Virus record (IMG/VR): IMGVR_UViG_3300013111_000114
Coordinates: 1-36,234 of that record
Source: a virus
Strand: one strand, 5' to 3'
Length of the DNA stretch: 36,234 nt
The position numbers and the translations under genes were made by a program. Shown one piece after another: positions 1 to 36,234 of this stretch. Under the pieces are notes generated by a model. The model was not told the origin of the DNA, did no database searches, and worked only from the letters and a program-made list of their open reading frames with translations. The stretch's first letter is position 1; the number at the start of each line of letters is the position of its first letter.

Positions 1-2
1 CA

Positions 3-545
3 ACAACTACAACTTGGAATACTTCAACAAGCACAAGTCATAGTACAACTACAACATGGTCTACAAGCAAAAGTACAACTACAACTTGGAGTACTTCAAA
101 AGCAACAACTACAACTTGGAAAACTTCACAATCAACAACTACAACTTATACTACAACTTGGTCTACAAGTAAATCTACAACTACAACTTGGTCTACAAAT
201 ACATCTACAACTACAACTTGGAATACTTCACAATCAACAACTACAACTTGGAATACTTCAACAAATACAAATCATAGTACAACTACAACATGGTCTACAA
301 GTAAATCTACAACTACAACTTGGAGTACAAGTAAAAGTACAACTACAACATTTAATACTTCCCAGAGCACAAATCATATTACAACTACAACCTGGGTTAC
401 TTCAAAAAGTACAACAACTACTTGGTCTACTTCTAAAAGCACAACAACAACATTTAACACTTCAAAAAGCACTACTACAAATTGGACAACAACTTGGAGT
501 ACAAATAAAAATACAAATACTAACAAATCTACAACAACAACATTT
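3..545 (+). repeat. 30-bp tandem repeat array within the fibre gene
   Basis: The core ACAACTACAACTTGG recurs with a period of mostly 30 bp, with shorter spacings in places, coding for the decapeptide STTTTWSTSK and variants. Codon use is dominated by ACA, ACT and AGT, so the repeat is conserved in DNA as well as in protein. The array decays toward the 3' end, where TTT replaces TGG and the spacing becomes irregular. Such arrays can change length by recombination or polymerase slippage. They are also prone to assembly collapse, so the true copy number may differ. Confidence 0.8.
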
Positions 546-581
546 ATAACACAAAGAACAACTAGTTTTTATATAGGGTAA
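3..581 (+). CDS. Thr/Ser/Trp-repeat fibre-like protein, 3' end (partial)
   Basis: The frame is open from the window edge to a TAA at 579-581, so only the C-terminal ~192 residues are seen. Nearly all of it is a decapeptide repeat of the form STTTTWSTSK. Position 6 is Trp, sometimes Phe or Tyr, and the variable positions are filled by Asn, Gln, Lys and His. The protein ends TTTFITQRTTSFYIG. There is no Cys and almost no acidic residue. Low-complexity Thr-rich repeats of this kind occur in phage fibre or adhesin-type proteins, so an extended virion fibre is the best guess. I see no catalytic or chaperone domain. The gene lies directly before a sugar-modification cassette, which could mean the hydroxyl-rich repeat is glycosylated; that is inference. 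It could also be a secreted or host-surface protein. The reading frame and repeat are certain; the function is not. Confidence 0.65.
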   Translation, partial: TTTTWNTSTSTSHSTTTTWSTSKSTTTTWSTSKATTTTWKTSQSTTTTYTTTWSTSKSTTTTWSTNTSTTTTWNTSQSTTTTWNTSTNTNHSTTTTWSTSKSTTTTWSTSKSTTTTFNTSQSTNHITTTTWVTSKSTTTTWSTSKSTTTTFNTSKSTTTNWTTTWSTNKNTNTNKSTTTTFITQRTTSFYIG

Positions 582-608
582 TTTATTTTTGATTTTGGTG
601 AATTGGTA

Positions 609-622
609 TTATATGTATAGTT
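609..622 (+). promoter_or_regulatory. candidate promoter motif before the glycan cassette
   Basis: TTATATGTATAGTT lies 55 bases before the ATG at 664 in the only real gap (582-663) preceding the cassette. It matches 12 of 14 positions of the copy at 28846 and resembles the motif found in nine other gaps of this window. If real, it would drive the whole overlapping gene string 664-10332. The region is very AT-rich, so a chance match is possible. Confidence 0.3.
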
Positions 623-663
623 ATAGTATTAATATTGTTACATTACATAAGGAGTTATAAGAA

Positions 664-1560
664 ATGGAAATGTTTAATAAAAAAGTTGCCAAAGAAAGAA
701 TTGGACCTTTAAAGAAACATGAGAGTTTAGATATGTTACGTGAAGTAGAAATCTATTTTCTGAAACAAATGAAAAAATTCAAGACTGAAGTAAGTTATGA
801 TGTTATCGCACAAGAAATGCCATATTTTAAGACGTTAGGTTATACTGAATACGCTACTAATTTCATAATACAGCCATTAAATCTTGAAATAAGATTACGT
901 CAAATGCAACACGCATACGATGATAATGTATCTGATGTATTAGATTTTTCAGGGTATCTCAAAGTTAATATAGAAGAAAAAGTAGCTAATAAATATCAGA
1001 GTCGAGAAACAAATGTTAATGATTTTGAAAATGTAGGACATCTTGTAGTGTTAGCTGGGTCTAATAAGTTAAAAGAGAACGTATGTTTGAATAAGTTAAA
1101 ACTTATACGTGATACACATGATAGTGATGTTTATTTTAAACCTCATCCGATTACTACTCATGCTGTAATAGGTGAATTAAAAGATTTATTTGGACCTGAT
1201 AGAATTTTACCACGTGATATAGATATGTATCATTTTTTAACAAATGCACATAAAATTTATACGACTCATATAAGCGAGTCAGCAATTTACTCGGCTGTAT
1301 TAGATAAAGAAATAGAGCCGATTGATGTGTACAATAAAGTTCATCAGGGGTCATTTTATCACATAAATAGATTTTTATTTGAATGTCAAGCGAATGGAGT
1401 AGATTGTAAAGAATGGATAAATCGAGTTTTCTCCAGTTACAAATCGGGTGTATTTAATCCTGGAATAGATGTAAATTGGAAGGATAAGATGGATTCATAT
1501 CTAAAGTACATTCACGATGAGAGGAAAAAATTTAGTACTTGGTTTGTAGATAAAAAATGA
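664..1560 (+). CDS. capsule polysaccharide/Kdo-transferase-like GT-B protein
   Basis: This 298-residue protein resembles the C-terminal half of GT-B capsule-synthesis and Kdo/sialic acid transferases. The stretch DVYFKPHP (K159-P-H161-P) is followed, about 40 residues on, by HISESAIYSA (S204-E-S206), a pattern typical of the nucleotide-sugar pocket in KpsC/KpsS-like proteins. The N-terminal 110 residues are helical and unassigned. The start is set by AAGGAG about nine bases upstream. It is the first gene of a string of overlapping sugar genes that ends in kdsA and kdsB, which fits use of CMP-Kdo or a related CMP-sugar as donor. The motifs are visible; family membership is recalled from pattern; donor and acceptor are inferred. 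It could equally be a pseudaminic or sialic acid transferase. Confidence 0.55.
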   Translation: MEMFNKKVAKERIGPLKKHESLDMLREVEIYFLKQMKKFKTEVSYDVIAQEMPYFKTLGYTEYATNFIIQPLNLEIRLRQMQHAYDDNVSDVLDFSGYLKVNIEEKVANKYQSRETNVNDFENVGHLVVLAGSNKLKENVCLNKLKLIRDTHDSDVYFKPHPITTHAVIGELKDLFGPDRILPRDIDMYHFLTNAHKIYTTHISESAIYSAVLDKEIEPIDVYNKVHQGSFYHINRFLFECQANGVDCKEWINRVFSSYKSGVFNPGIDVNWKDKMDSYLKYIHDERKKFSTWFVDKK

Positions 1561-1631
1561 AAATAGAACATAAATCATCATCTTTTATCATATCATACGT
1601 GATTGATTCCAATTATTATCATAGGTGTTAA
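1557..1631 (+). CDS. 24-residue ORF, possible glycosyltransferase remnant
   Basis: An ATG overlaps the stop of the preceding gene (ATGA) and opens a 24-codon frame, MKIEHKSSSFIISYVIDSNY followed by YHRC. The segment SSSFIISYVIDS resembles the first beta strand of GT2-type glycosyltransferases, which typically begin with a strand like SIIIPYRD. The frame then stops abruptly. This looks like the 5' stub of a deleted glycosyltransferase that keeps its translational coupling. It may also be a chance ORF. Confidence 0.25.
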   Translation: MKIEHKSSSFIISYVIDSNYYHRC

Positions 1632-1634
1632 TAT

Positions 1635-1793
1635 ATGAATGAACGTATGAAAGAAAATATGTTATCTAAAATAGATGATATAGATATAATTGAATCACCA
1701 TTAATTCCGTGTGGTAGATATGGGTTATGTGATAACTTCTTACCTGACGATGTACTATCAATTTTTATAATACTAAGATATGACCTTAGATAA
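1635..1793 (+). CDS. 52-residue ORF, unknown (possible remnant)
   Basis: The frame starts at an ATG three bases after the previous mini-ORF stops and runs into the next gene, overlapping it by 14 bases. The product is lysine- and aspartate-rich at its N-terminus, then reads IPCGRYGLCDNFLPDDVLSI. DNFLPDDV is reminiscent of the start of phage 2-oxoglutarate oxygenases, but no catalytic HxD or second His is present, so no function can be claimed. Together with 1557-1631 it fills the gap between two glycosyltransferases and may be what is left of a deleted gene. Confidence 0.25.
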   Translation: MNERMKENMLSKIDDIDIIESPLIPCGRYGLCDNFLPDDVLSIFIILRYDLR

Positions 1794-2523
1794 ATTAGTT
1801 TTATATACAATGTGTTTTCAAGGTAATGAAAACAGGTTTACGCAATTTACCCAGAGTAATTTAATGTGCGGGTCACACACATTTTCGTCTGAATATAGAG
1901 ACACCTTAAAAGAAAAGTCATTTTTATTTGATGATACACATGATAATATTTCAACAATGAATAAATGGATGGGAGATTTAACGGGGTTATATTGGGTATG
2001 GAAAAATACCAATGATGAGTTTGTAGGCGTTAATCAGTATAGACGTAAATGGTTAATACGTGAAGATTTAAAATTAAGTGATAATACTTTATACGTCACA
2101 TCTCCACTAAGATTTCATAAAACAATTAAAGGTGAGGTTGTAGATGAAACGTTATACGGTCAATATAGAATGTGTCATACAGATATAGGTATACGGATAT
2201 TAAAGGATGCAGTTTTTCAAAAACGAATTGATATACCGCAACACGTATTGGATTTATTGGACACTCAAATTGATTTTTATCCGTTTAATATGTTCTTTAC
2301 TCACAGAGATGTTTTTAATAAAGTATGTGAAGTACTTTTTGAGATTTTATTTGAATTATATAACGGTACTCGGTATTTATTACCATATGTTCAACCATCA
2401 GACCAAACACGAATGTTGGCATTCCTATCAGAACGGTTATTAAGTATTATGTATACACATCATAACTATTTTTTCGGAACATCAGAAGTTGTTCCTGTAA
2501 TGTGGAAGAGAGTAGATAAATGA
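1780..2523 (+). CDS. DUF4422-type glycosyltransferase
   Basis: The 247-residue protein carries the hallmarks of the DUF4422 capsular-glycan glycosyltransferase family. These are LTGLYWVWKN at about residues 67-76 and VGVNQYRR ending at R88-R89, where the family usually has GxxHYRR; His is Gln here. The C-terminal region contains FNMFF and FLSERLLSIM, which match the conserved FxM and SERL segments of this family. It probably transfers a hexose to a phage- or host-borne glycan in the cytoplasm. The stop codon overlaps the next start by four bases (ATGA), so translation is probably coupled. The start overlaps the small ORF before it. The His-to-Gln change is the only oddity seen. Confidence 0.75.
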   Translation: MTLDKLVLYTMCFQGNENRFTQFTQSNLMCGSHTFSSEYRDTLKEKSFLFDDTHDNISTMNKWMGDLTGLYWVWKNTNDEFVGVNQYRRKWLIREDLKLSDNTLYVTSPLRFHKTIKGEVVDETLYGQYRMCHTDIGIRILKDAVFQKRIDIPQHVLDLLDTQIDFYPFNMFFTHRDVFNKVCEVLFEILFELYNGTRYLLPYVQPSDQTRMLAFLSERLLSIMYTHHNYFFGTSEVVPVMWKRVDK

Positions 2524-3671
2524 AAATACGAGAAACCCCTTTAAAAGTATTAGGACCTGTAGGAGATGAAACAGATATTCAGGCTATCAGAGAAGTAATT
2601 CTTAGTGGATGGTGGGGTAAAGGTCCGAAAGTCCAAGAGTTTGAAGAGAAGTTTGCAAAACTTGTAGGAGCAAAACACGCCATATCAGTAACGAGTAATT
2701 CTCATGGACAAGATTTGGTAATGAAAGCGATGGGATTCACTGGAATAGATGTTATTAATCCAACAATGTCGTTTACAGCAACCGCTCAAATTCCTTTATG
2801 GAATGGGTGCTCAACTAATATAGTAGATGTGGATAAAGTAAATTTGAATATAACTGCGGATGAAGTAGAAAAATGGAAGAAACCGAATTCAGAAGTTTTA
2901 ATAGCTGTAAATATGGCGGGAGTACCCGCACCAATAGATGAGATTAGAAAAGTGTTTGGGGGATTTATTATTGAAGATTGCGCACATAGTTGTTATACAG
3001 ATGGTGCCGGAACAAAGGGTGACGTGGCAGTATGGTCATTTCAAGCAGTAAAGACGATGCCGATTGGAGACGGAGGTATGATAACACTCAATGATGACGT
3101 GTTAGCTAAAAAGATTCGTGAAATGTTATGGTTTGGTGTAACGTCTACATGGAGTAGAGCATCTGGAAAAGATGGTACAACACCAGGATATGCATGGGAT
3201 TATCAAATTGATACTCTCGGTTACAAGTATTATATGATTGATATAATAGCAGCACTTGGGTTATCTCAGATGAAGAAGTTAGACGGGTTCTTAAAAACAA
3301 GACGACATATTCAAGAACGCTATAATAATGAATTATCAGATACATTCGAGAGACCACCTTATTCCGATACTGTGCAGTATTATAGTACACGATTAGATGA
3401 AAAAGTATATACTTCGGGTAATTCTACGGATACTATTGGGAGAAATGAATTAGTAGATTATCTCTCAGATAAAAAAATACACACGTCGGTACATTTTAAA
3501 CCACTACATCAGTATAGTTTATTACAACAAGATAGAGAGTATCCGGTAGCTGATACTGAATGGAAAAGGTTAATAACTTTACCATGTTTTAATAATATGA
3601 CTGATGATGATATTAGTTATGTAGTATATTGGGTGAATAAATTTATAGACGACGAGTACACTAATGTCTAA
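2520..3671 (+). CDS. DegT/DnrJ/EryC1/StrS sugar aminotransferase
   Basis: This is a 383-residue PLP-dependent aminotransferase acting on nucleotide-linked ketosugars. Visible features are the N-terminal GWWGKGPKVQEFEEKFAK, the strand IIEDCAHS (the Asp that contacts the pyridine nitrogen), and WSFQAVKTMPIGDGGM with the Schiff-base lysine K178. The C-terminus has VHFKPLHQYSLL, the usual HFxPxH segment. Length is normal for the family. It would supply an amino-deoxy sugar, with the reductase encoded directly downstream (8-base overlap) as a likely pathway partner. The sugar and nucleotide carrier cannot be read from sequence. Confidence 0.9.
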   Translation: MKIRETPLKVLGPVGDETDIQAIREVILSGWWGKGPKVQEFEEKFAKLVGAKHAISVTSNSHGQDLVMKAMGFTGIDVINPTMSFTATAQIPLWNGCSTNIVDVDKVNLNITADEVEKWKKPNSEVLIAVNMAGVPAPIDEIRKVFGGFIIEDCAHSCYTDGAGTKGDVAVWSFQAVKTMPIGDGGMITLNDDVLAKKIREMLWFGVTSTWSRASGKDGTTPGYAWDYQIDTLGYKYYMIDIIAALGLSQMKKLDGFLKTRRHIQERYNNELSDTFERPPYSDTVQYYSTRLDEKVYTSGNSTDTIGRNELVDYLSDKKIHTSVHFKPLHQYSLLQQDREYPVADTEWKRLITLPCFNNMTDDDISYVVYWVNKFIDDEYTNV

Positions 3672-4356
3672 ACTTATTTTAGGAGATGGTATATTAGGGT
3701 CGGAACTACAACATATAACTGGGTGGGATTATATAAGTAGAAAACGAGATGGTATAGATTTTACTAATATAGAGTCTTACGTAGATTATCTTATTGATTA
3801 TGATGAGATTATAAACTGCATTGGGTATACGAATACGTATGATGTTAATAAAAGAAATAGTTGGAGTATAAATTATAAGTCAGTTGTGGAGTTAGTAGAT
3901 TATCTTGTTGATAAGGATATAAAACTTGTCCACTTTTCTACTGATTATGTATATACTAATTCAGAACCGTTGACATCAGAAAACGATGTACCTATACATG
4001 GTAATAATTGGTATAGTTATACAAAACTATTAGCTGACGCTTATATAGAATTAAAGTTAGATGACTATCTTATTATAAGAGGAACTCATAAACAAAAACC
4101 GTTTAAATACGATGATGCTTATGTTAATTTGATAGGAAATTTTGATTATATTGACAATATGGCGAAGATTTACAACGATTTGATAGAATCCGATTCCACA
4201 GGTATATATAATGTGGGTACAGAATTAAAGAGTATGTTTTGTTTAGCTAAATTGAGTAAAAGTGATGTTATTCCGATTAATGAACGTGACAATCGTTCAA
4301 TGCCTAAAGATGTCAGTATGGATTTAACGAAATTAGGGGAGTTTTATGAAAAATAA
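3664..4356 (+). CDS. RmlD-like NAD(P)-dependent sugar reductase/epimerase (SDR)
   Basis: This 230-residue extended-SDR protein has the nucleotide-binding GxGxxG as G7-D-G9-I-L-G12. The catalytic set is in HFSTDYVY (S92, T93) and YSYTK (Y117, K121), the arrangement of dTDP-4-dehydrorhamnose reductase RmlD. It is about 60 residues shorter than typical RmlD (near 290), with a reduced C-terminal substrate domain. Its sugar specificity may therefore differ, or it may be a minimal phage version. It overlaps its neighbours by 8 and 11 bases. The likely role is reduction or epimerisation of a 4-keto nucleotide sugar in the same pathway as the aminotransferase upstream. Confidence 0.8.
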   Translation: MSKLILGDGILGSELQHITGWDYISRKRDGIDFTNIESYVDYLIDYDEIINCIGYTNTYDVNKRNSWSINYKSVVELVDYLVDKDIKLVHFSTDYVYTNSEPLTSENDVPIHGNNWYSYTKLLADAYIELKLDDYLIIRGTHKQKPFKYDDAYVNLIGNFDYIDNMAKIYNDLIESDSTGIYNVGTELKSMFCLAKLSKSDVIPINERDNRSMPKDVSMDLTKLGEFYEK

Positions 4357-5218
4357 CACGGTGGGAATACTTGCACTTTTTAGAAATGAAGCCCATATAT
4401 TAGATGAGTGGATACAACATTATATTAAACAAGGTATTGACCATTTTTACCTTGTCAATAACAATAGTGACGATGAATATCAAGTAATTATAGATAAATA
4501 TCGGTCGATTATAACATTAAAAGAAGAACCGGATATACTAAATCAATCGGGAAAGATTGTATCAGCAGGTACAGAGATTCAAGAGAAATCGTACAATAAC
4601 TTTTTACATGATATAGAAACTGAGTGGTTACTTACGTGTGATTTAGATGAATTTGTATATACTAAAAATGGGTATACTAACATAAAGGATTTGATTGAGA
4701 AACGTGGTGATGAATTTGACCAAATATTGATGGAATTAAAAATGTTTACGTCAAATGACATCATACAACAACCTAAAAGTGTAGTAGAATCGTTTACTCG
4801 CAGGATAACTCTTGATATACATAAACATACATTACCCAAAAGTATAACGAGAACTAATATGATACGTCACATTCAAGCGCATTTATGTTATTTACATGAA
4901 GGCGGAATTACAGTAGATGATACAATAGATTTTAGTACTGATTTCTTTGGAACGTGTACTAATAAAGGACCAGAATTTCATAAGGTGAGGAATATGTTTA
5001 CATTAGGCGATGAAACTGATATTAGTAATGCGTATATTGTTTGTAATCACTACCCTATACAAAGTAAGGAGTGGTTTTTCAATGTTAAGGCTAAACGTGG
5101 GATTTCAAGTTGGCCTGGAAATTATGTAGATACAGTTGAAGAATATTTTAGAGATTATTGGGATAAACTCGAAGGTAGAACCCAAATTGATGATTTTGAA
5201 TTGAAGGAGATATCATGA
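4346..5218 (+). CDS. GT92-type glycosyltransferase, copy 1
   Basis: The 290-residue protein opens with VGILALFRNEAHILDEWIQH and YLVNNNSDDEY, the nucleotide-sugar fold of the GT92/Glyco_tranf_2_4 family. It carries the metal-binding DXD motif in CDLDEFVY (D99, D101). The C-terminal CNHYPIQSKEWF and KxKRG are also family-typical. It probably transfers a hexose from a nucleotide donor. A diverged paralogue lies at 5934, separated only by a radical SAM gene, so the pair arose by duplication or serial capture. It overlaps the preceding gene by 11 bases and the following one by four. Confidence 0.85.
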   Translation: MKNNTVGILALFRNEAHILDEWIQHYIKQGIDHFYLVNNNSDDEYQVIIDKYRSIITLKEEPDILNQSGKIVSAGTEIQEKSYNNFLHDIETEWLLTCDLDEFVYTKNGYTNIKDLIEKRGDEFDQILMELKMFTSNDIIQQPKSVVESFTRRITLDIHKHTLPKSITRTNMIRHIQAHLCYLHEGGITVDDTIDFSTDFFGTCTNKGPEFHKVRNMFTLGDETDISNAYIVCNHYPIQSKEWFFNVKAKRGISSWPGNYVDTVEEYFRDYWDKLEGRTQIDDFELKEIS

Positions 5219-5931
5219 AGGATACAGGATTATTATCTATTGAAATTGGAAGAGGATGTAATTTAGCTAATGTTCATACGAGATGTCCGAGTGCTGATGT
5301 AGATAGGTATGGTAAATTAGATACATCTAATCCTATTACAGATGATGAGATTTTAAAAATGATATTCACATTATATAATGAAATGGAGTTCAATGGACAA
5401 ATCGCATTTCACTATTATAATGAACCATTAATGTATGCGAATCGTATGTTTGGAATTATAGATAAAGTTAGGGATAAATTCCCAGAGTCTAAATTCTTTT
5501 TAAACACTAATGGTACATATATAGAAAAACATTTAGATAAACTTCATTACTTTAGTACCATTATTTTAAGTAATTATGATAATAAGGATTGGGAATGGAT
5601 AAGAGAATATTTACATCCGAGGTGTTTTTTATGGGTTCAATCTGGAAGTTTGGACTTACGTAAAGATAATTTCACTAAATACACTAAATCTGACCCATGT
5701 GGTAGACCGTATAAGGAACTTGTAGTAGATTATTATGGGAATGGACATTTATGTTGTATGGACTGGAAAGGTGTAGTAGATTTAGGGAACGTAGTAACGG
5801 ATGGATTTAAAAGTGTAGTCGATAAGTTTGTTAAGATTAGAGAAACTATTTCGTGTGACCCGATGAGTAAAGATGCGCCTATAATATGTCAAAAGTGTGC
5901 AAACAAAACACCAAACAGGACAGTAGTATAA
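5215..5931 (+). CDS. radical SAM/SPASM-like protein with an altered cluster motif
   Basis: The 238-residue protein looks like a compact radical SAM enzyme with a C-terminal SPASM-like region. The N-terminal strand is followed by GRGCNLANVHTRCP, with C15, H21 and C24. The usual CxxxCxxC is therefore not present: the spacing is C-x5-H-x2-C. After a TIM-barrel-like middle (FLNTNGTYI, HYYNEPLMY), the C-terminus has C162, C180-C181, C214, C225 and C228, including LCCMDWKGVVDLGNV. These fit auxiliary iron-sulfur ligands of SPASM proteins. It sits between two GT92 genes, so a sugar or peptide-side-chain modification is plausible but unproven. Whether the His replaces a cluster ligand is unknown. Confidence 0.65.
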   Translation: MKDTGLLSIEIGRGCNLANVHTRCPSADVDRYGKLDTSNPITDDEILKMIFTLYNEMEFNGQIAFHYYNEPLMYANRMFGIIDKVRDKFPESKFFLNTNGTYIEKHLDKLHYFSTIILSNYDNKDWEWIREYLHPRCFLWVQSGSLDLRKDNFTKYTKSDPCGRPYKELVVDYYGNGHLCCMDWKGVVDLGNVVTDGFKSVVDKFVKIRETISCDPMSKDAPIICQKCANKTPNRTVV

Positions 5932-5933
5932 AC

Positions 5934-6755
5934 ATGGATAAACATTTTTTATCTGTAATGGCTATTTTCAAGAACGAGAGCCACATCTTAGATGAGTGGT
6001 TGACTCATTATATTAATGAAGGTGTAGACCATTTTTATTTAATTGACCACAATAGCACAGATAATTATTTGGATGTAATTCATAAATATCTTGATAAAAT
6101 CAGTTTGATAAAGGTCATCGACGAATCTCCGCAAATTTCGGCATATAACAATGTTTTTAATGTTGTACAATCAGAATGGACGTTAATTTGTGACTTGGAT
6201 GAATTTGTTTATTCTCGTAACGGGTATGATACTATAAGTAATTTTTTAGATAATAGAGGAAAAGAGTTTAATCAAATAATTATTCCATCGGTAGATTTTC
6301 ATAATGGTGGACATAAAGAACAACCCGATAGCGTAGTAGACTCGTTTACCGTTAGAACGTCGTATTATAAAAAGATGTATTCTTTAACAAAATCGATAGT
6401 TAGAAATAAAAGTGTAGACAGATTGAACGTGCATGGACATAGAGTAGTGGGTAAAACTTTCAATGGCGACTTGACGGAATACGTATCGTATAGTAAAATT
6501 TCACCTTTGACTTCTCTCGAAGTTCACCGGAAAATAGACGAGAGTGATTTAGAATCTACATATTTGAAATGTAACCATTACAGATTTCAGAGTGAGGATT
6601 ATTATTTTAATAATAAATCAAAAAGAGGAGATATTATGTTTAATAATGATGCTCAAGAGAAAATAAATTATTGGGAACACAACTGGATTCATGTACAAGT
6701 ACAACGTACAGTAGATGATGTTGAATTAATAGAAAAAAAGACGATTGTAATATGA
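5934..6755 (+). CDS. GT92-type glycosyltransferase, copy 2
   Basis: This 273-residue protein is a paralogue of the 4346 gene. It has MAIFKNESHILDEWLTHYIN, FYLIDHNSTDNY and the DXD motif in CDLDEFVY (D87, D89), and it ends with the same CNHYRFQSEDYYF and KSKRG segments. The frame is open further upstream to an ATG at 5886. The ATG at 5934 aligns with the start of copy 1 and lies two bases after the previous stop, so I prefer it. The two copies differ in the substrate-binding middle (residues 100-200), which suggests different acceptors or donors. The stop overlaps the next gene by four bases. Confidence 0.8.
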   Translation: MDKHFLSVMAIFKNESHILDEWLTHYINEGVDHFYLIDHNSTDNYLDVIHKYLDKISLIKVIDESPQISAYNNVFNVVQSEWTLICDLDEFVYSRNGYDTISNFLDNRGKEFNQIIIPSVDFHNGGHKEQPDSVVDSFTVRTSYYKKMYSLTKSIVRNKSVDRLNVHGHRVVGKTFNGDLTEYVSYSKISPLTSLEVHRKIDESDLESTYLKCNHYRFQSEDYYFNNKSKRGDIMFNNDAQEKINYWEHNWIHVQVQRTVDDVELIEKKTIVI

Positions 6756-8188
6756 GAGTACTATTAGTAAACCCACCCTTTTATAGATTGTTAGGGTCAC
6801 ATTATAACGCTAATTCGCTCGGAATAGCATATATAGCATCATATTTAAATACTCACGGTCATGATGCGTGGGTGTATAACGCTGATTTTCAAGGGGAGAA
6901 TAAATTTAAAAAATACGGTGTAATCCATACAAAAGAAAGTTTTATAAGTTATCAAGACTATTTTAATAACCCTAATCATAATATTTGGGAAGAGGTAGTA
7001 GCGAGTATTGAAAAATTTGAACCCGATTATGTAGGATACACATCTTATACAGCTAATGTGAGTTCAATTAATATTCTTTCTAATAAATTAAAAAGACGTA
7101 TGCCTAATGTGAAACAAGTTATTGGAGGAGTTCACGCCACTCTTGATAGTAATATACTAAACGAATTGTCAGCTATCGATTATAGTATACAACGTGAAGG
7201 TGAAAGTGCTATGTTATCATTAGTAAATGGAGAACCCGTTAATACTATTTCAGGAGTATTGAGTAGAGATGGTAGGTCTATTATTAACATAGGAGATGCA
7301 GATGTTAATAAGAATATTGACGATTTACCATTTCCGGAAAGAGAAAAGTTTTGGGGGATGACGGAAAAAGAGAAATCTTTGGTTGATGTTTCATATATAT
7401 GTACAATTAGGGGATGCCCGTATAGATGTAATTATTGTGCATCCCCATTTCATTGGAAAAGAGATAAAACACAATACCGTTCACCTCAATCCGTGATAGA
7501 CGAAATGAAATACTTAAAAAAACACCACTGGAATGGGTCAGAGTATGATTTTAGTGCATCTGGTAATATTGATATGAAGTCTAATCTAATTATTAAGGAC
7601 AACTCGAAATTGTATTTTGTAGATGATGTATTTACTATTAAGAAGCCGAGAGTTAAACAGATATTACGTATGATGATTGATGAAGATATTAATATGCTGT
7701 GGAAATGTGAAGCCAGAACTGACCATTTAGACGAAGAGATGGCAGGACTTATGAGAGATGCTAAATGTCTACGAGCTAAGTTAGGGTTTGAGTCTGGTAG
7801 TGATAGGATACTAAAACAGATACAAAAAGATGAAACTGTTGAAGATATGATTCGCGGTGCTAAAATATTAAAAGACGCGGGAGTCCCGTTTACAGCATAT
7901 TTCATGGCAGGATTCCCAGGTGAAACTGATGACGATATTAAAAAGACGATTGAACTTGCTCAAAAAATAGAAGCTGATTATTATGTACTATCAATACTTT
8001 CTCCTTATTACGGTACAAAGTTATATTTCGATATGATGGATATGGGGTACGAATTGGATAAACAACCTTGGGAATACTTTTACCATCATTCGGGAGAATT
8101 AATGGTAAATAACACTATATCAAATGGTATGATGAAAGAGTTTTTAAGTTTGAATCAACTGAACAACACGGAGGATAATTATGTCTAA
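6752..8188 (+). CDS. B12-binding-domain radical SAM enzyme
   Basis: The 478-residue protein has the two-domain layout of the BchE/HpnJ-like class. An N-terminal Rossmann-like cobalamin-binding domain begins MRVLLVNPPF and includes IGGVHATLDS near residue 125, without the DxHxxG base-on motif. A radical SAM core follows, with RGCPYRCNYC giving C222, C226 and C229 (CxxxCxxC). Further core segments are WKCEARTDHL, KLGFESGSDRIL and YFMAGFPGETDDDI. Such enzymes methylate or rearrange unactivated carbons. In a sugar cassette, C-methylation or dehydration of a sugar is possible; this is inference. It overlaps its neighbours by 4 and 8 bases. Cobalamin would have to come from the host or environment. 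Confidence 0.85.
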   Translation: MRVLLVNPPFYRLLGSHYNANSLGIAYIASYLNTHGHDAWVYNADFQGENKFKKYGVIHTKESFISYQDYFNNPNHNIWEEVVASIEKFEPDYVGYTSYTANVSSINILSNKLKRRMPNVKQVIGGVHATLDSNILNELSAIDYSIQREGESAMLSLVNGEPVNTISGVLSRDGRSIINIGDADVNKNIDDLPFPEREKFWGMTEKEKSLVDVSYICTIRGCPYRCNYCASPFHWKRDKTQYRSPQSVIDEMKYLKKHHWNGSEYDFSASGNIDMKSNLIIKDNSKLYFVDDVFTIKKPRVKQILRMMIDEDINMLWKCEARTDHLDEEMAGLMRDAKCLRAKLGFESGSDRILKQIQKDETVEDMIRGAKILKDAGVPFTAYFMAGFPGETDDDIKKTIELAQKIEADYYVLSILSPYYGTKLYFDMMDMGYELDKQPWEYFYHHSGELMVNNTISNGMMKEFLSLNQLNNTEDNYV

Positions 8189-8294
8189 TACTAATAGAGA
8201 AAAAGTTAATGTTATTACAACCGTTGGGTTACATCCTGCCGACTGTACTGGAAACATATTTAATGAGGAAATATGTATAATATACAATTTATAA
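8181..8294 (+). CDS. 37-residue ORF with a good ribosome site, unknown
   Basis: GGAGG sits six bases before the ATG, and the frame of 37 codons bridges the radical SAM gene and kdsA, overlapping each. The peptide reads MSNTNREKVNVITTVGLHPA and then DCTGNIFNEEICIIYNL. It resembles no family I know. The strong ribosome site on so short a frame suggests either the stub of a deleted gene or a coupling peptide that delivers ribosomes to kdsA, whose ATG at 8273 lies inside it. Confidence 0.3.
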   Translation: MSNTNREKVNVITTVGLHPADCTGNIFNEEICIIYNL

Positions 8295-9058
8295 AAAATA
8301 ACTCATTATTCGTTATAGCTGGTCCATGTGTTATAGAGAGTAGAGAACATACTTTAAAAATGGCAATAGAATTGTCTAAAATATCAGAGAGAGTTGATAT
8401 ACCTATAATATTTAAAAGTTCATTTGATAAAGCTAATAGGTCGTCGATTTCATCGTATAGGGGGGTCGGCATAGATGATGGGTTAGAAATACTGAATGAT
8501 GTTAAAGAAATAGTGGACATTCCGATAACAACTGATATACATGAAACTCATCATGCATCTAAAGTAGGTGAAGTAGTAGATATAATACAAATACCCGCAT
8601 TTTTAAGTAGACAAACTGATATTATAGTAGAGGCATCTAAGACGGGAAAGATTATAAATCTAAAGAAAGGTCAATTCTTATCACCATACGATATGAAAAA
8701 CGTGGTAGAGAAAGCTGTATTCTCTGGGTGTACAGATTTAGTAATAACAGAGAGAGGAACTCAATTTGGTTATAACAATCTTGTATCAGATATGAGAGCT
8801 ATACCAATTATGCAAGAATATGGATTTCCTGTTGTATTTGATGCTACACATAGTAATCAACTTCCGGGAAAAGGTGGAATGAGAGATATGATACCAACTC
8901 TTGCAAAAGCGGCAGTAGCTTCTGGAGTAAATGGATTATTTTTCGAGGTACATGATAATCCACAAATGGCAAAGTCTGATTCATCTACACAATGGCCACT
9001 TGATAAATTTGAAGAAATGTTAATACAATTAAAGAGAATACATGAGGTTTTATTATGA
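8273..9058 (+). CDS. kdsA: 3-deoxy-D-manno-octulosonate 8-phosphate synthase
   Basis: KdsA condenses phosphoenolpyruvate with arabinose 5-phosphate to give Kdo-8-phosphate, the first committed step of Kdo synthesis. Family signatures run through the protein: FVIAGPCVIES, FKSSFDKANRSS with SYRG, VDIIQIPAFLSRQTD, NLKKGQFLSPYDM, TERGTQFGYNNLVSDM, DATHSNQLPG and FFEVHDNPQMAKSD. C19, H193, E225 and D236 correspond to the four metal ligands of the metal-dependent class (Aquifex type), rather than the Asn-bearing metal-free E. coli type. At 261 residues it is slightly short at the N-terminus. GAGG lies about seven bases before the start. The gene overlaps kdsB by four bases. No KdsD isomerase or KdsC phosphatase is seen, so these would come from the host or another part of the genome. 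Confidence 0.93.
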   Translation: MYNIQFIKNNSLFVIAGPCVIESREHTLKMAIELSKISERVDIPIIFKSSFDKANRSSISSYRGVGIDDGLEILNDVKEIVDIPITTDIHETHHASKVGEVVDIIQIPAFLSRQTDIIVEASKTGKIINLKKGQFLSPYDMKNVVEKAVFSGCTDLVITERGTQFGYNNLVSDMRAIPIMQEYGFPVVFDATHSNQLPGKGGMRDMIPTLAKAAVASGVNGLFFEVHDNPQMAKSDSSTQWPLDKFEEMLIQLKRIHEVLL

Positions 9059-10332
9059 AAATAGGAATAATACCAGCAAGATTAAATTCTACTCGATTTC
9101 CGAATAAAATATTAGAAGATATTGACGGATTGCCTATGGTAGTTCGAGTAGCAAAACAAGTAGAACAATCCACAATGTTAGACAGGGTTATAGTAGCAGT
9201 AGACGATAGTAGTACTTACAATATTGTAAAAAACTATAACATTGAAGCTCAAATGACATTAGTAGACCACCAATCAGGTACAGATAGAGTAGCGGAAGTT
9301 TCTAAACAATTTGATGACGATGACATAATTATCAATATACAAGGTGATGAGCCGTTAATAAATCCTGGAATGGTTGATAAATTTATTTCTGTATTCGATG
9401 ATAGTGAAGTTCAAATGGCTACAATAGGTAGTACTCATTTAAGTATGAATGATTTACAAGACAGAAACGTAGTGAAGGTATGTGTAGATGAAAATATGTA
9501 CGCTGACAATTTTACACGTATTTTATGGAGTGGGAATACTATAAATAAACTTGGAGGTCTGTATAAACATATTGGGATATATGGGTTTAGACAAAAAACA
9601 TTAAAGGAATATGCTTTATTAGAACCAACGCAAAGAGAAATAGTTAAACGTTTGGAACAAATGCGGGCATTAGATAATAACATAAAAATAAAAGTGTTAA
9701 TAACAGATTACGATAGTATATCAGTAGACATAAAAGATGATTTGGAAAAAGTAAAAAAGTCATTAAAAGTAGAGAGTAAACAAGCAGAATATGATGGATA
9801 TTTAGGATATTATAAAAATATATATAAAAAGAAATACAATTCAGATATAAATCAAAATGCAACTCTGATGTTAAAGAAAGTATTAGGCGATGTTTTTAAA
9901 AAAGAGGATACAAAAACTCTATTAGATTACGGATGTGGGCAAGGTATTCAATACTCAGAAGCAAAGGTTCACGAATTATGGGGAATTAAAGAAGTTGAAT
10001 GCTATGACCCTGCAATAGAACAATATTCTATGAAGCCAGATAAATCTAAGTTTTTTGACGCTATTATATGTATAGATGTCATGGAACATATACCTGAGAG
10101 AAGTGTAAATGATATTCTACAAGATATTTTTGCCTATAAAACTAACTTGGTGTTTTTTAGTATTTCAACTGTATTAGCAAAGGCTAAATTGCCAGATGGT
10201 AGTAACGCACATTGTACGGTAAAGTCTGCTGATTGGTGGTTGAAAAAATTAAAAGTTTTTAAGCGGAAATATAAACAAACTAAAATATTATTAAAAGTAA
10301 AATCGAAATTGTACGAAATAGTGAATTCATAA
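9055..10332 (+). CDS. kdsB: CMP-Kdo synthetase fused to a class I SAM methyltransferase
   Basis: Residues 1 to about 238 are a complete KdsB (3-deoxy-manno-octulosonate cytidylyltransferase). Visible motifs are IIPARLNSTRFPNK, DHQSGTDRVAEV, INIQGDEPLI, KHIGIYGFR, RLEQMRAL and SVDIKDDLEKVKK. It would activate Kdo with CTP. From about residue 245 a second domain follows, with LLDYGCGQG (about 290-298, SAM-binding), YDPAIEQY, AIICIDVMEHIPE and SNAHCTVKSADWW. This is a methyltransferase type I have seen near phage and bacterial LPS genes. There is no stop or frame change between the domains. KdsB alone is about 250 residues, so at 425 this is a fusion. Coupling CMP-Kdo synthesis to methylation could yield a methylated sugar; the methyl acceptor is unknown. 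It is the last gene of the cassette. Confidence 0.88.
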   Translation: MKIGIIPARLNSTRFPNKILEDIDGLPMVVRVAKQVEQSTMLDRVIVAVDDSSTYNIVKNYNIEAQMTLVDHQSGTDRVAEVSKQFDDDDIIINIQGDEPLINPGMVDKFISVFDDSEVQMATIGSTHLSMNDLQDRNVVKVCVDENMYADNFTRILWSGNTINKLGGLYKHIGIYGFRQKTLKEYALLEPTQREIVKRLEQMRALDNNIKIKVLITDYDSISVDIKDDLEKVKKSLKVESKQAEYDGYLGYYKNIYKKKYNSDINQNATLMLKKVLGDVFKKEDTKTLLDYGCGQGIQYSEAKVHELWGIKEVECYDPAIEQYSMKPDKSKFFDAIICIDVMEHIPERSVNDILQDIFAYKTNLVFFSISTVLAKAKLPDGSNAHCTVKSADWWLKKLKVFKRKYKQTKILLKVKSKLYEIVNS

Positions 10333-10352
10333 TACAGTTTCAGATATTTAAT

Positions 10353-10366
10353 AGATATATATTACT
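10353..10366 (+). promoter_or_regulatory. candidate promoter motif before the coiled-coil gene
   Basis: AGATATATATTACT lies 43 bases before the ATG at 10396 in the 63-base gap that separates the sugar cassette from the tail module. The variant with GATATATATWA is shared with the gaps at 25871 and 31387. A CATAAATA (7 of 8 to the T4 late consensus TATAAATA) follows at 10369-10376 and is an alternative reading. Confidence 0.35.
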
Positions 10367-10395
10367 AACATAAATAACATTAAGGAGTTATAATA

Positions 10396-10704
10396 ATGGC
10401 AAACAAAGAAACTAAATTCACAGAAGATGAACTAAAATCACTTTCTGAATTAAGTCAAGGTTACCAGAACATTCAATCAGCTTTCGGTCAAGTTCGAGTT
10501 CAAAGAATTCTCTTAGAACAGCAATCAGATGCATTAGTTGAAGCAGAAGAAAAGTTGGAGACTGATTATACAGATATACAACAAAAAGAACGAGAATTAG
10601 TTCAACAGTTGAATGAAAAGTATGGACCTGGTCAATTAGACCCAGAAACAGGAGTATTTACACCTGCGCCTCAAGAAGAAGCCGTCGAAACCGCTTCTGA
10701 ATAA
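10396..10704 (+). CDS. coiled-coil protein, conserved in marine T4-like phages
   Basis: This is a 102-residue, charged protein with a long heptad-like helix over about residues 8-78, then a short YGPGQLDPETGVFTP segment and an acidic tail. The pattern of a helix plus YGPGxLDPxTGxFTP is familiar from small hypothetical proteins of marine T4-like phages, but I know of no assigned function. It has its own strong ribosome site (AAGGAG) and candidate promoter, and sits directly upstream of the sheath gene. That suggests an abundant late product, perhaps a tail or assembly protein. Confidence 0.7.
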   Translation: MANKETKFTEDELKSLSELSQGYQNIQSAFGQVRVQRILLEQQSDALVEAEEKLETDYTDIQQKERELVQQLNEKYGPGQLDPETGVFTPAPQEEAVETASE

Positions 10705-10743
10705 AAATAATTCCCTAATTGGTTGTATTTTGAGAATTTTAAG

Positions 10744-10757
10744 TTATATTTATATAT
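10744..10757 (+). promoter_or_regulatory. candidate promoter motif before the sheath gene
   Basis: TTATATTTATATAT, 57 bases before the gp18 start, is identical to the 14-mer before the tube gene at 14923. The similarity continues into the following AT-rich leader and the AGGAGAA ribosome site. Two major late virion genes sharing the element supports a promoter role. Confidence 0.4.
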
Positions 10758-10800
10758 AATTAAAATTTAATAATTTCTTAACCTTTTTAGGAGAAACAAT

Positions 10801-13239
10801 ATGTCAGAACGCATAGTCAGTCCAGGGGTTTTCACCAGAGAAAGAGATTTATCATTTCTTCCGCAAGGAATTGGGGAGATTGGAGCAGCTATTGTCGGTC
10901 CTACTGTTAAAGGTCCGTCATTTGTTCCTACATTGATAACTAGCTTTTCTGAGTTTGAACAAGTATTTGGTTCGTATAGTACGGACTTTTATACTCCCTA
11001 TACTGTAAAAGAATACTTAAAGTCAGCTGGATCTGTAACAATAGTGAAAGTTGGATATTTAGGTGGATATAAAGTAAGTGGTTTTAATTTAGTGGTAAGT
11101 GGAAGTGGTGCACATAAAGAAGTAGTTGCTTCATTCTTACCTGCAATAAATAACAGTGATGGCGCTGGTTCAGTCAGCGGTTCAATTTCTGGTGCAACAA
11201 GCGCTAGTTCATTCACATTAGAATTAGCTGGGGCTAATGCTACAGCAAGTGTTTCCAGTTTAACTCTTTTAGAAACTGGTACAGGAACAGCAGATTTTAT
11301 TGCTAATAAAATACCTGATGGACCTAAAACAACTAAGATTGGTAGTACAAATGCACCTGCTTATATGTACAAACATTTTAGAAGTTCTATTAGCGCTTCT
11401 TATGCTACAGGGTTAATTAGTACATCATCATCACTTTCTATCGAAACTCATACAGATGGATTTGACTTTGAAAGTGGTGCTGATACAGTAGACGCAACAA
11501 CCTATGTAAGTACAATTACAGGTAATGCAGATGCTGCTTCTGCTCGAACACCTTGGATACATTCACAATCACCTGCTACAAACTTATTTAAAGTTTATAT
11601 GAGAGCAGATGGAAATGCTGGTAATAATCATTATGTAGTAATTCGTGATGTAAAACGTCCATCAAATTCTAATTCAAGTCCAGAATATGCTGAATTCGGA
11701 TTAGCTTTATATAGTTCAGATGGAAATTTGGTAGAATCTTATAGTAAATTGAATATGGACCCAACTTCACCTAACTATTTAGTTAAAGTGATTGGTGATC
11801 AATTTCAAACTGTAAATAACGATGGTGAAATTACTATTTATGGTGATTATCCAAATATGTCTAAATATTTCCGTATTGGTGATTATGATGAAACTACTTT
11901 TACAAGTAATAAATCACTTCAACCAATGGGGTATGATGCAGTATTAGATCCTATTAAATCTACCGCAGGAGTTCCATCAGCTTCATTCAATACATCACAG
12001 GTAACATCCCGTGATACAGCAACTTACAAACCAGAAGTTCCTTATGGATTCAAAATTGGTCCATCTTTCTTGGATAGTGAATTATACACCAATTTGGTGT
12101 ATTTATCACCAATTCCAAAGAGTGAAACTGCTGGTAATAACATTGACTTTGCTTTAGAAAATATGTATGGATTTGGTACAACTTCTTCTTCAGAATATAC
12201 TAAATATACTAACTTTAGTATTTTAACGAGTCAGTTAACAATATCATCATCTGCAGAACAATTAAAGTTCGCAGTACCTTTCCAACATGGATTTGATGGA
12301 GTTAATCCAGCAAAGCCAACTAAAACAGGAAATGCTATTGTGGCTGCTAATGTGATGGGACATGATTGTTCTTCAGCTACCGCTAGTGGTTCGGTTGCTT
12401 ATAAACGTGCTATTAACGCAGTAAGTAATCCTGATGAAATTGATATAAATATGTTAGTTACTCCAGGTATTATACATAGCTTACACTCAACAGTAACGAA
12501 TCATGCTATTGATAAAGTTGAAGCTCGTGCTGACGCTTTTTATGTAATGGATGGTTCTTCATATAGTGCTAACGTAGCTACTGCTGTAAGTGATGTTTCT
12601 ACATTGGATTCTAACTATATAGCAACTTACTATCCGTGGGTTAAAATGGATGATCCTTCTACTGGTGTAGGAGTGTGGGTGCCACCTTCAGTAGTTATTC
12701 CAGGTGTGATTGCTTTCACAGATAGAGTAGCTCATGAATGGTTTGCTCCTGCCGGTTTAACTCGTGGCGGGTTAAGTTCAGTTCGTTTAACGAAAAAGAA
12801 ATTAACTCATGTTGATAGAGATTCATTGTATAATGGTAGAGTTAATCCAATTGCTTCATTCCCAGGTCAGGGTATTGTGGTATTTGGACAAAAAACATTA
12901 CAAGCTAAACCTTCTGCACTTGATAGAATCAATGTTCGTAGACTGTTAATCAAATTGAAGAAGTTTATTGCTTCCTCAAGCAGATTCTTGGTATTTGAAC
13001 AAAATGATTCTTCTACAAGAGCAAGGTTCTTGAACATTGTGAATCCATTTTTGGAATCAGTTCAAGCAAATAGTGGATTAAGTGCTTTTAAAGTAGTAAT
13101 GGATGACAGTAACAATACTGCTGATGTGATTGACAGAAATCAATTAGTTGGACAGATATTTATTCAACCGACAAGAACGGCTGAATTCATTGTATTGGAC
13201 TTCTCTGTATTACCTACGGGGGCTGCTTTTCCAGAGTAA
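10801..13239 (+). CDS. gp18: contractile tail sheath protein (T4 gp18-like)
   Basis: This 812-residue protein is a T4-type sheath. The N-terminus reads IVSPGVFTRERDLSFLPQGI and continues with AAIVGPTVKGPSFVPTLI, TSFSEFEQVFGSY and YTVKEYLKSAGSVTIVKV, the conserved sheath fold that docks on the tube. The C-terminal third carries WFAPAGLTRGGL, LYNGRVNPIASFPGQGIVVFGQKTLQ, RLLIKLKKFI and a terminal TAEFIVLDFSV, the part that interlocks neighbouring subunits. Residues about 117-170 are a Ser/Ala/Gly-rich low-complexity insert, probably a surface-exposed domain. T4 gp18 is about 660 residues, so this version carries extra protruding material. A strong TAGGAG site precedes the start, and a factor-independent terminator follows the stop. 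Confidence 0.95.
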   Translation: MSERIVSPGVFTRERDLSFLPQGIGEIGAAIVGPTVKGPSFVPTLITSFSEFEQVFGSYSTDFYTPYTVKEYLKSAGSVTIVKVGYLGGYKVSGFNLVVSGSGAHKEVVASFLPAINNSDGAGSVSGSISGATSASSFTLELAGANATASVSSLTLLETGTGTADFIANKIPDGPKTTKIGSTNAPAYMYKHFRSSISASYATGLISTSSSLSIETHTDGFDFESGADTVDATTYVSTITGNADAASARTPWIHSQSPATNLFKVYMRADGNAGNNHYVVIRDVKRPSNSNSSPEYAEFGLALYSSDGNLVESYSKLNMDPTSPNYLVKVIGDQFQTVNNDGEITIYGDYPNMSKYFRIGDYDETTFTSNKSLQPMGYDAVLDPIKSTAGVPSASFNTSQVTSRDTATYKPEVPYGFKIGPSFLDSELYTNLVYLSPIPKSETAGNNIDFALENMYGFGTTSSSEYTKYTNFSILTSQLTISSSAEQLKFAVPFQHGFDGVNPAKPTKTGNAIVAANVMGHDCSSATASGSVAYKRAINAVSNPDEIDINMLVTPGIIHSLHSTVTNHAIDKVEARADAFYVMDGSSYSANVATAVSDVSTLDSNYIATYYPWVKMDDPSTGVGVWVPPSVVIPGVIAFTDRVAHEWFAPAGLTRGGLSSVRLTKKKLTHVDRDSLYNGRVNPIASFPGQGIVVFGQKTLQAKPSALDRINVRRLLIKLKKFIASSSRFLVFEQNDSSTRARFLNIVNPFLESVQANSGLSAFKVVMDDSNNTADVIDRNQLVGQIFIQPTRTAEFIVLDFSVLPTGAAFPE

Positions 13240-13262
13240 TTTATAATATCAATTATAATACG

Positions 13263-13291
13263 AAAAGCCCCAGTTTTTACTGGGGTTTTTT
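13263..13291 (+). terminator. rho-independent terminator after the sheath gene
   Basis: A perfect 7-bp stem, CCCCAGT (13268-13274) with ACTGGGG (13279-13285), encloses a TTTT loop. It is followed by six T and preceded by AAAAG that can extend the pairing. It lies 24 bases after the gp18 stop and would end transcripts before the homing endonuclease gene, allowing the highly expressed sheath mRNA to be made alone. Confidence 0.93.
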
Positions 13292-13339
13292 GTTTATTGT
13301 GTAGAAAATAAAAATAGTTGAAAGGTTTTTGTAACTTAT

Positions 13340-13353
13340 TGATACTTATATTA
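13340..13353 (+). promoter_or_regulatory. candidate promoter motif before the EDxHD endonuclease
   Basis: TGATACTTATATTA lies 47 bases before the start at 13387 and just after the sheath terminator, where a new promoter would be needed. The first ten bases, TGATACTTAT, are identical to those before the second homing endonuclease (27873). Confidence 0.35.
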
Positions 13354-13386
13354 GAAACCATTTGAGTTAAAGGTAAGGAATATAAA

Positions 13387-14862
13387 ATGGCTAGACCAAA
13401 AGATATGAATAAGCACGAATTTAGATTATGTAAACGTAGTAATTGTAATAATACATTTGAAGTTTATAAAAAATCAAAAAAAAGATATTGTTCTAAAAAA
13501 TGTTCTAATACATCAAAGTCGCTCATCAAACAAAAAAATATATCATTGAAAAATACTATAAGTGTTAAGTATAATGGTGTTCATTATATGAATAACAAAG
13601 ATACACAGAGTAAACATAAAAATACGATGAAAAAACGGTATGGTGTTGAACACGCATTACAAAGTAATAATATAATGGATTCAATGAAGCAAAATGTTAT
13701 AGATAAATTTGGGGTGGATAACGTTTCAAAGGACATTGGAGTGATAGAAAAAATAAAGCAAGCTAAACTGAATAAATACGGTAACGCAGGTTACAATAAT
13801 GTTAAGGTTACTTACGATAGAATTTTTAATAAATTCTTACAGTGGAAACATATAACTCCACTATTTGATAGAGTAGATTATATTGGATCAATGACTAAAC
13901 GTTATAAATTTAAATGTAATGAGTGTAATAATATATTAGATGTGTTTATAAATAATGGGTACATTCCACACTGCAAAATATGCAATACAAATACAATATC
14001 TAAAGCTGAAACGGAGATTGTTGAATATATTAAAACGATATATGATGGTGAAATAATTAAAAATGATAGAGTTATTTTAGGCGGGAAAGAGTTAGATATA
14101 TATTTACCTGATAAAAAAATTGCTATTGAATATAATGGATTATACTGGCACGGTGAATCGAATGGTAAAGATAAAAACTATCATTTGAATAAAACTAAAG
14201 AATGTGAGAATAACGGAATACGGCTGATTCATATTTTTTCAGATGAGTGGAATACTAAAGGGGATATAGTTAAAGGTAGATTGTTACATATAATTGGATT
14301 AAATGGGTTAAATGTTTATGCTAGAAAGTGTAATGTTAAAGAAATAACATCAAAACAAAAAAATGAATTTTTAACTAAAACGCACATTCAAGGTAAGGAT
14401 ACATCATCAATTCACATAGGAATATTTTACAGAGATCAATTGAGTGCAATAATGACATTTGGAAAACTTAGAAGAGCGTTGGGTGGAACTCCGAAAGTAG
14501 GTAATTATGAGTTAATTAGGTTTTCATCTAATTTACATATAGTTGGTGGAGCCTCAAAGTTATTATCATTTTTTATTAAAAAATACAATCCAATTAAAAT
14601 TATAAGTTATGCAGATCGTAGATGGTCAAATGGTAATCTGTATGAAAAAATTGGATTTACAAAAACATCAGATGGTATGCCTGGATATTGGTATTTTAAG
14701 GATGATTTATTTAGATACCACCGTTACGCATTTAGAAAAGATATATTACCAAAGAAATTAACTGATGTAGATATGAATTTAACCGAATGGGAGAATATGC
14801 AGTTAAATGGATATGACAGGATATGGGACTGTGGTCATTTAAAGTATGAAATGACGTTGTAA
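13387..14862 (+). CDS. free-standing EDxHD-type homing endonuclease
   Basis: The 491-residue protein begins with a Cys-rich zinc-finger-like region (CKRSNCNN, YCSKKCSN) and repeated KYGVEHALQS-like elements typical of DNA-binding parts of phage homing endonucleases. A second CxxC pair follows near residues 178-199. The catalytic block GGKELDIYLP, AIEYNGLYWHGE and IHIFSDEW contains E235/D237, E248, H255 and D286. This fits the Vsr-like EDxHD nucleases such as I-Bth0305I and phage F-CphI. The C-terminal region, from FLTKTHIQG to YEKIGFTKT, is the GNAT-like domain often attached to this family. It interrupts the normally adjacent sheath and tube genes and is selfish DNA by position. Base composition is more A-rich, and ATA/AAA codons more frequent, than in gp18. 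Confidence 0.85.
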   Translation: MARPKDMNKHEFRLCKRSNCNNTFEVYKKSKKRYCSKKCSNTSKSLIKQKNISLKNTISVKYNGVHYMNNKDTQSKHKNTMKKRYGVEHALQSNNIMDSMKQNVIDKFGVDNVSKDIGVIEKIKQAKLNKYGNAGYNNVKVTYDRIFNKFLQWKHITPLFDRVDYIGSMTKRYKFKCNECNNILDVFINNGYIPHCKICNTNTISKAETEIVEYIKTIYDGEIIKNDRVILGGKELDIYLPDKKIAIEYNGLYWHGESNGKDKNYHLNKTKECENNGIRLIHIFSDEWNTKGDIVKGRLLHIIGLNGLNVYARKCNVKEITSKQKNEFLTKTHIQGKDTSSIHIGIFYRDQLSAIMTFGKLRRALGGTPKVGNYELIRFSSNLHIVGGASKLLSFFIKKYNPIKIISYADRRWSNGNLYEKIGFTKTSDGMPGYWYFKDDLFRYHRYAFRKDILPKKLTDVDMNLTEWENMQLNGYDRIWDCGHLKYEMTL

Positions 14863-14922
14863 AAAACTATGAAAAAACTATTAAGAATTAAGTGTATTAG
14901 TTTAATCGATTTTTTAATTTTC

Positions 14923-14936
14923 TTATATTTATATAT
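14923..14936 (+). promoter_or_regulatory. candidate promoter motif before the tube gene
   Basis: TTATATTTATATAT lies 49 bases before the gp19 start and is identical to the 14-mer before gp18. If sheath and tube were adjacent before the endonuclease gene arrived, the element may have come with a duplicated leader. Confidence 0.4.
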
Positions 14937-14971
14937 GATGAAAATAATATTTTTAATTTAGGAGAATAAGA

Positions 14972-15460
14972 ATGCCAGATTTAATAGATCCTTCGGAAAT
15001 AATGTTTACTCCATTTGAACCGAAAACAAAGAACCGATTCATCATGTACGTTGAAGGAGTTCCTGCATATTTAATTAAAACAATAAATCGCCCTTCTATA
15101 ACATTTGAAGAAATAGAATTAGATCACATAAACGTTAAACGGTATGTGAAAGGAAAAGGGTCTTGGGAAACTTTAGAAATTACCTTATATGATCCAATCG
15201 TACCATCTGGTGCTCAATCAGTTATGGAATGGGTTCGTTTATCAAAAGAATCTGTAACGGGTAGAGATGGCTATTCAGATTTTTACAAAAAGGACATTAC
15301 AATTAATGTTCTTGGACCGGTAGGCGATAAAGTTGAAGAATGGACACTTAAAGGTGCTTGGATACAAGCTGCTAACTTCGGTGATTTAGACTGGAGTGCA
15401 AGTGAACCACTTGATATATCTCTCACATTGCGCTATGATTATGCCGTGCTTCAATTTTAG
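14972..15460 (+). CDS. gp19: tail tube protein (T4 gp19-like)
   Basis: The 162-residue protein matches the size and layout of T4 gp19 (163 residues), which stacks as hexamers to form the inner tail tube. Recognisable segments are FEPKTKNRFIMYVEGVPAYL, RPSITFEEIELDHINVKRYV, GKGSWETLEITLYDPIVPSG and the C-terminal LDISLTLRYDYAVLQF. A strong TAGGAG site lies upstream. It belongs with gp18 as the contractile tail pair but is separated from it by the endonuclease gene. Confidence 0.95.
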   Translation: MPDLIDPSEIMFTPFEPKTKNRFIMYVEGVPAYLIKTINRPSITFEEIELDHINVKRYVKGKGSWETLEITLYDPIVPSGAQSVMEWVRLSKESVTGRDGYSDFYKKDITINVLGPVGDKVEEWTLKGAWIQAANFGDLDWSASEPLDISLTLRYDYAVLQF

Positions 15461-15470
15461 GAATATATCG

Positions 15471-15680
15471 ATGTCATTTTTTACACAAATGCTTTCAGAT
15501 GATGCGAAGATTTCCAGTAAGAGATTTATTGGCTTCGCATCATTTGTAATGTTATGCGCAAGTTGGGTTGCTAATACATTCTTTAAGTTTGCTATTAGTG
15601 AAACTATATTAGAAAATTTTATGTACATCACCGTTATCGGATTAGGTGTTACTGCCGCTGAAAAATTCGGCAAAAAATAG
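15471..15680 (+). CDS. small two-span membrane protein
   Basis: This 69-residue protein has a polar N-terminus (FFTQMLSDDAKISSKR) and two hydrophobic stretches, about residues 19-38 and 46-63, ending with AEKFGKK. I chose the ATG at 15471 because TAGGAA precedes it; the longer frame would overlap the tube gene by 65 bases. Size and topology fit a class II holin or a virion/immunity membrane protein, but nothing in the sequence decides. Similar short proteins with a GLGVTAAEKF end occur in marine T4-like phages as hypotheticals. It lies within the tail module, 10 bases after gp19, and is probably co-transcribed with it. Confidence 0.6.
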   Translation: MSFFTQMLSDDAKISSKRFIGFASFVMLCASWVANTFFKFAISETILENFMYITVIGLGVTAAEKFGKK

Positions 15681-15717
15681 TTATAAATCGTTAATAAAAA
15701 ACACATAGGAGTCAGTT

Positions 15718-16464
15718 ATGGCAGAAGTAAAATTCCCTACGGAAGTGGTGGACTTACCGTCTAAGGGATTGTTGTATCCAAAAGACAGCCCACTTTCAAC
15801 GGGTAAAATTGAAATAAAGTATATGACAGCAAAAGAAGAAGATATACTTACATCCGCAAATCTAATCAAAAAGGGTATAGTTGTTGAGAAGTTAATAGAG
15901 GCTTTGATAGTAGATAAGTCAATTAAATCAAATGAATTGTTAATTGGAGATAAAAATGCTGTTCTCATCGCATCTCGTATTCTTGCGTATGGTAAAGAGT
16001 ATGAAGTAGAAATAGCTGGTCAAAGAGTAGAGGTTGATTTAACACAATTAAGCGATAATAAATTAGATGAGAGTTTAGTCGTAGATGGTAAAAATGAATT
16101 TGAATTTGAATTGCCAGCAACCAAAAGAAAGCTAACATTTAAATTACTTACATCAGGTGATGAAAAAGAGATAGAAAAAGAAATTGAGGGGTATAGAAAA
16201 GTTGGAGATGGCATTGGTTATGATTTAACTACACGACTGAAAAGTCAAATAATTTCAGTTGATGGTGACGATAAAAAAACTACAATAAATAATTTTGTAG
16301 ATAATGAATTTTTATCGAGAGATTCAATAGCTTTTAGAGAATATTTAAATAAAATATCGCCAGATGTGGATATGACATCTACATACATAGATTCAGATGG
16401 AATTGAGAAGGAGTTTACGGTCCCTATGACCGTTACGTTTCTTTGGCCTGCCGCCGGAGTATAA
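15718..16464 (+). CDS. gp26-like baseplate/tail assembly chaperone
   Basis: The 248-residue protein resembles the T4_baseplate family (gp26-like). It has the N-terminal VDLPSKGLLYPKDSPLSTGK, then IEIKYMTAKEEDILTSANLI, a middle domain with FELPATKRKLTFKLLTSGDE, and a C-terminal PMTVTFLWP. Its place just upstream of the tape measure gene is where long-tailed phages encode the G/GT tail assembly chaperones. Its 3' end overlaps an ORF in the +1 frame (16430-16663) that carries a family-typical continuation, so a fraction of ribosomes may shift frame to make a protein of about 310-315 residues. TAGGAG precedes the start. A TATAAATC, close to the T4 late consensus, lies at 15682-15689. Role inferred from family and position. 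Confidence 0.75.
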   Translation: MAEVKFPTEVVDLPSKGLLYPKDSPLSTGKIEIKYMTAKEEDILTSANLIKKGIVVEKLIEALIVDKSIKSNELLIGDKNAVLIASRILAYGKEYEVEIAGQRVEVDLTQLSDNKLDESLVVDGKNEFEFELPATKRKLTFKLLTSGDEKEIEKEIEGYRKVGDGIGYDLTTRLKSQIISVDGDDKKTTINNFVDNEFLSRDSIAFREYLNKISPDVDMTSTYIDSDGIEKEFTVPMTVTFLWPAAGV

Positions 16465-16663
16465 ACCACAACTACACGAAGAAATATTTCAAATAAGCTT
16501 TAACTCACAGAGTATGTTCTCATTTTCTGAGGTATACAACATGCCTATATATCTTAGAAAGTTTTACTTTAAAAGGTTACAAAAACATTACAAAGAACAA
16601 GCTGAAGAGATAAAAAAAGCTAACCAAAAAAATAAAAGTAAGCACCCAAATTTCAGAAAATAA
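16430..16663 (+). CDS. tail chaperone extension in the +1 frame (candidate frameshift product)
   Basis: This frame opens after a TGA at 16427-16429 and ends at TAA 16661-16663, overlapping the end of the gp26-like gene. It encodes PQLHEEIFQISFNSQ, then MFSFSEVYNMPIYLRKFYFK and a Lys-rich helix. The pattern LHEEIF followed by FSEVYNMPxYLRxFY is what I recall of the partner segment in T4-like gp26 proteins. There is no ATG, GTG or TTG between 16430 and 16513. The first start, ATG 16514, has no clear ribosome site and would drop LHEEIF. Expression as a +1 (or -2) fusion is therefore the simplest reading. CTTTGG at 16441-16446 allows a CUU-to-UUU slip as in prfB, which is one possible site. A separate 49-residue product from 16514 is the alternative. 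Confidence 0.65.
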   Translation, partial: PLRFFGLPPEYKPQLHEEIFQISFNSQSMFSFSEVYNMPIYLRKFYFKRLQKHYKEQAEEIKKANQKNKSKHPNFRK

Positions 16664-16670
16664 CATAGTT

Positions 16671-16684
16671 TGATATTTATTATT
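16671..16684 (+). promoter_or_regulatory. candidate promoter motif before the tape measure unit
   Basis: TGATATTTATTATT lies 51 bases before the ATG at 16722, in the short gap between the chaperone extension and the small basic gene. It shares TGATATTTAT exactly with the copy at 28846. Confidence 0.35.
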
Positions 16685-16721
16685 GAACCAATCCACACAA
16701 AAAACCTTATGGAGAATCGAA

Positions 16722-16913
16722 ATGGGTTTATTAGATAAACTTGTAGATAAAATTATCGACAGTGCTAAAAAGAAAAAACAAAGCGCTTCTGTAAAGAGGG
16801 CTATTAAAAATAATCCTGCATTAAAAAAAGCTATGGACAATCATCAAAAAGCAGTTGATGTATTAAAAGTCAAAGTAGCTCAAATGGCAAAAGAAAAAGG
16901 TATAAAACTCTAA
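16722..16913 (+). CDS. small basic helical protein upstream of the tape measure
   Basis: This is a 63-residue, Lys-rich, fully helical protein (MGLLDKLVDKIIDSAKKKKQ, then ASVKRAIKNNPALKKAM and a second helix). The start at 16722 is chosen because TGGAG precedes it; an upstream in-frame ATG at 16683 has no ribosome site. Short proteins of this type (LVDKII followed by NNPxLKKAM) are familiar in front of tape measure genes in marine myoviruses, with no known function. One base separates its stop from the tape measure start, so the two are likely translationally coupled. A role in tape measure folding or initiation is only a positional guess. Confidence 0.65.
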   Translation: MGLLDKLVDKIIDSAKKKKQSASVKRAIKNNPALKKAMDNHQKAVDVLKVKVAQMAKEKGIKL

Positions 16914-16914
16914 A

Positions 16915-18987
16915 ATGGCTACCAAAAAAGATGTAGATAATGCAAAAGCGATAGCAGCTGCTAATAAGGCTGCAGCACAAACAGCCAAAGAACAAGCGGC
17001 TCACGAAAAAGACATCGCTAATTATAAAGATAAAACTCTAAGAGCTTCTCTTTCCGCTCGTGGTATTTCCAAAGAAGAATATCTAAATGCACAAAAAAGA
17101 GCTAGAGATGAAGCACTAGTAACCAAACAAAAACAAGACCAAGCTAAGATTGGAAAGACTACAGCAAGTTTAACTCAAAAAATAAATAAGTTATTAGATT
17201 CTGGTGCTGGTGCTATATTAAAATCATATAATTTAACTGAACAATTAGAACAATCGCAACAAGCTGCAGTTCTATCTACAGGAGATCTTCAAAAAGGTTA
17301 CAATTTAGTTAATGACGCACAACTAGCAGCTGTTGATGCAATAAAAGCTGGAACATTTGATGCTAATGGTTTTATGGAGGATTTGGAAGAACAATTTGAA
17401 GGTATGAGTGATGAAGCAAAAGAAGCTTTAGATACTATGAGAGATAGCTTAAAAAGTTTTTCTAAAACAGCAGAAGAGGCTGGAAAGGGTTTAGAAAATG
17501 CTCTAAACATAGACGCAAAAACATTAGATGGTTTAGAGGGTGCAAGGGATAAATTAAAAGAATATTCTGCTATAGCATCAAGCCCAAAATTAATGGGCGC
17601 TTTTGCTATTGGACTAGCAGTAAAATTTATGACAGATTTTGTTGGGAAAGCCTTAGAGGTTAAACAAAGTTTAGGTGTATCTGCAGTAGAATCTGCAAGA
17701 ATAGCTACCAACCTTAAAGCTGCTAGTGTTTCAGCTAAATTATTTGGTGGTAGTGCTGAACAAGCAGAAGCTGCTGTATTCAGTTTAGAAGAAAATTTTG
17801 GTTCACTTGATAATATATCATTAGGTGTATCTACTAAGGTTGGTGCTTTAACAGGACAATTTGGATTGGCTGGTGATAGCGCTGGTAAACTTTTAAAATC
17901 TTTAGAGGGTGTAAGTGGTGCTTCTTTAGAAACAAATATTGAATTAACAAAAGCTATTGGACAATTAGCTAGGGCTGAGGGTGTATCACCAGCAAAAGTA
18001 TTAAATGATATTGCCGAAGATACAGAAACATTTGCTAAATTCGGAAAAGATGGTGGAAGAAACATAGGACAGGCTGCTGTTCAAGCAAGAAAGCTCGGTG
18101 TTAATATGGCAACTGTTGCTGGTATAGCCGAATCACTACTAAGTTTTGAAGAATCTATAGAAAAACAAATGGAAGCGTCAGTATTACTTGGTAGACAATT
18201 AAATTTAGATAAAGCTAGAGAATTAGCACTTTCAGGTGATTTGGATGGGTTACAAAAAGAGATAGTAAATCAAGTAGGTAGTCAAGCAGACTTTGAGGCT
18301 ATGAATGTTGTTCAGAGACAAGCTTTGGCTGATGCTGTAGGAGTTCAAGTTGGTGATTTAGCAAAGATAGTAGCTGGTGATAAGACATCTGCTGAATTAG
18401 CAAAAGATGCTGCTGCAGAAGAAGAAAAAAGAGTTAGTCTGATGACAAGATTAGCTGAACAAACAGCAAATCTTAATGTTGCTAGTTTGATAGGACAGGG
18501 AATAAATACTGCTATTGCTGCTGTAACTATGACAAGATTGGGAACTGAAGAAGCTATAAATAAGACAAAAGGAAAAGGTATATTATTAGGTGCAAAAGAT
18601 TTAGCAAAAAATGCTGGAGGAGCAATTGCCACACTAGCTAAAGGTGCTGGTTCTATATTTTCTTCATTTGGTATGATTCCTTTTGGAATTGGTATACCAC
18701 TTGCTATAGCAGCTGTTGCTAGTATGTACGCATTAGCTAAAAAAGCTAAAGGTAGTGTTCCAAAATTAGAAACTGGTGGTGTTGTTAAAAAGACTGGTAT
18801 GGCTGAAGTACATAAAGGTGAAGCATTTTCAGGTACTAAAAACGAAATGGGCTTTGGTGGTACTGATATGACAGCCACCAATAATAAAATAAATGAAACC
18901 AATAGAAAACTTGGTGTATTAACAGAAAAAATGGAATTTTTATTAACTAAACAAATCAGAGCAACTCAAGATGTTCAAATGGGGTAG
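16915..18987 (+). CDS. tail tape measure protein
   Basis: The 690-residue protein has a long Ala/Lys/Glu-rich helical N-terminus (about 1-210) and a hydrophobic segment near 222-243 (LMGAFAIGLAVKFMTDFVGK). The helical middle includes ASVLLGRQLNLDKARELALS and VVQRQALADAVGV. A second hydrophobic segment lies near 583-606 (MIPFGIGIPLAIAAVASMYA). The C-terminus has ETGGVVKKTGMAEVHKGEAF, a motif common in tape measure proteins. It would set tail length and pass into the host envelope at infection. Translation probably couples to the 63-residue gene before it. It is longer than T4 gp29 (590 residues), which predicts a somewhat longer tail. Confidence 0.88.
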   Translation: MATKKDVDNAKAIAAANKAAAQTAKEQAAHEKDIANYKDKTLRASLSARGISKEEYLNAQKRARDEALVTKQKQDQAKIGKTTASLTQKINKLLDSGAGAILKSYNLTEQLEQSQQAAVLSTGDLQKGYNLVNDAQLAAVDAIKAGTFDANGFMEDLEEQFEGMSDEAKEALDTMRDSLKSFSKTAEEAGKGLENALNIDAKTLDGLEGARDKLKEYSAIASSPKLMGAFAIGLAVKFMTDFVGKALEVKQSLGVSAVESARIATNLKAASVSAKLFGGSAEQAEAAVFSLEENFGSLDNISLGVSTKVGALTGQFGLAGDSAGKLLKSLEGVSGASLETNIELTKAIGQLARAEGVSPAKVLNDIAEDTETFAKFGKDGGRNIGQAAVQARKLGVNMATVAGIAESLLSFEESIEKQMEASVLLGRQLNLDKARELALSGDLDGLQKEIVNQVGSQADFEAMNVVQRQALADAVGVQVGDLAKIVAGDKTSAELAKDAAAEEEKRVSLMTRLAEQTANLNVASLIGQGINTAIAAVTMTRLGTEEAINKTKGKGILLGAKDLAKNAGGAIATLAKGAGSIFSSFGMIPFGIGIPLAIAAVASMYALAKKAKGSVPKLETGGVVKKTGMAEVHKGEAFSGTKNEMGFGGTDMTATNNKINETNRKLGVLTEKMEFLLTKQIRATQDVQMG

Positions 18988-18997
18988 GAGAAAGTAA

Positions 18998-21793
18998 ATG
19001 TCATTGGTAGATTTATTATCAGATCTTGAAAAATTTAAGTATAATCAAACATCTCCAGATAAGATAGATTCACAAATTGAAAAGGGAGTAGATAATTTCC
19101 CAAATACTGATGCGTCAGGTTTTACACCTAAAACTGATTTAGAATCTTTATACCATAAAGTAAAGGAAGGTAATGTTGGAGATAAATGGCCAGGAGCAGC
19201 TCCGTCTTATGAGAAGAATAGATTTGAAACCTTTGATCATTATGAAATTCCAAAAAAATATAAATCAAAATTAGTATTAAAGGGTGATGGGTTTTATAGT
19301 ACTTGGGAAGATACTCCTCAATTTACAAGTCCGTTTATGGAGACGCCATCCGACTATATTAGTAAATATTCTCAACCACATACGCCAAGTTTAACGTTTA
19401 CAGTACCATCAGTTAAATCTAGTATGGATGGTGGACTAACTAATGTAGGAGATATACCAGAACAAACTTTTGGGGGTCCGCCACCATTAGGAAATAGAGA
19501 TGCACTTGGCGCACATGGTTATCCATTTATGATTGTACCGATTAGTACTTTTACAAGTAGATATTCAACAAAATATAATTCATTAACATTTAAAGTTAAA
19601 CAATTTTCTATAAATGATCAATTCGGATACTCATTTAAGAACGAGCATATTCCACGTGCACATAATTTCAAAGACGCAATTACAAAATTGAATCACGATA
19701 CTCATTATTCAAAAATTTCTATAACTTGGGATTTGGATAATGGGATTACTTCAAACCATATACCTAATTATGTGAATAGAAATGGTGCGATTGGTGAAAT
19801 AGATGGGAAATGGCCCAATATAATTAAACCGGCTAATATATTTCCAAATCATCAATTAACTACAAATTTTTCATCTGAATCACAAACTCATCAAATACCA
19901 ACTAATGTTTGGGATACAAAAAATGAAATGCCGGTGAGGGGCGGTAACTCATATTCATTTATAGATGATTTTAGCACCGCTGAATTAAAATCTGATAAGT
20001 ATCTAGATACGATAAATGAGAAATTTAAATTCGGAAAATCCATAGATGGGAAAACATTTCTGAAAGTTCCTGGTGGAATTAGTGAAAATGGTGTTCTAAT
20101 AGAGAAATCTTTCAGAGAAGTTTCAGATCCACATAATATCGCAAGCTTTAGGCAACCATTTATATTAAGACCAATTCCAACTGAAGATAAAGATATTCCT
20201 GGAAACGGTAGATGGGGATTTGATCCAACGCCCGTCCCTCCGGAAAACGGTGGATTTTTAGGTGAAGCTGCTTCTGAATTCATAGGTGGGTTCTTTAGAG
20301 GCGCTCCTACATTTACTGGGTTGGTTGAAAGAAATTTAGTAGATAAAGTAAGGATTGGTAAATTCTTATTAACTCCTGCTGGTATAGGGTTTATTGGAAA
20401 ACAATTTGTTTTGCAAGCGCTTAATCCTACATTAGAAAGTAAGATTTATAATCCACTGTCATCTTTAAGTTTAGTTGGAGGTGGAGATGTATTTAACTCA
20501 ATCGGCGATATGGTTAGAGGTGATGGATTTGATGCAAGTGGAATTGCTAGTGCGTTAGGTGAGATGATTGCAACAGCTGCTCTACCAATAGGACATCCAG
20601 AACGCCATTTTGGTGGTGGTAGATATGAAGATTTTGTTCCACTTAAAACTTTACCGGACTTTATTAAGGATAAGTTTCCAGGTGACATGCAATCGATATT
20701 AGGAGGACTAGATTTTTCAAAACCTAATTTAGCTTTTGGTAGTAGAATAGGGATGCAGAGTAATCCTGAAATCATAAAGAAAACTACAATAAATTTAGGT
20801 TGGGCTGGAAGTTATACAGTAGGAGGATCAGATTTAAAAACAAGCCTCTTAGTTACCAATCCAAATAAGTATCTATTTCCAATATCATCTGCTCCTAAAT
20901 CAATACATAAGGGAACACCATCCTTTACAGGAACAGTGGATTTAGCTGATACAAACGCTACTAATATTACGACTAAAAAGGGCGGAACATTTAATAAGGA
21001 AACATCTGTAGGTGGATTGGTAACAAAACATGCAACTTTAAGTTATGCTGAATTGAATAAAATCAATGTATATGATGATAGGACTGGAAAACACATCCAA
21101 ACACCACATGAATTAAATCATCGGAAAACTGTAAATGGGGAATCCACTTTGGAAGGTGATGATATAATAGAGAAGAGAAGCTCGGGTTGGAGTATAAATG
21201 CTGGTATAAACGGAAAAGATAAAATAAACTCATTAAAGTATGGAAATGATTACGATGATATTTCAGGACACGACTTCATAAAATTCAGATTCAAAGATGT
21301 AATAAATAATAAATACATTATATTCAGAGCCATCATAGAAGGAATTTCAGATAGTATTAATCCTGAATATGGTGAGGAAAAGTATGTTGGTCGTCCTGAT
21401 AAAGTGTATGTATATCAAGGCGCAAGTAGAGAAATAAGTTTTACATTTAAAATATTTCCTAAATCAAAGCAAGAACTTCCAATACTAATTGAAAAAATGA
21501 ATTATTTAATTGGATTATGTTATCCTACATATACGGAATCAGAGCGAATGGTAACACCATTTATAGAATTAACAATAGGTGATATGTTTGTTAATACTCC
21601 TGGATTACTTTCTTCTTTATCAATGACTGTTGAAGATACATCTCCGTGGGAAATAGAAGAAGAAAAACAATTTCCACATTACATAACTGCACAATGTTCA
21701 TTTAAACATATTGGTCAATATAAATTACATAGCCTTGGAAAACATTATGATTATAAAGATATACCTGATCAACTTACAATTGAGGGTCAATAA
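18998..21793 (+). CDS. large baseplate protein
   Basis: In this 931-residue protein the C-terminal 250 residues, from DFIKFRFKDVINNKYIIFRA through RPDKVYVYQGASREISFTF, PILIEKMNYLIGLCYPTY, ELTIGDMFVNTPG and CSFKHIGQYKL, are a conserved module seen in large baseplate or tail proteins of T4-like marine phages. The N-terminal 650 residues are Gly/Pro/Ser-rich, with no family I recognise. No transmembrane segment is obvious, although residues 420-520 are Gly/Ala-rich and moderately hydrophobic (FLLTPAGIGFIGKQFVLQAL). GGAG precedes the start. The stop overlaps the next gene by one base (TAATG). By position between tape measure and gp53-like genes it should sit at the tail tip or wedge. Confidence 0.7.
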   Translation: MSLVDLLSDLEKFKYNQTSPDKIDSQIEKGVDNFPNTDASGFTPKTDLESLYHKVKEGNVGDKWPGAAPSYEKNRFETFDHYEIPKKYKSKLVLKGDGFYSTWEDTPQFTSPFMETPSDYISKYSQPHTPSLTFTVPSVKSSMDGGLTNVGDIPEQTFGGPPPLGNRDALGAHGYPFMIVPISTFTSRYSTKYNSLTFKVKQFSINDQFGYSFKNEHIPRAHNFKDAITKLNHDTHYSKISITWDLDNGITSNHIPNYVNRNGAIGEIDGKWPNIIKPANIFPNHQLTTNFSSESQTHQIPTNVWDTKNEMPVRGGNSYSFIDDFSTAELKSDKYLDTINEKFKFGKSIDGKTFLKVPGGISENGVLIEKSFREVSDPHNIASFRQPFILRPIPTEDKDIPGNGRWGFDPTPVPPENGGFLGEAASEFIGGFFRGAPTFTGLVERNLVDKVRIGKFLLTPAGIGFIGKQFVLQALNPTLESKIYNPLSSLSLVGGGDVFNSIGDMVRGDGFDASGIASALGEMIATAALPIGHPERHFGGGRYEDFVPLKTLPDFIKDKFPGDMQSILGGLDFSKPNLAFGSRIGMQSNPEIIKKTTINLGWAGSYTVGGSDLKTSLLVTNPNKYLFPISSAPKSIHKGTPSFTGTVDLADTNATNITTKKGGTFNKETSVGGLVTKHATLSYAELNKINVYDDRTGKHIQTPHELNHRKTVNGESTLEGDDIIEKRSSGWSINAGINGKDKINSLKYGNDYDDISGHDFIKFRFKDVINNKYIIFRAIIEGISDSINPEYGEEKYVGRPDKVYVYQGASREISFTFKIFPKSKQELPILIEKMNYLIGLCYPTYTESERMVTPFIELTIGDMFVNTPGLLSSLSMTVEDTSPWEIEEEKQFPHYITAQCSFKHIGQYKLHSLGKHYDYKDIPDQLTIEGQ

Positions 21794-22086
21794 TGAGATA
21801 TAAAACTGCAAAACAAAAACGTGACAATAATGGTAATAGATATTTTGCACCAACTACTGTTCCAAATATACCAATAAAGGATAGTGATATATTTGTTTAT
21901 CCGATTTATGGTGATAGGTTTGATACTCTTGCTCAAAGATATTATAATGATTCTAACCTTTGGTGGATAATTGCAAAGGCTAATGAAATTGGTAAAGGTC
22001 AAATAGGTTTATCACCTGATAAAAAAGTAAGAATACCTACAGTTATAGAAGATATATTGGAATCTGTTAATAGAAGTAATAGTTAA
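21793..22086 (+). CDS. gp53/LysM-like baseplate protein
   Basis: The 97-residue protein contains YGDRFDTLAQRYYNDSNLWW followed by IIAKANEIGKGQIGLSPDKK and VRIPTV. This LysM-like fold is found in baseplate wedge gp53 and in gpX-like tail proteins, where it helps attach tail-tip proteins. It is much shorter than T4 gp53 (196 residues) and consists of little more than that domain. It overlaps the preceding gene by one base and is followed two bases later by the next, so all three are likely made together. Confidence 0.7.
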   Translation: MRYKTAKQKRDNNGNRYFAPTTVPNIPIKDSDIFVYPIYGDRFDTLAQRYYNDSNLWWIIAKANEIGKGQIGLSPDKKVRIPTVIEDILESVNRSNS

Positions 22087-22088
22087 AA

Positions 22089-25000
22089 ATGATAGTAAGT
22101 TATATAGATAAAAAAATTCAAGAAACTTTGAAAGCTAGAGAACGTGCATTTGCTCGTAAGGGTCAAAGTAGCGGAGAAGCTAAATCTGATGATATATCAT
22201 TTTCAGATATAATGTCACGTACTGTTTATATTAGAATGGCGTCTAATAAAGAGAATAGTGAATTTAATGTTATGATAGATGGTGGTACGGAAGTTTCAGC
22301 TAATGTAAGATATAGAATAAATAAAGAAGGTGATGCAGAAGCTTATACAAATACTCCATCTACCAGAAAAGGTTATGGATTTAAAGAAGATGGTACTGGG
22401 TCTTATAGGGGAACTAAAAGTTCAGGTATAAGACCAATTTCTGGTATAAAGGATATTTCAGTTGAATATAAAGGTGGTTATAAAGCGATTAGAAAAGGAA
22501 CTATTAATTGGACTGTTGGTTCTCTTGAAGATTTGGATAGACTCACACCTCATTTTTTAACTATAGGTCAATCAGTTGCTTTAGAGTGGGGATGGCAGTT
22601 GGCAGATAAAAAAGATACTAATGTGGGTAATTTTATTACAATTAAAAATGTAAATGATAATAATGTAATAGATGTAAATAGTGACTTATTTGATAATCCA
22701 ATACCAACTCTTATTTCAAAGGGTGGTGATTATGATGCAATGGGTGGAATAATATCCAATTTTGAATATAAATTAAGAGAAGATGGTGGATTTGATTGTG
22801 TTACTTATATAACTTCTTTAGGGGGTAGTTTATTTAAAAAATCTATGGATAAAGAGGGGGAAATTGGATTAGGCGCTGTATATGATAAAGATGCAATAGT
22901 TTTACAAGATGAAGAAGATATTGAGAATATGGGCGGATTTAAAAAATCAGATTTTGATGGTCTCTTACATGGAATTCTAAATTTGAAAAATATAGTTTCA
23001 GATTCATTTGCTCGACATTCTGGTAGTAAAGAAATGGGAGGTACATTAATACATTCAAGTGAAAAAGATAAATATAGTATAAGAACAAAATATAATCATA
23101 ATTTAATTAGAATCGCAGTAAATTATACAAATGTTCATTATTTTGTAAGATGGGGTTGGTTTGAGGATAATATTTTAACGAAGTATTTATCTTTAATTGA
23201 TGATAAAAAATTGACATTGACATTTAGAAGTATAGAGTTAGATGAATCAGGTAAATATAAATCCTGTTATATTTCAAATAATAAAAAGAATTTAGTTCCT
23301 ATCGACCCACTTAAATTTATTTTGTTTGGTCAAAATCCGTCTGGTGGTAATTTAGCTTTTACAGGTGAAATTAAAAAGGAGGAAAAGAAAAATATAATTA
23401 AAATATTTGATAAGCTTGCGACATCAAAAGAGTTTCATAAGTTTTCTGTTGAAGAAAATGATAACATAGGACAGATCAGAAACATATATGTTAATATAAC
23501 AGAAATTCAGAAAGCGTTTGGTATAGAGAAAAATATATCCAATGAAAAATATGGATATGTTGATCAAAATAAAGTTAAACCTCCATCAACAATAGAGGCT
23601 GGATTGAATAGTTTGTTGAAATCAATTGAATCAAATTTTTATAATCAATGGAAGTTTAATATAGTTTTAGATACAAATAATACTAAAAATTTAAAGATAG
23701 TTGATGAAAACTATGTATCTCCTGGAGATGAAAATAATGGTGAAATAATTTATAGTAAGTTTGATGATGTTGGGAAAATGTCGTCCAATGGAATTTATAA
23801 ATTTCCATCGTTTAATGTTGGTAGTATAGTGAAAGGTCAAGATTTATCATTTAAAATTCCAGACTCAATGGCTGTTACTGCTATGTATGGTTCATCTAAT
23901 GAAAAAAGTTTCGCATCTGAAGAATACTCTAAATACAATAAATTAATGTTAATAAATAAGAAATTTGATTCAACTAAAGACAATGAGATGGATAATTTAT
24001 CTGTAGCTTATTTAAAACATAATGAGATTGGAAATATTCGAGCGGAAGAGAATAAAAAAATTACTGCCGAAGGTGGTTGGAGAAGGGGTAGGAGTTGGTT
24101 AAGATATATTAAAACATCTATAAAGAAAAATGAATCTGATGCTGTAAAAATGAGTCTTAAAGATGATAGAAATTGGTCTTATGAAAATGGAACATTTACT
24201 CTAACGTCTGATAACAGTGATGCTGTTATGACAAGCGATAACTATTATATTTATGATGAAGATAATTTTCATATTGTAATGAAACCAAAAGCTGCTCAAG
24301 CAGTTCGTGACTTTTTTAACTCACCAAAGGAAGGATCTAAATATTTAAGTACTTTTTTTTTAATTCCAGCTGAACTTTCTTTAGAAGTTGATGGTATAGG
24401 TGGAATTCAACCTGGAAATATATGCCAAACTGATTATATCCAAAAAAAGTATAATGAAAATGTGGAAGTTGATGGAAATTCATACGGTCCTTTAACATTT
24501 TTCCAAATATTTGGTATAGATCAAAAAGTAGATGGTTCAGGCTGGACTACATCATTGAGTACAAAGATGAGAGTGAATACACATTCGATGGGAAAAGTAG
24601 AAGAATTTTTTATTTTAGAATATTTAAGTACATTAAGCGATAGATCTTTTGATCAAAGCGGTGATACTTCTGTAGAAGTGGATTATAACGAATTAGATGA
24701 AGAAGAGAAAGAAGAATATAAAATAGTTGTAGGCGCGGCGGCAGGGTTTTCTGGTGAAACAGAAACTTTTGTGATACCTCAAACGGGGGAAAAAGTTGAG
24801 ATTGAACCATTATTAAAAAGTGATGCAGATGTAAATGCTGTTATAAATGAAGAATCAAAGGGTGAAGTAAGCAATGTTCAAAGTGATGTTGAACGTAAAA
24901 AGGATGTTCAAAAAGAAAAGGTGGTAAATACGATAACGGATGATGAAGTAGAATATATAACAGATGAAATCTTTGAAGCGATAGATTATTGGATGGGGAC

Positions 25001-25187
25001 AGATGAGAAAAGATTATGGGCCGCGTTAGATAAGATAGGAGATAATAGAGATATGGCAAATGCAGTTAATTCCAAATTTGATGAGAAGTATAATATTGAT
25101 AATAAGGAAGATTTAAGAGAGTTTCTTGCTGATGATTTGTCAGGTGATGATGAAGAAAAAGCTTTTGCATATTTTGGGTTTAAATAA
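22089..25187 (+). CDS. very large baseplate hub-like protein with annexin-like C-terminus
   Basis: In this 1032-residue protein the N-terminal half contains SGIKDISVEYKGGYKAIRKG, INWTVGSLEDLDRLTPHFL and QSVALEWGWQL. I associate these segments with large structural, hub-like proteins of T4-like marine phages. Near 740-800 the segment SLEVDGIGGIQPGNICQTDY resembles the ring-forming part of hub proteins. Residues about 860-950 are acidic linker. The last 70 residues (YWMGTDEKRLWAALDKIG to REFLADDLSGDDEEKAFAYF) look like one annexin-type repeat, with GTDE at 970-973 and the DLSG signature. There is no clear ribosome site, only two bases after the previous stop, which suggests coupling. Lower GC and more GAT/AAT codons than gp18 are noticeable. 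Confidence 0.65.
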   Translation: MIVSYIDKKIQETLKARERAFARKGQSSGEAKSDDISFSDIMSRTVYIRMASNKENSEFNVMIDGGTEVSANVRYRINKEGDAEAYTNTPSTRKGYGFKEDGTGSYRGTKSSGIRPISGIKDISVEYKGGYKAIRKGTINWTVGSLEDLDRLTPHFLTIGQSVALEWGWQLADKKDTNVGNFITIKNVNDNNVIDVNSDLFDNPIPTLISKGGDYDAMGGIISNFEYKLREDGGFDCVTYITSLGGSLFKKSMDKEGEIGLGAVYDKDAIVLQDEEDIENMGGFKKSDFDGLLHGILNLKNIVSDSFARHSGSKEMGGTLIHSSEKDKYSIRTKYNHNLIRIAVNYTNVHYFVRWGWFEDNILTKYLSLIDDKKLTLTFRSIELDESGKYKSCYISNNKKNLVPIDPLKFILFGQNPSGGNLAFTGEIKKEEKKNIIKIFDKLATSKEFHKFSVEENDNIGQIRNIYVNITEIQKAFGIEKNISNEKYGYVDQNKVKPPSTIEAGLNSLLKSIESNFYNQWKFNIVLDTNNTKNLKIVDENYVSPGDENNGEIIYSKFDDVGKMSSNGIYKFPSFNVGSIVKGQDLSFKIPDSMAVTAMYGSSNEKSFASEEYSKYNKLMLINKKFDSTKDNEMDNLSVAYLKHNEIGNIRAEENKKITAEGGWRRGRSWLRYIKTSIKKNESDAVKMSLKDDRNWSYENGTFTLTSDNSDAVMTSDNYYIYDEDNFHIVMKPKAAQAVRDFFNSPKEGSKYLSTFFLIPAELSLEVDGIGGIQPGNICQTDYIQKKYNENVEVDGNSYGPLTFFQIFGIDQKVDGSGWTTSLSTKMRVNTHSMGKVEEFFILEYLSTLSDRSFDQSGDTSVEVDYNELDEEEKEEYKIVVGAAAGFSGETETFVIPQTGEKVEIEPLLKSDADVNAVINEESKGEVSNVQSDVERKKDVQKEKVVNTITDDEVEYITDEIFEAIDYWMGTDEKRLWAALDKIGDNRDMANAVNSKFDEKYNIDNKEDLREFLADDLSGDDEEKAFAYFGFK

Positions 25188-25198
25188 GAGAAAGTAAG

Positions 25199-25861
25199 AT
25201 GCCAAAAGATACAATAAACGAACAAAAATTAGATAAAATAATGGAAGCCCGTAGGACTAACCAACCTGTTTTTAATTATAGAATTAAAAATATAGTTGAG
25301 CGGACTGATAGAGTAGTGAAGAATCAAATTGTTTCCAAAGGAGAGTTTAAAGATGAGAGAGGTCGGTTGGTCAAAGATGGTACTGTTTATCATATTCATT
25401 ATACAAAAGATTTGAAAGAATACTTTATGACTGGTGAGAAGCATGGATTCTTGAGCAAACTTATTTATCCAATAAAGAAGATTACAGAGTTTGGTTTGTA
25501 TAATAAATTAAATGGTCAACAGCCACTTACTCTTAAAGGAGAAACAATAAAGCCTACAGAAGAAGATTATAAGAGAGGATTTTATAAACGACATTTTGTG
25601 ATAAAGGCAAACGATGATTCATCAATACCATTTGAAATAAATCGTGGTCATCTTGATACATCACCATTGTATAAGTATGTATCTTTAAAGTGGTATATTA
25701 AAGGGAATAAGGATAAAGTTAAAGAACAAAATAATAACCAAAAGAAAATTGCAAGTAAAGTAATTTCCAATGTTGGTAAGTTATTACCAGATTTTCAGTT
25801 TTTTAAATTTGAAGAAAATTTATCACCTAAAGAATTAGTTGAAAAAAAATTGGGTTTATGA
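25199..25861 (+). CDS. conserved virion-associated protein of marine T4-like phages
   Basis: The 220-residue protein has VYHIHYTKDLKEYFMTGEKH near residue 63, KPTEEDYKRGFYKRHFVIKA near 122 and PLYKYVSLKWYIKG near 158. I recall the pattern HIHYTxDxKExYMTG plus TRYFxxKANDxxxPxFEI plus YKYxSxxWxIxG from conserved structural-region proteins of T4-like cyanophages and pelagiphages, but not an assigned function. It is soluble and basic, with no catalytic motif. It ends the tail module, 11 bases after the hub-like gene, and precedes thyX, which has its own candidate promoter. Confidence 0.6.
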   Translation: MPKDTINEQKLDKIMEARRTNQPVFNYRIKNIVERTDRVVKNQIVSKGEFKDERGRLVKDGTVYHIHYTKDLKEYFMTGEKHGFLSKLIYPIKKITEFGLYNKLNGQQPLTLKGETIKPTEEDYKRGFYKRHFVIKANDDSSIPFEINRGHLDTSPLYKYVSLKWYIKGNKDKVKEQNNNQKKIASKVISNVGKLLPDFQFFKFEENLSPKELVEKKLGL

Positions 25862-25870
25862 GATTTAATT

Positions 25871-25884
25871 AGATATATATAATA
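25871..25884 (+). promoter_or_regulatory. candidate promoter motif before thyX
   Basis: AGATATATATAATA lies 33 bases before the thyX start, in the 42-base gap that divides tail genes from nucleotide and replication genes. It shares AGATATATAT with the copy at 10353. If it is a promoter, the same signal serves both structural and metabolic genes. Confidence 0.33.
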
Positions 25885-25903
25885 AATAAAGAGGTTATAA
25901 AAT

Positions 25904-26608
25904 ATGAAGGTTTTAGATAAAGGTTTTATAGAGGTTATAGATACATTAGGAAATGATCTAACAGTTGTAAATTCAGCAAGAGTATCATTCGGTAATAGAA
26001 AAGAAAAGTGGGATGTGAGTGATGAAAAACTTGTTAGATATTTAGCAAAGAACAAACATTTCAGTCCATTTAGGCATTTACAAGTTCAATTCCACATTAA
26101 GGCCCCGGAGGTAGTTCTCCGCCAACTCTTTAAACATTTGGTGGGAATAGAATCCACATCACATTATGCAACCAAAGATATGCCATTCAATGAAATATCT
26201 GGTAGATACACAAAGGTTACTGAATTTTATATTCCAGAAGTTTGGAGGGCACAATCAGACGATAATAAACAAGCAAGTGATGGTGAATTAGATGACTTAC
26301 AACAGAAACGAATGAATCAGATATACAGAGAATTTTTAAGTAATGTAGAACGGACTTATGATTCAATGTTAGATACAGGAATGGCAAGAGAGCAAGCGAG
26401 AATAATAATGCCACTTTCACAATATACTGAAGTGTATTGGACCATGTCGTTTCAATCTATTGCAAATTTTATAGAACTACGAGATCATGACCACGCCCAA
26501 TGGGAAATTAGGGAATACGCAAAAGTGATGAAAGAGATGATGATGGATATTTACCCAGAAACAATGAAAATTTGGTCAGAAGTATATTGGGATGATAATA
26601 GAGGATAG
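25904..26608 (+). CDS. thyX: flavin-dependent thymidylate synthase ThyX
   Basis: This 234-residue ThyX would make dTMP from dUMP using FAD, NADPH and methylene-tetrahydrofolate. The fold is clear from NSARVSFG, HFSPFRHLQVQFHIKAP, RQLFKHLVGI, FNEISGRYTKV (N96-E-I-S-G-R-Y102), MAREQARIIMPLSQYTEVYW and FIELRDHDHAQWEIREYA. The signature RHRxxSxNExSxRY is altered. The first part reads K77-H78, and about 17 residues including STSHYATKDMPF separate it from NEISGRY. GAGG precedes the start. Phage ThyX supports DNA synthesis, and its neighbour is a DNA polymerase. The altered signature is seen directly; its effect on activity is unknown. Confidence 0.9.
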   Translation: MKVLDKGFIEVIDTLGNDLTVVNSARVSFGNRKEKWDVSDEKLVRYLAKNKHFSPFRHLQVQFHIKAPEVVLRQLFKHLVGIESTSHYATKDMPFNEISGRYTKVTEFYIPEVWRAQSDDNKQASDGELDDLQQKRMNQIYREFLSNVERTYDSMLDTGMAREQARIIMPLSQYTEVYWTMSFQSIANFIELRDHDHAQWEIREYAKVMKEMMMDIYPETMKIWSEVYWDDNRG

Positions 26609-26627
26609 AAAGTCTTGGAGAAACTTT

Positions 26628-27875
26628 ATGATAGAGTTTGAAGAAAATGACTCTATCGTAATTCCAATCCAATGTGATGATAATAAACATCCGTGGGAAA
26701 CTGAATTATGTGTATTGTATGTACAGTTTCTTAACGGTGTAGAATATGTTTTACCCTTTAGACATTCAGATGCGCTGAATCTAAATTCTAAATACATTCC
26801 ATTAACACAAACTCCAAAGAATACTTATGTGTATGATAAGAAGAAATTACTACATTTTTTTAAGTGGGATAATGTATTTGATGTTCAGTTAAGTCATTAT
26901 ATGAAAACGAATGAGCCGCTGATAATAGAAGATTTAATAACATCCGCACATGAACATTTTTATAGAGATTACTATGATATTCCAAATATAAATTGCGCAA
27001 TTCCATTGATGAAACATATAGAATGGTGTAGAAAATTGGTCAAAATATTGAAAAGTGCATCGGATACGGATAAAGATAATAAATCGTATAATGTGTATAA
27101 CAATGATGTATTAGAGAACTTAAATTATATAGAATCAAGTGGACTACAAACAACAGACGGTATGGTATATTCAGAATACAATCCATACACTTTAACTGGA
27201 CGACCATCTAATAGATTCGGTGGTATTAACTTTGCCGCTCTTAATAAGAAAGATGGAAGTCGTGAGAAGTTCGTAAGTAGGTTTGGTAAAGATGGAATGT
27301 TAGTGGAGATGGATTATGATGCTTACCATCCATCTATAATTGCAGATATAGTAGGATATAAATTTGATGGTGATGTATATGTACAATTAGGGAAATATTA
27401 TGGTACTGCTAGAGAAGAAAGTAAAATTTTAACCTTTCAATATTTGTATGGTCATATACCCGATGATGTATTGAGAGTTATTCCATTTTTTGTTAGTGTG
27501 GATAATTATATAAATGACATGTGGCGTGAATATAATCACAATGGTTATACTGAAACAGCTCTTTTTAAAAGGAAAATATATAAACAAAATTTAACAAATA
27601 TGAATAAGAATAAATTATTTAATTATTTTTTACAGTCAGCAGAATTTGAGTATAGTGTTACAACCATGACTAAGTTACGTGAGTTTATTGGCTCGGGTAA
27701 CTGTAAAAGTAAATTTATATTATATACATACGATTCTTTTTTATTTGATATGCACTTATCTGATGGCAAGGATTTTATTTTAACCATTAAAGATATATTA
27801 GAGGATGAGAAGTTTAAAGTTAAAGTAAAATATGGATTCAACTATCATAATATGAGTGATTTTATTAAAATATGA
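26628..27875 (+). CDS. family A (Pol I-type) DNA polymerase, short form
   Basis: This 415-residue protein has the palm and fingers of a family A polymerase. YTLTGRPSNRFGGIN and REKFVSRFG match the TGRxSS and IR..F region. Motif A is VEMDYDAYHP with D229. The O-helix is R262-x3-K266-x3-F270-x3-Y274-G275, the exact Pol I spacing. Motif C is YTYDSFLFD with D369, where the usual HDE is YDS. The N-terminal 110 residues look like a shrunken 3'-5' exonuclease domain (YVLPFRHSD, FDVQLSHYM) lacking the DxE catalytic pair. TTGGAG precedes the ATG at 26628, which I prefer to the in-frame ATG 26592. T4-like phages normally carry family B gp43. A proofreading exonuclease may be encoded elsewhere. Confidence 0.82.
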   Translation: MIEFEENDSIVIPIQCDDNKHPWETELCVLYVQFLNGVEYVLPFRHSDALNLNSKYIPLTQTPKNTYVYDKKKLLHFFKWDNVFDVQLSHYMKTNEPLIIEDLITSAHEHFYRDYYDIPNINCAIPLMKHIEWCRKLVKILKSASDTDKDNKSYNVYNNDVLENLNYIESSGLQTTDGMVYSEYNPYTLTGRPSNRFGGINFAALNKKDGSREKFVSRFGKDGMLVEMDYDAYHPSIIADIVGYKFDGDVYVQLGKYYGTAREESKILTFQYLYGHIPDDVLRVIPFFVSVDNYINDMWREYNHNGYTETALFKRKIYKQNLTNMNKNKLFNYFLQSAEFEYSVTTMTKLREFIGSGNCKSKFILYTYDSFLFDMHLSDGKDFILTIKDILEDEKFKVKVKYGFNYHNMSDFIKI

Positions 27876-27886
27876 TACTTATCAAT
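27873..27886 (+). promoter_or_regulatory. candidate promoter motif before the GIY-YIG endonuclease
   Basis: TGATACTTATCAAT starts inside the polymerase stop codon and lies 48 bases before the ATG at 27921. Its first ten bases are identical to those before the other homing endonuclease (13340), which suggests that these genes travel with, or adopt, this signal. Confidence 0.33.
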
Positions 27887-27920
27887 AGATGGAATCTGAA
27901 AATAATATGGAAATAAAGTG

Positions 27921-28838
27921 ATGAAAAATGTAGAATATTATGTATATATATTAAAAAACAGTGAAACTGACAATCCTTTTTATGTTGGGAAGGGCAATGG
28001 TAGTAGAATGTATTATCATGAAAATACTGTTAAAACTGGTAAAGAGTTAAAGAATAAACATCTATATTATAAAATAGTAAAAATTTTAGAATCTGGATAT
28101 AAAATTAAATATGAAATATTATATAAAACAACTGATGAAGAACTCGCGTATAAAGTGGAAGAGAAGAAAATTGAAGAACTGGGAATCGATAATTTATGTA
28201 ATTTAACTTATGGTGGTAATGGATGTAGGTCAACAGATGAAATTAGAAAAAAACAATCCATCGCAATGACAAATAGGCATAAAAATGATGTTAATATTGT
28301 TAACGGGCTGAAGAATTATATGAAGAATATTACTGGTAAAACTTATGATGAAATACATGGTAGTAATAAGGCTAAACTTATAAAGGATAAACAATCATTA
28401 AAAAAGAAGGGTAAAACTTATGAAGAAATGTATGGTGTTGACGTTGCTAAAAAAGTTAAATTGCAACATTCAAAGTCAATGACCGGCAGAATATTGTCTG
28501 ATGAAACTAAGAAAAAAATAAGTATTGCTAATACTGGAAATTTACCGACTACCGGGTTTACCAATAGGACTCATTCTAAAGAAACTAAGGAGTTGTTAAG
28601 AAAAAGATTTATGAATTCCAATAATCATAATTTTAGAAAATATATTATTGAATCTCCACAAAGTGATATTTATGAATTTAATGGACAGTATGAAATTGTT
28701 AATTTTTTTGATAAATATAATGATGATAATAATTTAGCAGGAAACCGTAGAGTCAGTCCACATAATTTAATTAGAAAGAAAAAAAATAAGGGGTGGAGAG
28801 TGATAGATTCTTACAGACCTTATTATATAGATAAATAA
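27921..28838 (+). CDS. GIY-YIG homing endonuclease
   Basis: The 305-residue protein starts with the GIY-YIG nuclease domain. YYVYILKN is at residues 6-13, FYVGKG at 20-25, the conserved Arg in SRMYYH follows, and a Glu lies in KVEEKKIEELG. After residue 95 come repeated NUMOD-like and helix-turn DNA-binding elements, such as TDEIRKKQSIAMTNRH, GKTYEEMYGV, SDETKKKISIANTGN and SKETKELLRKRFM. The C-terminal segment SDIYEFNGQYEIVNFF resembles an intron-endonuclease DNA-contact domain. It is a free-standing mobile gene next to the polymerase gene, a favoured homing target in phages. A GTG at 27918 directly precedes the ATG; I take the ATG. Confidence 0.9.
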   Translation: MKNVEYYVYILKNSETDNPFYVGKGNGSRMYYHENTVKTGKELKNKHLYYKIVKILESGYKIKYEILYKTTDEELAYKVEEKKIEELGIDNLCNLTYGGNGCRSTDEIRKKQSIAMTNRHKNDVNIVNGLKNYMKNITGKTYDEIHGSNKAKLIKDKQSLKKKGKTYEEMYGVDVAKKVKLQHSKSMTGRILSDETKKKISIANTGNLPTTGFTNRTHSKETKELLRKRFMNSNNHNFRKYIIESPQSDIYEFNGQYEIVNFFDKYNDDNNLAGNRRVSPHNLIRKKKNKGWRVIDSYRPYYIDK

Positions 28839-28845
28839 CGAACCG

Positions 28846-28866
28846 TGATATTTATAGTTATAAATA
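28846..28866 (+). promoter_or_regulatory. candidate late promoter before the 686-residue gene
   Basis: The recurring motif TGATATTTATAGTT (28846-28859) is followed at 28859-28866 by TATAAATA, the exact T4 late promoter -10 consensus, ending 18 bases before the ATG at 28885. This is the only exact TATAAATA I noticed in an intergenic region of the window. Spacing from TATAAATA to the ribosome site AGGAAAG is short, so the upstream motif could be the true element. Confidence 0.4.
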
Positions 28867-28884
28867 CACTACAGGAAAGTTTAT

Positions 28885-30945
28885 ATGATTACAGACATTA
28901 AAAAGATATTAGTAGAGTGGGCTTATCGTACTAATGATGGTAAACCTAATCCAAAGAGTATGGGACATCAAATTTTATTAGATGAAGTTTTAAAAGATTT
29001 TGGGTGGAATTTAGAACAGAGATCTGAATTAATGAATAATTTGATGGAACAGCCATCGGATAGAGAAAAATTGATGAAGAAGGTTATTAAGTATAAAAAT
29101 GATGATGGTGAAGATAAAGAGATAACAGTTGGTGGTGCATTAAAGCAGGGTGAAGAACATCCGGCTTATGATAAAGCAAAACAAATTACGGATACAGGTG
29201 ATGATAAACAACAATCCAAAGGATTAGAACCAGATGATTTTGAAAGATTTTCAGATAAGAATAAACCAGATGAAAAAGAAAAAGGAGATGAACAACCAAA
29301 AGATGATGAAGAAGGTGAGGGAATAAAATCTGGAGAGCCAAATCAAAAAGATAAATCTCTAAAGGATGTAAACACATCCGAATCAGAAGTATATTCTAAT
29401 CCTGATACTGGTATTTCGGATGAAGAGTTTTCAGAAAAAGGTATAGAATCAAATTTTGAAAATGAAGAAGATGAATTACAAGAATCTGCATTAGATGAAT
29501 ATTTTGCAAGTGGTAAGATACCAAAAAAATATCAAAAAGTAATCACTCGATTAATGAACTCAAAACTCGGTAAACAAAGTATTACAGATTATATGACAGG
29601 AGTAGGTGCCGGTAAAATACAATCTCAGGCAGGTGAAATACTTACGATGGCAAGTGTTGGAATGAATGATGAAGAATTTGATGGTTTTATGGAAACATTG
29701 AATAAACAAGTTGGTAAGTATCCAAAAGGTAGTAAACCGGTTGTGACAAAAGATTGGTTAGAATCAGTAAAACATGTAAGAACTGTTACTATGAAAAGAT
29801 ATAATTCAGAGTTTGGTAAAGGTAATTGGAGTATTAGTAATAGTGCATGGGATGTACAGAATGAGTTTGAAGCATTAGGTAATGATGATTATAATGCAAA
29901 CAAAGGATTTTCATCTGATATGTATGTTAAGTTAGAAGTAAATGGTGAACCTGTATTAGATGAAATATCACTTAAAAAAGATTCAACAGCTAATATATAC
30001 AACGGAGTTGTTACTGATATAAATAATTGGTCTGATAAAGTACCACCACAGGCAGATATAAAAGAATATAAAAAAGGTGAGATACAAAGACCTATTGAAT
30101 ATGGAACTAAAGCAAAAACATTAAAATATACCTCAGATGATTTGCTTAACGAAAATGTAATCAAAAATAAAAATTTGAAAATAACACTTGCATCATTAGG
30201 AGTAATTAAAGGTGATGCTAAAAAAGGATATACTATAGACTCAAAAGCACAAGAAATATTAGACGAATTATCATCTATGGAAATTCCACCACCAATAGAT
30301 AGAGCTAGATTTAAAGAAGTTATGGGTACAGGCGACACGACTAGATTTAAAAAGTATATGATTATGCATGCTGCAGTACAAAGAGCAAATGAAATTGCAA
30401 ATGGTAATGATGGGGAATCAGAGGCAAGTAAATTTTTAAATAATCATTTGGGTTATGAAAAAGGTGAAGACGGAAAGTTTCCTAAAGGTTCAATAAAAAG
30501 ATATGAGAATGATACTATACAATTTTTAGTTGAAGATGAAGAAGCTAAAGAGGGGTGTTTAAATGCATTAGCAGAAAAGTTACCTATGAAATCTTTATTA
30601 GAGGGTGAAGAAAAAATGGCAATAGGTGGATTATCCGCAGATCCTAAAACATTAAAAAGAATGTTTGGTATAGATAATTATGATGACTTTAAAGCTGGAT
30701 TAACTATGAAAGATGATGATTTAGGTCAAAATTACTTGGTCTATCGTTCACAAAAACCAGCTAAAGAAGTTTCCATAGCAGAAGTTCAAGTAAGACAAAA
30801 AGGAAAAGGTTACGCGTCAAGTGTTGGTTTAGAGTTCGCTATTGCAACAGATTTTGCAAAAGAGTTGTATGATGCTAATAAAGAGGAATATCCACCTGAA
30901 CCAGAAATAAGTTCCAAAGAACGAAATAAGCTAGGAGTTGGTTAA
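28885..30945 (+). CDS. large protein of unknown function, probably virion-associated
   Basis: In this 686-residue protein the N-terminal 50 residues (ITDIKKILVEWAYRTNDGKP, HQILLDEVLKDFGW, LMNNLME) form a short helical motif. I recall this motif at the start of several otherwise unrelated phage proteins, so it may be a shared docking or packaging tag. Residues about 80-200 are acidic low-complexity linker. The central part has FSSDMYVKLEVNGEPVLDEI followed by SLKKDS. The D and E-x-S-x-K arrangement loosely resembles PD-(D/E)XK nuclease cores, which is suggestive only. The C-terminal 200 residues are unassigned. The stop overlaps the next start (TAATG). A candidate late promoter suggests a virion or head-internal protein. 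Confidence 0.5.
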   Translation: MITDIKKILVEWAYRTNDGKPNPKSMGHQILLDEVLKDFGWNLEQRSELMNNLMEQPSDREKLMKKVIKYKNDDGEDKEITVGGALKQGEEHPAYDKAKQITDTGDDKQQSKGLEPDDFERFSDKNKPDEKEKGDEQPKDDEEGEGIKSGEPNQKDKSLKDVNTSESEVYSNPDTGISDEEFSEKGIESNFENEEDELQESALDEYFASGKIPKKYQKVITRLMNSKLGKQSITDYMTGVGAGKIQSQAGEILTMASVGMNDEEFDGFMETLNKQVGKYPKGSKPVVTKDWLESVKHVRTVTMKRYNSEFGKGNWSISNSAWDVQNEFEALGNDDYNANKGFSSDMYVKLEVNGEPVLDEISLKKDSTANIYNGVVTDINNWSDKVPPQADIKEYKKGEIQRPIEYGTKAKTLKYTSDDLLNENVIKNKNLKITLASLGVIKGDAKKGYTIDSKAQEILDELSSMEIPPPIDRARFKEVMGTGDTTRFKKYMIMHAAVQRANEIANGNDGESEASKFLNNHLGYEKGEDGKFPKGSIKRYENDTIQFLVEDEEAKEGCLNALAEKLPMKSLLEGEEKMAIGGLSADPKTLKRMFGIDNYDDFKAGLTMKDDDLGQNYLVYRSQKPAKEVSIAEVQVRQKGKGYASSVGLEFAIATDFAKELYDANKEEYPPEPEISSKERNKLGVG

Positions 30946-31358
30946 TGAAATCACAACTTCTCTGCACTTTCACTGCTAAACATCAACTTGATGATATTTT
31001 TGAACTCATTATAGAATGTAACGATATTCTATACAATAAGATATATGTATTCCAAAATCTTAATGATTCATCACAATTAATTTGTACATATAATATTGAA
31101 TACGATGAAGAAAATTATATGGAAAATATTCCAAATACTATTTCATTGCACCGCAAGAAACAAAGTAATACATTATATACTATAAATGCTCTTAATGAGG
31201 TAATTAGGTCATTAAATAATGGGGTATTAGATAAAAGGTTTCCAGTACCTTGGGAAGAATATCAAAATAGTTTATTGCTTACCAATGATATGGGACTTAA
31301 TAAAATACCAACAAAAATACACAGTATCGTGGATACAAAAAAATCTGAAAAAGAGTAA
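30945..31358 (+). CDS. conserved phage protein of unknown function
   Basis: The 137-residue protein includes LYNKIYVFQNLNDSSQLICT, a CTYNIEYDEENY segment, HRKKQSNTLYTINALNEVIR and VPWEEYQNSLLLTN. The pattern HRKKxxNTLYTINALNxxI..LNNGVxDxxFxVxWxxY is familiar to me from conserved hypotheticals of marine T4-like phages, but I know of no assigned role. TAGGAG lies eight bases before the ATG, which overlaps the previous stop by one base. It precedes gp32, so a link to replication or recombination is possible. A recombination mediator such as UvsY could be tested for, but the sequence does not show it. Confidence 0.55.
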   Translation: MKSQLLCTFTAKHQLDDIFELIIECNDILYNKIYVFQNLNDSSQLICTYNIEYDEENYMENIPNTISLHRKKQSNTLYTINALNEVIRSLNNGVLDKRFPVPWEEYQNSLLLTNDMGLNKIPTKIHSIVDTKKSEKE

Positions 31359-31386
31359 AAAAATAATTGTATTTAGCCTTTTTGGT

Positions 31387-31400
31387 TGATATATATTATC
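31387..31400 (+). promoter_or_regulatory. candidate promoter motif in the gp32 leader
   Basis: TGATATATATTATC lies 77 bases before the gp32 start, the longest distance among the ten copies. This leaves room for the hairpin at 31405-31424 in the transcript leader. Confidence 0.35.
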
Positions 31401-31404
31401 AAAT

Positions 31405-31424
31405 GGTTACTGATGGTAGTAACT
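31405..31424 (+). promoter_or_regulatory. leader hairpin upstream of gp32, possible autoregulatory site
   Basis: GTTACT (31406-31411) pairs with AGTAAC (31418-31423) around a GATGGT loop, extendable by one G-U pair. It is followed by about 30 bases of A-rich unpaired sequence up to the AGGAG site. In T4, gp32 represses its own translation by nucleating at a leader pseudoknot about 67 bases upstream and spreading over unstructured RNA. This layout is similar, but I see no pseudoknot partner. Confidence 0.35.
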
Positions 31425-31463
31425 GACAAATGAAAAATAACTAATAATACAGGAGAATAACAA

Positions 31464-32219
31464 ATGGATATTAATTCGATTCGTAAGCGTCTTAACCAAC
31501 TTCAGACAACAAATAACAGAACTTCAAACTTATGGAAACCACAGCCTGGTAAACAGGTAATTCGTGTGTTACCATATAAACATAATAAGGACAATCCTTT
31601 CATTGAATTGTTCTTCCATTTTGGTTTGAATAATAAAACATATCTTTCACCAATTACATTTGGTCGCCCCGACCCGATTGAAGAGTTTGCACAAAAACTT
31701 AAAACAAGCGGAAATCGTGAGGAATATCAGATGGCTCGTAAATTGGAAGCAAAAATGAGAACCTTTGCTCCAGTTATCGTTCGTGGTGAAGAAACTCAAG
31801 GAGTTCGTTTCTGGGGATTTGGTAAAACTGTTTATCAAGAATTACTCGGTGTAATTGCCGACCCAGATTATGGTGATATTACAGACGCTGTTAGTGGTCG
31901 TGATGTTTCCGTAGAATTCATTACTGCTGAAGAAAGTGGTGCTTCATTTCCAAAGACGAATGTTCGTGTGAAACCTAATCAAACACCTATCGTGGAGGAT
32001 AAAGCTCAAATGGAAGCTCTCTTGGAAAATCAAAAAGATATTACTGAATTATATCAGGAACTATCCTATGATGAATTAACCGGCGTTCTAAACGAATGGT
32101 TAAACCCAGATGGTGAAGCAGAAACAACTGAAAAGGAAACCGCTCCAACTTCAGTTGTTGCTAGTGAAACAAAAGTAGAAGATGCCAGTGCGGCATTTGA
32201 TGACTTATTTAATAAGTAA
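31464..32219 (+). CDS. gp32: single-stranded DNA-binding protein (T4 gp32-like)
   Basis: This 251-residue gp32 homologue coats single-stranded DNA during replication and recombination. The N-terminal INSIRKRLNQLQ is the cooperativity segment, and the core has GKQVIRVLPYKHN, IELFFHFGL and GVRFWGFGKTVYQELLGV. The C-terminus is acidic and ends SAAFDDLFNK, the part that recruits partner proteins. T4 gp32 (301 residues) holds zinc with one His and three Cys. This protein has no Cys at all: where relatives have CP and CPxC, it reads YLSPITFG and RPDPIEEF. It appears to have lost the zinc site. AGGAG lies nine bases before the start. Its neighbours uvsX, FEN nuclease and helicase are its functional partners. 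Confidence 0.92.
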   Translation: MDINSIRKRLNQLQTTNNRTSNLWKPQPGKQVIRVLPYKHNKDNPFIELFFHFGLNNKTYLSPITFGRPDPIEEFAQKLKTSGNREEYQMARKLEAKMRTFAPVIVRGEETQGVRFWGFGKTVYQELLGVIADPDYGDITDAVSGRDVSVEFITAEESGASFPKTNVRVKPNQTPIVEDKAQMEALLENQKDITELYQELSYDELTGVLNEWLNPDGEAETTEKETAPTSVVASETKVEDASAAFDDLFNK

Positions 32220-32234
32220 GTAGGGTTATAAACT

Positions 32235-32313
32235 ATGGTGGTTGTTGAAGCCAACAACTAATAAAACCGATTGTGTGCGACGCATCGTCTATAAAGCCGG
32301 ACACAACCACCAT
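32235..32313 (+). ncRNA. structured intergenic RNA element between gp32 and uvsX
   Basis: The 112-base gap contains a perfect 11-bp inverted repeat, ATGGTGGTTGT (32235-32245) with ACAACCACCAT (32303-32313). The 5' arm can instead pair locally: GTTGTTG (32241-32247) with CAACAAC (32252-32258), a 7-bp hairpin with an AAGC loop. The 3' arm can alternatively pair as ACACAA (32301-32306) with TTGTGT (32271-32276). A small GACG/CGTC hairpin (32279-32289) lies between. The alternatives exclude each other, as in a switch. The element ends seven bases before the uvsX ribosome site AGGAG (32321-32325). It could be a translational operator, an RNA processing site or a small RNA. No match to a tRNA is seen. 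The pairing is read directly; the role is inferred. Confidence 0.55.
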
Positions 32314-32331
32314 TTTAATTAGGAGAATTAT

Positions 32332-33429
32332 ATGTCGATACAAGACGACTTGGCTAACACATTAGCCACTTCCTTGAATAAGAAATTTAAGGATTACAAA
32401 GTCGCCCACTTCTTGGGTGGCGCAAACGCAACGCCAACAGATATTAAAGAATTTATTTCAACTGGATCAACAATGTTAGATTTGGCAATTTCTAATAGAC
32501 CAGATGGTGGAATCGCAGTAGGTAGAATCACAGAATTAAATGGACTTGAAAGTAGTGGGAAATCATTAGTTGGTGCACACCTACTTGCTGAAACTCAAAA
32601 GAAGGGTGGAGTTGCTGTTTATATAGATACTGAAACTGCTGTGAGTGAGGATTTCTTAGAGGTGATTGGAGTGGATATAAGTAATATGTTATATTTACAT
32701 TTAGAAACTACAGAAGATATATTTGAAGCCATTGAAGAAATCATAACGAAAGTTAGGGAATCAGATAAAGATAGATTAGTAACTATATTAGTTGATTCAC
32801 TGGCGGCTGCTTCTACCAAGGTGGAATTAAATGCTGACTTTGATAAAGATGGTTGGGCTACAAGTAAGGCAATCATCATTTCTAAAGCTATGAGAAAGAT
32901 TACTCAAATGATTGGTAGGCAGAGGGTTGCTCTTGTATTTACTAATCAATTAAGAGTAAAATTAGGAGCTATGTTTGGAGATCCATATACTACTTCAGGC
33001 GGTAAGGCTCTTCCATTTCACGCTTCAACTCGTATTAGATTAAAGAATAAAGGTCAAATTAAAGATAAGAAAAAGAATGTAATTGGTATGACCATTTTGG
33101 CTCAAGTTGTTAAAAATAGATTGGGTCCACCTTTGAGGAAAGCAGAGTTTCCATTATACTTTGAGAGTGGTGTAGATGATGATGGCAGCTGGTTAGTAGT
33201 AATGAAAGAGCATGGTATAGTAAAAACCAGCGGCGCTTGGTATTCTATGACAGACCACAATGGTGATGAAGTTAAGTTCCAGTCGAAGGAATGGGCTGAT
33301 AAATTAAAAGATGAAGATTTTAAAGCTCATTGTTATAAACTAATTTGTGATAAAGTGATATTGAAGTATGAAAAGGCTGACTTGGGTATAGATGATGTAA
33401 TCCAAACTGATGAGGTTTTGGGTGACTAA
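32332..33429 (+). CDS. uvsX: RecA-like recombinase UvsX
   Basis: This 365-residue strand-exchange ATPase has Walker A as GLESSGKS with K77 and S78, VAVYIDTETAVSEDF after it, and Walker B in VTILVDSLAAAS. The DNA-binding loop region is GRQRVALVFTNQLRVKLGAM followed by YTTSGGKALPFHASTRIRLK. Length and order match T4 UvsX (391 residues). It would load onto gp32-coated DNA for recombination-dependent replication. TAGGAG precedes the start, and the structured RNA element lies just upstream, so its translation may be controlled separately from gp32. Its end overlaps the possible start of the nuclease gene by 20 bases. Confidence 0.95.
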   Translation: MSIQDDLANTLATSLNKKFKDYKVAHFLGGANATPTDIKEFISTGSTMLDLAISNRPDGGIAVGRITELNGLESSGKSLVGAHLLAETQKKGGVAVYIDTETAVSEDFLEVIGVDISNMLYLHLETTEDIFEAIEEIITKVRESDKDRLVTILVDSLAAASTKVELNADFDKDGWATSKAIIISKAMRKITQMIGRQRVALVFTNQLRVKLGAMFGDPYTTSGGKALPFHASTRIRLKNKGQIKDKKKNVIGMTILAQVVKNRLGPPLRKAEFPLYFESGVDDDGSWLVVMKEHGIVKTSGAWYSMTDHNGDEVKFQSKEWADKLKDEDFKAHCYKLICDKVILKYEKADLGIDDVIQTDEVLGD

Positions 33430-34462
33430 TGAAAGATATTTATCTATACTTAATGAGATTACTAAGAATGGTGGTCAGATAGAAGATAGTGAACCTGATG
33501 ATAAGGTATTGATAATAGATGGACTAAACACCTTTATAAGATCGTTTAGTATCGTACCAACTCTCAATGATGACGGCGCTCACGTTGGGGGAATAGTTGG
33601 TTTTCTAAGATCAATCGGTTATGCTATCAAAACAATAAGACCCACCCGATGTATTATTACATTTGATGGAAAGGGTGGGTCTGACCGCCGGAAGAAAATA
33701 TTTCCAGAGTATAAGGCTGGTCGTAAAATGTCCAAAAGATTAAATCGGGCATACGATTTCAATTCGAGAGATGATGAAAAACACTCGATGATTTCTCAAT
33801 TAACGAGAGTCATTGATTATTTGGATTATCTTCCTGTAACTACAATTACGATTGAAAGTATAGAGGCTGATGATACGATGGCTTACATCACAAAACAACT
33901 TCTTACCACATCTAAAGTGGTACTAATGTCTACGGATAAAGATTTTCTACAACTTGTAAATTCAAGAGTTTCAGTATGGTCTCCCACTAAAAAGAAGTTA
34001 TATGGTGCACCAGAAGTATTAGAAGATTACGGAATACCATCACATAACTTTGCAGTATATAGGGCTATCGACGGAGATAAATCTGATAATATAGATGGTG
34101 TCCGTGGTTGGGGATTAAAAACAATACAAAAAAAATTACCACTTTTACTCGAAGATAAGATACTTACTATTGATGACATTATTGAAGAAGATGAAAAGTT
34201 AAAAGAGAGTGAAGAATTATTAAAAAGAAATTACTCATTAATGCAATTAGATGAAGTAGATATTAGTGCTTCTGCTAAAACTAAGATAATGGATAAAGTA
34301 AGAGAACCAATAAACAAATTAAACAAAATGCAGTTTCAGAAAAGATTTATAGAAGATAGGTTGTTTGCATCACTTCCAAATATGGATAGCTGGATGGTAC
34401 AATGTTTTACAAAACTCAATCAAATGGCGGAAAAAACGCATGGGTCGTCAAACGAAATATAA
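33410..34462 (+). CDS. rnh: FEN-type 5'-3' exonuclease / RNase H (T4 Rnh-like)
   Basis: The 350-residue protein has the FEN nuclease set: VLIIDGLNTFIRSF (D37), ITFDGKGGSDRRKKIFPEYK, the acidic IESIEADDTMAYI, MSTDKDFLQLV, and the helix-three-turn-helix DNA clamp GDKSDNIDGVRGWGLKTIQK. In T4 this enzyme removes RNA primers and works with gp32. The ATG at 33410 lies within uvsX without a ribosome site. An in-frame GTG at 33422 has GAGG six bases upstream and may be the real start; only four residues differ. The C-terminal 90 residues form the partner-binding region of this family. It overlaps the next small gene by 23 bases. Confidence 0.9.
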   Translation: MRFWVTNERYLSILNEITKNGGQIEDSEPDDKVLIIDGLNTFIRSFSIVPTLNDDGAHVGGIVGFLRSIGYAIKTIRPTRCIITFDGKGGSDRRKKIFPEYKAGRKMSKRLNRAYDFNSRDDEKHSMISQLTRVIDYLDYLPVTTITIESIEADDTMAYITKQLLTTSKVVLMSTDKDFLQLVNSRVSVWSPTKKKLYGAPEVLEDYGIPSHNFAVYRAIDGDKSDNIDGVRGWGLKTIQKKLPLLLEDKILTIDDIIEEDEKLKESEELLKRNYSLMQLDEVDISASAKTKIMDKVREPINKLNKMQFQKRFIEDRLFASLPNMDSWMVQCFTKLNQMAEKTHGSSNEI

Positions 34463-34619
34463 CTCAAAAGAAGAAAAGAAGGTAGCCCAGAGAAAATGGT
34501 CTATGGAATACTATTATAGAAACAGAGCAGTATTACAAGCAAAGGCTCGTGAAAGATACAGAAGAAAAAAGATGATGGAATTAAAGGAAAAACAGAGGAA
34601 AGAATTATATGGTGAGTGA
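34440..34619 (+). CDS. small very basic protein between nuclease and helicase
   Basis: The 59-residue protein is strongly basic and helical: MGRQTKYNSKEEKKVAQRKW, then SMEYYYRNRAVLQAKARERY and a Lys/Arg/Glu-rich end. The pattern KYxxxEEKKxAxRKWxxxYYxRN is seen in short viral proteins of unknown function and suggests nucleic acid binding. I chose the ATG at 34440 because GGCGGAAAA lies just upstream; the longer frame from 34365 would overlap the nuclease more deeply. It overlaps both neighbours (23 and 11 bases), so it is co-translated with the nuclease and helicase. In position it could be a helicase loader or accessory factor, but its sequence does not match gp59. Confidence 0.6.
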   Translation: MGRQTKYNSKEEKKVAQRKWSMEYYYRNRAVLQAKARERYRRKKMMELKEKQRKELYGE

Positions 34620-35967
34620 AAATTTTAACTCATTTGGGCCGACGTTCCAGGCAAAGATAATATCATCGTTATTATCAGATAATAAATTTATACAAACTAT
34701 TAGTGATATATTAGAGCCACAATACTTTGATTCTGATGCTAATGCCTGGTTAGTTAAACAGATAAGCGAATACTTCATAGAGTTTAGAAAAGCTCCTACA
34801 CTTGAAGTATTGAAGATTAAAATTACTCAATTAGAAAATGAGATTCTAAAAGTGTCTGTTATAGAAAATCTTAAAGATGCTTGGAGAAACATCGAAGCTA
34901 CTGATTTAGAATTCGTAAAGCAGGAAACGTTAGGATTCTGTAAGAACCAGGTACTTAAAGGCGCTATCGTAGATGCTGTAGATTTACTTGAACAGAAAAA
35001 GTATGATGAGATAAAAGTTATTATTGATAATGCTATGAAAGCTGGCAGTGAAAGAGATTTGGGTCATGATTACATCATATCATTAGAAGATAGGCTTACT
35101 GGTTCGGTAAGAGAAACATTGGGAACTCCGTGGGATGCTGTGAATGGGGTAATGGATGGTGGATTGGCTGGTGGAGAATTAGGAGTATTAGTCGCGCCTG
35201 CTGGAATTGGTAAGACATGGGCATTACAATCATTAGGTGCGCATGCTGTAAAATGTGGAAAAACAGTAGTACATTATACATTGGAATTGAACGCAAATTA
35301 TGTTGGGTTAAGATACGATACAGTATTTAGTGGAATTACTACATCGAATATAAAATTTTATCAAGATGACGTTCAATCAGTAATTGATAAACTTACAGGC
35401 AAATTAATTATTAAGTATTATCCAACTCGGTCTGCTACTGTAAATACAATAGCGGCTCACTTAAAACAGATGGAATTGCAAGAGATTAAGCCTGATATAG
35501 TAATAGTGGATTATGCTGATATTCTGAAACCTACTGCGTTCTATAAAGAGAAGAGGCATGCAACTGGAGAAACGTATGAGAATTTACGTGGTGTTGCAGG
35601 AGAATTCGATATTCCAATTTGGACTGCTAGCCAAGCAAACAGATCCAGCTTGGAGGAAGAAGTAATTGATGCAAGCAAAGTTGCTGAAGATTATTCCAAA
35701 GTAATGACGGCAGATTTTGTAATGAGTATAAGTCGTAAGGTAGAAGATAAGATAGCTAACACGGGCAGATTTCATGTCATTAAAAATAGATTTGGAATTG
35801 ATGGAATTACATTTCCTGCGAGTATTAATACAAATACAGGGTTAATACAAGTACATGATGCTTCAACTGTTGATGGGAAGGACGCTCAAGGAAAAATGGA
35901 TAATTCAGAAGAATATTTAAGAAAAACTTTGTCGAAAAAGTATAATGATATGGGAGGATTTGAATAA
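34609..35967 (+). CDS. gp41: replicative DnaB-like helicase (T4 gp41-like)
   Basis: This 452-residue hexameric helicase has an N-terminal helical domain (FGPTFQAKIISSLLSD, FIEFRKAPTLEVLK) and a RecA-like core from about residue 165. Walker A is VAPAGIGKTW (K202, T203). VVHYTLELNANYVGLRYD matches the DnaB H1a region. Walker B is IVIVDYADILKP (D301). WTASQANRSSLEEEV and FVMSISRKVEDK complete the core, ending in the arginine-finger region GRFHVIKNRFGIDG. It would unwind the fork ahead of the polymerase. AGGAAAG precedes the start. No primase is visible in the window. Confidence 0.92.
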   Translation: MVSENFNSFGPTFQAKIISSLLSDNKFIQTISDILEPQYFDSDANAWLVKQISEYFIEFRKAPTLEVLKIKITQLENEILKVSVIENLKDAWRNIEATDLEFVKQETLGFCKNQVLKGAIVDAVDLLEQKKYDEIKVIIDNAMKAGSERDLGHDYIISLEDRLTGSVRETLGTPWDAVNGVMDGGLAGGELGVLVAPAGIGKTWALQSLGAHAVKCGKTVVHYTLELNANYVGLRYDTVFSGITTSNIKFYQDDVQSVIDKLTGKLIIKYYPTRSATVNTIAAHLKQMELQEIKPDIVIVDYADILKPTAFYKEKRHATGETYENLRGVAGEFDIPIWTASQANRSSLEEEVIDASKVAEDYSKVMTADFVMSISRKVEDKIANTGRFHVIKNRFGIDGITFPASINTNTGLIQVHDASTVDGKDAQGKMDNSEEYLRKTLSKKYNDMGGFE

Positions 35968-35968
35968 T

Positions 35969-36234
35969 ATGAATGAATACACAACAAAAAATAAATGTAT
36001 TCTTGGTGACAGTTTAGATAAACTAAAAGAATTAGATGATAATTCAGTAGATAGTATCGTAACTGACCCGCCATACGGATTGAGTGCTGCTAAGAATAGT
36101 GGGAATAAATCTACTGGTGGTTTCATGGGCAAAAAGTGGGATTATGATGTGCCTTCTGTTGAGATGTGGGAAGAATGTTTAAGAGTATTGAAACCAGGTG
36201 GTTACTTGCTATCCTTTGCAGGAACAAGAACTCA
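35969..36234 (+). CDS. DNA methyltransferase, N6-adenine/N4-cytosine type (partial)
   Basis: The 5' end of the gene runs off the window after 88 codons. CILGDSLDKLKELDDNSVDS is followed by IVTDPPYGL, the catalytic DPPY motif, then FMGKKWDYDVP, MWEECLRVLKPGGYLLSFAG. This is the order of the N6_N4 Mtase family, with DPPY first and the SAM-binding FxGxG expected downstream. It would methylate phage or host DNA, perhaps for protection from restriction. GGAGG lies 11 bases before the ATG, which follows the helicase stop by one base. Whether it is solitary or paired with an endonuclease cannot be seen here. Confidence 0.88.
   Translation, partial: MNEYTTKNKCILGDSLDKLKELDDNSVDSIVTDPPYGLSAAKNSGNKSTGGFMGKKWDYDVPSVEMWEECLRVLKPGGYLLSFAGTRT

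Follow-up and report, generated by a model that had tools for sequence, protein, structure and literature searches.

The left end of the IMG/VR record IMGVR_UViG_3300013111_000114, a linear sequence of 36,234 bp analysed over its full length (hereafter, the window), raises the question of whether a phage encodes both a Thr-rich fibre and the enzyme that decorates it. A repeat-containing ORF in frame 3 (codons 3..578, stop 579..581; 192 aa) runs open off the left end of the record, and sugar-related genes follow it on the same strand:

3..581, plus strand: last 192 aa of a Thr-rich repeat protein whose gene lacks its 5' end here; the protein terminates in ..TTFITQRTTSFYIG
582..663, plus strand: intergenic gap of 82 nt; by eye, a ribosome site resembling AAGGAG precedes the ATG of orf664
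664..1560, plus strand: orf664, a GT-B glycosyltransferase of the KpsC/WbbB/KrkA fold group, matching phrog_26179; conserved partner of Thr-rich proteins
1780..8188, plus strand: variable sugar genes (DUF4422, DegT aminotransferase, RmlD-like, two GT92-like, SPASM, B12 radical SAM)
8273..9058, plus strand: KdsA, Kdo-8-phosphate synthase (TIGR01362, 372.2 bits; curated equivalog cut-off, 314)
9055..10332, plus strand: KdsB, a CMP-Kdo synthetase carrying a fused class I methyltransferase domain (Methyltransf_23; TIGR00466, 192.6 bits; cut-off, 155.2)

We consider it reasonably probable that orf664 is a dedicated CMP-sugar O-glycosyltransferase, the sugar here probably being Kdo, that acts on a Thr-rich fibre of the tail region. 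The proposal builds on the repeat, its adjacency to the enzyme across divergent phages, the fold similarity, the KxHP motif and the Kdo genes. On this reading, the window ORF would encode the C-terminal end of a long protein built of Thr-rich repeats and belonging to the tail-fibre region, and orf664 would take a CMP-activated ulosonic sugar and probably link it to the Thr/Ser hydroxyls of the repeats. In the window phage, the sugar would probably be Kdo, perhaps methylated, as the cluster also contains the genes for KdsA and the KdsB-methyltransferase; most relatives, with no Kds genes near the pair, would draw on a host CMP-sugar.

The repeat ORF is dominated by Thr (95 residues, 49%) and Ser (38, 20%), with 14 Trp, 14 Asn and 11 Lys. 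The sequence-only reading had described a mucin-like decapeptide, STTTTWSTSK, with regularly spaced aromatic residues. The Thr/Ser density and the periodicity hold, with 11 aromatic pairs at +10, whereas 10,000 composition-preserving shuffles averaged 1.9 and never exceeded 8, but the repeat is a degenerate 10/4-residue one rather than a uniform decapeptide: only 5 of the 14 x-TTTT-[WFY] units are exact STTTTWSTSK, and the aromatic spacing, mostly 10, includes phase shifts of 4 and 14. Mucins and serine-rich-repeat adhesins likewise contain Ser/Thr-rich tandem repeats, the adhesins with a dedicated glycosyltransferase adjoining. The window repeat differs from both by its regular aromatics, its phage context and the absence of proline (0/192), so that the likeness to mucins is one of Thr/Ser richness and does not extend to a PTS domain. 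At the DNA level, Tandem Repeats Finder detected arrays with periods including 30, 102 and 132 (scores up to 443). Searches of the repeat ORF against Pfam and PHROG families returned no match, with no recognised fibre domain or C-terminal chaperone, and tblastn against named phages with the low-complexity filter on was likewise negative. In a published survey of low-complexity regions, the residues most enriched in phages were Ala, Gly and Pro, not Thr (PMC6821194). The closest relative of the window repeat protein, L049, represented by 263 aa, has the C-terminus ..TTFITQRTTSFYIV. Recovery of the missing 5' part, suggested in the sequence-only reading, did not succeed: none of the records with an identical uvsX (L134-L136) extends to the repeat gene.

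To what enzyme group does orf664 belong? Its AlphaFold2 model (21 sequences; pLDDT 90, pTM 0.88) displays the GT-B fold of the GT99/GT107/GT140 group. The top Foldseek match is KpsC (8fux, E 8.6e-5), and the first 11 rows of the VIA-align output are all KpsC or WbbB (Z 9.4-10.3), headed by 6mgc/6mgb (Z 10.3, 228-232 residues, 4.0 Å). Polysialyltransferase 5wc6 (Z 9.3) and KrkA (9.2) score similarly, and an unrelated GT-B enzyme attains 9.4, so that the donor cannot be read from the fold by itself. Comparison of the orf664 family profile with that of 11 PF05159 proteins (from 11 of the 13 PF05159 loci) yielded a probability of 95% and an E-value of 2.7e-8. More direct searches were negative: PF05159 (Capsule_synth) matched no window protein at the cut-off of 20 bits, the 21-sequence orf664 alignment had no match among PDB sequences, and no PF07922 (GT52) relatives were found for a profile comparison, the control genomes being likewise unmatched.

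Across 12 divergent members of the family, D46, K110-Y111, G132, N134, K159-x-H161-P162, E205 and G262 are invariant; K159, H161 and P162 are also invariant in the 21-sequence alignment. The latter residues form the (K/R)xHP motif, which binds CMP and is common to sialyltransferases and retaining Kdo transferases (PMC12887879), and in the profile alignment a KpsC-like protein has the KY motif as well. In retaining Kdo transferases, the Asp of a QxxxD motif serves double displacement (PMC9587256). QxxxD is present in 11/11 of the PF05159 comparison proteins, whereas both orf664 alignments show a G[S/T/H]N loop with no conserved Asp. Thus, orf664 has the GT-B fold and KxHP in common with the retaining beta-Kdo transferases KpsC (GT107), WbbB (GT99) and KrkA (GT140), but differs from them in lacking the QxxxD nucleophile, in having a Thr-rich phage protein as its neighbour and in its low identity (8-14% in structural alignment). 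Because QxxxD has no counterpart, orf664 falls outside GT99, GT107 and GT140 on present evidence, and the motifs fix neither donor nor stereochemistry. Nevertheless, orf664 may use the same donor as these enzymes, and we infer an inverting mechanism with D46 as the catalytic base. Counted along the sequence, D46 precedes H161 by 115 residues; in KrkA, the distance from Glu102, the counterpart considered for the general base, to His227 is 125 residues (PMC12887879).

The genes downstream bear on the choice of sugar. In L049, the enzyme of which is 81% identical to orf664, the genes run repeat, orf664, a further ORF, KdsA, KdsB-methyltransferase, a small protein and the sheath, whereas L051 and L053 have the enzyme followed by a cupin-like ORF (by eye), a methyltransferase and KdsA; the methyltransferase recurs beside orf664 homologs. 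It is conceivable, if unlikely, that the pair O-glycosylates protein with a different CMP-sugar (of the sialic, pseudaminic or legionaminic type) or another nucleotide sugar, with KdsA and KdsB serving elsewhere. Such a donor would agree with the absence of QxxxD, the polysialyltransferase score and the weak, sub-cut-off matches of KVP40.0256 to GT52 (E 5e-4) and of Lullwater gp42 to PF05159 (16.5 bits, E 0.006; cut-off 20), but sits poorly with KdsA and KdsB that exceed their curated cut-offs and lie downstream of the pair in L049. Enrichment of CMP-sugar synthetases (PF02348) was not significant (4/50 module records versus 0/33 controls, p 0.15), the records being fragments; since 46 of the 50 module records have no PF02348, a host CMP-sugar donor must be assumed for them.

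The sequence-only reading had assigned the glycosylation to the adjacent sugar cassette as a whole. Its genes are real, yet orf664 alone travels with the repeat: the 1780..8188 block (DegT, GT92-like, radical SAM) was sought without a match in the nearest relative, L049, and probably lies outside the conserved module. The entire cassette was accordingly rejected as a module, given that only orf664 recurs downstream of the repeat, barring a weak KdsB-methyltransferase match in L015-L017. The comparison also gave some weak matches to rnh, which is no sugar gene, and Pfam, on 85 of 127 downstream ORFs from 42 loci, revealed families of many kinds, none with more than 3 members.

The association of orf664 with Thr-rich ORFs was assessed from both sides. 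A viral-contig search with the window repeat gave 43 loci, 39 of which contain the enzyme as detected by an iterated HMM, L027 with no more than 21 bits. Among the remaining four, L006 and L026 break off within the repeat ORF, and no enzyme occurs in the available stretch of L013 or L041; in the latter two, proteins of ~2,200 aa and 30% Thr (L013:7365-13910 and L041:5499-12353) adjoin baseplate-wedge-like proteins. The reciprocal search, with an alignment of ten orf664-type proteins as the query, produced 81 loci, namely the best 80 of 280 viral-contig relatives and one contig from genome_contigs that is labelled as a Flavobacteriales MAG, of which 78 had enough upstream sequence to be tested; 8 enzyme sequences are identical between the two partly overlapping sets. 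A Thr-rich ORF (27-53% Thr) ends within 300 nt upstream of the enzyme in 74/78 loci and within 1.3 kb in all 78. Because near-identical contigs recur, we also counted clusters at 70% identity, obtaining 14/16 and 16/16, respectively. When the remaining ORFs of these loci (200 aa or longer) are taken instead of the enzyme, a Thr-rich ORF lies upstream in 19/258 (300 nt) and 26/258 (1.3 kb), and most of those 19 are a methyltransferase/Hint-like gene between two Thr-rich ORFs. Around uvsX, a control that samples the surroundings of replication genes rather than tail regions, the corresponding values are 2/483 and 3/483. In the exceptional loci L015-L017/L076-L078 and L124, a methyltransferase-like gene fills the gap between the Thr-rich ORF and the enzyme.

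In most of the loci tested, the genes flanking the Thr-rich ORF have matches among tail-fibre, collagen-like, S74, central tail fibre J or baseplate families; those of L052 and L060 yielded no tail-family match. These neighbours back, without proving, the prediction that the Thr-rich protein is probably a virion fibre. The claim that a Thr/Ser-rich protein and a dedicated glycosyltransferase form a recurrent module is thus borne out, by proximity and by the tail-fibre or baseplate neighbours of most relatives examined.

Outside the viral contigs, tblastn identified distant orf664 homologs in phages of Vibrio and Caulobacter, such as Cr30 gp255 and Lullwater gp42, and in one phage of Stenotrophomonas. 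A Thr-rich ORF precedes the homolog in 6 of the 7 named-phage records examined, from Vibrio and Caulobacter phages (KVP40.0254, 6E35.1a p0320, Cr30 gp254, Lullwater gp41, Quill_5.2 gp041 and an unannotated ORF in F86), with a small coiled-coil-like ORF separating the two genes in the Vibrio phages. DLP_6 is the counter-example, its large upstream gene having 10-15% Thr and, by eye, a Hint-like end. Lullwater is classed in Autographiviridae, and the pair therefore spans different tail types, occurring in neighbourhoods of myoviruses, of a podovirus group and probably of siphoviruses. As to annotation, the 202-aa Thr-rich ORF of F86 (L048), which starts from 6948, is missing, small hypothetical genes being called there instead, and that of 6E35.1a is labelled 'putative cell wall mannoprotein'.

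In pelagimyophages, a host recognition cluster between VrlC and the neck gene gp14 combines tail fibres with glycosyltransferases, an arrangement like the one described here, and these enzymes have been interpreted as modifiers of the host O-chain, in a paper the main text of which does not contain the word 'threonine' (PMC7029224). By extension, orf664 could alter host LPS or capsule against superinfection, with the Thr-rich protein as an unglycosylated fibre and the genes being neighbours because both serve host recognition, a role compatible with the action of the fold relatives KpsC and WbbB on polysaccharide and with the variable sugar genes that come after orf664. We regard this alternative as rather improbable, considering that the enzyme shows a specific association with the Thr-rich gene (78/78 versus 26/258 other ORFs within 1.3 kb) and that the pair is found in neighbourhoods of myoviruses, a podovirus group and probably siphoviruses. 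Still less credible is a repeat selected as a beta-structured shaft for the beta propensity of Thr, with orf664 as a non-catalytic folding or assembly factor: short strands every ~10 residues in an unreliable AlphaFold model of the repeat (pLDDT 41) and the Hint-like or S74-like C-termini of some relatives would suit it, but the invariance of KxHP, D46 and E205 over 12 divergent sequences makes a dead enzyme unlikely.

Several full-length relatives of the repeat protein consist of a leader of ~12-25 aa and then repeats almost to the N-terminal end, and their C-termini vary, some being ..TxFY as in the window, some Hint-like and one S74-like (L004; 18 bits, under the cut-off of 22). The Hint-like ends of three Thr-rich proteins (L007:3512-6967, L022:5001-7952 and L058:4544-5665; ..FANG[IL]LTHN or ..TYN near the C-terminus) suggest self-cleavage. 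At L089:3521-4573, L073:3562-4653 and in related loci, two Thr-rich ORFs enclose a gene for a protein that combines a weak methyltransferase match with a Hint-like C-terminus, and 26 ORFs of the loci match it; at a guess, the regular K/R of the repeat might be the target of this protein. Measured stop to stop, the complete Thr-rich ORFs upstream of the enzyme (51 loci) are between 168 and 1,854 aa long. The proposal that the DNA repeats let fibre length vary finds partial support in ORFs of 741, 773 and 813 aa alongside enzymes at least 99% identical, although collapse of repeats in short-read assembly could produce the same differences and is a serious alternative.

Glycosylation of phage virions as such is already known. 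It is established for mycobacteriophages, with glycans on the C-termini of capsid and tail-tube proteins (Freeman 2023, cited in PMC12619734); going by these descriptions alone, that system resembles the one proposed here in its glycosylated virion proteins and differs in the sites. Maf of C. botulinum, which O-glycosylates flagellin, can transfer Kdo too (PMC11339370). Its likeness to orf664 would lie in the chemistry, a CMP-ulosonic sugar placed onto Ser/Thr of a filament protein, and unlike Maf, orf664 is phage-encoded and would have a repeat acceptor. Within open-access full texts, the scope of our search (subscription papers and preprints lay outside it), we found no description of the orf664/Thr-rich pair as enzyme and substrate.

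The dedicated O-glycosyltransferase reading thus provides a concrete enzyme-substrate hypothesis for tail-fibre-region phage glycosyltransferases hitherto read as host-surface modifiers, and it reaches cultured phages that infect laboratory Caulobacter. If it is true, some phage fibres would be densely charged glycoproteins, with consequences for adsorption and for stability; glycoengineering would also gain a useful tool, a compact ulosonyltransferase for Ser/Thr that has a repeat as its acceptor. More tentatively, the pair may represent a widespread phage protein-glycosylation system, in which a new KpsC-like-fold family devoid of QxxxD coats tail fibres built of Thr repeats with Kdo or an acidic sugar related to it; proteins would then carry O-Kdo natively, and the number of repeats could tune both the length and the charge of the fibre.

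Among named phages, the closest counterpart of the window uvsX (32332-33426) is that of Microcystis phage Mel-JY01, at only 52%, so the lineage of the window phage is poorly sampled. Immediately ahead of the DUF4422 gene (1780), a 53-aa ORF at 1635-1793 has, by eye, the look of an enzyme remnant. Finally, the gap before orf664 contains an AT-rich 34-nt element (586-619), possibly a promoter or terminator, copies of which with 7 mismatches occur at L134 11661, L135 10998 and L136 20043, compared to 0 matches at up to 8 mismatches across five shuffles.
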